Shown here piece after piece: positions 1 through 64,000 of a stretch of DNA of 64,000 nt (position 1 is its first letter; the number at the start of each line of letters is the position of its first letter). Position numbers and translations under genes: made by a program. The stretch spans positions 43,351,574-43,415,573 of the forward strand of contig OX578278.1 of NCBI GenBank assembly GCA_951217055.1, given 5' to 3'. The notes below the pieces were generated by a model. The model was not told where the DNA came from and did not search any database. It worked only from the letters and a program-made list of their open reading frames with translations. Source of the DNA: Gerris lacustris (Eukaryota; Arthropoda; Insecta; Hemiptera; Gerridae).

Positions 1-2320
1 ATATATTGCAAAAGGTTTTAAGGGTGTGTACAAGGTAAGTGCCAGATACAGACTGAAGTCTAAAAGAAAATATATACAGGAAGAGTACGAGTGAGAAGTA
101 AAATTATTTTCTATATGAAACCTTTTTCTAAAAATACGTTAAATATGTGTAAATCTTAAGTTTGTAAAAGTTAAAAATATTTCGGTAAAAAAAAGAAAGA
201 AAATAAAAAGCTTTATTTATGGCTTTATAAAAGGAAACCCCTCCAAGGATGAAGAGAAGGAGGTACAATAGGTTCTGACATTCGCGACCTCACTGCCTAA
301 ATTAAGATTTCGCAGGCGGTAAGTGATTTGAGTCTGAGTCAGGGTGGGTACCCTGCTAGCAACCCCTTTCAGTTTATTTTATCACTAGAAATATAAAAAA
401 ACCCAACGACACCTAGTTGAGCATATTAATAATTTCATTCTAGCTTTAATTGATAGCGTCAAGAGTCACGTACGATGTATAGTAAGGGTTCCAATGGTAA
501 ACATACATGAAATAATCCTCATGGACGTGAGTAGGCTGAGGAAGGCAATTTTTGTTGTTTCCGTCCATAGACGTGTGTAGGCTGAGGAAGGCACTAATTA
601 ATTACGTCCATAGACGTATTCAGTACCGAAAGGGCATGGTTATCGAGCTATAAAAATTTACTGACTGACAGAAACACAGACATGTACAGTCTATAACTGT
701 AAATCAGAATTAAAAATAATTTGTTCGATTCCCAAAACTTCGATAATCCGTGACCAATAGTCTACAAAGGGCGACTACCAGATGGATGTCTATTTAGTAC
801 TACATTTTGTATTTATTAGTAGCTAATAAATTTCCATCAGTCATAATTCCCGTAATACCTCAGAAAAAATTAACCATTATAATTATTATAAAGTAAAATA
901 CAAATTTGTAAAATTAAATATTTATGTACTTACTTGATCTTGAAACTTTTGTTTTCTTATTATAAATTTTCTAATGCGATTTTTTAATGTTTTAGGTGAG
1001 CCTCTTCGATAATTCTTTCAACTTAGCAGGTTAGAGATATTGTAATTATTTTAAATTATCGGCACTTTTTTACTTTAGCACCCCCTTGGTTCTAAACAAT
1101 GTTCTGCCCTACAAAAGTCTTAAAGGTTTGTGTGTTTGTCTCCTTAAGACATTGAGACTTCTGGGGCAGTTTTTTTTTTAAAAACTTTTTTTTTTTTTTT
1201 TTCGAGCCTTAAACAGCAAAAAATGCCACGGGTTAAGCGCTCACGAAGAGTAAAAAAGTAAGGATATTAAGTGTTCAGGAAGAGTAGAAAAGTAAGGATA
1301 AAGCGTTCAGGAAGAGTAAAGAAGTAAAGGATAAAGGATAAGATATGTCAGGTAAAAATAGGAAAAAGAAATAAAATTAAAGTATGGGATATTAGGAACA
1401 ATTAACTAACAAGAGAGTTCAGCTCTTAAAATGTAGGCCACATGAAAGATAGGATGGTTTTAAGATTGCAAAGTTTAGAAATAGATATTGTACTATTAGA
1501 AAGAAAAAGTCGATTAGTATGGTTTATTGAACGAACCAGAGGACTAATATCAGATAACTCTTTGATATAATCCCTTCGTTTTAATAGTAATTTAGTCTAA
1601 GGAATATCTGCTACTCTGTATATGTTCCTTTGTCTAAATAATTATTAACACAAAGGGATATAGGGGGGGGGGGGGGGGGTGCTAAAGTAAAAAAGTATGA
1701 TCTATATAGTTATAAAAATAACTATTTAAGAGGGTCATCCGACTAGATTTTCACTTAACTAATATTCCATCGACAAATCCTTGAATTTTTCTTATTTAAA
1801 TTAATTTAGCTCTTTAGGGAATCACGTTGATGACTTTTATGACTATTTGGAATGGTTTTAGTTATGGATTTTTTTTTTTGTTACGAAATTGGTTGTACGT
1901 TCACGTCAAATTTAATTATATTTATTTCTTATAAGAAAATACGAGTTTCTCTTATTATTCAAGCATTAATTCTTCATAACCTCATTCTAAATTAATCTGT
2001 TTCTTTAGTTGCTAGATCTTAAATAAATTAAAAGGTTTCTTACAGATCTAACTACTAATAAATTGAAATTTGCAAGGAGAAATTGTCAATTTGTTATTAT
2101 TATTTAACTATTAATTTATTATTTCTAATTCGTTTAATGCAACTGAATTTACCGTACAAAAATAGGTAAGCCTTTTTTATTGAGTTGTTAAGTTACCAAC
2201 TTAAAAAACTACTGTCGACATTTCCTTGATCTGTTTTAGTGATTTCCGATTGTAAGCAACATAGAAAATTTAGTAACCTCGCTAATAGCGTTATAACACT
2301 ATGAAATTTTCCCTTACAAA
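1..2320. other. AT-rich non-coding DNA without recognised gene
   Basis: No frame of convincing length or family resemblance is visible. A splice-donor-like ACAAGGTAAGT lies at the left edge (about 31-41), but there is no matching coding context. Direct repeats at 518-625, a long T tract near 1170-1202 and a G run near 1661-1679 are the only structured elements seen. Confidence 0.5.
518..625. repeat. Short tandem duplication, ~53-bp unit
   Basis: The string GTAGGCTGAGGAAGGCA occurs twice about 53 bp apart, each time preceded by a GACGTG-type word. A third partial start (CCATAGACGTATTCAG) follows. It is a local tandem duplication with no coding potential visible. Confidence 0.7.
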
Positions 2321-2328
2321 TAATAATA

Positions 2329-2390
2329 GCCTGTCAATTAGTGTGGCACAATCTTTCTCACGTCATAACTGGCACGTTAATGATATTTTG
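2329..2390 (-). repeat. Family A terminal fragment
   Basis: The segment reads ...CTGTCAATTAGTGTGGCAC..., a diverged copy of the terminal sequence shared by the better copies at 43.5 kb, 52.8 kb and 61.0 kb. Only the terminus is recognisable here. Confidence 0.55.
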
Positions 2391-3109
2391 CTTTTACGAC
2401 AAATTCCAAACCCCCCTTTTTTCAATCGCTTACATTTCTTCAATTTTTTTACATTAATAAATGGATTAATTCGGTAATAATAAAGTTTCGCAGACGTCTG
2501 GAATTGATATAAGAAGGTTTAGGGATAATTTTGAAAGACTATCAAATATTTTTGAAAAAACCGAATTAGTACTTTTAAAGATACAGGAGGATTTAAGAAA
2601 ATAAATTGTTGTGCTTGAAGTCTCACAAAAAAAGGGTTTCGTTAGTATTATGAAAATAATAAACTACAATGGTTTTGATGTATGCCAGTTTTAAACAATT
2701 ATATAAGGACCGAGTGATATTATAATATAATATCAGAAGTACCGGAAAAAGCTGATGTTCTGGAGTATATCTCAAAAATATATATTTACATCAAAACTAT
2801 ATAAACAAAAACTTAAAGTGTATAATTAAGTGCTGAATAACTAACAATTGAAACTAAGAGGAAAATTTTGATGAAACAAAAGTTTGAAACAATTTCCACA
2901 AGTGCTATGAATATTTGTAATCTACTCTTTAATAACTTTCATTTGATACCCCGATGATAAAAATCGCATGCCATGAATTATCGGCCATTTTTTATTTGAA
3001 TGGCTGATCATTTTGAGTTCGCTATATTTTTCCCGTGTGCGCTTTAAAATTATCTTCATTACTGCAATGTTACATGTTTTTATCTCTTTTGATTCAAAAG
3101 CTATTGGAA

Positions 3110-3375
3110 CCGTAGAGAGTGACAGACAGACACAGGAACGAAACTATGAAGGTTTCCATTTTTGTTTTTACCAACGACCCCCAAAGAAGTATGTGAGAGT
3201 GTGGAAGAAAAAGGAATAATGGGTACAGAAAGTGGAAATTAATACATATAAGACCAACAACGGGCTTATTGAGACCAACCATCCAAATTCCATATAATAA
3301 TCACACGGGGTAATTTATGTGTGGTTGTTCCCATAAATGTAGAACGAAAGACCGACAGACAGACACAAAGATACT
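3110..3375 (+). repeat. Family A internal relic(s)
   Basis: Two short stretches carry the family A internal words: a GACAGACAGACACAGGAACG-like block near 3120, then 'accaacaacgggctt...accatccaaatt' followed by 'gaccgacagacagacac' near 3350. The copy is degraded; open frames over it are chance. Confidence 0.6.
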
Positions 3376-3549
3376 TTATAGCAGTATAATCACCAGCCAC
3401 AATAGAAACTTGATCTGTTCGGGAAACTACCGAAAATTAAACTGTCTTTTCCTGATTGGCTTTCTATTGATATTGTTTGCATTTGGACAGATCACGACGC
3501 AATCTATTATGTACGTACATGTAAATGAATGTAGGATTCATAGTTAAGT

Positions 3550-4680
3550 GCAGCCGTTTAGATATGGATTCATGGATAATACATTTTCGTTTGTAAATAC
3601 CAGTTAAAATATTCATTCATTAGATACAAAAAATAATTACAAGATAAAATCTAGACTATTATGTGGTAGTCAAGTGTGGGGGTTTTCCCTGTTACCTTAA
3701 TTATTATTATTGTTTTAATTTTTTTTTTAGGAAAATATGTTTTATTATAATACACCTACAATTTTTATTATTATTTTACAATTATTTATTATTATCCTAC
3801 AATTATTTTTAGTATTATTCCCCTACAAATATTTTTACCTTAGTATTTTCATTATTCTTTTCTTGCCTAGTAAAAAAGTTAGAGAGCAGTACCTCATTTT
3901 ATTTAAGGTTTAATTATACTTGTTCCCCTTGTAATCCCTCTTCTTGAGAATTTTAAAATTTAATGAGCATTAAACTCGCTACGGCTTTTACGTTTTTAAC
4001 AACACAGTTTGGATAAACTTAAATTTATTGTGATAAATTTTATCTGTCTTTATATTTTTTATTTATTTTTAAACTGTATATAATGAATGTGTTGTAAGAA
4101 TCAATTTTTTTTTTCTTATATTCGTAGTTTATACAAAAAGAAAGTATTGTGGTGGGGAAAAATTGATTTTGTTATTGGGTGTACTTAAATACAATGTGTG
4201 TTACTGAATGCTTATAATTATTGACGAACGCTTAAGCGTTTAATTTAATTATACATTTTAAGATTCTCAGATCAGAAAAAAGTATGATTAACTTTTTATT
4301 TATTTATTATATTTGTTATTATTGAAAATGAAACAAATTAATAGAGCTAATTACTTCTGCGAATAGAGAGGGTATATTACTTAAGGGTCATGAAAGTTAA
4401 AATCTGGGAATTAGGTGTAACAGTGGCCGCAACTTGTTTATCAATGAAAATACTGGTTATTATTTTATGATTTAGTGGTCTCAGCAAGTAAGAATTTTTC
4501 TTTATTTTGTAAAATAGCTCAAAAAATATTGCTTTGAATAAAATACAAGAAGGGGGAAAGAGAATGTTTTGGTTATAAAAAACAGTGTGTACTACAGGGA
4601 TGAAAAGAAACAGTTATAAATAGATCCAAACTGATTTTCTTATCTTCCTTTTTGAGATTTTACAACAATCATTATTGTAA
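3550..4680. other. AT-rich non-coding DNA
   Basis: Low-complexity A/T-rich sequence with ATT-type runs (3690-3850). I see no coding frame, TIR, tRNA or recognised repeat. Confidence 0.5.
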
Positions 4681-4689
4681 ATCACGGTT

Positions 4690-5160
4690 TTCCAGGGGGG
4701 GAATGGGAGAAGGTTTTCGGAAGATCTTTTGCTATAATTTTCCGTTTCCCTGGTAGCACGGACCCCGGGGCGGATCGTTGTGATAAATGCCAGGCCGCAA
4801 GTCTTATAGGAAATAATGGTAGAGGGACCGGGTAGCGAAGGAGGGATGTAGAAACTGAGTTGCTCCGGTTTGTTGAAAGTGAGGTTACTAATATTTCGTT
4901 TTTACTCTCCGTTTTCTTTCTCTCTCCTCGACAACTAAGATTTCCTTCACGCTTTCTGCGGGAGGTAAAAGAAAATCTACTCGAAGAAAGGGAGCTTCTG
5001 TTTAAGGAGGAACTAAGAAGAAAAATGAAGAGGGAACGCTGCTCCAATTCCTTAGTGCATTGCAGTGTAGAAAAGGCCGAAAGACCTGCAAGCATTGCGG
5101 AATTGAGGCCAGCGTTTGCCCTAACACTGTCTGCTCTTCCGACCACGTCCCGGATGTTTA
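4690..5160 (+). pseudogene. GC-richer block with a Cys-rich C-terminal coding relic (uncertain)
   Basis: This block is clearly richer in G and C than its surroundings and has open frames on both strands. In one plus frame the last part (about 5050-5162) reads RKTCKHCGIEAS, then VCPNTVCSSDH, then a stop. That is a C-x2-C...C-x4-C-x3-H spacing like the zinc-knuckle tails of some transposases (piggyBac-type proteins are one possibility). An in-frame stop lies about 40 codons upstream, so this is either one short exon or a broken gene. The longest plus frame (132 codons from 4860) and the opposite-strand frame (154 codons) resemble nothing I know. I do not assign a function; coding status is unproven. 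Confidence 0.25.
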
Positions 5161-5259
5161 ACTACATCTCTATATATCTTCTTAAGAAAAGGAGAGAAAG
5201 ACGATTTACTACCGCTCATTGTCTTTTCAAGTTTTATTTTTTTTTACTTGTTCATTAAC

Positions 5260-6260
5260 TGTTAAAGCTATTACTTTAATATAGGTAATACACCATCCTT
5301 GATTAGGTAGATCTAGTTAATACATAAAGATGAATTACTTGAAACAAATAGACGTTGCAGCAGAGGAAAACAAATGTCGTAAGCAAAAGAGAGGGTTGAG
5401 TAGGGAAACAAGGTTGAGGTAGAATAAGAGAGCGAGTTCTGAGTGCTCAAAAACTTAAAGCCATTCTTACTAGCCCTGTTCATACAGAACTAACTAGAAG
5501 AAAGAAAAAGTCTTACTTGCTGTTTTAAAATCCCTAAGTAAATAGTTAAAAATTCCATACTTGAATTAAATGTTGATTATGCTTAAGAGAAGGATTGTCA
5601 ACACCCGATATAAAAAAAAAGAAAAAGGTTAATGGTTAATAGAGGCACTTATTTAATCCATTACCATTAATAAAAATATTATTCTATGTTGAAATTATAA
5701 GAAGCCACGATTTTATAAAATAATGAATTTAACAAAATTTCGCTTCGAGATATGATTTTACTTTTCATTAAGAAAACATTTTATTATACATGATAAATGT
5801 TTAGCACGAATCAACATTAGCCACAATGAAACTTCCACGACATTAATTTATAAACTAACCATTTTTTTTAAAAGATGTATGTGTATGATTTAAGTCAAGT
5901 ATTTGAATTGTGTCAAAACCAAACGAAATCTATGTTTCAACTTTTCTTCTCCAGACTAGACCGTTTGGCATTTCGTCAGAAAAGGTTTGTTACGCAGTTA
6001 AGACTAAACGCGTTGTTCAATTTTACTTGTGATGTGGATTATTTTTTTTAATTAAAAAAAAAATCTTTATTTTTGTTTTCCTTGGAATATGGTATGAATG
6101 TTCCTCGAAATCTTTAAAATCTATAAATATGTTATTTTTTTTAAAAAAAAAAGAAAAATTTAATTTAACTTTTTTTTCTTTTTTTTGAAATTCGGAATGA
6201 ATATTCCTAAGTCATTAAGTTCGATTTTTATGAATTATTTTTAAAAAAGTGACAATTACC
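5260..6260. other. AT-rich non-coding DNA
   Basis: No gene, repeat terminus or RNA recognised. T- and A-rich runs near 6050-6180. Confidence 0.45.
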
Positions 6261-6261
6261 A

Positions 6262-6700
6262 TAAAAATTACTTCTCCTAGGCGGAGAATCGAACCCTGCC
6301 TGTTCAAATCTGCTTTCTCAGGAACTAGATTTTTTGCTGGTAATCGATTCATCTGGTTAGATTCTTATTTAAATGTACTACATTTTTTGAATTTTTTAAT
6401 CAAAACAGTTTTTGAGAAATAATTTTTTCACGTTTTTTAGAGCTTTTGGAAGGCAGCGCTCTCAAATTTGAAGCTAAAATTCATTTCTCGATTTCTCTTC
6501 GGAGTATTATTTGTCTGAACTTTTGTGCCAGATTTCATCAAAATCGGCCTTCTAGTTTTGGCTTCAGACGACGGAGCGAATTGTTTTTAAAAACACCATT
6601 TTGAACTTAAGGGGCCACAAAACATGTAAATCAATCAAAATCGAATTTTCGCGCAATCAAAATACTTTCTTTTGATATATACTGCGTATATGAGAAAATA
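6262..6700. repeat. Family B dispersed repeat, copy 1
   Basis: This stretch aligns by eye along almost its whole length with 49390-49872. It begins with ACTTCTCCTAGGCGGAGAAT followed by CGAACCC. Read on the minus strand, that is a tRNA T-arm-like end (GGGTTCGATTC...). Shared internal words include TTTCTCAGGAACTAGATTTT and AATTCATTTCTCGATTTC. The copy ends near a short inverted repeat with TGAGAAAATA. It is non-coding and probably SINE-related or a non-autonomous element. Confidence 0.7.
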
Positions 6701-6719
6701 TAAAAAAATATATTTAAAT

Positions 6720-9130
6720 AGTTAAAGAAATAAAAAACTGTTCACAGAATTACAATAGTTACAGATATTAACATAGTTATTTACATTCAAGATATTCTAC
6801 TCTACAAAGATTAACCTTGAAGCTTATTAATATATTTACTTCGTAAAATATTCCGTTAGAGAATTTAAGATTTTATAAAGTCGGAAAAAGTTAGAGAAGA
6901 AATGACATCAGGATGGAACATTGCAGCTACCGGTTTCCTTGAAACGAAACTACTTATTATTTTTCTCTTTTCTTAAAACTTTTCTTAACAAATTTATGCA
7001 GCAATAAATTGTCTTGTGAGAGAATAAATCCATTCATCTTGGCCTGGTTCTGCCTCTAAATTTTATATAAACCCTAATATACGTCCAAATGAATTAACTG
7101 CCGGGTAGCATTTCTAAGTATAATTGAAGCAAGCTAATGTAGAAAAAACTTTTTTGATACAAAAGTTGGAAAAAATGGTTATTTTTTAATTGAATACTTC
7201 AATCAATTAAATGAGTTAATTTAATTCAATTCAATTCATTTAATTCAATGAGTTAAAAATCTTCTTGCATCAGTCACTTTATCACAAAATTACGAGTTGG
7301 TTACATGCAATGCTTGAGTACAATATACTTGCTTCGGGTGAAATATAATTTAAGGAATACGAAACCAGAATTCCCTAAAACCACTGTCATAACATCGACT
7401 TATAGAGTTCGATTCTCAGTGAAGCAGTTCAACCTTACAACGAGAAGTTGAAGTGGATTACTTGTCCTTTCGTTGTAATGTGTAATTAAGAACCTAAATG
7501 GAACGGCAAACTAAGGTTTTTTGTACTAAAACGATTCAAATTTATAATTATACATACATTATTATAAGGAAGGATACTCTCCTCCATATAATGTGAGCTT
7601 CATGCTAATATCGAACAAAGAAATATGAAAATAGAGCTGCCATAATTAAAATATCTATTTAAGTAACTTCGTAAAATGTTTGGAACGATAATTGGAAATT
7701 ATTATCCAACTTATAGATTTATAATCCTATTATAGGATTATAAATCTACTTAGGCACAACAAGTAAAGCAGAGTAGTAAAGTCTAAAGAAAGTAAAATAC
7801 TTCTTGTTTATGGTCTATGAAGAATACAGAAAGTAAAATAGTTTTCCCTTACACCGTTTGAAAGTTAAGTCGATGCTTTTAATACTTCGTTTACTAAGGG
7901 ATTTTCTATTTAATTTTCTTACAAAAGGATGAAAGTAAATATTAAATAAGGCATTCCTTTATCAAATCATTTGACATTCTTTTATTAAATCATCTAATAA
8001 ATCTCGAATTTTGAGACACTTAAAATTTTGTTGCGAAAAAATTCTAATATTGTCACTTGTGGTTTATATCCGGAAAATGTTTCTTGGTGAAGAGACATAA
8101 AGACTTTTTTTGAAGGCGTTAATTTTTAGGTTTAGTACATAAGTATTTATTTATAGGAGTATATATTTTTTTGGTTTAGAAAGAGTAAGTCCTTTATGAC
8201 AGGATCAGTCCTGTATGAGAGGATTTGGACTGTAAGTAAGCTTGGATTGGAGTGAAAGGAATTTTATCTCCACAAGGCGCTAGGATATAAATTTTAGATC
8301 TTTATGTTGCACATATGTTATATAATCATACGATTTGTTACGATAGTGTTAGTATTACTTTTTTTACTATCTCTAAGATCGTATGATAGTTATTAATATT
8401 GAATGAAAACATGTTAAGGACTTTGATAAAGTAACAAAAATAACACCCAAAAGTGTAAAACTATCTTTAACAATTATTTGGATAAAATATACGGACAGGT
8501 ACTGTTATTTACAGTCCATTACAATGGACTGTATAACATATTTAGTTGATACGTTCATCAAAATGAACGACTTTACCCATGTACACTATAGCTTTTATTT
8601 CTCTGGAAGTAGTTCGGGGTCGATTCCCGGGGGATCGCCACAGGGAGGGTTTTGTTTTGTTAAATTTTGATAAAATGTTCTATAACAGTTAAACTTAACT
8701 CGATAACTCAAATCAACTAATAAATAGAAAACACTTGACCAAGAGTACTTATGTACTCGTTTATGAGAACGTTCAGTACGAGTTGTATCGGATAGACCAA
8801 ACATGAGTACTACTTCTAATGTCGTCTCTTCCTGTCCATGGTTGTTAGTCGTATATGTTTGTTGTAAGCGAGTTAAGTCTTATAGTCAGTGCATTTTATT
8901 GGAAATGGGTAGTTAATGCCGTTAAAAAATGTCTAAACTTCCAAAAAATCGTAAAATTGCAGAAGAGAGAGAAGTTTCTAAATAGTATTGACCTTATTTT
9001 TGGTTCTGCATTAAAATTGAATCACAAGATCTACGAGAATATTCTGTTTTTTCCTTTTTTTAAAATAACCCTGAAAACGTTCCCAGTCTTTTCGGTCCAA
9101 ATGGAGCCAAAAGCTATAAAATATAAAAAG
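6720..9130. other. AT-rich non-coding DNA with small inverted repeats
   Basis: No recognised gene. It contains a perfect 35-bp hairpin (7714-7748, listed separately) and an ATCATACGAT/ATCGTATGAT pair near 8325-8392. A short GGTCGATTCCCG word near 8629 is B-box-like, but no A box stands upstream. The open frame at 8855-9145 has no family resemblance. Confidence 0.45.
7714..7748. repeat. Perfect 35-bp palindrome
   Basis: A 17-bp arm (TAGATTTATAATCCTAT) is followed after a single base by its exact reverse complement. It could form a cruciform or RNA hairpin. No flanking duplication was recognised. Confidence 0.85.
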
Positions 9131-9286
9131 AAGTGGTTTTTATAATGTAAGAGAGGCTGGCATGACAAGAGAATGCTTTTTCCTTGTTTGGCCCTTACTC
9201 TATAGGATTGGGCAGGTTCTTTGTGCTGCTGACTCGAGCTGAGATATTTATGCTCTGCTTAGCTGAATCGACCCTTTAACCCCTCC

Positions 9287-9329
9287 TATAAAACTCACTA
9301 AAGGCAACCAGGCAGTCAGAAGCTCAGTT
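9287..9329 (+). promoter_or_regulatory. Candidate TATA + initiator core promoter
   Basis: A TATAAAA box (9287-9293) stands in a locally GC-richer stretch. An AGTCAG initiator-like word has its A at 9318, 31 bases from the first T of the box, which is the spacing typical of animal TATA promoters. A second, better arthropod Inr match (TCAGTT) has its A at 9326. No convincing coding exon follows within the next kilobase, so the downstream transcript is unknown. A chance match is possible. Confidence 0.3.
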
Positions 9330-11010
9330 AAAAATCTAGTCTAGAATCTTACTTTCTAACACCGATCGATCACTTGTTCTTTCCGCCGTGATAAGATTGT
9401 ACACAATGCTTTTTTTTATTTGGTCTTTTAGACTTTTACAGTTCTATTATTTAGAGGGGGTAAAAAGCGTATTTGCTTCCGATGAAAGTAAAGATTAAAA
9501 CTTTTTATGTTCGAAATGTTTAGAATTTATTGTCAAATTATTGTTCATTTTGACTCCCTTTATTTTATAACCTTACAGCAACAGGTACAAGACACATGTT
9601 AAAATACGTGTAATCTTTGCATGTGTAATGCGTCACATATGAACTCAATGTAAAACTAAAATGTTATTGATAATGTGGTAAAACTTGTTCTTTTAACTCT
9701 TAAAAGAGTTTAAATAAACTTTTCAATACAATAATTTGTGATTGAGTATTATAAATTCAACATAGTATTAGCTACATGTTAGAGTGATGTTAAAGATATG
9801 AATTTAACTTCATCAGAATTATTGAGACGGAATTATATGATAAAGTAATATATGTATTTGTTTTAACTTCACCGCCAAAATACTAGATATATCACTGAAA
9901 TGTAAAGCATTGTTTCATTATTTATTTATATTTTAGATCAATAATATTCTTATAGATACATTAAAGTGATTATTTTCAACCTATCATGCGTTATTAAAAG
10001 TATGAGGTTTATTTATTTAAATTATTCTTATTATTCGAAATACAAAATAATTATTATTTTTAACATATTTTGCTGCATTATTTTTTGTTCAGGTGTTTTT
10101 TTTGTTAATAGAGTATTTTATGAATCGGGTTGATTGTTATTGTGAAGGTGAGGCGTAGAATTAAAGGTGGTCGAGTTGACAGGGAAGTATTAGAACGGAA
10201 GTTAGTACGTAGTGGCAGAAGAAGTATCTAGTTGTGTGTGTGTTGGCTATTCATAATACTAATATTGCACGAGGTCGCATAACTGGCGTATCTCACTCAA
10301 TTGATGTATTAAATTAAGCAAACTTTAAATTGAGCTTATTCTTGACTCAACGAGTTAAGATATTTTGCTTCAACTCTAGTTCTTTCTCTTTCTAAATGAT
10401 TTTTAATGATGATAAATAGTTAAAACGGGTGCTACAGAATAACTTACTTATTTGAAACTAGGAATTAGTGGCTATGTTTCCTATTGTCAAGTAGGCCTAG
10501 CAATTGAATGAAATGCCTAAATGGTTTTGTTTCCAATGCCATCTAGGAATAAAATCAAGACTATATTATACATCATTCATTCCATTACTAAAAATATAAT
10601 ACTCTCTAAGTCTATTTTATATAGGAGTCTCTATATATTTAAAAAATATCCACTAGAAACTAAGTAATATAATAATATATAATAATTCTAAAAAAGGATA
10701 AAATAAATGAGAAAATAAACGTAGTCAAAACCAATTAGACTGGGAAGTGATTGAACACTCATCAGCTGGTGCATTAATTTAATTACCATTCTCTTTTCTC
10801 AATATGGCAATTGCACCTGTAAATATTTAATATCTCTAGTTCTATAAGAAAAAAAAAATGATAAAATAATACATACTCGATTTAAAGAGAATTTATGTGA
10901 GGTTTAAGCACCCCAATCAGAAATTAAATCGGCCTACCGGACGCCATAAGAGCTATAAGTCAAAAATTAAAAAAAAAAAAAAATCAAATTTAGCACTATT
11001 TGATTCCTTA
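9330..11010. other. AT-rich non-coding DNA
   Basis: No gene or repeat boundary recognised. The part at 10,130-10,330 is slightly richer in G and C, but its frames are interrupted. Confidence 0.45.
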
Positions 11011-11019
11011 TTTATTTAA

Positions 11020-11080
11020 ATTTCCTAAAAATGTATTGGTCATTAGGGATATAACTTCATCCCTAAAGACCAATAAATTT
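11020..11080. repeat. Imperfect hairpin bracketed by poly-A and poly-T
   Basis: TATTGGTC...AGGGA and TCCCT...GACCAATA form an imperfect stem around a short loop. An A run lies 5' (about 10,967-10,983) and a T run 3' (about 11,087-11,100), so the whole block folds back on itself. It is MITE-like, with no clear duplication. Confidence 0.5.
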
Positions 11081-11099
11081 TAAGAATTTTTTTTTTTTT

Positions 11100-11990
11100 T
11101 ATCTTTTCGGATTTTTCCAGTCAGTTTGGCCAATTTCCGACCAAACGCAAAAAACCGTGAGTTTCTAGGTGGTTTAGAAGTACCCAAACATTTTGATTAG
11201 CGAGTCTGTGGGATTTGGTTACGGTGGGTCACCCTAATTTTTTTAGGTTATGTTTTATATATTATTTTTTTTATAAAATTGTCAATAACTTTGGTTTTAC
11301 TCAATATTTTACGATGAAACCAAGCCTTCAAATTGCGCAACATGTTTGCGCTCACCTCGGAAAAAAAATGATCGATTTCATTTAGCCAGTTTTGCTCCTA
11401 TAAAGTCTGACTAGGGCGACAGACACACATACATACATGAAAAAAGTTAAGGCCGGATTCGGTTTTTGGGATGTATAAAATAAAAAGTATCCAAAAAATG
11501 TTCAATTCTGACCAATGTACTGACAAAACTTTAATTTTATGCATGTAGATGAGCACCTTGAAGCGTGGGGTGGTTCGAGGATTGAGGATGGTCCTCATTT
11601 TAAAGGTTTGGCCTAAAGTTAAGTTATCTGTCGGTTCTGTCGCCACCATATTGTAGAAAGGAGCAGCTATGAATCTAAGGCGGAAAACTTCCCCAGGTGC
11701 GTTATCTCCCTGAGGGGGCGTTTGGCAACCGATTTAGCCCCTTTTGGCTGTAATGGGATCTTTGAATTCTTTCAGAGTAGTAATAAAAGGATTTTTTGTA
11801 TCTGATTTGGATATTCGGCTCTCAAATTTAAGTCGATAATTGTTTTCTTTTGTTTTTTAGTTATAATTATTATTGGTTATTTTATTATTATTTAATAGCT
11901 TTGCTCATTAATGTTATTTATCATATTTACACGATACTTTGCATAACATGTAGTTACCGCAAGCATCCTGGTACTATCAGTCTTGTAAAT
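11100..11990. other. Unassigned repeat-like sequence
   Basis: The block 11,380-11,840 has transposon-UTR character: a GACAGACACACATACATACA word, then a GGGGGCG-containing stretch and a late 'tctgatttggatattcggctctcaaa' section. I could not tie it to a second copy in this window. The minus open frame of 83 codons across it is most likely chance. Confidence 0.35.
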
Positions 11991-11994
11991 CGTC

Positions 11995-12655
11995 GGTTTA
12001 TTTCCACGAGGATATCTAACTCATTGAATCTGGCAGTTTAATTTTCGTTAAAGCAATGGCTAACACAACGTTTAATCTAGTGATGCAAGTCTGAGTTGCA
12101 TCCGTGGTAGAATAAAGGCTACTGTAGAGTGTTAGCATTAACTATGTTTCTTATTTGGTTGGTTACAGTGTAGAAAGCGTGGGTTCGCTCTATCTTGACT
12201 GAATACTCTTGTAGTGCGGTAAATAAACCAAGGCTTCCTCAGGGTGATTCTCGTGGCCTCCTTAACTTCACTATCTTCTCACCACTTTCCCAGCCACCTC
12301 TTAATTAATATTTTAGCATCTCAAATTAACAACTTCTACTTTTTATTTAAATTTGAAACTATATCTTTTGAATAAAAGTAATATTTATTTATGTTTTTAG
12401 TTGACAAGCCTTATACACTATTCATGAAACTCGATGTAAAATACACGAGGAGCTTAAAATAGTTTTAAGGATCTTTAAAAGCTATTTCAGATAATGTACT
12501 TTTTTACGTTAAAACCCTTATAAGACATTGGACTTTAAAAGCAATTTGCTTTATGGTTGTGAGTTATAAGAACCCTTTTTTCTTTTATAAAAAAGTCTCT
12601 TACGTTGTAAACTCTTCTCTCTTCCATCCAAACTATTTTCAAATTCTGTAAAGTA
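11995..12655 (+). repeat. Family E repeat, copy 1
   Basis: This matches, in inverted orientation, the segment 63,130-63,806. Shared words in order include CTTCCTCAGGGT, CTATCTTGACTGAA, a GTGTTAGCATTAA stretch, CACTATTCATGAAACT, CTTAAAATAGTTTT and GACTTTAAAAGCAATTT. The copies differ by many substitutions and small indels, so this is an old dispersed element. No coding capacity was recognised. Confidence 0.75.
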
Positions 12656-13132
12656 AGTATGGCGGGGTAGTATAATTAGAATGCTTTTCAAGGTATGAAG
12701 GTCATCTTAGTTGGTAAAATAAGAATAATCAAAAGGGATTCCAACACAAACAATAACGTTTTAGCAACCAGAAATATAAATTTCATTAACGTCTTAAATT
12801 ATAGACAAAATTAATTTATTATTGTTTATCTCTCCCTTTAATAATGATTTATTTTCTATTCAAAACTTTATGAATCGAGTGATAAAAAATATTTGGATCT
12901 TAACTTGAACGAGAATTTGACTACAAATTTGGAATTATATATTATAAATGAGTAATAAACTTCTTAAGTCCAGGTTAACTAAAGTTAATTCTCTTACTTA
13001 AATAAATTTAAAAGTTTGCTTTACTTTAATATTAATATCTCGACGTAATAAATGTACATTATCTGCTATAAGTATTGGCAAATTAATTTTCTAAAGAACC
13101 CAAATCGTTTAAATATTATAAAAAGAACTTTT

Positions 13133-14005
13133 GGAACGAAGTTCCTTATGGCACGTTCTGGAGCCCGGGAGTGAATCCGAAAAAAACGACCAAAATCACC
13201 GTCACAAAATAACCGTCATGCAAAATCCGTCACGAAATCTACCGATGGCGATAACTAGAGTAAAAGTTTACCGACTTGGTTGAAATTTGGTACACATGTT
13301 CATTTTACCAATGTCCAGGACAAGATCGTTGGACAACGTTATCCGCCCAAGCGTTCCAACGTTTACGCTCGCGTAAACGTAAGCTTCAAATTTAAAATTG
13401 GAATTTTTGGACGGGAAAAAATTCTAACTTCATCTATTTAATGAGACAAACAACTTTTTAAAATATTTTTTTTTAGTAAAACGAACACCGACACTACTAT
13501 GAAGTGATAAAGATCGCTAAATTTATTAAAACGGACCAAACCGATTAAAATAAAGAAAACAACGTTTTTACCGATATCTTACGTTCAAACGTAAAGATTT
13601 AAATGAAACATTGTATACATCACCTACAGTACAATTAAAACATCATGTAACATTTCAACCTGATACAAGCAGAAGTTATTGTGAGTTAATGATTTATATT
13701 TTTTATTTTAATATCAAATTGGAGTAATATGCCGACGGGGCCTGGGAGGACAGTTCTTTTCGTTCTACAACCATCTGCTTTAACTATAAATTTATCATTA
13801 ACTTTTTTCTCAATTTATTGAAAGACGCTCGCTTCAAAGATAATAAAAAGATTTTCATTTAATTTTGCCTTAACTCCGCTAGTGCAAATAATTATTTACT
13901 TTTAATTTTGTCTCTTTTCTAACTCCACCATGTATACGTAGTTATTACAGCGATTTTATAATTAATATTTAATGAAAAGCGTAAGGAACTTCGTTCCTAC
14001 CGGGT
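13133..14005. repeat. Family C element bounded by GGAACGAAGTTCC palindromes
   Basis: The block starts with GGAACGAAGTTCCTTA and ends near TAAGGAACTTCGTTCCTA, i.e. short inverted ends about 0.86 kb apart. Its interior shares a long conserved stretch with 45,720-45,890 and 52,445-52,720, including AAATTTGGTA, GGACAACGTTATC, CCCAAGCGTT and TTCATCTATT. No open frame was recognised; probably a non-autonomous mobile element. Confidence 0.65.
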
Positions 14006-14019
14006 GTCCCACGACACCA

Positions 14020-14600
14020 AACGTAGTTTTTTATCTTACCATGCTGCAAATTTATCTTATATCTATTATATTTATTCATGACTGCATTAGTAGCTATGTA
14101 TAGAATTAATTCAACTGTTTACTTCATAGTTGTTACAAATTATTCAGTAGAAGTACTTTCTCACATAATATGTTAAAAGGTAATTTGATCTATCCTTGTC
14201 ACTGACAGCTAGCAGTTAAGTGGTAATGCTTAATGTCAAAAGCCTAAGACCCTTTTTGACGCTTTTTGTCTATTCTCTCCATTTCATGCAATCTCAAGTG
14301 CTTTATATATTCAAGTGAGGTATTTCACTATCTAAGCTTGAGGATTTAATGCGGCCAATAATTGTGATAAAAGATTTGATTTTGTATTAACTTGAAGGTT
14401 TGTTTTAAGGTGAATTAGATTACGCCGGTGGCTTTATACTGTTACAAACTATTGTTTGATTTGCAATATAAACTGCTTTTTATTGTGACAAATAAAAGTG
14501 AAAACATTAGCTTAGCGCACTAATATGTACAAATATGTATAAAAAATTCTGTTTTGTTCATATTACTGCACAGGTGCATAGGCAAAAAACGAATTCGCAA
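14020..14600. other. AT-rich non-coding DNA left of the giant palindrome
   Basis: No gene or repeat recognised. It runs directly into the (CA)n(TA)n tract at the palindrome boundary. Confidence 0.45.
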
Positions 14601-14602
14601 AT

Positions 14603-14603
14603 G

Positions 14604-14654
<51 letters not shown>
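14603..14654. repeat. (CA)n-(TA)n microsatellite at palindrome left edge
   Basis: A CA run turns into a TA run that ends exactly where the palindrome's terminal sequence AGTAGAG begins. The opposite end of the palindrome also lies against a TA run. Confidence 0.95.
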
Positions 14655-14655
<1 letters not shown>

Positions 14656-15316
14656 GTAGAGATAAAAAGGGGCACCTGGCTCAATCGCTAATGTCCACCT
14701 AAAACAAGGTCAATGACCGGCCCCTCTCGTTCGTATACTACCCCATGTTGCCTCTGCTTTTCCAAGGTCACCCCCCCCCCCCCACGAATTCTGTCTCAGA
14801 GTCGAATTCTGCCTCAGAGTCGAATACTGCCTCCAAATTGAGTCGGATTTGAAATGAAATGAAATCAAGGTTTTTTTCTCTTTTTTTTTTTGATAGAGCC
14901 CCACACTCGCTCTATCATGTGATGACCAACCATTTATTTGTCACCTCCATTGTTTCCCACCCAATAAGTGAAATTAAACTCTACAAATGTAGTTGGGTTT
15001 GCGGGACGCTATGCCGCGCCAGGGACCCTACATTCGTTAAGTTATTATATTGTAAAAGCAAGTTGAATATGTGTCTACAAATGTTGTTCGGCTTACGGGA
15101 CGCTATGCCACGCCAGGGACCTATTACATTCGTAGAAACATTTTTTTTTTTTTTTTTTTTTTACAAATATCAATTTCCATCCATACAAGTTATGCTTGCT
15201 TAAATTAAACACCATATTTTAAAAACTTTTTATAGCAGTACTAAGACAAGTGAAGCAATACAAATTGATAGGAAAAATAATTTTGACTAAAAATATTAAA
15301 TGTGTTTATTTATTAA

Positions 15317-15628
15317 TTAATATAAAATAGTGCATTCATTGTAACCATGTGCTTTTGTTGAAATTCCATCGCTCATGATAATTCTCTTGTCATCGAACGG
15401 AGAAAGAGAAACTTTATTTACTAGGTATGATTGCAAATCATGGTCCTTGGATCTGATTACATTCATTTTGGTAAAAATAGGTTCTTCATACAAACATCTG
15501 TTTTTTGTTTTTAACTTATTCATTTCAATTAAAAACTGTTCCCGGTCAATGTTTTGTAGTTGAGTTTTAACAATTTTTAATTCAAAAACCTGTTCCCGGT
15601 TACATATACCACACGCACACACACACAT
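15317..15628 (-). pseudogene. C-terminal tail resembling protein-primed DNA polymerase B (left copy)
   Basis: This is a 103-codon frame ending in a stop. Its second half reads MNVIRSKDHDLQ, then NKVSLSPFDDKR, then IIMSDGISTKAHGY. The 'IRS..H', 'NK..LS..DDKR' and 'DGI.T.A.G' spacing matches what I recall of the extreme C-terminus of DNA polymerase B proteins from Polinton/Maverick elements and their viral relatives. The palm and exonuclease motifs are absent, since the frame opens only about 25 codons upstream of this tail, so it is a fragment. It reads outward, and its stop lies about 0.66 kb from the palindrome terminus. The family assignment is from memory and unverified. Confidence 0.5.
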
Positions 15629-16589
15629 ACATATGGAGCCAACCCAAATTTGGAACCAGATATCATTAAATAGGATATTTTAATTTGAATTTGAAAATTG
15701 ACCCGCGCAAAATTAAAGAATAATTATTATAAATTATTCAATAATAAATAAATAAATTTAAGTTTATTGTTATAAATTTTTCAGGTTCGCATATTTATAT
15801 TTAACCAGAGTGATCACGCTGTGGTTTTATTCTTAACTTAGATTCCAACACCTAAAAAATTACTCACACATGATTTACAAACAAATTCCCAGACTATTTA
15901 ATATTACCTGTATTATAAAACAAGTATGCCTGTATATATGTGTTTGTACATGTGGTGTAAATTTATTTCTGACTTGACATATGTTTAAAACAAAAGATGC
16001 TTAATGTAATAGTCATTCCCGTAATAATTCTAACAAAGTAGTCCACAATTATAAAATGTAACATAAAGTAGTACATATTTTAATCAGTTTAATCAACTAC
16101 ATAGTAAATTATCCTAAATATTAATTTTACCGAGGGTTTTGAGTATTCAATTTTTAGATGTCTCCTTTGAGATTACTTAAAAATATATTTTTAACAGTTT
16201 TATATACACGCTCCGGTTTACTTAGTCGTAACTCATTATAAACTTTTCCTTATAATTATATTTTATTGTGTTTACAATAAAATCTCGTACTACTTTAAAC
16301 AATAAAATACAAAACAGATTGAGAAATATTACTACACCCAACTAATCAATATATAAAACCCTATCTAGATAGATATTATACAAAAGATTTGTTCTTTTAT
16401 GTATTGTTTTTTAGGTGGCATTCTTATTAAAAATATCCACATGGTAAGTTATTAGTAATATACACATGTAATATATATAGAACACTAGTTTTATACATCT
16501 ATATTATTTGTTTTCTTGTCTGTTGGACAACAGGTTTTAAAATACATGTATATCTATTAAACCAAAAACAATATTCTTAAATTTACCCG

Positions 16590-16680
16590 CCTAATTCAAT
16601 ACCACTTAACTCCAACGCCTCTTAACCCAATATTTCTTAACTCTAATACCTCCTAACCCAATATTCCTAATTGTGTCTGT
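16590..16680. repeat. Degenerate ~30-bp tandem repeat (mirrored at 25,420-25,505)
   Basis: Three imperfect units built on CTTAACYC..CTCTTAACCCAATATT follow each other, in both arms at mirror positions. Non-coding. Confidence 0.65.
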
Positions 16681-17749
16681 AATTAAATGTATGTGTCTGT
16701 GCGTGGGTGTATATATTAGTTAAACAACACATACAACCCTAATACAAATTAGTTAAAGAATCCTGCATATAAAAAAATCAAACATATCTATTTAACATAG
16801 AATAGTTGGATGATTTATTTGATTAAATTATTATTATTTTAAAATCAATTGAATCCCATTATACTTTACATACTAAATAAGTCAGCTGATCTGTTGGCTG
16901 AAAATGGCCAACAAATATAAACAAGAGATACAAAATTAAATATTACAAAAATAAAATGTAGAACTATTTTATAATTATTCAATATATCCCATTGGTAAAC
17001 TAGTTTTTGTTGTATTATTCGTCTGAAATATGTAGATGGTAGATCTTATAGTATATATTTATAATTTGTTTAACCATACCTCCATAATACTAGTAAAATG
17101 CACAATTATACACAGAATTTTTAGAGTCCAGTGATTGTAATGTTTCCATGCAATTTATATCTGGTATTCAATGTTTATATAATAGAGTTTACTTCTTCTT
17201 GACACAGACTTAGATATTAATGCCATGTGATGGCTCCCTCCAAAAACTAAACTCGTAACTCACTTGATAAAAAAATGTTTGTAATCCAAATATACAATCT
17301 TTTGATTCATAAGGTTGCAAACAGTGTACAAAATAGATATATTTTTAAAGTAAATTTGAGGTAATAGAAAAATTTTAACATGTGTTAGGGTCATTGACCT
17401 TGGTTATAAATTCTTAAACCCGTTGTTTTGTAGTAATAATTTATACATTAATATTACAATTTAGTTCTTAAACAGCTACACTACTCCATATGTCATTTTA
17501 TTGTGTTTAAATGCAAGCAAAATATATTAACCTCCATTGCAGCGCTTATTAGAAAAACTTACTAAATGAAGGACTAGTTCTCCAAATTTTGGACGAAGAA
17601 ATTTAGATTCCGATACAATACACCTGTATCGAACCCATACACATGTATACTGTACGAACATGTTTTTTTCTATAGTTATATTTTATAGATGAATGAATCA
17701 GTGTCTGTATACATGAGGGTTAAACGCTCAGGGCCATAATATGGAAGCA

Positions 17750-18030
17750 TGACATCATAATGGCAGTTGTACATCAATTGCTTAGAAACCTCCCAATGGC
17801 GATTTACACCCCCCAGCCACCCCTAATATATGGATTAGTGGCCTGCACGTTTACGCCCCCAATGTAGATATCAGTCCTGTTATTGGATGTTTTTTGACAA
17901 TGGCGATTTAATTACGCCCCCTATTTTGCAAATGTTGTCTTCGTCAGCCCACCTCCAATGGCGATATCAGTTATATTATTGGTTGAGACGATTTTTTATT
18001 TTACTTGGCAATGGCCAATAAAATCATCCA
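17750..18030. repeat. AATGGCGAT-bearing degenerate tandem module (mirrored at 24,065-24,345)
   Basis: The word AATGGCGAT recurs near 17,796, 17,900 and 17,958, with a related CAATGGCCAAT-type word near 18,009. Recurring companions are GCCCCC-rich stretches and ATTATTGG-like words. The spacing is roughly 50-100 bp and the units are degenerate. It could be a regulatory array or an old minisatellite. The mirror copy has the same words reverse complemented. Confidence 0.6.
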
Positions 18031-18939
18031 TCCCTAACATAAGAAAATATATATAAGAAATATGGGGTTGATCAACCCCTTGCAAGTCCGCTTTATTAAA
18101 TGATAAAATAAACAAGTTGTATATAAATAATTAGTTTATTTCCTATACTGCTAATGCCTTAGTAATGTTTTTGTAAATGTTACTCAAAAGATTAAATTTA
18201 TATCAGAATATTGACATTAAAAAAAAAAAAAAAGGATAATTTACATGTCTAGACGGCAGGTATATAATTATAGCAGCTGAAGCTTGAAAGCGGTTGACCT
18301 TGGCCGAGCTGTAGAACGGGCTATCCTCCAAATAAACCGCGGAATCTAATTACTTTTAATGCATGTAACTTAATATTTCTTAAAACGCTCACCTTTGTAC
18401 ACTTTAACATTATTATACGGTATACAAGGATATCTCCATGTGGTTGTACTTAAAATTCTAAACTAAAAATTAATGAATTACCATTATATAAAAAGTCTTA
18501 TCGCAGGGTTTCAATTCTCAGACAAAATACACTTATTTTTAAAAGCTTAAAAAACGATAATTTAAGTATAGTTCAATAATAAAACACTTATTAATATAAT
18601 AGTTATATTATAAAACTATAATTTTAGAAAAATAAATAAATAAATAAACAACGAGAGAGCGACCAATATAATATTAGGGGTAAAATAAATACAACCAAAC
18701 AAAAGATAATTATTTGCAGGGTTGTCAATAGTTTATAATATGTATGTTGTTTGATTATGTATATATTACAAAGACTGAAACAGCACATGAGAGAACAATA
18801 AATGATATAATTTCCGCACTTTTCGAGTTCTAGTAGCACGCTTCTATATTTATATAGCAACACTGTAGTAATAATTGCATTATTTCAACTCAGACTACAC
18901 TGTCAATGATTTTAAATTAAATTTTGATGGCAAAGAAAA

Positions 18940-19225
18940 TGCCTAACCAGGGTCTAGGAGGAGCCTGGAGATAGAACTCCTTCTAGTCGAAGTCTCCCGC
19001 TTTGTTAACACAGTAGTGCTGCAATGGGAGGCAGGACAATCCGTACACCTCCTATCCCAACACTAAAGCCTCTTGAGCCAACTAGGCTGGGAGAGTCCTT
19101 TCACTGAGTATTGACACCCAGTAAGCGAAACTCCCGCTTGCAGGCGTATTTATTCTGTTTCCCCCAGAGAGGAGCATGCGCATTGTAATATCAAGGTCAA
19201 AAGACAGAGGAAATTGTCGTATAGT
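18940..19225. other. GC-richer unique block inside left arm (mirrored at 22,870-23,160)
   Basis: This is noticeably less AT-rich than its surroundings. Complementary short words are present (GGAGCCTGGAGATAGAACTCC, and AGTAAGCGAAACTCCCGCTT). No open frame or known RNA was recognised. It may be a promoter or structured RNA of the element. Confidence 0.4.
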
Positions 19226-19519
19226 TATGTAATCAAGATCATAATTGAAACATCACCCACACAAATTGCAATACATGATCACTCATTCAGAATTAGTATG
19301 TCTGTGGTTTACTCACTTTGCAGACAAACCCTACAAAATTCAGCGTGTTCAAAGAATAAAAAAGAAACTTGATTTGAATTTCTATGATTATCAGAATAGA
19401 ATCTACGGTTATTATATTAGAAAAGTGTACACATATATGCAAATTTTCATTAAGAGGAGAATTTTTTACTATTCAAAGCTTAGTCAGTCAGTATCGTCCA
19501 TATGTTAGGATTCCTAAGG

Positions 19520-20640
19520 ACATAAAAAGGCCAATATCTTGGAAACGGATAGAGATATCGAAAAAATAACAAAATTTCGATAAGCCACATTACTTTTTAA
19601 AGCTCAATCATTTAAGACCCCACACGAATTTATGGGGGGGGGGGGGGAAGGGGGATGTCAGGGGGTAATAAAAACTTGAGGCTTATACACACTTGAAAGA
19701 AAAATATGGCTCTATTTTCAATATTAATATCCCATAATCCAATGATTTACTTTAAAATTGATCAAAATTCGTATTTTAACCAATATTTCCCTTCTAAGGG
19801 CATAAAAGGGCATGTATCTCGGAAACGGATAGAGATATCGAAAAAATAACAAAATTTCGATAAGCACTTCGTGCCAATCGAGCCCACATTACTTTTTAAA
19901 GCTCAATCATTTAAGACCCCACACAAATTTATGGGGGGGGGGGGGAGATGGATGTCAGGGGGGTAATAAAAACTTGAGGCTTATGCACACTTGAAAGAAT
20001 AATATGACTCTATTTTCAATATTAATATCCCATAATCCAATGATTTACTTTAAAATTGATCAAAATTCGTATTTTAACCAATATTATTTCCCTTCTAAGG
20101 GCATAAAAGGGCATGTATCTCGGAAACGGATAGAGATATCGAAAAAATAACAAAATTTCGATAAGCACTACGTGCCAATCGAGCCCACATTATTTTTTAA
20201 AGCTCAATCATTTAAGACCCCACACAAATTTATGGGGGGGGGGGGTTGTCAGAGGGGTGATAAAATACTCGGAACGGACAGAGATATCGAAAAAATAACA
20301 AAATTTTGTGGGGTCGAGCCCCAATTATGTTTGGAAGCTGAATTATTTACCACCCACTCGATTTTTTTATGGGGGGGGGGGATTTACCAAATTTCGAAGA
20401 TATCATGCTATTTTGCCCATGGCTTGCGCTATTTAAGTCCGATTTCTCTTTAAGTCTCATTTCAAGACCCATTATCCTTAAAAAATTAACATTTTACGAG
20501 TTATACTCTTGGAACGAGGGGGGGGGGGGGGGAGAAACCAAATATTGACTTTTGACCCTACGAACTGCACATTTAAGATAAATTGGGCAGTTTCACGAGC
20601 TATTTTACCCATTTCCTACCGATTTCGTCTATTACACAGA
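19520..20640. repeat. G-tract tandem array, left arm (~300-bp unit)
   Basis: Each unit contains GGAAACGGATAGAGATATCG, AACAAAATTTCGATAAGC, a CCCACATTA...CCCCACAC stretch, a run of roughly 10-17 G after AATTTATG, and the words AACTTGAGGCTTAT and CCCATAATCCAATG. About two and a half good units are followed by more diverged units toward the centre (20,270-20,640). Confidence 0.9.
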
Positions 20641-20882
20641 ATTTCCCCATTCTAGTCTACAATTTTTTTTAACAAATTCCCAATTATAAGGCTATAAATC
20701 CCAATGAATCGCACATATCTACGCGATTTATGTCCGATTTCTCTCATTTCAACACCCATTTTCCCTAGTGATGACCCCTTTAGGGCGTCTTTCAGTCTTA
20801 TTTTTGCCATTTTGGCCCCACAACCGGGCCCGGGCCCCACGCCCCACCGCTAGCGCCCTGCGCCCCCCGTTGTCGCCTTGCG

Positions 20883-20916
20883 CAAACTATAAATTGTAAC
20901 TTTGTGTAAGCGGAAT
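20883..20916. other. Loop at the centre of the giant palindrome
   Basis: These 34 bases have no inverted partner and separate two perfectly complementary GC-rich inner ends (GTTGTCGCCTTGCG and its reverse complement). The loop shows no internal fold that I can see. A short single-stranded loop like this is expected from snap-back synthesis, and also from fold-back library artefacts. Confidence 0.9.
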
Positions 20917-21149
20917 CGCAAGGCGACAACGGGGGGGGCGCAGGGCGCTAGCGGTGGGGCGTGGGGGTCCCGGGCCCGGTTGTGGGGCCAAATGGCAAAA
21001 AATAAGACTGAAAGACGCCCTAAAGGGGTCATCACTAGGAAAATGGGTGTTGAAATGAGAGAAATCGGACATAAATCGCGTAGATATGTGCGATTCATTG
21101 GGATTTATAGCCTTATAATTGGGAATTTGTTAAAAAAAATTGTAGACTA

Positions 21150-22580
21150 GAATGGGGAAATTCTGTGTAATAGACGAAATCGGTAGGAAATGGGGTAAAA
21201 TAGCTCGTGAAACTGCCCAATTTATCTTAAATGTGCAGTTCGTAGGGTCAAAAGTCAATATTTGGTTTCTCCCCCCCCCCACCCCCTCGTTCCAAGAGTA
21301 TAACTCGTAAAATGTTAATTTTTTAAGGATAATGGGTCTTGAAATGAGACTTAAAGAGAAATCGGACTTAAATAGCGCAAGCCATGGGTAAAATAGCATG
21401 ATATCTTCGAAATTTGGTAAATCCCCCCCCCCCATAAAAAAATCGAGTGGGTGTAAATAATTCAGCTTCCAAACATAATTGGGGCTCGACCCCACAAAAT
21501 TTTGTTATTTTTTCGATATCTCTGTCCGTTCCGAGTATTTTATCACCCCTCTGACAACCCCCCCCCCCATAAATTTGTGTGGGGTCTTAAATGATTGAGC
21601 TTTAAAAAATAATGTGGGCTCGATTGGCACGTAGTGCTTATCGAAATTTTGTTATTTTTTCGATATCTCTATCCGTTTCCGAGATACATGCCCTTTTATG
21701 CCCTTAGAAGGGAAATAATATTGGTTAAAATACGAATTTTGATCAATTTTAAAGTAAATCATTGGATTATGGGATATTAATATTGAAAATAGAGTCATAT
21801 TATTCTTTCAAGTGTGCATAAGCCTCAAGTTTTTATTACCCCCCTGACATCCATCTCCCCCCCCCCCCATAAATTTGTGTGGGGTCTTAAATGATTGAGC
21901 TTTAAAAAGTAATGTGGGCTCGATTGGCACGAAGTGCTTATCGAAATTTTGTTATTTTTTCGATATCTCTATCCGTTTCCGAGATACATGCCCTTTTATG
22001 CCCTTAGAAGGGAAATATTGGTTAAAATACGAATTTTGATCAATTTTAAAGTAAATCATTGGATTATGGGATATTAATATTGAAAATAGAGCCATATTTT
22101 TCTTTCAAGTGTGTATAAGCCTCAAGTTTTTATTACCCCCCTGACATCCCCCTTCCCCCCCCCCCCCCATAAATTTGTGTGGGGTCTTAAATGATTGAGC
22201 TTTAAAAAGTAATGTGGGCTCGATTGGCACGAAGTGCTTATCGAAATTTTGTTATTTTTTCGATATCTCTATCCGTTTCCGAGATACATGCCCTTTTATG
22301 CCCTTGGGAAATATTGGTTAAAATACGAATTTTGATCAATTTTAAAGTAAATCATTGGATTATGAGATATTAATATTGAAAATAGAGCCATATTTTTCTT
22401 TCAAGTGTGTATAAGCCTCAAGTTTTTATTACCCCCTGACATCCCCCTTCCCCCCCCCCCCCCATAAATTCGTGTGGGGTCTTAAATGATTGAGCTTTAA
22501 AAAGTAATGTGGCTTATCGAAATTTTGTTATTTTTTCGATATCTCTATCCGTTTCCAAGATATTGGCCTTTTTATGTCCT
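21150..22580. repeat. C-tract tandem array, right arm, one unit longer
   Basis: This is the reverse complement of the left-arm array. The runs of C before ATAAATTTGTGTGG lie near 21,560, 21,860, 22,160 and 22,450, against three equivalent runs in the left arm. The extra unit explains the ~300-bp shift in mirror coordinates. The diverged units next to the centre are kept in both arms. Confidence 0.9.
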
Positions 22581-25500
22581 TAGGAATCCTAACATATGGA
22601 CGATACTGACTGACTAAGCTTTGAATAGTAAAAAATTCTCCTCTTAATGAAAATTTGCATATATGTGTACACTTTTCTAATATAATAACCGTAGATTCTA
22701 TTCTGATAATCATAGAAATTCAAATCAAGTTTCTTTTTTATTCTTTGAACACGCTGAATTTTGTAGGGTTTGTCTGCAAAGTGAGTAAACCACAGACATA
22801 CTAATTCTGAATGAGTGATCATGTATTGCAATTTGTGTGGGTGATGTTTCAATTATGATCTTGATTACATAACTATACGACAATTTCCTCTGTCTTTTGA
22901 CCTTGATATTACAATGCGCATGCTCCTCTCTGGGGGAAACAGAATAAATACGCCTGCAAGCGGGAGTTTCGCTTACTGGGTGTCAATACTCAGTGAAAGG
23001 ACTCTCCCAGCCTAGTTGGCTCAAGAGGCTTTAGTGTTGGGATAGGAGGTGTACGGATTGTCCTGCCTCCCATTGCAGCACTACTGTGTTAACAAAGCGG
23101 GAGACTTCGACTAGAAGGAGTTCTATCTCCAGGCTCCTCCTAGACCCTGGTTAGGCATTTTCTTTGCCATCAAAATTTAATTTAAAATCATTGACAGTGT
23201 AGTCTGAGTTGAAATAATGCAATTATTACTACAGTGTTGCTATATAAATATAGAAGCGTGCTACTAGAACTCGAAAAGTGCGGAAATTATATCATTTATT
23301 GTTCTCTCATGTGCTGTTTCAGTCTTTGTAATATATACATAATCAAACAACATACATATTATAAACTATTGACAACCCTGCAAATAATTATCTTTTGTTT
23401 GGTTGTATTTATTTTACCCCTAATATTATATTGGTCGCTCTCTCGTTGTTTATTTATTTATTTATTTTTCTAAAATTATAGTTTTATAATATAACTATTA
23501 TATTAATAAGTGTTTTATTATTGAACTATACTTAAATTATCGTTTTTTAAGCTTTTAAAAATAAGTGTATTTTGTCTGAGAATTGAAACCCTGCGATAAG
23601 ACTTTTTATATAATGGTAATTCATTAATTTTTAGTTTAGAATTTTAAGTACAACCACATGGAGATATCCTTGTATACCGTATAATAATGTTAAAGTGTAC
23701 AAAGGTGAGCGTTTTAAGAAATATTAAGTTACATGCATTAAAAGTAATTAGATTCCGCGGTTTATTTGGAGGATAGCCCGTTCTACAGCTCGGCCAAGGT
23801 CAACCGCTTTCAAGCTTCAGCTGCTATAATTATATACCTGCCGTCTAGACATGTAAATTATCCTTTTTTTTTTTTTTTAATGTCAATATTCTGATATAAA
23901 TTTAATCTTTTGAGTAACATTTACAAAAACATTACTAAGGCATTAGCAGTATAGGAAATAAACTAATTATTTATATACAACTTGTTTATTTTATCATTTA
24001 ATAAAGCGGACTTGCAAGGGGTTGATCAACCCCATATTTCTTATATATATTTTCTTATGTTAGGGATGGATGATTTTATTGGCCATTGCCAAGTAAAATA
24101 AAAAATCGTCTCAACCAATAATATAACTGATATCGCCATTGGAGGTGGGCTGACGAAGACAACATTTGCAAAATAGGGGGCGTAATTAAATCGCCATTGT
24201 CAAAAAACATCCAATAACAGGACTGATATCTACATTGGGGGCGTAAACGTGCAGGCCACTAATCCATATATTAGGGGTGGCTGGGGGGTGTAAATCGCCA
24301 TTGGGAGGTTTCTAAGCAATTGATGTACAACTGCCATTATGATGTCATGCTTCCATATTATGGCCCTGAGCGTTTAACCCTCATGTATACAGACACTGAT
24401 TCATTCATCTATAAAATATAACTATAGAAAAAAACATGTTCGTACAGTATACATGTGTATGGGTTCGATACAGGTGTATTGTATCGGAATCTAAATTTCT
24501 TCGTCCAAAATTTGGAGAACTAGTCCTTCATTTAGTAAGTTTTTCTAATAAGCGCTGCAATGGAGGTTAATATATTTTGCTTGCATTTAAACACAATAAA
24601 ATGACATATGGAGTAGTGTAGCTGTTTAAGAACTAAATTGTAATATTAATGTATAAATTATTACTACAAAACAACGGGTTTAAGAATTTATAACCAAGGT
24701 CAATGACCCTAACACATGTTAAAATTTTTCTATTACCTCAAATTTACTTTAAAAATATATCTATTTTGTACACTGTTTGCAACCTTATGAATCAAAAGAT
24801 TGTATATTTGGATTACAAACATTTTTTTATCAAGTGAGTTACGAGTTTAGTTTTTGGAGGGAGCCATCACATGGCATTAATATCTAAGTCTGTGTCAAGA
24901 AGAAGTAAACTCTATTATATAAACATTGAATACCAGATATAAATTGCATGGAAACATTACAATCACTGGACTCTAAAAATTCTGTGTATAATTGTGCATT
25001 TTACTAGTATTATGGAGGTATGGTTAAACAAATTATAAATATATACTATAAGATCTACCATCTACATATTTCAGACGAATAATACAACAAAAACTAGTTT
25101 ACCAATGGGATATATTGAATAATTATAAAATAGTTCTACATTTTATTTTTGTAATATTTAATTTTGTATCTCTTGTTTATATTTGTTGGCCATTTTCAGC
25201 CAACAGATCAGCTGACTTATTTAGTATGTAAAGTATAATGGGATTCAATTGATTTTAAAATAATAATAATTTAATCAAATAAATCATCCAACTATTCTAT
25301 GTTAAATAGATATGTTTGATTTTTTTATATGCAGGATTCTTTAACTAATTTGTATTAGGGTTGTATGTGTTGTTTAACTAATATATACACCCACGCACAG
25401 ACACATACATTTAATTACAGACACAATTAGGAATATTGGGTTAGGAGGTATTAGAGTTAAGAAATATTGGGTTAAGAGGCGTTGGAGTTAAGTGGTATTG

Positions 25501-26468
25501 AATTAGGCGGGTAAATTTAAGAATATTGTTTTTGGTTTAATAGATATACATGTATTTTAAAACCTGTTGTCCAACAGACAAGAAAACAAATAATATAGAT
25601 GTATAAAACTAGTGTTCTATATATATTACATGTGTATATTACTAATAACTTACCATGTGGATATTTTTAATAAGAATGCCACCTAAAAAACAATACATAA
25701 AAGAACAAATCTTTTGTATAATATCTATCTAGATAGGGTTTTATATATTGATTAGTTGGGTGTAGTAATATTTCTCAATCTGTTTTGTATTTTATTGTTT
25801 AAAGTAGTACGAGATTTTATTGTAAACACAATAAAATATAATTATAAGGAAAAGTTTATAATGAGTTACGACTAAGTAAACCGGAGCGTGTATATAAAAC
25901 TGTTAAAAATATATTTTTAAGTAATCTCAAAGGAGACATCTAAAAATTGAATACTCAAAACCCTCGGTAAAATTAATATTTAGGATAATTTACTATGTAG
26001 TTGATTAAACTGATTAAAATATGTACTACTTTATGTTACATTTTATAATTGTGGACTACTTTGTTAGAATTATTACGGGAATGACTATTACATTAAGCAT
26101 CTTTTGTTTTAAACATATGTCAAGTCAGAAATAAATTTACACCACATGTACAAACACATATATACAGGCATACTTGTTTTATAATACAGGTAATATTAAA
26201 TAGTCTGGGAATTTGTTTGTAAATCATGTGTGAGTAATTTTTTAGGTGTTGGAATCTAAGTTAAGAATAAAACCACAGCGTGATCACTCTGGTTAAATAT
26301 AAATATGCGAACCTGAAAAATTTATAACAATAAACTTAAATTTATTTATTTATTATTGAATAATTTATAATAATTATTCTTTAATTTTGCGCGGGTCAAT
26401 TTTCAAATTCAAATTAAAATATCCTATTTAATGATATCTGGTTCCAAATTTGGGTTGGCTCCATATGT

Positions 26469-26780
26469 ATGTGTGTGTGTGCGTGTGGTATATGTAACCG
26501 GGAACAGGTTTTTGAATTAAAAATTGTTAAAACTCAACTACAAAACATTGACCGGGAACAGTTTTTAATTGAAATGAATAAGTTAAAAACAAAAAACAGA
26601 TGTTTGTATGAAGAACCTATTTTTACCAAAATGAATGTAATCAGATCCAAGGACCATGATTTGCAATCATACCTAGTAAATAAAGTTTCTCTTTCTCCGT
26701 TCGATGACAAGAGAATTATCATGAGCGATGGAATTTCAACAAAAGCACATGGTTACAATGAATGCACTATTTTATATTAA
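26469..26780 (+). pseudogene. C-terminal tail resembling protein-primed DNA polymerase B (right copy)
   Basis: The protein is identical to that of the minus-strand frame at 15,317-15,628, at the mirror position in the opposite arm, also reading outward toward the palindrome end. The absence of any amino-acid difference shows that the arms are very young, recently homogenised or technically duplicated. The first codons lie in a (TG)n run, so the start is not a credible native start; the fragment is 5'-truncated. Confidence 0.5.
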
Positions 26781-27439
26781 TTAATAAATAAACACATTTA
26801 ATATTTTTAGTCAAAATTATTTTTCCTATCAATTTGTATTGCTTCACTTGTCTTAGTACTGCTATAAAAAGTTTTTAAAATATGGTGTTTAATTTAAGCA
26901 AGCATAACTTGTATGGATGGAAATTGATATTTGTAAAAAAAAAAAAAATAAAAAAATGTTTCTACGAATGTAATAGGTCCCTGGCGTGGCATAGCGTCCC
27001 GTAAGCCGAACAACATTTGTAGACACATATTCAACTTGCTTTTACAATATAATAACTTAACGAATGTAGGGTCCCTGGCGCGGCATAGCGTCCCGCAAAC
27101 CCAACTACATTTGTAGAGTTTAATTTCACTTATTGGGTGGGAAACAATGGAGGTGACAAATAAATGGTTGGTCATCACATGATAGAGCGAGTGTGGGGCT
27201 CTATCAAAAAAAAAAAGAGAAAAAAACCTTGATTTCATTTCATTTCAAATCCGACTCAATTTGGAGGCAGTATTCGACTCTGAGGCAGAATTCGACTCTG
27301 AGACAGAATTCGTGGGGGGGGGGGGTGACCTTGGAAAAGCAGAGGCAACATGGGGTAGTATACGAACGAGAGGGGCCGGTCATTGACCTTGTTTTAGGTG
27401 GACATTAGCGATTGAGCCAGGTGCCCCTTTTTATCTCTA

Positions 27440-27440
<1 letters not shown>

Positions 27441-27509
<69 letters not shown>
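27441..27509. repeat. (TA)n microsatellite at palindrome right edge
   Basis: About 69 bp of uninterrupted TA follow directly after the palindrome terminus CTCTACT. Outside it the sequence (TTCTTTTCTCTCTAATGC) has no counterpart on the left flank. Confidence 0.95.
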
Positions 27510-27510
<1 letters not shown>

Positions 27511-28470
27511 TTTTCTCTCTAATGCTGTAAATTCCTAAATCAGAGCTAATTCATTGAAAAATAAAGGTACCTTTATAATCTTCTAGAGCTTTGTTATAAA
27601 CCGCTGACCGATTGTTCATTTTTTTTTTCCAGTTATCTGATTCAAACTGTAAAATTTATAGAATAAGAGAAGATTTTGTTTACGTCTTGGTTTACCTTCC
27701 TTAACTCCAAACCAATGTAGATTTTAAACTTTATGCACTTTTTATTTCTTCTACCTTATATTCGCTTTTGTAGCTGAAAGTTCAAGTTTAGATTCGGTTT
27801 TACAGTAAGAGGATATAAAACTAAAATAAAAGAAAGGGAAACGCTTGTGTCTTAAAGAAATGAAAAGTTTTTTTTTATATTTATTTTTCTAGTTTCCAAT
27901 CCGAAAAATTTAATTCTAAACTCTAAAATTCTTTTTCTGCTACCTCTACTACAAAATAAAATACAAAGTTGAGATTATTTCCTAAATAAGTCGAGTTTTT
28001 GTCTCTGTACAGAAAGCACTCAGAATAATATAGTTTTGTTTTTACGTTAATCAAGTTCTTGTACAATGTTGTACTCGTCAAAATGTTCTTCAACATGAAT
28101 TAAACATTAAACTATGCTTCTATGCAAAGCATCGCTTCACTTTTAATGTTCAAAAGCAATATTTCAATTTTAATACTGTCTTTACCCACCGTATGCATTC
28201 TCTAAGTGTAATTTACTGTTCAGAAGTTATTCAATAATAGTGACATTTTAAACGAGAAAATAATTTTTCCTCTATATATCTAAATTTTTGTATTATTCCT
28301 TCCTTTAATAAGGGGATATTCCTTCCTACTGAAATGGGGATATTACCACCTTTACACAAAGAAGAGATTACGTCTTTTGTCCTGTATTCACTGGTATAGT
28401 ACAGTCGAATTTATGTTCTGAGACACGTGCTGTAAATATGAACCGTTATTATAGATTACGTTAATATAAT
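27510..28470. other. AT-rich non-coding DNA
   Basis: Nothing recognised: frames are short and no repeat match within the window was seen. Confidence 0.45.
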
Positions 28471-28477
28471 ATAATTA

Positions 28478-28745
28478 AATAGTCTGCTAATTAGTGTGCC
28501 ACATTGCTTCCTCGCCTCATATTGCGAACTTTACTGATTAATGATATTTTGATTACTTTTAAAGATACAGGTGTTAATAAAAAATATGTGGCAAGTGGGA
28601 AATAAACTAGTGGCGAAGGTTGAAACATATACTAACCATGAATTGACTAATTAAGACCTATACCAACCAAATTTTAATGAAATCAGAAGAGTAGTTTTTA
28701 AGGTGTTGGACAGATCGTCACAGAATCAAAAATGATCCCTGATGT
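28478..28745. repeat. Family A degraded copy
   Basis: It starts with the terminal sequence (AGTCTGCTAATTAGTGTGCC, then CTTCCTCGCCTCAT). It later shows GAAGGTTGAAAC, AATTAAGACCTA, CAAATTTTAATGAAATC and GTAGTTTTTAAGGTGTTGG, the normal order of the family's internal words. Another terminal word in the opposite orientation (GCGAGGAAGCGATGTGTCAC) follows at about 28,922-28,941. Confidence 0.65.
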
Positions 28746-29009
28746 ATTTTTCGTTGTCAAATTTACATAATCCAATATTAATTTTAACCTGTTCTCATTT
28801 AATATTGAACACAAATAAGTATGACCTCACTGGGAATCGAAATAAGCTCAAACAACTATTCTATCAATAATTCTCAAATGGCAAATATAATCTATATCTA
28901 TCTCTATTCGTTTGATAATACGCGAGGAAGCGATGTGTCACTAATTGGCAGAATATTTTCTATTATGTTGTCCTTTTTTTATTGCATTTTTCTATTTGTT
29001 TAATAAATT

Positions 29010-29215
29010 CTTTTATCTACGATTGATACGAAATATAAACATTATATCTTTGTTTAGATGCGTAGAAAGTGATTCTTTGCGTACTTGTATTCATTGCGCA
29101 TGCGCGTCCCATAGTTCTGAAGAATTCCTCTTCTTTACCACACTAGTGCGGTAAAGAAGAGGAATTCTTCAGCTTTACGCACGATTAGCAAGTTTGTTTA
29201 CATTTATTTTAGAAT
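29010..29215. repeat. Family G copy 1 (NRF1-like site + 56-bp hairpin)
   Basis: Nearly identical to 36,287-36,485. It contains GCGCATGCGC (29,096-29,105), which is the consensus palindrome of NRF1 and of the insect homologue Ewg. A 56-bp inverted repeat (29,117-29,172) follows, beginning CTGAAGAATTCCTCTTCTTT. The copy closes with TTTACGCACGATTAGC. No frame is conserved between the copies. Confidence 0.8.
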
Positions 29216-29929
29216 TTTAAAGAAGTGGTCATGATTAAGTTAGTAAAGGTTTAGGCATGGTAAGGCGTGATTTATTAATTAATTATTGCCTTAATATCTA
29301 AAAATAAATCTAAATATTTTTTGACAGTGATTGAAAAGTAATTTCTTTAACATTTCTTCCTACAGAAATTTCCACAAAACATGAAATATGGTCAGTAGTT
29401 TCTTCTGCAATTTTGGTTAAATACATTTTTTTATGAAAAATTAAATAAGAATTTTGAAATCTATTTAGAAGCCCCGTTCTCAGCTCCATATAAAGCTACC
29501 ATACGTTTTATATCCTTTATCACCCGCAGAATTAAGCTTAACATTGTACCCAAGAACCTCCAAAATCTATTCAGCCCATTTGGACGTGATTGACGCACAG
29601 ACAGACAGATATACAATTTTCTAAACTTAAATTCGTTGTCAGGACTACTCATTCAGTGGAAATACCCCATATTCTCTCTTCACAGCTCGGGCATCCATGT
29701 TCTCTAGTGGTGAGATAACCTTATGTAGAGCTAAAATGTAAAATCAATAAAATAGATAAATTGATGTACTAAAATATTATTTATGTATAATATGTTTTAT
29801 TCAATAAAGGTATTTAAAAGAAAAAAATTAATGATAATAATTAAAAAAAAATGAATAAATACAAAATTTTAGCCCAATTGGATAAATGTACAGACACAAC
29901 AATTATTAGTTTTTTATACATAGATATAG

Positions 29930-30330
29930 ATATATTTTTCTATTTTACCCCCCTAAATGTACATAACAATAATTGTACAGCACTCTTAAAGAGCTTTTCA
30001 ACGGTATGCATCGTGAAGGGTTTTCATTACTTTGACATTTGTACCCCGTACTCATGTGTACCAACATTTTAACTTTATAATCTCATGTAAGCAGTACACT
30101 CAAAGACACTCTTCATTTATATAAGATAAAAGATACTCATAGACACTCTTCATTTATATAAGATGTAGTTATACACATTTTTCCATTTTACACCCTCCTA
30201 AATGAAAATATGACAAAACTGTACATAACAACAATTACTGTACTTTTAAAGAGCTTTTCAACGATATGCATCATTAAAAGTATTCATTACTTTGACATTT
30301 GTACCTCGTACCCCTGGGTACAAAAATAAA
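29930..30330. repeat. Tandem duplication, ~260-bp unit
   Basis: The stretch TTAAAGAGCTTTTCAACG...ATGCATC...TTTGACATTTGTACC occurs near 29,988-30,045 and again near 30,246-30,305. Between them (30,097-30,167) a ~37-bp unit containing GACACTCTTCATTTATATAA is itself duplicated. Confidence 0.75.
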
Positions 30331-30481
30331 AATTTCGCCAAATCCTCTCTTAGTGGATGCCTATGATATGAACCGAGTATATCCTTAAAATTTCAAGTTT
30401 CTCGGTTAAGCAGATTTTGCTGTGCGTTGATTCTATGTCAGTTAGTCAGTCAATCAGGACATTGCCACTTATATTATACAT

Positions 30482-30929
30482 AAAGTACGTGATTGGAAGC
30501 GAGGAAGCTATGTGTCATACGAATTGGCAGTCTATTTTACATGAATTAAAGTATCAATTTAACAAAAGTTAAAGAGCGCAGACGGTTCAAATTAATCTGG
30601 GGCTATCTGCGCGTTTCATACAAATTAGATAAGTACCTTTGAAGCTATAGGTGTGATTTAATGTATGTTTGTGCGCAAATGGAAGAGAAACAAATGAACT
30701 CCAACAACGGGGTGCTCATGACCTACCACCCAAATTTCATTAAAATTGGACGTGTAGTTTTTATATGTTGGTTCGCAAAAATTGAACGACAGACAGACAC
30801 GGAACCAATAATTATCTCTGATGTCTGAAACGGATTTCTGTCTTGGAATTGTTGAAATCGGAGACCTAAAAATGTTTCGTTCTTCGGAACGGTCACATAG
30901 CTTCCGTTACCTTCAGTAAGCTTGGAAGC
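30482..30929 (+). repeat. Family A copy, near complete body
   Basis: It begins with GCGAGGAAGCTATGTGTCA...TTGGCAGTCTATTTT. It continues with AAAGTATCAATTTAACAAAA, the AGAGAAACAAATGA and CCAAATTTCATTAAAAT words and a GACAGACAGACACGGAACC stretch. It ends with two adjacent TTC/TTCG-loop hairpins (CGTTCTTCGGAACG and GCTTCCGTTACCTTC...GGAAGC). No protein is encoded; it behaves like a non-autonomous element. Confidence 0.75.
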
Positions 30930-31390
30930 AAAAAATCTCCTGAAAAATATTAAATATAATAAATTATAATAACAATTATAGTTAAATCAAACAGTTTAAA
31001 TATATTGTAAAAACTAACCTCTAACGAAATGTAGCGGCTATAATTAGTAACCTACTGTAGTAGTGAGGCTTGTCGGTTTTGATCGGGCATCGCCGTTAGC
31101 AGGTCAATAGTATATTAAAATAAAAAGAAAATGGAAGATATTTGGTGGAAATTTAATAGAGACGAAATAAATAAGTTAAAATTCTGAAAAAGCATAAATT
31201 GAAAAATTAACCTTTCCGGCATATTAGGTTATTATTTTTACGCACTACTATTAGCATGATCGTAAATGAAACTTACTTCTGGCATTTATAAATTTGTTCT
31301 AAAACCATGTTAAATTAAAGACAGATGAACCATAAGTTTATCTTTATTTTTCCTAAAAAGTTATTTAATTTATTTTACTTATTTCATATT
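30930..31390. other. AT-rich non-coding DNA between family A copies
   Basis: No recognised gene. One GC-richer stretch near 31,050-31,100 (GTCGGTTTTGATCGGGCATC) could be another relic. Confidence 0.4.
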
Positions 31391-31392
31391 TA

Positions 31393-32040
31393 TAGTTTTA
31401 CGAGCCATTATTGTCTAATTTTTCTAATTGTTTCCCCCCTTTTTTTAACTTGTCAAAATTGTTTGGATTTTTTACATAAATTAAAGTATCAATTTAGCAA
31501 AAGTTAAAGAGCGCAATCGGTTCAAATTTACCTAGGGCTACTTTCAATTAACTATAAAAGTTTCATACAAATCAGATAAGTACTTTTGAAGGTATAGGTG
31601 TAAATAAATGTATGTTTGTGCTCATGTGGGAGAGAAACAAATGAGCGCAGAAGGTTGAAACTTATATGGGACCAACAATGGGCTAATTATGACCTACCAT
31701 CCAAATTTCATTCAATCGGACGTGTAGAATTGAAGATATGTTGGTTCGCCAAAAATTAAACGACAGACTGACACGGAACCAAATTGTTCCCTGATGTCAA
31801 ACCGATTTCTGTCTTAAATTATTTAAATCGGAGACCTAAAAATTTTTCGTTCTTCGGAACGATCACATAGCTTCCGTTACCTTCGGTAAGCTTGGAAGCA
31901 AAATCAAAATAATTTTGACAGATTAAAAAAACGGGGAAACAAACCAATTAGACAATAATGGCTTGTAAAAGGATAAAATCAATAAAGTACGTGATAGGAT
32001 GAGAGGAAGCTACATGCCACACCAATTGGCAGTCTATTTT
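31393..32040 (+). mobile_element. Family A copy with inverted termini
   Basis: The left part (31,393-31,470) carries GAGCCATTATTGTCTAATTT...CTTGTCAAAATTGTTT. The right part (31,911-32,040) carries the same sequence inverted (ATTTTGACAG...AATTAGACAATAATGGCTTG) and continues to GAGGAAGCTACATGCCAC...TTGGCAGTCTATTTT. So the family has long terminal inverted repeats, the left one shortened here. The body has the usual words and the paired hairpins at 31,850-31,899. TIR structure without a frame suggests a MITE-like DNA element. Confidence 0.75.
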
Positions 32041-32439
32041 TTTATCCAATTTATTTTGTCCAATTAAATATGCATATTATTTCTTAATGCCTTTATTAAT
32101 TCTTACTTAATTGCCTATAGAATTTTGTTAGATTCTAAAATTAACTTGACTTTCTTCTCCTTAAACGTTTGTTGTCGAGAAGATTAAACTTGTGCTTTAA
32201 GTAGAATATTACATTCATACGTGATGTTGGTATATGTTTATTACGCCCATTATATGTATTAGAAGTGATAATATGCTGTATTAGGCTGTGCAGCTACCAG
32301 GGTAGAGAAGTTTAAAAGTGGAAGTTTACTAAAATACATTTCTCCTTGCTCAGGGTAAAATAAATATTCCACAGCATTTAAGAACCCTCTCCTCTCATGC
32401 ATTCACATAAATTTAACCAAATTCAATTATGTGGTCTTA

Positions 32440-32860
32440 TTTAATCTGTCTTAAATATGTATCGTCGTGCCGCTGCTGCTGCACTCTCTTCTCCTTCAAA
32501 TAGTTGTAAGTATAGGGTAATAACACAACCGGTTTTTTACTGACGTCACCAAATCTCCTCGAATCACATTTCTGTTGGACGCGTGGTCTCTGGCCCTTGT
32601 CTAATGTTCTACTTGGGCGAAGGTTCGCGACGCGTCTAGATCGGAATGTTTTTTTACAGGAACACACGGGAATTAGTTGCTCCTTTCTTTTGTCCCTCGG
32701 GGGCGCTACTCTGTATTCTAAACTGTAAGGAGGAGGTTCTCTTCCACTCTAATGTTAGCAATGCTCTTGTAAGAGGGAAGTTCTATGTTTCATCTCTGGT
32801 ACAGCTGAGCTGGCGACACAGGGATTTAGTAAATCAAACAAATAAAACCAGTGACAGTAA
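32440..32860. promoter_or_regulatory. GC-richer block with a perfect CRE palindrome
   Basis: This stretch stands out by base composition and CpG words (GGTTCGCGACGCGTC near 32,623). It contains TGACGTCA (32,541-32,548), the full CREB/ATF site. Frames on both strands (minus 76 codons, plus 90 codons) have no family resemblance. A promoter or first-exon region is possible. No TATA box or splice structure could be defined. Confidence 0.3.
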
Positions 32861-32941
32861 TATTTGCATGAACTCTGTTATTAACAAGTTGGTTGTATTG
32901 ACTGAGATTTTGTGGTAATCAAACATAATGAATCGTTTATA

Positions 32942-33042
32942 TTACTTGTTGAAAGAAATAAAATATGTTTTAAAAAATATAAATATAAAAACAAATATAT
33001 TTTATAATTACAGTGTTTTATTTCTTTCAACAAGTGATATAT
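32942..33042. repeat. Inverted repeat with 20-bp outer stem
   Basis: ACTTGTTGAAAGAAATAAAA and its reverse complement TTTTATTTCTTTCAACAAGT enclose about 55 bp of AT-rich sequence. MITE-sized fold-back, with no clear duplication. Confidence 0.75.
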
Positions 33043-33049
33043 ACAATAC

Positions 33050-34817
<1,768 letters not shown>

Positions 34818-35315
34818 CCACACTCCTTCTAAATAGATATAAATTGGGTTGTTATCAAATGAAAAATGAATAAAAGAATGCCCTATCTGTTACCCTTTTG
34901 CCGACTTAACCAACAATAGCAAATATTTCCAAAGAAAAAGAATAATGACACTACTTTTTGTTATATGCATATGAACTCGTGAGCCTTGACTTGGAAAATA
35001 ATTCTCATAATCTTTATTATTCTGAATTGAGACTTGTATTTTTAATGTAAGCTCATTGTATTATTACAATTTACAATGCCGTAAACCATGGAATGGAGAC
35101 TAATGTTTGGGGCACTTTTATGGTTTTCCTCAAATATGGTTTTTAGCTTAAAGGAATACATTCGAGAATAAAGTTTCCATTCCTGTGCCGCGCCGTACGT
35201 AAGTAAGATAATAACTTCACTTAACATTTTTATAGGCCTCCACATTTTCCACCAAATGTTTCTTTATATACTGCCTCCGGTCTTCTTTTAATTTATATTT
35301 ATTCAAGTTATATAC

Positions 35316-35997
<682 letters not shown>

Positions 35998-36230
35998 TTA
36001 ACCAGGTATTAAATCGCTTTTTCTGTATATGGAAGCAGCTACAAAATAATCACAGAGAGTTTTCCAGTCTTTCTCATTTAACAGTTGTAGGATCTCCACC
36101 AAAGTTAATTGATTTTTCGCGAGGTATGTTTGTCGAATCTGGGATAGAGCAGAGCACTCGGTGAGGAAATGGTGGAGATCTTCTCTGGTTTGTAAGTGAC
36201 AAAGAGGACATTCTGGAAAATTTCTCAGAA
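35998..36230 (-). pseudogene. LINE ORF2 C-terminal fragment with CCHC zinc knuckle
   Basis: The minus frame reads ...NFPECPLCHLQTREDLHHFL, then TECSALSQIRQTYLA, and runs about 40 codons further to a TAA at 35,998. The C-x2-C...H-x4-C pattern followed by an Arg-rich turn is the zinc knuckle at the end of LINE ORF2 proteins (jockey/I/R1-type groups, usually after RNase H). About 77 codons remain; a stop lies directly upstream and no reverse transcriptase is attached. This is a truncated, inactive copy. Confidence 0.75.
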
Positions 36231-36286
36231 CCTACCAATAGGCTTTAATTTCTATTTTTATTTACAGCTTTAATAGCTGTAAATAT

Positions 36287-36485
36287 GTTTATCTACGATT
36301 GATACGAAATATAAACATTATATCTCTGTTTAGATGCGTAGAAAGAGATTATTTACGTACTTCTATTCATTGCGCATGCGCGTCTCATGGTTCTGAAGAA
36401 TTCCTCTTCTTTACCGCGCTAGCGTGGTAAAGAAGAGGAATTCTTCAGCTTTACGCACGATTAGCGAGTTTGTTTACATTTAACA
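36287..36485. repeat. Family G copy 2 (NRF1-like site + 56-bp hairpin)
   Basis: Same order as copy 1: ATCTACGATTGATACGAAAT at the start, GCGCATGCGC at 36,372-36,381, a 56-bp palindrome at 36,393-36,448 and GCTTTACGCACGATTAGC. The centre of the hairpin differs (GCTAGC here, ACTAGT in copy 1), with both sides of the stem changed together. Confidence 0.8.
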
Positions 36486-36670
36486 AAACTAATTTGCTAT
36501 TCTTTTATTAAAGTAACTGTTTATATTGAGTTTTTAGTGAAAAACAATGAATGAATCAAGTGGCTTTGACGAAAATGTAGAATTAGGCAAAAAATACAAC
36601 TAATGAATTAATGCCATCTTTATCAATAGTGAGATACGAACTTACATACAGCAAGTTTATTTGTTTCTGT

Positions 36671-36837
36671 ATTTATTATTTAAATCTAACAATCGTAGGT
36701 AAAGTACGGTACGCAACTCGTGCGAAAACAAATTTTGCATTGCTCGTGTGGTTTTACCACCCTCGCTATCGCTCGGGTGCAAACTCCACACTCTCATGCA
36801 AAATGCTACTTTCCGCACTCGACGCGTAATGTACTAT
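36671..36837. repeat. Family F copy 1 (GC-rich, imperfect inverted ends)
   Basis: Shares almost its whole length with 45,264-45,433: TTTATTATTTAAATCTAACA, AAAGTACGGTACGCAACTCG, TTTTGCATTGCTCGTG, CTCGGGTGCAAACTCCACAC, ATGCAAAATGCTACTTTCC and CGACGCGTAATGTACTAT. The ends AGTACGGTACGC and GCGTAATGTACT are imperfect inverted repeats, and internal words (GCATTGCTCGTG...) also recur inverted. MITE-like. Confidence 0.75.
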
Positions 36838-37510
36838 AAATTTAACTAGGTATTCGTTATAAAAATAGTTTTTTTTATCTTCATTATTTGCATTTTTCAT
36901 GTTTTTTTTTTTTTTGTTTGTTTTGTTTTTTGGCAATTTTCCCGTTATTCTATTTTTTATTCTTTGGTTCTTTCTAAGTATACTAATAAAATATTTTCTT
37001 ATGTTATAGTAAATATGCTTTATTTTCGATTGTTTTTCTTTCTTATCTAGTTCTGTGCAAATGTAGTTATTTATATTATGTATGCCTTTGAGAGCCACTT
37101 TGTTTGTGTAATATGTTTTTTCCGTGGTAGGCTGTGAAATAGTAACTTTAGAGCATAAAAAACATAGCTAAAATCCATTTTCTCACGTGGACTTAAAAAA
37201 TCTTTTCATTACTCCTAAGCTGTATTGAAAAAAATTTTTTACCTCCTAGGGGGTAAAAAGTTTTTTTTCGGACTGCGGGTAGTTATCAAAACTGCCATTT
37301 TTAGCGCTGCAATCATGGAAGAAATGCTTCTTAGTACGATTAAAACCCACTAGATGTCAATGCGTTTTATTTATCTTTTTTTTTATAGTGTAACCTCTTT
37401 AAGGTTTCTTTTTCTCAAAATCTTAAGTATGTACTAATATTTGTTATAATTATATTGATTAATATTTAATGTTTTTTCAATGCCTGCTACCTCGGAAAAA
37501 ATAGCATATG

Positions 37511-37592
37511 CTACACGACTGTGAAGTGTTTTTTTTTTTACCTTGGCAATTATATTGCCAAGGTAAAGAAAAAAACTCACTTCACAGTGTAG
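37511..37592. repeat. 82-bp palindromic element
   Basis: CTACAC...TGTGAAGTG, a T run and ACCTTGGCAATTATATTGCC are followed by the reverse complement (AAGGTAAAG, an A run, CACTTCACAGTGTAG). A small fold-back element with near-perfect arms. Confidence 0.8.
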
Positions 37593-37599
37593 TAACATA

Positions 37600-38390
37600 A
37601 TATATACTATTTATCAACAAACAATGTTTTATTATTATTATTTTTTTTTTTTTTGTATTTCAGCATCTCAAACTCTCACTAGTTTTTTTTTAGAACTAGA
37701 ATAAAAAAGAATACTTCCTTCCAGAGTATTTTTTTTAGTCCGGTTAGTAGATTTTTTTACTCCTTCATCGGCTAAGGGAAAGGCCTTGGTAATGCATATT
37801 TAGATGAGCAACTTCAAAATAATAATTAGAGAGATTCTCGTCCCTCATCCCTTCTCATTCCTTTACTTTTCCCAACCATCCGCCATCTTGATTAATGATG
37901 GCCTCTTCTCTGTCCGTACGTACTTCTCCATAACTCCTTTTTATTTATTATTGTACTCAGCTGTACATATATGAATGGCTTACATATGTAATATGTATTT
38001 TCTCTGTTGTGGTCGTGTGTAATGTGCATTTTGTCCCGTATTTTCTTCACTTGAGTTTATTTATGACTTGAAATTGTATATAGAAACGGGGTAGATAGAA
38101 AGGCATTTGATAATGTCATAGGAGAGATCGCAGTACATTAAATGTTATTTATGATGCCTTTTTAGATACAGTAATGGATTTTGCTGTAGCACAAAAGTCG
38201 TCTAGATTTAAATCTGGCAATTGTAATTTAATGCTTTTAATAAATGATATGTTTTTCATCATGCAAATAGAACTTTCTCTCCTTCTTTTTATTAATAAAA
38301 ATAATACAAAAGTTATACTTTGTAAAAATAAAAATCATACAAAACAAAAAATGGTTTTTATATGTTTCCTAATATTTTAATCATTTATTT
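37600..38390. other. Non-coding DNA with a YY1-like word
   Basis: CCGCCATCTTG (37,880-37,890), the classical YY1/Pho-type site, is followed by ATGATGGCC in a locally C/T-rich stretch. The ATG frame stops after about 12 codons, so no exon can be supported. The rest is AT-rich. Confidence 0.35.
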
Positions 38391-39916
38391 AATTTAAATC
38401 AAATTATAATTATTACTAACACTGGGAGACAGGCAGAGAAAAATAGACTCCAGCGCCGGGACTTGAACCACGGGCCTCTACATTTCCAGTGTAGCGCTCT
38501 TTCCAACTAAGCTACGCAGGAGAATGATTTTTCTCTGCCGTAACCGATAACTATTCCCGAATCCAAGCTTTCAATATTTCTACAAGTTTATATAGCAAGT
38601 CAATATTTCTGACATTAGAACTAGACCGAGAATTAGGTATTTAGGTAGTGATCAATTATCGAATCTACAGTATTGGTCTGACGAAAAAAGTCTTAAAAAC
38701 TAAATTAAACATAGATGAATTTTATTAATTACCTACTTGTTCCGGAGTATGTTTAAAAATATTATCAATATTGTTATTAATATCCAAATGATGATGATTT
38801 GTTCAATATGTTATAGACATATTGAGGATTACTGGCATTTGCTAACCGTAACATTAACGTCTTAAACGTAGGTTTTAAAGCAGCTTTCATAAAGACAGTG
38901 GCTTTAAATGTTAAGTCCGATGTTCGCGTAACGTGGTGGTGGAGTTAAAGCAACGACAAACTGGGATTTCGACTGTTTGGCCTGTTTTCATTTCTGTGCT
39001 ATAAACTTTTGCATTATCTCTAGAGGCTTTACTTTCTCTTTTGTTCGATTCTCTCGAGCTGTAAACAATAAGATTAGGAGAGTCTAATATTAGACCTATT
39101 GCGTAATTATATAGCAGCTTGGTGGGCTGTTATTTGAAGGAACTTTAATTAGGCGTCACTTTACTATGGGAGCAGATTGTTGGACTTTTGTCAGGTCACA
39201 GTTTGATTTTGCTTGGAGCTTTCCAACTCTGAAGAGTGGGGATCCTGGCAAATCCCTTCAAACTCTAGGATTAAATCGCTCGGCCAAATCGCTTAAATAT
39301 TTACAAAGGATACTTACTTCTGTCTACTCCAAACTATGCCTAACAGCTTAGCCTATTTCTCTTGTTGACTTGATAAATTATTCATTTCATTTCTTGATTT
39401 ATCTTCAATTTAACTTTTCCACGTCATGTCTATAAATTCGTTTTATCTAAAACTTCATTTCTAGTTCATATTCTTATTTCTTGGTAAAGTTAAACATTTG
39501 ATGCCTTGGAATTTATCTTAAACTTTTTATTTAAATCTTTGAGCTTACCTTTTCCTTGCTTCATTTCTGAAGTGTGAAATTAGATGCAAAAATTACATTT
39601 TCCGTCTGAAAATTTTATAAATTTCATTTTTTTCCCAGTGTTATTTTTAAGTAAAATGTTACTAAGTTAAATTTTGTTGAATTTATTGAGATATTTTTCT
39701 CTTTTTCAAATTATCTTAAATAAACATCTAGAGTTATTTATTATTTATTTTATTTTTTCATTATGGTAAGTAGAATTACAAGACTTAAAAGCAGAATAAC
39801 TATTCTGTTCGATAAATCTCAAGAATTTTTATTTTAACCTAAAACTCCAGCGCAGGGTGTCTATTTTTCTCTGTCTGTTTCCCGTAATTAATAATAAGTA
39901 TAATTTGATTTAAATT
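38391..39916. mobile_element. 1.5-kb segment bounded by ~66-bp inverted repeats
   Basis: Left 38,391-38,456 (AATTTAAATCAAATTATAAT...GCAGAGAAAAATAGAC...CCAGCGC) is matched inverted by right 39,843-39,916 (GCGC..GGTGTCTATTTTTCTCTG...ATAATTTGATTTAAATT). The inside has no recognised protein; a 61-codon frame at 39,166-39,351 has no family resemblance. It could be a TIR element or two inverted copies of one repeat. Confidence 0.55.
38448..38521 (-). tRNA. tRNA-like sequence (pseudo-tRNA or SINE head), anticodon-position GGA
   Basis: On the minus strand 74 bases fold as a cloverleaf. The acceptor TCCTGCG pairs with CGCTGGA at six of seven positions. The D-arm is GCTT...GAGC, the anticodon stem CTACA/TGTAG has loop CTGGAAA (GGA in the anticodon position, T33 kept), and a 5-base variable loop and a TTCAAGT T-loop follow. 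The T-stem has two mismatches. GGA would mean serine, but the long variable arm of serine tRNAs is missing, so a functional tRNA-Ser is unlikely. A 13-bp perfect inverted repeat (GGCAGAGAAAAAT / ATTTTTCTCTGCC) flanks it. Best read as a tRNA-derived repeat. Confidence 0.5.
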
Positions 39917-42095
39917 AAAATTTAATCTTTCCGTAGTATGAATACTACCAAAATCGTAAAATATTAATTTCTTCCATTTATTTAACAGCCTTCATGATTT
40001 CCCTTAAAAATGAGTCAACCCCTTGTTATTGAGTGATGTTATTTGGGGGTACCATATATTTTTCCTGTGTTTGGGATACATAATATAATTGCGAAGTTTC
40101 AAATTTTTCTGTTTGATACTTATGAAAATATAGGTGCATTTACGACTTTCAGAGAGACAGACAACGTAGACTATTATTAGTGTCTTCTGTTTTGCCTACG
40201 ATCCCCTAAAAATATGTTGTTTTTACGTTTTTATACATAATATGATTTTTACATACATATACTCGTATACTATGTGTATTTGAATATTTTTAAATGAACT
40301 ACTTTTAGTCCTTCGAGATTGTTATAAAAAAAACCCGGTGGACATCTGTCGTGTAAAATGAAGATGGAAAAATAGCATAACACAATAACCTTAAGTCTGC
40401 ATTTAACATGTTTAATCCTTTTTTGGCTCTGACTAGAGTTAAAGGTTAAACCCTTTTTTCCTAAGCTGTAAAACGTGATCCATTATCAAAATTGTTTCTT
40501 TTAAACATTGATCTTTGAGGTTACGAAAGCGTAAAAACAAAAATAGCGTTTATGATGGGATCTAATATATTGTTACCTTGGTATGCAGCTACGCTCACTT
40601 TTGTGTTCTCATCAACTGCCAGAGTTGTCATATTATCTCCGTGGGTTTTGTTTAGTTTTTTATTCTTCTAAAAAGCTTAAACAAAAAAATAAGTTGAAGC
40701 TTGTCAGTTTGCATATGATATTAACATTACAGACTTTTTCAAAACTGCTTGTCTCTTGTGTTATTCCTGTAGCCCAAAAAAGTTACATTTTGTGCACGTC
40801 CTTCATCATCTTTTTAGAAAGAGGGTTTGAACCCTCTTTCTGCATAACATTTTTGGATAAAACATGGTTTATTCGACCGTTAATTGACCTTACTTTTCTC
40901 CTTTATAAGACTACATGGTTTTATCAGCTGACACAATAATTTAATAACTGATTGTATTTTCTTTAGTTGTGCATTATTTTATATTATAGAAAATGATTGT
41001 ATTTTGTAGACGAATTTGTTTTTCAGGTCGTTATTTCAAGTTAAGTTTTTCACTTTGTTCTCACTATCGGTGTATTTAAACAATAAAGAAAGACATTCGA
41101 GTAAGTAATAATTCTCTCAATATGGGTTCTTTTCTTGAATTTAGCAGTTATATTTGAGTCAAAAACGAACATTTACTTTCTATTTATAGTTTTTGATTTT
41201 CTCATCTTACTAAATTTATATTTAATAGAAACCTCCTTAATGTATTTAATTTGAAATATTTAATGCTCAAATTAAAATGAAGGAATCAGAATTGAGACCC
41301 ATCTAGTATTTGTCCCTTGATTAGTGTACATAACGTATATGAACTGGATTGTCTTGGAATTTTACAACGTTATAGAACCGAATTGAGTAACAATGTGATG
41401 TCAAATTTGTTCTTAATTATTTATTGTCATCATTAATATTTGCAAAGTCACCTCGGATGCATTTGAATGTACCAATTTAGTATTATACATATTTTAGGGA
41501 CCTCTTTCCCATTTAGCTTTTGGGTATACTGTCTATATAAGAAGTCTGTATTAGAAGTATATCTTGCTTCCAAACGTTTGTGCTCTCTATTATTAAGTAT
41601 TGCATATAGTGGATTATTTTCATTGTCGTAAATCATGTATAGTTATTGAATTTACTATTGTCGCAACTCCTTTGAACCAACGAATTTTTCCCCTGATAGC
41701 GTAATTTATTGTTTAACCATAAAGTTTTTTTTAGGTTTTAATTTAAAGAAAGTCTAGATATAGATATTTGAATTGATAAGGAAAAGCTTTTGTTATTTTT
41801 TGATAAACTAGAAGAAGAATGAGTCTAAATTTGTATTGAGTGTGATTGATTTATTTGAACCAGAAATAAATAAATCACTCTATGTTGTTACATCAACCTA
41901 GTTTTGTTCCAAGTTTTTCAGATCTTGATAAATTCTTCACTTCCGATTCCTGCTTTAACACTCTGCCACTCTTTGACTTTCTGTCCCTTCAATATCAATC
42001 CTAGTTGTGCAAAATCTTTTCAATTTATTCAAAGTTAATCTTATTTTATTTTTCCATCGTGATTTTGTATCCATTTAATCCTGGGTGTAGTTTTA
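39917..42095. other. AT-rich non-coding DNA with one uncertain retroelement-like frame
   Basis: Nothing certain. The minus frame at 41,448-41,636 (62 codons, containing RLEARYTSNTDFLYRQYTQK) vaguely recalls the pre-reverse-transcriptase segment of BEL/Pao elements, but it is too short to assign. The 118-codon plus frame at 40,583-40,939 resembles nothing I know. Confidence 0.35.
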
Positions 42096-42124
42096 TATAT
42101 ATATATATATAAATATATTATATA

Positions 42125-42211
<87 letters not shown>
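42096..42211. repeat. (TA)n microsatellite block
   Basis: TA repeats with one break (AAATATATTATATAGCTT, near 42,111-42,128), followed by a T tract at about 42,246-42,260. Confidence 0.9.
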
Positions 42212-42217
<6 letters not shown>

Positions 42218-42488
42218 TCAGTAATTTTTGTTTTAAGAGTAATGTTTTTTTTTTTTTTTTTGTTTTTTTGATATATTATATTGAAGGTAATAGTAAAATG
42301 TGATATTTAAGTATACTTATTTCCATGTAGTATGATACTCTTGATATTTAGTTTTTGCTTCTTCCATGCGTCAAACAGTTATTACATTATTTTTTTTTCT
42401 GTAAATCTATCAAAATCGATTTTTAATCAGAAAAATGTTTCACTACATGTGCCATTTTGGGCTGTTTAGCCATCCGACGTCCAACAAA

Positions 42489-43070
42489 TAGTCCACAGGC
42501 CACCATAAGAAGTGAGTCGCTGATTGATAAAGTTTTCTTACCTTATGGAATCGCTTATTTATGCCTTGTCCACCGATGAATTGGGTATATGGCAACTAGG
42601 TGCTGGGCCATTTATTTTTTGTTGACATACCAAACTTGCCCTTCTGCGGGAACATTGAAAAGAGATAGATAAAGTTTTGATTTTCACAGGATCGTTTAAT
42701 TAAATTATTTCAAAAATAGTGGTAAAGGTGGCCACCGATACGAGTGGGCCGTTTTCTTTTCAACGTCCCCGCAGAGCGATATGTTTGGGGCGGTGGCCAC
42801 CCCAAACGGCCCACTCTTATCGGTGGCCACGTGTGCCACTGTTTTTTAAACAATTTAATTAAACGATCCTATGAAAATCAAAACTTTATCTATCTCTTTT
42901 CAATGTTCCCGCAGAATGGCAAGTTTGGCATGTCAACAAAAAAGAAATGGCTCAGCGCCCAGTTGCCATATACCCAATTCATCGGTGGACAAGGCATAAA
43001 TAATAAGATTCCATAAGGTAAGAAAACTTTATCAATCAGCGACTCACTTCTTATGGTGGCCTGTGGACTA
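42489..43070. mobile_element. Foldback element, ~580 bp, almost entirely palindromic
   Basis: The sequence folds on itself around 42,780. The outer ends TAGTCCACAGGCCACC and GGTGGCCTGTGGACTA match. Inside, GATTTTCACAGGATCGTTTA pairs with TAAACGATCCTATGAAAATC, and GGCCACCGATACGAGTGGGC with GCCCACTCTTATCGGTGGCC. The arms differ by substitutions and small indels. A TA at each edge could be the target duplication (Tc1/mariner-type MITE). No coding frame. Confidence 0.8.
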
Positions 43071-43074
43071 AAAG

Positions 43075-43528
43075 TTTAGCGCAAATATGGCGTGGTTAAC
43101 CTAGTATATGTTTGTCATGTGACACCTAATTTATTTGGTTACCTTCTGTGCTTCGAGGCCAGTTTGTGGGTATCCTTTTTCCATCTTATTCAGTGGCACA
43201 TTCTTATTCTGTGGTGTCAATTTCTTCGTTTAATGTCAGGCTTATGATTTTGCATAAATTAATGTTGGGTTTGGGTATGTTTGCTTGGAGTAAAAAACAT
43301 CCATGTCTTGCTAAAACGTTTGCTGCCTCATTTTCCAGGACGTGTCTTAACACAAAATAGAGAACAAAGTCTGGCCCCATTTGTGACTGCAGTAGATATT
43401 TACTTTTTCTATATGTATTGCCTACATGAGGAAGTGAAAATGATATAATCACTTCTCCTCGTGCTTGGTTCCGATAATAATGGTCTTTTCATTTTACAAC
43501 TATTTAATTGATTAAGTTAACCATGTTA
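43075..43528. other. Unassigned sequence
   Basis: Both strands carry a short frame (plus 70 codons, minus 82 codons) without family resemblance. No repeat was recognised. Confidence 0.35.
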
Positions 43529-43529
43529 A

Positions 43530-44119
43530 AATAGTCTGCCAATTAGAGTGGCACATAGCTTCCTCGCGTCATATTTTGTTTAAATTAATTATTTTATGCT
43601 TTTACAACCTAGGTGCTATTGTCTAATTTATTCAATTTCCCACCCGTTATGTAAACCTGTCAAAATTGTTTTTATCTTTCACATGAATTAAAGTATCAAT
43701 TTAGCAAAATATAAAGAGTAGACGGTTGAAATTAATCTGGGGCTCTCTCGAGGCTGCTTTCGACAAACCATAAAAATTGCATAATAATCAGTGGAGTACT
43801 TTTGAAGCTATAGGTGTAAATAAATGTCTGTTAGTGCACATGTGGAAGAGAAACAAATGGGCGCTGAAGGTTGAATTTTATGTAGGACCAACAATGGGCT
43901 AATTGTGACCTATCATCCAATTTTCAATAAAATCGGACGAGTAGTTTTTAAGATATGTTGGTTCGAGAAAATTGAACGACAGACAGACAAGGAACCAAAT
44001 ATGTTCCCTGATGTCTGAAACGGATTTCTGTCATGGAATTTTTGAAATCGGAGACCTAAAATTTTTTCGTTCTTCAGAACGATCAGATGGCTTCTGTTAC
44101 CTTCGGTAAGCTCGGAAGC
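43530..44119 (+). mobile_element. Family A copy, most complete
   Basis: It starts ATAGTCTGCCAATTAGAGTG with CTTCCTCGCGTCAT, passes ATTGTCTAATTT...CTGTCAAAATTGTTTT and ATGAATTAAAGTATCAATTT, and has the words GGAAGAGAAACAAATG, ACCAACAATGGGCTAATTG and AAAATCGGACGAGTAGTTTT. It ends with the two hairpins (CGTTCTTCAGAACG; GCTTCTG...GGAAGC). A 600-bp non-coding unit with defined ends. Confidence 0.8.
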
Positions 44120-44129
44120 AAAAATATAT

Positions 44130-44790
44130 TATTTTAGTTTAAAAATATATAAAAATTCGATCATGAATAATAATTTCTTTCTCTTTACGAAAACATCGGT
44201 ATTATATTTTAAAATACTGTATAATATACTACAGCAAAGATGTCTTTAATGTTAAATATTAATAATTCAGCGAAGGAATAAAATAAAAAGAGTTGCAGTT
44301 CTAAATCTACAGAGTTAAGAGAACTAGGGTTTGAAATGGAGTATTTATAATGGTCTCAAACATTCAAACTGCCGCTGACTTTCTCTCATGAATTATTTAA
44401 TATTCTTTTTACCGGCTATTAACCTCCTGTATTGAAATGAGAATTCTTTGTGCATTTCCCCCATGTTTTCTATTCTCATTGAGTTTCAACTCAATGGAAC
44501 CAAAGTTCAATTTTGTGGCTTGCTTTCCCATGTTTTTATTACTTCTTTTATTCTGGTATAATATATCTCTTCTTTGATACTGAATTTCTCTTTTAGTATA
44601 ATGCTAAAATATTACATTACGAATCTTCTTTTGTCATACGTTTTTATTTCGTGGGGCTTTACACTTGAATCGTAAAATCGTTGTTTCAGCAAATTCCGTT
44701 TAAGATTATGGTTTTGGACATTTTTATTAGATATACACTTTTTTTTAATAATGCAAATATGAAATAACATAACCTAATTAGTACGTGTGT
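44130..44790. other. AT-rich non-coding DNA
   Basis: Nothing recognised. Confidence 0.4.
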
Positions 44791-44794
44791 ATCA

Positions 44795-44880
44795 AATAAA
44801 CTGTGTTTATTTATCAAAGCAGCTTTTGGTCTTTATAAGGCCATCATCAGTAGTGTCTATTAACAAACAATAAGCGTTAA
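44795..44880 (-). mobile_element. Penelope-like element 3'-end fragment
   Basis: On the minus strand it reads ACTACTGATGATGGCCTTAT, then AAGACCAAAAGCTGCTTTGA and TAAATAAACACAG. The 'gatgatggc ... aaagct ... ataaataaa' layout is the typical 3' terminal region of Penelope-like elements. No coding part is attached. Confidence 0.6.
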
Positions 44881-45015
44881 AACTATTAACATGTAAAAAA
44901 TACTGATACAATAAAGAATCGAATGAAAGCTTACAAATAAAATTAATACAATAAGTATATTATTATAATAGATAAGACAAGACATAAAATTATACTTTTA
45001 TACTTTATAATATTA

Positions 45016-45050
45016 CTAGCTGAATACCCGTGCTTCGCTACGGGGTGTTT
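45016..45050. repeat. Short retroelement-like terminal word
   Basis: CTAGCTGAATACCCGTGCTT followed by CGCTACGGG is a sequence I know from many arthropod dispersed repeats. Only this stub is recognisable. Confidence 0.45.
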
Positions 45051-45263
45051 TATTTTCAATTTAATGGATTTATAAACTACCATCAAGTAACATTTAAATT
45101 ATTTTACAAAGCGAGAATATCTAGATTCTATCCCTCCCTCTTATTTCTATACCCCCTCCCCTTTGATAAGATAATTTGCTAATATCCCAAATTACTAATT
45201 CATTCCGACTAAATTTAAAAAAGGAAAAGCAGTGGTATTTTCCTTCTGTACCCTAGAAACCGT

Positions 45264-45433
45264 ATTTATTATTTAAATCTAACAATCGTAGATAAAGTAC
45301 GGTACGCAACTCGTGGGAAAACGGCATTTTGCATTGCTCGTGTTGTTTTACTACCCTCGCTGTCGCTCGGGTGCAAACTCCACACTCGCATGCAAAATGC
45401 TACTTTCCCCACACTCGACGCGTAATGTACTAT
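45264..45433. repeat. Family F copy 2
   Basis: Same ordered words as copy 1 at 36,671-36,837, with a few substitutions. The same ~15-bp flank TTTATTATTTAAATC belongs to the unit, so the element starts before the GC-rich part. Confidence 0.75.
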
Positions 45434-45531
45434 TTTTTATCACCTAAATCAGAATAACTTCAAGGGAGCTGCAGCAAATTCCTTAACTTGATTTCTTCAA
45501 AGTTTCTTTATTTTTAATAGTTATTAATAGT

Positions 45532-45910
45532 TAGCTTACCGGAGGTAACGGAAGCATCGTGTTCACTTTTGGGAACGAAAACATTTTATGTCTCCGAATT
45601 TAAAAATTCCAAGACAGAAATCCGTTTGAGACATCAGGGAACATATTTGGTCTCGTGTCTGTCTGTCTGTCGGTCTGTGTGTCCGCGTCACCCTGAAACG
45701 TGTGACCATAACTTGAGTAAAAGTAGACCGATTTTGATGAAATTTGGTATACATGCTCATTTTATAAATGCCCAGGACGAGTTAGTTGGAAAACGTTATC
45801 TGCCCAAGCGTTAACGTGAACTTCAAATTTAAAATTTGAATTTTAGGTCGGGAAAAAATCTGACTTCATCTATTCAATGAGACAAACATTTTTTTCAAGT
45901 TTTAAAGTTA
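45532..45910 (-). repeat. Family A hairpin end joined to family C body
   Basis: On the plus strand it reads TTACCGGAGGTAACGGAAGC and GGGAACGAAAAC, then the inverted family A words (TTCCAAGACAGAAATCCGTT; TGTCTGTCTGTCGG). It then passes into the family C body (GACCGATTTTGATGAAATTT, GCCCAGGACGAG, TTCATCTATTCAATGAGACA). The same junction recurs at 52.26-52.70 kb, so this hybrid is a real repeat type. Confidence 0.7.
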
Positions 45911-46079
45911 AAAAGTCGATATTTTCTAGATGGCCGCATATGTCAAAAAAAAAAAAAATTTAGTCAAAATGTCTTATAAAGAGGTATAATTATTTGCAAA
46001 TTTCAGCACAATTAGAAAATATTTGCTGACTTAGCTAAATGAGTTAATAACATTATAAATTTATAATTTTCCGGGTGGC

Positions 46080-46345
46080 ACAACTACTCGTAAAGACTGA
46101 TTTTTGTGCTAAGTTTCACTTCTCGGTACTTCTTTAGATTGTTACTCCCCTACACATGAATTTATATCAATTAAGACAAAGAGATGTTTAGTCCAATATA
46201 CTTTTGGACAGAGGAATATCACACTTCTGTTTTTATAAGGGGAGTAACAGTCTAAAGAAGAACATTCCGTACACCTTCTTTACATTGTTACTCCCCTCTG
46301 TTTTTTTTTATAAGGGGTGTAACCATTTAAATCTAAAGATGTTCT
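46080..46345. repeat. Alternating inverted repeats (TTGTTACTCCCCT module)
   Basis: TTCTTTAGATTGTTACTCCC (46,131) is followed by the inverted AAGGGGAGTAACAGTCTAAAGA (46,238), then again by the direct CTTCTTTACATTGTTACTCC and an inverted AAGGGGTGTAAC. The segment can form two alternative hairpins. Confidence 0.7.
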
Positions 46346-46349
46346 CACT

Positions 46350-49300
46350 TCTCTAGCTTAAAAACTGTGTGAGTTATGCGTGACAAAGACTGACAGACAT
46401 CCAGCTAAAAACTACTTAAATGATCTTATAAACTCCTAAAACGGATAATTCCGTTTAAATCTCGGTTTCGGATTTATTTGGTGAAAACATTGCTTTTCCT
46501 TTATATATAATATACATTCGGAGAAGGAGAGGAAAATTAAAAGTGGTTAAGGATGTTAAAAGATAATTATAAAATAATTCGCAAATAAATTAAAAGAAAT
46601 ACTCTATAAATCTCACTTTGACAACAAAAAATTATTTTAACCCTGAGAAAAGAAAATACCGCAAGACGCTGTGAAGCGGGTCTATTGTAGGACCAAATGT
46701 TTGTTGGAATGTAAGCTAAGTTAAATAAATGAGGGAAATGTCATCTTAACATTTTATATTATTTTCTTAATCTGTTTCCATCTTTGTAATTTTCGTTAAA
46801 ACTAATAGTTTGTAATTTAATTATTTATTTATTAAGTCGACACGTAAGGATTTAGGTAATTGAAAAGATCTCAGAAAACGGCGACAAGAATGAGCCAGAG
46901 GACTATAATATGAAATATAATAATGTTAAAAATTATTGCTATATTTTTTCAGGGAGAATTTCAGCTGTTGGGTCCGATTTCTTCAACCATATTAGAGACC
47001 TAAATTGTCTGTAATGGATGTAATTGGCCTACAAAGCATCCCCCCTCCCTTTGTGCAGAATTTTTTGCACTCGCCAATAATGAAAATATAATTTGTCACA
47101 ATATTTAGATAAAGACCCAAATAATTCAACATAAAAAAGAAATTACGTAATTCATAACGTTTCTGTTATACATTAAATTCGGCATATTCTTTATATGTTT
47201 GTCTTTAAAACTTTTTCAACAAAAACATTTATATTTTTAAATTTTTTTGTTTGGATCTTACTACAACCTCGTTTTTTATATTTACTCTTCTTTTTATTTT
47301 TCATATTTATTCTTATTTTACTTTCATCGCTGTTCGTCTGTAGCATTAATCTAATGTCTGCTTTATTTTGCCCTCAACAAATAATGAAAAATAAATTACA
47401 TTCAACTTTGATGTTAGGGGAGGTAAATATATTTTCTTTCTCTTCAAACCTGCAATTCTGGTTTAAGTTTTTTTTATCTCATTTCACGATTTTTTTTTTA
47501 ATGTTTGGGGACTAAATAATCTATATTGCTTTTGTATATTTATTAGGTGTTCACCCTTAATTGTTGTTAAACCGTAACGTTATCTTTTATGATGTGTTTT
47601 TGGAATTAATTCTTTATATAGAAGACAGTATATAAATAGGACACCCCAACCAGTATATAAAACATTGCCCATTCGTTTTAATATTATGTAGCAAATAGAT
47701 TAGCGTTATTTTTTTATTTAATTTTATTAGAATTTCTTATATCAATATTATTCTTTGATAGTTATTATTATCTCTGAATTAAGTTTGCTGTAGGTATATT
47801 AAAGTGAAGGTGCTAATGAAAAGGTACTGCCTGGGGTGGTTCTGTTAGGTTATGAACTATTTTAAAGTTTGGCCACGCGTCAAGCTTTAAACTGCTGCCT
47901 CCTACAGCTCTGCTTGCCTTGAATTCTCAACTAGTCCTCTTAAGAACAAATTAAGTTTACATTGTGTCGAATCTACCCCCTCCCCGTACAAATCCAAACC
48001 TCTAACAGTTGGATAAATCAAGCTTTTTTCATAAGGAAACATTTTTAAAAGCACTAAAGAAAACTAAATGATACAAATAAACGATAACTTATACATTTTT
48101 AAAAAAAATGATTTTTAAGAAGCGGATCCCTTTGTTTTGATGTATTAATAAATACAGGTTAAATAATTTCAAGATAAAAATAACTTTTTATATACTACGT
48201 TTTTAAATTTTCTGTTGAATCGTATGTAATGTTGATAATAGAATTGTTATTGCTATATAGTATATAATGTTAGTGAAAAAAAAATAGTTCCAAATTTATT
48301 TTCTTCACATAAATGACAACCATTTATTGAGTGCTGATCTTAAACCTATAAAAGGACCATACAACCTATAAAATCACCAAATCTAAAGTGTGCTATCAAT
48401 ATATTTGAAATAATATAAATATTATAATCGATATTTCCTGTTTTGCTGTCATTCAATGTTTATCAAGAAGAAGATTGCGCAAATATGGGACATGGAAAAA
48501 CAAATAAAATAACTTGCGGATTTTTTCCGAACTAACTTTCCGTACAGCAAAATTTGCTGAAAACCAATTAAATTCCTCTGAAAGATGGCTGAAAGTATTA
48601 AAATAATGCATTGCCATCGTGTTCTGAGCTATGCTTAAAGTTGCAAAAATCTAGTTATTCGGGAAGTTAGTTAGAAATCGATTGCTAAATTTGTAACGGA
48701 CAAAGAAACAAAGAAACAAGAAAGCAAGCTAATAACAAAAAAACGTAGTAAAATATGTACGCCTCATTAAACAGTTAGTTCCTCTTTAACGCGTAACCAT
48801 AACCATCTCTCCTCACATTCTTTTTATTTTTAAAGTTTAAAATATAAACTTATCCTTTGGACCATTTAAACACTAAACTGAATGTTATTAGATTTATTAT
48901 TATTCATTTAGGGCTAACAGGATTAGACGATGGTGGTTATTAATAAACATTTGTATAAAGGCGCCATGTCTCCTGGTCATGTGTGAGACTAAAGGTTGGA
49001 TTATGAATTCAATCAATCAACCTATGAATATTAATTACTTTATTTCATTTAGGGCGGTTTGGTGGACAACGGATAAAAAATATGTCTGACGTTTATTCGG
49101 TTATCATGATGTAAAACATAGGACTTTTTTTCCATATTTTCTCTTCATATTCAACTTGGGAGCTTAAAAATATTAGATATCTTAATATTATTTATGTTTA
49201 CTATAGTGGGCTTTCTTATTTGTTAAAAAGTTTCTACAACATAAATAGGTTATGAAAAATAAAAAAATCGGTCCGAGACAACTCAGACAAACTTTCTCAG

Positions 49301-49385
49301 ATACGAGTTTATAATTACTTTGCCGAGAATTTCCATTTATTAGTTTTAAAATGTACATTTAAATATTATTGAACATTTCATCAAA
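46350..49385. other. AT-rich non-coding DNA
   Basis: No gene recognised. The longest frame (47,195-47,515, 106 codons) is a Phe/Leu-rich product of T-rich DNA. A slightly GC-richer part at 47,830-47,950 is without structure. Confidence 0.4.
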
Positions 49386-49389
49386 ATAT

Positions 49390-49872
49390 ATCATAAAAAT
49401 AACTTCTCCTGGGCGGGGAATCGAACCCGGGCTCTCTCCGTCCGCGTTTTAAGCTAATTTCTCAGGAACTAGATTTTTCCTAGGAAAACGGCTTATATCG
49501 TTGGATTCGTATTTCAATGGACTACATTTTAGAATTTTTTAATCAAAATCGTCGGAACCGTTTTCGAGAAATAATTTTTTTTCACGTTTTTTCAGAGTTT
49601 TTGGGGGATAGCACCCCCAAATTTAGAGCTAAAATTCATTTCTCGATTTCGCCCCGGGGTATGATTTTTCTGAACATGTATGCCAAATTTCGTCAAAATC
49701 GGCCCAGTAGTTTAGGCTCCAGGCGTCTGCACAGACGACAGACGACAGACAGACAGACATTTTTTAAAAACCACTTTTTTGGACTCAGGGGACCTCAAAA
49801 CGTGTAAATCCATCAAAATCTCAAAATCGAATTTTCACGCCATCACAATACTTTCTCTTTATATGAGAAAGT
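49390..49872. repeat. Family B dispersed repeat, copy 2
   Basis: It opens with AACTTCTCCTGGGCGGGGAA followed by TCGAACCCGGGC, a tRNA T-arm-like sequence on the minus strand. It shares the whole ~0.45-kb body with 6,262-6,700, including CTCAGGAACTAGATTTTTCC, CATTTCTCGATTTCG, a GACAGACAGACAGACA stretch and the closing TTTCTC..TATATGAGAAAG inverted repeat. The chance frame through it (96 codons) is not a gene. Confidence 0.75.
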
Positions 49873-49885
49873 AAAAAATGAATAA

Positions 49886-50371
49886 ATCCTCTGCCAAGTA
49901 GTGTGGCATATAGCTTCCTCGCAGCCCATTATAGGATAGTCAAATGAAAATTGAAAGTCTGCTTCTTGGACGATTCAATTCTTAGCGGACACCAATTTAA
50001 TATTAATCGTTTGTAGTCGGTTAAAATTAATATGGGACCATCTGTGGGCAACTTTTCACAATCTGTCAACATTTATTTACGAAATTTTAATGATATGGGT
50101 GTTAACAGTAAAATTTTTTGTACGCATTAAGAAGAAAAACCAATATGCGCATGTCGCTGAAATTAACGTGGGACCAAAAATGGGCTAATTATGATCTACT
50201 ATCCAAATTTCAGTAGTTTCTTAGATATAGTGGTCGACAGACCGACAGACAGACATGAGACTAAAAATCATCTCTTATTTCTGTCCAAGAGTTTTTTGAT
50301 ATTGGATGCAAAATAATTCCGTTCTTCAGAACGATCACGATACTTCCGTCGCCTTCGGTAAGATCGGAAGC
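49886..50371 (+). mobile_element. Family A copy
   Basis: It starts CTGCCAAGTAGTGTGGCATA with CTTCCTCGCAGCCC and ends with CGTTCTTCAGAACG and CTTCCGTCGCCTTCGGTAAG..CGGAAG. The body is more diverged, but order and length match the copy at 43.5 kb. The outer stem of the last hairpin is kept although its inside has changed. Confidence 0.7.
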
Positions 50372-50592
50372 AAAATAAGTTAAGAACGTTATAATTAATA
50401 GCAATTCATGCTTACAGATTAATTAATATTACCATAGATGAAAGCCATATAAAAATATATTCAGCTGAATCTCTCTTCTAGTTATGTGTTCTAAATCCTT
50501 GGTACCCACGGTATTGTAGAATTAATGTCATTAATAATTGTTGTTTATATGTTGGGGCAGATGAAAATCATTTCTTCTTCGTTGGTATTAGA

Positions 50593-50613
50593 CCTTGCGG
50601 CGTAACCGCAAGG
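50593..50613. other. Perfect 8-bp stem hairpin
   Basis: CCTTGCGG, a CGTAA loop and CCGCAAGG form a GC-rich hairpin in AT-rich DNA. It lies just before a pair of inverted words (GAGGACCATTTTTAT near 50,641 and ATAAAAATAGTCCTC near 50,703) that may belong to a fold-back repeat. Confidence 0.6.
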
Positions 50614-50619
50614 ATCTGT

Positions 50620-52250
50620 TGTTCCAAGATTCCTCGGGGTGAGGACCATTTTTATCAACAGGGGTAGCAGGAATATTATTATTTATGAGTAAGAATGGAC
50701 ATATAAAAATAGTCCTCAACCCTAGAAAGGACCATTTTTATCTGTCCTTTTTTACTCGTCGATAATGATATTATATAGTTAAGTGTAGGGAATTAAAGTT
50801 AGTTTTTGTTCCAGAGGATTTTAGTTAATTTTTTTTATTACTGTGTTATCTCATGTCTGAACACACGAATCAAATGCTGACAACAACAGTGCGGACTAAT
50901 TAGTTTTATAAATACCTGTAAATGTGGGATAGTGCAGTATAAAACATTCTGAAACGTATCAGTTAATTGAAAAATCATTGTAACATAAATATTCATGTTA
51001 CAATATATATTCTGATTATTATACATTCTGTTAGCATATTATGGTTTAATTGAATTAAAAACTATAATACTAGTTGAATTCCTAATTTCAGTTCTTCTTT
51101 TTAATCTCTGTAACTACGAAGAAGGCTACAATAGATTCATTAATTTACGAGTTTCGTTATTAATAATAAACAAGAGGGTCTGAGCTTGGATAATTGGTTC
51201 GCAAAGAGCATCTGTTTCCAGCTCTCAGTTCCCATTTTAATTAATAATTTAATAAAACAACAAGGGAAATCCAACGTTTTTACGGTATACTTTGAGAACT
51301 GAAATGTAATTTTTAATTTTAAGCTTTTTGTTGTTTCATTTTGGAAACCACAAGGCTTGAAGTTTAGTGTATGTATAAGTAAGATAAAGGGCGTATTTTT
51401 GATTTATCTAATTATACTGTGGTAGGATATATAAATAGAAATGATAGATTACATTTTATAAGTAATTCTCCTGAAATTATAGTTCTCACTAATAATATTT
51501 AATTGAGTTTAAATGTTCGTTTTATTAGGATTAATGAATTATTGTTAATTTTGAAAACTCAGGTTGGGCAACCTATATAAAAGGATAATCCCGTTAAATA
51601 CTTGCCAGCAAACTACTAATAGGGTTTCTTCGGTCATAAAATTCATATATTGTAGCTACATTATTTTTTATTGTTGTTATTTTTTTTAAATTAAAATACG
51701 TATAAAAGTTGCACTTTGGAGAAGCAAGGTGAGCATGTATTATTCTTTAGCATCTTAAGTATGCACTTATTTAGTTCTTTTTGGGGTAATGTCCACCACT
51801 TTGGAAAAATATATATTTGTGATCCACATTTCAATACTTTTAAAATGATACCCCACTTGAAAATTACATAAAAATAAAAATTTTATCACCATAGTTACCG
51901 CCACCTAAAATTTGACTTTTTTTTATAAACTTCCGGAAATATCATTGGCCCGCAGATATGTATATTTATGTATTTTTTCCTTATTTTAAGGACCGGAACG
52001 AGGTTGGGAGATATACTCCAAGATGCGACGGACGGACCGACGAACTACCAAAAGCCAAAGGGTTTCTAGGGCTATCTCGAAACCCTAAAAACAAAGCCCC
52101 TTTGCGGTTATAAGTTTTGTTTGCTTATTGGGCTTATTCTTCTGGATGTCAAAATCTCGAGCTCTTATTGACTCCTCTCCCGATTTTCCCACGCACTGAA
52201 TAATTAATTCTGATCATAAACCTACCTTAGAAATGATAAATAATGTAAGA
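50620..52250. other. Mostly AT-rich non-coding DNA; repeat-like end
   Basis: 51,780-52,100 has transposon-UTR character (GACGGACGGACCGACG; GGGTTTCTAGGGCTATCTCG), but no second copy was recognised in the window. No gene. Confidence 0.4.
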
Positions 52251-52257
52251 ATATTTC

Positions 52258-52725
52258 TTCCGAGATTACCGAAGGTAACGGAAGCATTGTGTTCAATTTT
52301 GAGAACGAAAAACTTTTATGCCTCCGATTTCAAAAATTCCAAGACAGAAATCCGTTTCAGACATCAGGGAACATTTTTGGTCTCGTTTCTGTCTATCTGT
52401 CTGTCTGTCTGTCGGTCTGTGTGTCCGCGAATTATGAAACGTACGACGATAACTTGAGTAAATGTCGACCGATTTTGATGAAATTTGGTAGACATGTCCA
52501 TTTTACCAATGCCCAGGACGAGTTCGTTGGACAACGTTATCCGTCCAAGCGTTCACGGGCAACGCCCGCGTAAACGTGAACTTTAAATTTAGAATTAGAA
52601 TTTTAGGTCGGGGGAAAAATGTAACTTCATCTATTCAATGAGACAAACATTTTTTTTCAAATACCCAACAGCGACACCGCTATGAACTGTTAAAGATCGC
52701 TAAAACTATTAATAGTTTTTACAAA
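52258..52725 (-). repeat. Family A hairpin end joined to family C body, copy 2
   Basis: TTACCGAAGGTAACGGAAGC, TTCCAAGACAGAAATCCGTT and TCTGTCTGTCTGTCGG are followed by GACCGATTTTGATGAAATTT, GCCCAGGACGAG, GTTGGACAACGTTATCCG and TTCATCTATTCAATGAGACA. Same structure and orientation as 45,532-45,910. Confidence 0.75.
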
Positions 52726-52769
52726 ATAAACAATATTACAATAAAGTAATATAACAATAATTGTTATAG

Positions 52770-52823
52770 TATATGATAGGATGCGAGGAAGCTATGTGCC
52801 ACGCTAATTGGCAGTCTATTTTT
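52770..52823 (+). repeat. Family A terminal fragment
   Basis: GGATGCGAGGAAGCTATGTG, CCACGCTAATTGGCAG and TCTATTTTTATT: a clean copy of the family A terminus, about 45 bp after the A/C hybrid. It may be the other end of the same insertion. Confidence 0.7.
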
Positions 52824-53227
52824 ATTTGTGTTTACCTTATTGCCTATTTTACTAGATTTTTAGTTAGAAATAAATTTAGCAAAACTAAAATATGCATATT
52901 AAATCGGACATTTAGGTCAGGAAACCTACGCATCGTTATTGATCAAGAAAACATAAATAACTAGCTGCTCAGTATAATTTGGCTACATTGGATTAACGAT
53001 GAACGTATGATTAAAGATCATGAAAATTAAAATTAGTATTTTAATTGAAGAGATTTAATATGGACTTGTAGAATATAATTGTAGGAGGGTTTATAAAAAA
53101 TAGGGAAAAAGTAAGTTAAAATAAATTTCCCATCTAAAAAAAAAAAAAACAGACAAATTACACAGAAGTTCCTCCCAGAATATAATTCTGCCTATTCCAA
53201 AAATCCAGAAAAACTCGGTAACTCTTA

Positions 53228-53806
53228 AGGGTAGTGACACACTTCGCCACCCGGGTAGCGCTACCCGGTCGTCAATGAGAATAGAATGGAACCTGCCACA
53301 CTAGGTGGCGCTAGCCGGTCAGCCCATTGTTCTTAATTGAGCCCGTCACACGGTGCCACCCAAGTCTCTGCCACTCAGCCGTCACTCCTTCAATCAAATC
53401 TAGGGGAAATCAAATCAGGGGCCAACTGCATCCCCTCATATAAGTGTTTTTTCAGGTCCACACTGTTCTTCAATATTCTAAGCCCTAAGCTAACTGCATA
53501 GAAAGTTCCACGCGACATTCGGCAAAAATTTAAAACATGTTACTGTCCTCTTTGATACAGGGGTACACTGTATGAAAACAAACTAGTATTCTTTTTGTCT
53601 GAAATTATTAGATGAATCCAAAAACGCCTTTTTTTTTCCTTCTTTAACGAACATAATGATAAGCAAGTACAGCTATCTCCTCCAGGTCCATTTCTCTACT
53701 GGCCGAAAAAAGTAAAAACTCGGGTGGCGCAAGACAGGTGGCGGAAGCAAGTGGCATCAACCAGGTGGCGCTACCCGGGTGGCGAAGTGTGTCATTATCA
53801 GTAGCC
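53228..53806. mobile_element. PIF/Harbinger-like non-autonomous element with TTA target duplication
   Basis: TTA at 53,225-53,227 and 53,807-53,809 flank a 579-bp segment. Its ends, AGGGTAGTGACACACTTCGC and the reverse complement GGCTACTGATAATGACACAC, agree after a small left-end deletion and share CACTTCGCCACCCGGGTAGC. Internal GGTGGCG words recur near the right end. A TTA/TAA duplication and G-rich termini are the hallmark of PIF/Harbinger elements. No transposase frame. The insertion site is inside the Penelope RT frame. Confidence 0.8.
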
Positions 53807-54012
53807 TTAGACCCATAGTATCCTGTAATAACTCTCCCGCATACAAACTATCCAAATTTCTTTCAAACCTATAAACTACAATTTTAATATTTTAAATGCT
53901 TACCAACTTATTGATCTCCTGAAAAAAGATATCCTTGCTCTTGATTTAAATGATTCCCTCTTTCACTTGATGTTCAATCTCTTTTTACGTCCATTCCCTT
54001 TGACCTAGCTAA

Positions 54013-54347
54013 AGGGGCGATTAGACGGCCGGGAAGTCTGGTCCTGGTCCCGTTCCAAGTTTCCCTTGCTCCGGTCTCCCCTCCACTTGACAGAGCGTTG
54101 CATTTACACGGGCCGAACCATTTCCATCTAGCCACTTTATCTTAAGGAGAGAGAAAAGTAACTGTCAGATCGCAGGGTAATGTATTGGGGGGCCTATAGT
54201 TCCCTCACTTTTCTACTCCATGTGGGATGGAATATCCGACCGCCCTGTCTGGTTTCACCCAAAACGTGTCCAGGAACTCGAATTACACGACCGGGTTTTC
54301 AGGCCGAGATGGCGTGGCCCCGACTTAGGGAGACCAGATCGGCCCTT
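54013..54347. mobile_element. Second PIF/Harbinger-like element with TAA target duplication
   Basis: TAA at 54,010-54,012 and 54,348-54,350 flank 335 bp. The ends are AGGGGCGATTAGACGGCC and AAGGGCCGATCTGG (reverse complement of the right end), imperfect inverted repeats. The interior is GC-rich (GACGG, CCGG words), unlike the AT-rich retroelement around it. Excision joins ...FDLA to KTEFF without a frame shift. The open minus frame across the right end is chance. Confidence 0.7.
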
Positions 54348-55439
54348 TAAGACTGAATTCTTTAGGTAGGGACTTGGTGAGCCAAGTCTGTTTGGCCTAA
54401 AATTTTCGCCCACACCCAAATATGTAAACCCTTTTTTATAATATCGTAGACTTCTGTCTTGATTTGACATATTTCACCCACAACGATGTCCTTTACTTAA
54501 AAAAAGAAGGTCTTCCAATGGGGGAATCTTCTATTTTCTTATTTTTGCCGATAATGTCCTGGATAAAGTGTTCCATGAGGTCATTCCCCAATTTAATCCC
54601 GAAATTAAATTTGTAAAAATTTACGTAGATGAGAGTTTTTCATTATTATTAAAGACCACATACCTTCCCTGCATTACACCTTTAATAAGTACCACCCCTA
54701 CCTCAAGTTTACCATAGAATTTGAAGAAAACAATTCTCTCCCTTTCCTTAACATTATGGTAATAAAAACCAATAACATCAAGCTAATGTATCATCACTAC
54801 ACCAAATCTACATATGCAGGTAACTTCTTCATTTCTACTTACACCCACACCAACCATATTCCTACAAAATAAACGGTACTGACAATTTTATTTATCAAAC
54901 CCTTACCCTCTCTGACAAACAATTTCACAACGAAAAAATAACAATTATAAAAGATAAACTTAATTAAAATTGTTACCTTAACACGATATTAAAAAAATAC
55001 TCCAAAAATCCATAAATAACAATAGGAATAACTCTTCCCAAAATATTTATACCAATAACAGAATTATCTCCACGCCTAGCAATAACAATAATAACAACAA
55101 TAACAATAAAAATTAACAAAATATAACTCCTCCCGTCCTAGCTAAATATTATACCCTACCTTATATAAAACACGCCACCTAGCAAATTTCTCCCATATAT
55201 AACATTATTTACCAAATTAGTTGTAAACAATGTCCTGCCACATATATAGGAGAAACCTCTCAGCATTTTAAATACAGATTTCACTAACACATTAAAGATC
55301 TCTAAACACAGAAAAACGCCATACTCTTGAAAAGTTATGCATAAAATCAAATAAGAACACCATAAACATGAAACAGGACTATAATAATTTAGGTAATGTA
55401 TACTCTAATATTCTATCTAATATCTATAAATAACAAGAA

Positions 55440-55763
55440 ATAAATTCATTAATTTTCTTTTATTGATTGTCCCCTTTAATATATATATTCTTATCTTTTG
55501 TGTCTTCAGGGGTTTTTTTTAAAATTAAAATTAATAAAAAAAGACAGCTAACAATTTGCTTTTTTTAATATATTAATATTTATTTGGTTATATTTCATCT
55601 CCTACTTGAGACATTTTTGAAAATGTCTCAAGTAGGAGATGAAATATAACCAAATAAATATTAATATATTAAAAAAAGCAAATTGTTAGCTGTCTTTTTT
55701 TATTAATTTTAATTTAAAAAAAAACCCCTGAAGACACAAAAGATAAGAATAAATTCATTAATA
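55440..55763. repeat. 264-bp near-perfect palindrome with 15-bp direct repeats outside
   Basis: 55,487-55,750 is symmetrical around 55,618/55,619. The arms of about 131 bp differ at only one or two bases in T/A runs, and the loop is just TG. AATAAATTCATTAAT stands on both sides (55,440-55,454 and 55,749-55,763), like a target duplication, although about 32 bp separate the left copy from the palindrome. It lies in the 3' part of the Penelope relic. Confidence 0.85.
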
Positions 55764-56264
55764 TTTAACATAATAATATATTTTTTAACCTTTTATGGTT
55801 TTTCCAAAATCCTTTTGAATTTATCCACTGTTACCTGATCCTTCCCAAAGTTACTTAACCTCCAAAAAAGGAAATCCCCTCCACTTACCTTACCCATTTA
55901 TCCTATCTGTTTTTCCACACCTCACTAATTCACTTCATACCCACAAGGACATTATGTTTCAATCAATGCAGTTGTATTTTTTTATTTTATTACTTAAAGT
56001 GTTAATGTTAATATCTGACATTTAATTCATTTATTATTTTTCAATTTAAATAAATAACTAAAATTTTGGTATGTTTGAGCGAACATTAATTTAATTCTGG
56101 GAAGGACTTACTGTCCAAAATGTATAATGTTTTTTTCCTTTGAAATTTAAAAAAAAAGTTTTGTTTCCTTTCTAATTCATGTAACATTCCAATTTGTAGA
56201 TCATTGATAAAGCTCAGGTTCCCTGGACGAAAGCTCTAAATGAAATAAATATTATATAAACACT

Positions 56265-57905
56265 TGAAGGACTTTCATTCCAAAAAGAAACCCTCCTACC
56301 TATCATTAGTATTTAAGTAGACTAAAACTAAATTATTTAAGAAACGGATAACTTTATTATTTTATTCAGCTTATTATTAAATCATAAAATCTTTATTTCA
56401 TATATTTTATTTATATAAACTTATGTCAACAATGGTCCTTTTCTTGTTATAACAGTACGAAGAGGTTATCCCTATAATATAAACAAAAGATTAAAAATAA
56501 AGAAATAACATAACATTAGTTTTTTTATCTTTTAAACGAGAAATATTTAAATATAAAATATTATTAATACTTAATTATTTACTATTTATAATTCTTTTTA
56601 TTAATAATGATGTATCATTATTAATTTTAGATTATTTTATCTTTGTTGTGTTGGTAGTCTTTATGATACTCGGGAAAATAAACACAAGGCTATTTTACAA
56701 TTAATATTCGTAGTTCGACGGCAATACCTATTGTTTTTATTACGCGTCTTATTATAAATGTATTTCCGTTTAATCTTTTTATTAATTCAATTCTTAATTG
56801 AAAAGAAGTATTCGAAATACTCAATTAAAGCTATTTAAATGTGTTTTGAGTTGTAATTCAATCGTTGTTTCTACAATTTCGATGGTTGTATAAAGGTTAT
56901 ATTTTACATCTTGTTCATTTCAAAATAGTTTCTTTAGTAATAACTCGAATGTGATTTAATTTAATATTGATGATATTTAAGTTAATTCGGTAAAATTTGT
57001 ACAAGAATGATTGAATATAAAGAAATATTAAGACTTACGAAGAACACCTACTATAGATTGAAACAACGTAACGGAGTGCGTTGCAAATACATCTTCGCCA
57101 CAAAGGTATTTGATTCTTTCTAATGTTTACTTAACTTTAACTTTTGTTGGTTTACTTTAACTGAATCATTTATATGTATCCCCTCATATATAACGATAAT
57201 AAAAAGAAGGAAAATTTTACTTTAAATCTAGAACATATCATATGTCTGATTCTTAGTTATTTCCAAAGTACCTGGTGTTTTCCGAGGGTAGGGGGTTTCA
57301 AAATCTCATGTAAACTGTGACCTTTCTCTTGTTTTGAAAGTCAAGTGTGGAAAATTTTATCTAACTCAGAATAAATTTGAATAATGAACAGTCTTAATGC
57401 CTAGTTTATAAATAAAATACGTGAGCCGGTTAGAAGGTGAGGTTAAGAAAACACGAAGCGAGTTACTATTTTTAACTAATTACACTTCTTATTCTTTAAG
57501 ACTTTATAACCTTCCCACTTCTCAATCTTCTTGTCACTTACTTATTTTACCTTTCTTTTTTCTCTTTGATAATGTTTTCTTATTATTAAACACTTATATT
57601 TTTAAATTTATCCTTTTCTCTGTTAAATTTCTTAAGATGTAGTTTTCCTAGTAATCATAAGATATCCATTTTTTTGTTTCGCTTTCTATTTTAATCTAAC
57701 CATTTTTATTTCTAGTGTTTTTAGTTGTGATTTGTATTAGGTTTTTAATTGCATGTTTGTCAACAGGTATTTCTTTCTTGGGATAATAAAAACGGAAGCC
57801 TGTTCATAAAATTAATTTTAATTTCCAAAGCCAGCCTTCGGCCATTATTAGTAACTCTTCATTGCAAGGACAAATGGTTGTTTGGCGGCACATCTTCTGA
57901 AGCTA
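56265..57905. other. AT-rich non-coding DNA
   Basis: No gene or repeat recognised. The 73-codon frame at 57,421-57,642 is a T-rich chance frame. Confidence 0.4.
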
Positions 57906-57913
57906 CGCTCTTA

Positions 57914-58081
57914 AGCGGCCTATACACAAGGAAACCTAGTTCGCCAATCTCGGTTCGTAGGAACCAAGTTCGCCTTTGTGTGGAGGTAACTTGCTATGTT
58001 CCAGACGAACTTGGTATTCCATTAGGTTAGAAGTTGGTTTGCCAAACTGGGCGAACCATGTTACCATGTGTATAGGGAACT
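57914..58081. mobile_element. PIF/Harbinger-like MITE, 168 bp, TTA target duplication
   Basis: TTA (57,911-57,913 and 58,082-58,084) flanks inverted ends AGCGGCCTATACACAAGGAA and AGTTCCCTATACACATGGTA (reverse complement of the right end), both continuing to ..GGTTCGCC or ..AGTTCGCC. Internal words GTTCGCC and CGAACTTGG recur inverted. Non-autonomous. Confidence 0.75.
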
Positions 58082-58084
58082 TTA

Positions 58085-58885
58085 TTTTCCATTTTTCCCT
58101 TAATAAAGGTTTAGGCTTATAAATCTGTAATCTCTGATGCAGTTTGTTGCGAGGGTGTTATCCTCTAACCCACTGAAATCGAACTCTATACTTTTTTACT
58201 ACTATCTGTTTCTAAAAGTGAATGTTTCTAAATCTGAACTCGTATATTTGTTATTTTTGAGATTATATCATTATTGCCTGTGGGTTTGGGGGATAACGTT
58301 TCTCTTCATGGTGTTTTTTGGCATATATGAGTACCTACCCACCCTCATCAATTGTACGTTAAATCGAAACTTTGTTTCTGAAAAATAGATTTATTTAATT
58401 TTGAAGAAAGAATACGAAAACATTGTGTGACTTATTTATTTATTTATTTTTCATTAACATGTGTGTAAATCTATAGAACTAAGGTCTTTTTGAGGAGAGA
58501 CTTTGAAAAGTAGGTGAGGCCTCAAAAACTACAGACCGAAACGAACCATGTCGAATATACTGTTTGATTTTTTTACTAAGGGAAACAACCTTTCAAATTT
58601 ATAAATTATAAAGTATTGAATTTATGAGGCCTGGGTAGCTCTTTAGGACAGTAGTTGGCTCTCCTACTAATAAAGTTAAACAGCATCGGGCGTGTTCACA
58701 ACTTTGATGGGTACTACAGGATCCGGGTATACCCAGCATCACCATATAAATGGATAGCTGCTTCTGTGTAGCGGCCACTAACTGGTTGCTTATGTCAATT
58801 GTAAGGTTTATACGGCTAATGGCGTAACAGACTTTCTCTTTGTCATCCATTAGTTAGAGTTAATTTATTAGATTAGAATAAACTT
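58085..58885. other. Unassigned sequence
   Basis: 58,600-58,850 is less AT-rich and has an 83-codon minus frame (starting MDDKEKVCYAISRINLTID). I recognise no family; it could be a repeat or a retroelement relic. Confidence 0.35.
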
Positions 58886-58887
58886 TA

Positions 58888-58948
58888 GTAGGGCCCCGTT
58901 AATCCGGACGAATTGAGGCAGAGGGTCGTCCAGATTAGCGAGGTTTTT
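58888..58948. mobile_element. pogo/Tigger-like terminal inverted repeat with subterminal hairpin
   Basis: CCCCGTTAATCCGGACGA is followed after a short spacer by TCGTCCAGATTAGCGAGG, its imperfect reverse complement. A terminal 'CCTCGTTAATCCGG'-type word with an internal inverted copy is characteristic of pogo-family (Tc1/mariner superfamily) ends in arthropods. The opposite end and a transposase were not found. Confidence 0.6.
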
Positions 58949-58949
58949 T

Positions 58950-59520
58950 AAAAAATAATTTAAAACACTTTTTTTTTTAAATGTACATAGATACTGCATT
59001 TGTATAAACATTATGGATGGTCAAAACATCCTTATAAAGAGACATTTATTGAAGGATGATTTATTATACGTAATAATTATTATTAATATACCTACTTTCA
59101 AAAATAGGGCAAAACATTTTTTCTCTCTATGTGTCATAGAAATGTCAAATACATTGATCAAAATAGAAAAGACATCGTGTTGAGGGTTAAAGAGATTTGG
59201 GTGCTCTCTCACCAACTCGATTAATTTTGCATTATCAAGAAGAAGTCAAACACTTCCAGCCGTGACGACTGACGGCTAGACTGCTCGAGTAGGCATTCGA
59301 GTCGTACTATTCTAAGCCGCCTCATAAGAGCCGCATCATTGGAAAGGGTTCCATTCATTTACCTACTATGAGTCTATTTATGAGCCGCGGGGCTAGTCGT
59401 TGAGTAAAAAAGTATGCTGAGGTCATTAAAAATAATCAATCACTGATTAATATTATTTTTTAAATTTATAGACGATGTAAGTTTACATAAAGTACGTCCA
59501 TAAAATCAGTACCGATTTAA
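58950..59520. other. Unassigned sequence right of the pogo-like end
   Basis: The GC-richer part at 59,255-59,400 (GACGACTGACGGCTAGACTG; GAGCCGCGGGGCTAGTCG) is without a recognised match. The 64-codon minus frame at 59,021-59,215 is not assignable. Confidence 0.35.
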
Positions 59521-59521
59521 T

Positions 59522-59526
59522 ATATA

Positions 59527-59587
<61 letters not shown>
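59522..59587. repeat. (TA)n microsatellite
   Basis: About 60 bp of TA followed by T-rich runs. Confidence 0.95.
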
Positions 59588-59590
<3 letters not shown>

Positions 59591-59639
59591 TATTTTTTTT
59601 TTTTTTTATTTTTTTTTTTTTGTATATAAAGAGAGAAAT

Positions 59640-60955
59640 CATCTTTATGGTGCGAATATCATAAATGTACCTTTTTTTCAATTGATAAATGTATTGAAAA
59701 ATCCAACATTTAAAGATAAATAATATATTATCCAACTAGTAATGTCCTGTAATTTATTGTAACAGTTGTGATATGTTCAAAACAAAGATACGTATTGAAA
59801 CGAAGTGGTTTGGATGGAGGAAAACACGTTCTAGTTTTACCTTAGATTGTTACGGCCGATGTGATTTCCATGTGTAATGTGGTAGATCCGGTGCCACCTG
59901 TAGTCAATATGCTGCTGAATCCCTTGTAGAAATATCGCCTTTGTATGTAGTCTCTATCGCTTCATCTCTAATGTTCTTTATGGAATTTCAATGATAATAA
60001 TATTCCTATTCGATGCTTACCTGGTTATTGCAGTAAATTATATTTTAACTCTATTTCTCCCGTTATATTAAGGAAATGTAACTGCTTAATATTGAATTGT
60101 TTATTGTTAACTACTTCTTTTTCGTTATAGGTAAATATTAGCATTTCTTATGCGTCATCTACTTCCTTTTCGTCATAAATATGCAACTGGAAATATAGCG
60201 CTCGAAAAACAAATATATTATCTTTTTGTATTGCTGTTGAACTTTACTTTCTCCTTACCTTAAGTTAACCTAATCCAACTATTAACACAGGTGAATCACT
60301 GCATGTGATAGTTGGATAAGGCTAAATTATCTTTATTGTAAATTAAAGGATATAAATTACCTGAGTAATTTTACACAAATTGATCCCAAACTGGATTGAC
60401 AATAACCGCCAAGGTCAGAATAGGGAGAATTTATAGAAAGAACAGGATGAGATAGTAATATTCTAGTCAGGTTGAAAATTACCCAAAGATTGGTCTTATT
60501 TCCATTTTAAATACACCAAATTGGAAGGAATTAATTCATTATGTTAAAGACTCTTTAAGGTACAGAACTGAACTAATTAGTTATTTTAATTTTTAAATCA
60601 GAGTTTTGAATTTATTTTTATTTTTTATTTATTTATTTTTTTTTGTCATTATATACATACATAGTTCACTTCCTAGTAGTCCTATGATTATTTACTCATT
60701 TATTTTATTTTATTTTTTTCCTATTGTATTGTATTTATTTATTGAGCAGGGAATTAAACTAAGAAACAAATAAATTTTATTTAAATAATTAATTAATTAA
60801 TTGATTTAATTAATTGTAAATTAAGAAAAGAAAATAATTTGTTATTCTTATTATGTAAGTCGAATCTCTTCTCCTCACGGCTGTGGTAATAGGGGAATAA
60901 GATACATTGCAGTATTACATCTATATGTAAACTTTTGTCAAATATATCTCTTTTT
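59640..60955. other. AT-rich non-coding DNA
   Basis: No gene or repeat recognised. Confidence 0.4.
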
Positions 60956-60961
60956 CTTCTT

Positions 60962-61070
60962 CTTCAATTAACCCAATTAGACAACAACGGCTTGTAAAAG
61001 CATAAAATCAATAAAGTACGTGAAAAGGATGCGAGGAAGCTATGTGCCACACCAATTGGCAGTCTATTTT
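60962..61070 (+). repeat. Family A terminal inverted repeat, solo
   Basis: CCAATTAGACAACAACGGCTTG, AAATCAATAAAGTACGTG, GATGCGAGGAAGCTATGTGC and CACACCAATTGGCAGTCT: the full right terminus as at 31,940-32,040. A family A internal word (CTTGGAATTTTTGAAATTGG) follows near 61,173, so a rearranged copy may extend there. Confidence 0.75.
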
Positions 61071-61269
61071 TTTCATTAACATTATATATAACAATAAAAA
61101 AATTATATTATCAACACTACATACGATTCAACAGAAAATTTAAAAACGCAGTAAATAAAAAGTTCTTTTTATCTTGGAATTTTTGAAATTGGAGACCATA
61201 AATATTTTCGAAAATCTGAAGTTCATCAGTAGACTGCCGGCGTCAGAATAATCTTTTCGAGCACTCTTT

Positions 61270-63125
61270 TTTTCTAATTGGATTTTGTCCGTGTCCAACC
61301 AAATAAATATGTTCTTCTTTGGCTCAAGATTTAACTGCCTTGTAAACATTTACGTTTGGATACCATTAGAATTAAATTTGTACGTGGAGAAGTAATTGTA
61401 GCTCTGTTATCCTACGGTGCTGTAAAATTTTTAAAAATTGATTTCTCTTCCTTACTTTTTATTTCCCCACATACATATTTATAATATATAAAAGTAAAAT
61501 AGACGTTATTCTTGGTGATAGAATAAAACATAGTTGTGAAAATAATATTCACAACATTTAACTGTATAGCATTATAAACTAAAATTTATAATATTTAATA
61601 TAATTCAGGCGAGCAAATTCACAGTCATGGTAATATCGTTTAAATAGCATCCGAATAATCTTGGTTCTATGTTCTTTGTTCAACACTTTCTGATCTTCCA
61701 TCTCTGGTAGCACTAAAATATTCACATTAGAAAAAAATAAGCTAATTATCTAAACAGAATCTAAACAAGGTGCTCTTTGTGATTTTATTTTTCAAACAGC
61801 TTTATCTAATTTCCATAGTACGCTTTTACCATCTGGAAACAAGACTTTTCTTTTGCTTTAAAAATACCATTGCTTATACGCTGTTTTTTCTAAACCTTGT
61901 TAAGGCTTAGTACTGATAGATCTTTGATAACCTCGTGGCTCTTTAAACCGGTTTTTAAGATATGTAAATATATAATGGATATGTAAATAGCATCTTTTTT
62001 AAAAAAAGTAAAGAGAGTATGCCTCCAATTTAAAGATAAGCTTAACTTTAAAAATATAAAATAGAATAACACGTTATCTTCATCTCTTTAAATAGAATTC
62101 TGCTTAACTATTTCTTCTGTTGCATATTTATTCATTTAATTTTCATGTGATTTTAACACCTGAATGGATCATAATTTAAATATATAAATAATTGTAATAA
62201 ACGAACTAAGATTGTTGCTCTTTGGTTTAAATAAATGCCTAATCCAAATATAGGAACTAAGTAGCTTTAATTATTTTTATGTTTAAACAAGTAGAGGGAA
62301 ACGTATGCCTGTTTGACGCTATAGCCTGGACGTGTGACTTTCTCTGTCTACCTAATTAAAATTTAACTTAAGATATTTGAACATCTCATAGCTAGAATGC
62401 TCTCTAGCATTCATAGCAAACATAGTATCGCGACATTTAAGGGTTGAAATGTATTGTTAAGATGAAACAGCAGGGTTTCCCAAAACTTAGAAATAATAAC
62501 TTAACAAGGTTTTGTGGCAGTAAATTTAAGAAAGTATAATTCCCTGATTATCTTTATTGCAAACTGATCCATTCATTGCCTTCAAATTGATTAATGAATA
62601 AGTTTTTCTTCTGTGAAGTTCCTACTACGATGAATTTGCTTTATTACCTTTTTAATTAGAAGTCCTATCAAAGCGGGACAATATTCTAAACCACACAAAA
62701 ATTAATATTTGAAAGAAATAATATAATAATGTAGTATGAATATGATATATTTTACGTGTACGATGTTACTTCTTTATATATTAATGTAGAATAGAAAACG
62801 CCGAAAAGGATAAATAATTTAAATGAAAAGATTTGATACATTTATTTTATTAGTACATATCTTTAATTATACATACTTGATAATCTACCTACGTCTTTTA
62901 AGATTCAAACGGCCATAAATTTAAACGAATATCTTAAGGTGAAATCTTTATTAAGATTGAATTTATAACTTGAAATTTCTTGGCTTTAATCGTGGAAATT
63001 CCCTTTTCTTATTATTCCTTTTGATGTCAAAAAATAAATGTCCTTGAGATTTTTTTATTTTATTATTATTAAAAACCCATGCTTTTTAAGCAACCTAAAT
63101 TTCTTTTATTTTTTTCAAGTGAGTG
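61270..63125. other. AT-rich non-coding DNA
   Basis: No gene or repeat recognised on either strand. Confidence 0.4.
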
Positions 63126-63129
63126 TCTA

Positions 63130-63806
63130 AGAATTTTATAATGGTTTGGTCATGAAAAAAGGAGAATGGATGAGTTTTACAAGGGAGGGACCTAAAAATG
63201 GGCTCTGCAAAGCATAAAGGAAATTGCTTTTAAAGTCTAGCCTTCAAATAAAGCTTTGACGTAAAAAATGTGCATTATCTAAAAATAGCCTTAAAAGTCA
63301 AAACTATTTTAAGCTACTATATAAAGTTTCATGAATAGTGTGTAAGGGTTTTCTAATAATAAAAAATATCCTTTTAGTCGCCAGGCCAGGGATATTAGTT
63401 AGAAGTCGCAAATTAAAACTAGAATATACGTTTTTAATTTATGATGATGATAAAATTTTAAGAGAAGGTTTGAAAAGTGACAGGTTCTAAAGAAATAGCG
63501 AAGGTAAGAAGGCCAAGATAGTTACCCTGAGGAAGCCCTGGTTTATATACTAAACCTAAACTGCCGGAGTTTCAGTCAAGATAGAACAAGTACACGCTGT
63601 CTAGACTGAAACCAACCTAATAAGAAACTTATTTAATGCTAACACTTTACTAGAATAGTAGCCTATCCTTTACCACAAATTCAACTTCAAGACTTGCATG
63701 CAAGTCTAGATTACACGACTTGTGTTAAGCCCGTACTTTAACGAAAACATAACTGCTTTCTTCAATGAGTTAAACGTCCTCATGGAAATAAACTTAAAAT
63801 TTATGT
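63130..63806 (-). repeat. Family E repeat, copy 2 (inverted)
   Basis: The reverse complement matches 11,995-12,655 over its length: TTTATTTCCATGAGGA, CTCATTGAA, TTCGTTAAAG, GTGTTAGCATTAA, CTATCTTGACTGAAAC, GGCTTCCTCAGGGT, CACTATTCATGAAACT and CTTTAAAAGCAATTT. Divergence is considerable, so both copies are old. Confidence 0.75.
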
Positions 63807-64000
63807 GAATGATAACAATGGGTAGAGTTTGTGGTTACTTCATGTTGTACATAAGCTTAAATATTGGAACATCAGTAAAATTATTAAGGTATAGCTCTAT
63901 ATGTGTACGTTTATTAGTAAGTTGTATTATGTAAAAGCAATATTTTTATAAATTTGCAGTTAAAAGTGAAGTAGACTATAACTTATTTTTTGCTCCTTAT

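Follow-up and report, generated by a model that had tools for sequence, protein, structure and literature searches.

A gutted 12.8-kb palindromic element, probably of the Polinton/Maverick lineage, in the genome of Gerris lacustris

The window, a stretch of 64,000 nucleotides of the Gerris lacustris genome, contains a near-perfect palindrome of 12.8 kb (Table 1). Self-BLAST and arm-to-arm alignment bore out the first-pass annotation, which had described arms of 6.2 and 6.5 kb, a 34-nt loop, a common terminal sequence (AGTAGAGATAAAAAGGGG), TA repeats adjoining each end, and outer flanks unlike each other. Since the arms are two times 6 kb, chance is ruled out as the origin of the palindrome. 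Over their outer 4.85 kb, the arms show one substitution in 4,849 aligned bases and, additionally, one homopolymer length difference. Eleven smaller differences lie in the inner ~1.2 kb, for the most part indels of 1-2 bases and many of them in homopolymers; some may be sequencing error near the palindrome centre. The right arm has one ~300-bp array unit more than the left. The arms had also been called alike down to their reading frames. The identity stands, but these are short frames, with stop-free stretches of at most 120-124 aa. Pfam and PHROGs searches with short pieces of the window gave no match above the cut-off, and Rfam reported only a tRNA and mir-932 over the window. BLAST of an arm against the remaining window returned weak matches only (E 0.03-0.1), and scans of viral contigs found no relatives.

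Table 1. Features of the palindromic element, in window positions
Feature	Position	Strand	Remarks
Whole palindromic element	14655..27441	.	12,787 bp; self-BLAST, arm alignment
Left arm	14655..20882	+	6,228 bp
Right arm	20917..27441	-	6,525 bp, with an additional ~300-bp array unit
Asymmetric loop	20883..20916	.	34 nt, arm alignment; 35-36 nt with closing bases
GC-rich central hairpin	20830..20970	.	Computed DNA fold about -75 kcal/mol
Left terminal sequence AGTAGAGATAAAAAGGGG	14655..14672	+	
Right terminal sequence AGTAGAGATAAAAAGGGG	27424..27441	-	Identical to left
Putative 6-bp target-site duplication TATATA, left copy	14649..14654	+	Inside TA repeat
Putative 6-bp target-site duplication TATATA, right copy	27442..27447	+	
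~300-bp tandem array, left arm	19585..20245	.	2.2 copies
~300-bp tandem array, right arm	21558..22512	.	3.2 copies
PolB C-terminal fragment, left arm	15393..15488	-	31/31 aa identical to C11:27.0M PolB
PolB palm fragment with YxDTDS motif, left arm	17679..17792	-	36/38 aa identical to C11:27.0M PolB
PolB C-terminal fragment, right arm	26609..26704	+	Mirror position of left-arm fragment
PolB palm fragment, right arm	24305..24418	+	Mirror position, arm alignment
2.19-kb segment interrupting PolB remnant	15489..17678	.	
~1-kb segment where most of PolB is expected	17793..18783	.	Subfamily A copies only

The window element is a mobile element and one copy of a many-membered family, because the same ends, the palindromic centre and matching 6-bp flanks recur at other loci. 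The first-pass annotation had preferred a biological mobile object and had proposed a search of the assembly for other copies with the same ends, which proved positive. At least 52 matches to the window arm are present in the same genome, and many element ends occur as plus/minus pairs among the matches listed. The 401-bp centre was found in full, in both orientations, in at least 13 centres at 12 or more places, window included; C1:91.7M has two such centres. Eleven loci, again counting the window, showed a palindromic centre and both ends. Five of them were read through (the window, C11:12.04M, C3:79.64M, C5:35.70M with an insert, and C1:98.61M) and six were sampled at the ends and centre. 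All five loci read through consist of arm up to the centre, with no unique interior as in elements with limited terminal repeats. The loop was read at eight loci (the window and seven others) and has two close variants. Single copies depart from this plan. At C7:0.92M, 4.8 kb lie between the ends and there is no palindromic centre, and at C1:98.61M the palindrome extends ~2.9 kb into the flanks.

Matching 6-bp flanks were found at 11 of the 15 loci examined, eight in unique sequence and three, window included, in (TA)n. They are absent at C1:98.61M, C7:0.92M and C11:48.80M, and C1:12.12M, with its altered right end, gave no flank value. One of the eight matches in unique sequence, ATCGAT, is self-complementary and therefore weaker evidence. 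The TATATA flanks of the window are compatible with a 6-bp duplication, which is unprovable at the window itself because the flanks are TA repeats. Thirteen of the 15 loci have the termini AGTAG...CTACT, and the other two, C1:12.12M and C11:48.80M, show a changed right end. Of the precise ends at TA reported earlier, the ends hold, and the TA tracts are the target of the window copy, not a feature of the element. TA-specific targeting is rejected, since TA flanks are confined to three loci, the window among them, and duplications elsewhere (GCGGTC and GTACGG, for instance) have non-TA targets.

Together with these TA flanks, the tandem subrepeats of the arms could suggest a DNA transposon of the foldback or Tc1/mariner type that has giant inverted repeats and targets TA. 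Drosophila Foldback elements likewise have inverted repeats of great length that contain tandem subrepeats. However, Tc1/mariner elements create a 2-bp TA duplication and Foldback elements create duplications of 9-10 bp, and both identities are rejected by the 6-bp length observed here. The gene content of the relatives also differs from that of Foldback, the gene of the coding copy being that of a DNA polymerase B (PolB). This origin is thus highly improbable. We give equally little credence to a fold-back library artefact or a haplotype mis-join in the assembly, although six copies meet 200-base N runs (taken as gaps), two meet contig ends, and the palindrome of C1:98.61M includes flank. The earlier suggestion that a fold-back artefact or collapsed haplotype could mimic parts of the palindrome is contradicted by the other family loci, because neither can yield 6-bp direct repeats around whole palindromes in unique sequence. 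The eight unique-sequence loci combine unlike outer flanks with matching duplications, the ends are exact and common, and eight loci have the asymmetric loop in common.

The distribution of coding copies also argues against an artefact. Some relatives have an open PolB frame of 1,232-1,235 aa in each arm. The sampled coding copy, C11:27.0M, is a palindrome of ~13.4 kb with PolB once per arm, its C-terminus outward (27017701-27019599 was taken as PolB from the 1,232-aa open frame). Its assignment to family B comes from a profile match (PF03175; a 532-aa piece gave E 5.6e-16), and the polymerase is predicted to be of the protein-primed type. Frames of this length (1,232-1,235 aa) contain 11 of the 150 P0001 matches listed, and 10 of the 11 fall into five inverted pairs with a spacing of 11.8-19.3 kb. 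As a control, only 2 of the 82 other frames of at least 1,100 aa among the listed matches sit in an inverted pair, which argues against a general assembly artefact.

The window copy retains two PolB fragments per arm, the palm one with a YxDTDS motif. The palm fragment had no match in the protein collection. The C-terminal piece had one match there, to a protein that itself had 944 matches, itself included. PDB sequence searches gave no match. The other non-autonomous copies retrieved contain all or part of the 2.19-kb segment that interrupts the remnant, in both arms wherever both were retrieved. Two PolB fragments and the same loop as in PolB-bearing copies place the window copy, gutted and non-autonomous, in a palindromic Polinton/Maverick branch.

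The likeness to the virus-like Polintons/Mavericks consists of a family-B PolB, ends starting with AGTAG and 6-bp target-site duplications. According to PMC8097293, intact vertebrate Mavericks are 12,723-24,620 bp long, with terminal repeats of 46-1,447 bp and end motifs (AGT)2 or (AG)3. The 12,787 bp of the window element fall inside that size range, and the ends and the 6-bp duplication agree with the Maverick features given there; because of the motifs quoted, the terminus match is close, not exact. In contrast to those limited terminal repeats, nearly the whole element is inverted repeat here. The gene content also differs: PolB is the sole long gene found in the palindromic branch, for which parts of one coding copy were sampled. 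In the left arm of C11:27.0M, the 2.3 kb that separate PolB from the centre have no frame longer than 118 aa, and by frame length no integrase, packaging ATPase, protease or capsid frame was found there. A literature search for a palindromic Polinton found none among the papers listed.

Within a copy, the two arms are more alike than the copies are among themselves, which hints at an unusual mode of copying. In subfamily B, the arms differ at 0 of 4790 positions at C11:12.04M, 0 of 4790 at C3:79.64M and 1 of 4790 at C5:35.70M, and these loci differ from one another at 2-10 positions, with the reservation that assembly polishing can inflate the apparent likeness of arms. Ten of the 11 substitution sites among the three loci are common to both arms of a locus, a count drawn from subfamily B; subfamily A loci other than the window gave one arm each. 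The window, of subfamily A, has no substitution of its own relative to C55 and C5:4.89M and is therefore uninformative on arm sharing. Arms agree within loci although loci differ, and both arms have the PolB-breaking rearrangement, so one arm must serve as the template for the other. Most within-locus identities would also fit young insertions of a preformed palindrome that transposes whole, with no arm-to-arm copying. This is unlikely, as the shared substitution sites show, and the 2.19-kb segment and the PolB loss occur in both arms of copies whose loop is that of PolB-bearing copies. That the same events struck both arms independently is not credible.

Gene conversion keeps the arms of the long palindromes of sex chromosomes alike and can transfer indels as well. 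Chromosomal conversion acting on the same palindromic mobile family, with no special hairpin step, would likewise keep the arms similar, and they adjoin and are nearly identical at several loci. We consider this possible, at perhaps one chance in four. However, an insertion of ~4.6 kb in one arm of C5:35.70M has been neither removed nor copied. The arms of C1:98.61M differ at 14 positions in 4,480 pairwise (26/4247 in the multiple alignment), and those of short copies have diverged to 97.0% identity at C1:24.26M and 97.8% at C11:48.80M. Conversion also leaves unexplained the origin of the palindrome and its prevalence as the usual form.

We therefore lean, with moderate confidence, towards the window element being a non-autonomous palindrome of Polinton/Maverick lineage that was copied by protein-primed fold-back and integrated in trans; the copying steps are inferred. 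The element would replicate extrachromosomally, by terminal-protein-primed strand displacement that starts at its AGTAG ends. The displaced strand, being self-complementary, would fold into a hairpin of ~6.5 kb closed by the central loop. Alternatively, the growing strand could turn round at the central hairpin and copy itself. With fold-back copying, a single arm would be the template for both arms, and substitutions and large rearrangements would spread to both. A Polinton-type integrase acting in trans would insert the linear palindrome with a 6-bp duplication, and the window copy, with most of PolB lost, would need PolB in trans too. It is an even question whether the family is a replicon whose normal genome is a palindrome of ~13 kb and whose heritable unit is a single arm with the loop. 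Such a replicon would alternate between an integrated linear palindrome and a hairpin of ~6.5 kb, protein-primed at one end and covalently closed at the other, and the second arm would be rebuilt from the first in each round. To our knowledge, no palindrome/hairpin cycle of this kind has been described for Polintons.

Related forms exist elsewhere. Protein-primed viruses of the adenovirus type produce self-complementary defective genomes, which are palindromes of one genome end, as expected from fold-back copying. The family described here differs in being integrated and multi-copy, with a conserved loop. Invertron-type linear mitochondrial plasmids such as pAL2-1 are also linear with large terminal inverted repeats, but their long inverted repeats are mtDNA flanks, whereas here the element itself is palindromic. 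Polinton replication has largely been inferred from gene content and relatives. The palindromic copies, the conserved loop and the co-evolving arms are a genomic record of how an element is copied, and the family opens fold-back, hairpin-type replication to direct testing. Near-perfect palindromes of 12-13 kb can apparently spread through an animal genome and persist there. Palindrome centres seem hard to assemble, and the family may be the cause of one class of assembly gaps.

The first-pass annotation had described a near-perfect palindrome in the window, and this was borne out (see the table of features). Across the outer 4.85 kb, the two arms differ by 1 mismatch in 4,849 aligned bases and one homopolymer base. 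A ~300-bp array is one unit longer in the right arm, and the remaining eleven differences, mostly 1-2-base indels, are confined to the inner ~1.2 kb. The loop lies at a GC-rich central hairpin with a predicted DNA fold of about -75 kcal/mol.

Features of the window and of related loci in the same genome (C, contig and position; L, stretches fetched)
Feature	Location	Remarks
Window palindrome	14655-27441
Loop of window palindrome	20883-20916	between arms of 6,228 and 6,525 bp
mir-932 microRNA precursor	window 5037-5115	Rfam, 55.6 bits; gathering score 54; points to a probable arthropod host, the family being arthropod
tRNA-Ser (GGA)	window 38446-38522, minus strand
Two small self-inverted repeats	window 42489-43070 and 55476-55761	89% and 96.5%; candidate short palindromic elements from other families
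Palindrome C11:12.04M		same ends; arms 99.85% over 5,909 bp
Palindrome C3:79.64M		same ends; arms 99.98% over 6,026 bp
Palindrome C5:35.70M		same ends; arms 99.96% over 4,817 bp; ~4.6-kb insertion in right arm
Insertion in C5:35.70M	C5:35703545-35708152 (L011/L012)	one arm only; ends CACTGAGAAAAAA / TTTTTTCTCAGTG
Palindrome C1:98.61M	C1:98604105-98620733 (L030, L015, L016, L031)	same ends; arms 99.7% over 4,480 bp; arrays unequal towards centre
psq (PF05225) 412-aa frame	L009:4543-5778	mirror in L010; also L011-L016
Two-centre copy C1:91.7M	C1:91736977-91757586 (L052-L054, L073-L075)	centres 7.5 kb apart
Inverted PolB-frame pairs	C7:64127058-64144355 and C1:23188103-23204812	midpoints without the window family's centre

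One arm was searched against the window's own genome (937 Mb, 69 contigs) and gave at least 52 matches. As the proposal of a mobile element had anticipated, palindromes with the same ends occur at further loci. Contigs C55 and C64 each carry the centre plus a single arm, complete to the arm end. Six other copies are interrupted by 200-base N runs, which we take as gaps, and two meet contig ends before the centre. When the end of a coding relative was the query, many ends appeared in plus/minus pairs and some without a partner. The genome search found the whole 401-bp centre, in both orientations, at 13 centres, of which C1:91.7M accounts for two, and part of it at four further places (C9:584.6k, C9:585.1k, C3:13.66M and C1:144.6M). 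Both ends and a palindromic centre are present at eleven loci, of which five were read through (the window, C11:12.04M, C5:35.70M, C3:79.64M and C1:98.61M) and six were sampled at ends and centre (C11:27.02M, C2:18.70M, C1:122.3M, C1:127.3M, C9:6.77M and C1:12.12M). At C7:0.92M the two ends lie 4.8 kb from each other with no palindromic centre, and the short copies C1:24.26M (1.45 kb) and C11:48.80M (0.7 kb) are only partly palindromic.

Whole palindromes were inserted, because 6-bp direct repeats match just outside the ends at 11 of the 15 loci with both ends examined. This count excludes copies with one readable end and also C1:154.5M, C1:91.7M and C6:70.9M. Eight matches lie in unique sequence (ATTATT, GTACGG, CAATAA, TATAAA, ATCGAT, GCGGTC, AGACAG and TCTGTA), with ATCGAT weaker as evidence since it is self-complementary. 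The other three are TATATA inside TA repeats. The window, whose ends at TA were noted earlier, is among these. The eight non-repeat sites make TA one among several targets. Comparison of the flanks gave no 6-bp match at C1:98.61M, C7:0.92M or C11:48.80M, and the altered right end of C1:12.12M yields no value. Whole-palindrome insertion with such repeats is not what an artefact of library or assembly would produce.

No intact gene occurs in the window arm. The frame at 15320-15679 (minus strand) matched one 88-aa protein (P0001, E 1e-7), which as a query returned 944 hits of similar length, itself among them. Against the genome, 93 of the 150 P0001 hits listed fall within open frames 1,100 aa or longer. 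In eleven of them the frame measures 1,232-1,235 aa; ten of the eleven make five inverted pairs 11.8-19.3 kb apart; among the remaining 82 long frames, two form an inverted pair (C7:64.1M). The pair at C11:27.0M was sampled in pieces. Judged by its ends and centre, this coding copy is a palindrome of 13.4 kb, and its duplication is CAATAA. Within its frame, a 532-aa piece corresponds to DNA_pol_B_2 (PF03175), a family-B DNA polymerase (PolB), and no frame above 118 aa occurs in the 2.3 kb from PolB to the centre. The two window fragments share 31/31 and 36/38 residues with this PolB, with order and orientation kept. DNA alignment with the C11:27.0M pieces covers the end region of the window arm in part, together with both PolB fragments, the interior array and the centre; nothing in those pieces matches window 15489-17678 or 17793-18783. 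On this evidence, the window copy is a gutted derivative.

The arms of a locus evolve together. At three loci of subfamily B (C11:12.04M, C3:79.64M and C5:35.70M), the arms differ at 0/4790, 0/4790 and 1/4790 positions, against 2-10 between those loci, and 10 of 11 substitution sites in the six arms are common to both arms of a locus. The arms of C1:98.61M, the fourth, differ from each other at 26/4247 positions (14 in a pairwise alignment) and from other subfamily B loci at 68-77. Over the first ~250 bp of three coding copies, the left and right ends of one locus show 0 substitutions and 2-4 gap positions, compared with 2-5 and 4-36 between loci. The loop is common to eight loci, with two close variants; the simplest reading is that the palindrome is ancestral. 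A 2.19-kb segment inside PolB is present in both arms of each of the five non-autonomous copies for which the two arms were retrieved, window included; therefore, one arm must have templated the other after PolB broke. Chromosomal gene conversion, the main rival, could also keep the arms alike. Mild counter-evidence is the single-arm insertion at C5:35.70M, together with the 97-98% arm identity of the short copies.

Anatomy, copies, duplications and arm identity are direct observations, to which we add inferred replication steps and an inferred integrase source. In published work (PMC8097293), Mavericks belong to the protein-primed replicators; they have jumping-back motifs at their ends and 6-bp duplications. 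Given that literature and the anatomy, strand displacement would begin at the element ends, the self-complementary strand would fold at the central hairpin, and a single arm would be copied into two. Integration would be supplied in trans. Palindromic Polintons are apparently undescribed within the open-access Polinton/Maverick literature searched, although this is not proof of absence.

Subfamily B arms instead contain a psq-type helix-turn-helix (E 2e-7) in a frame that runs from stop to stop; the frame measures 412 aa at three loci and is changed at C1:98.61M. It may be the captured DNA-binding part of a pogo-type transposase. The palindrome at C1:98.61M continues ~2.9 kb past both element ends into the flanks. 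The insertion in the C5:35.70M arm is probably another DNA transposon. The inverted PolB pairs whose midpoints lack the window family's centre possibly represent other palindromic families. The copy with two palindrome centres is perhaps a compound or recombined product and has a partial open PolB frame between them. Within it, an open frame upstream of the PolB palm region (L073, C1:91746000-91746300) resembles, by eye, C2H2-type zinc fingers.
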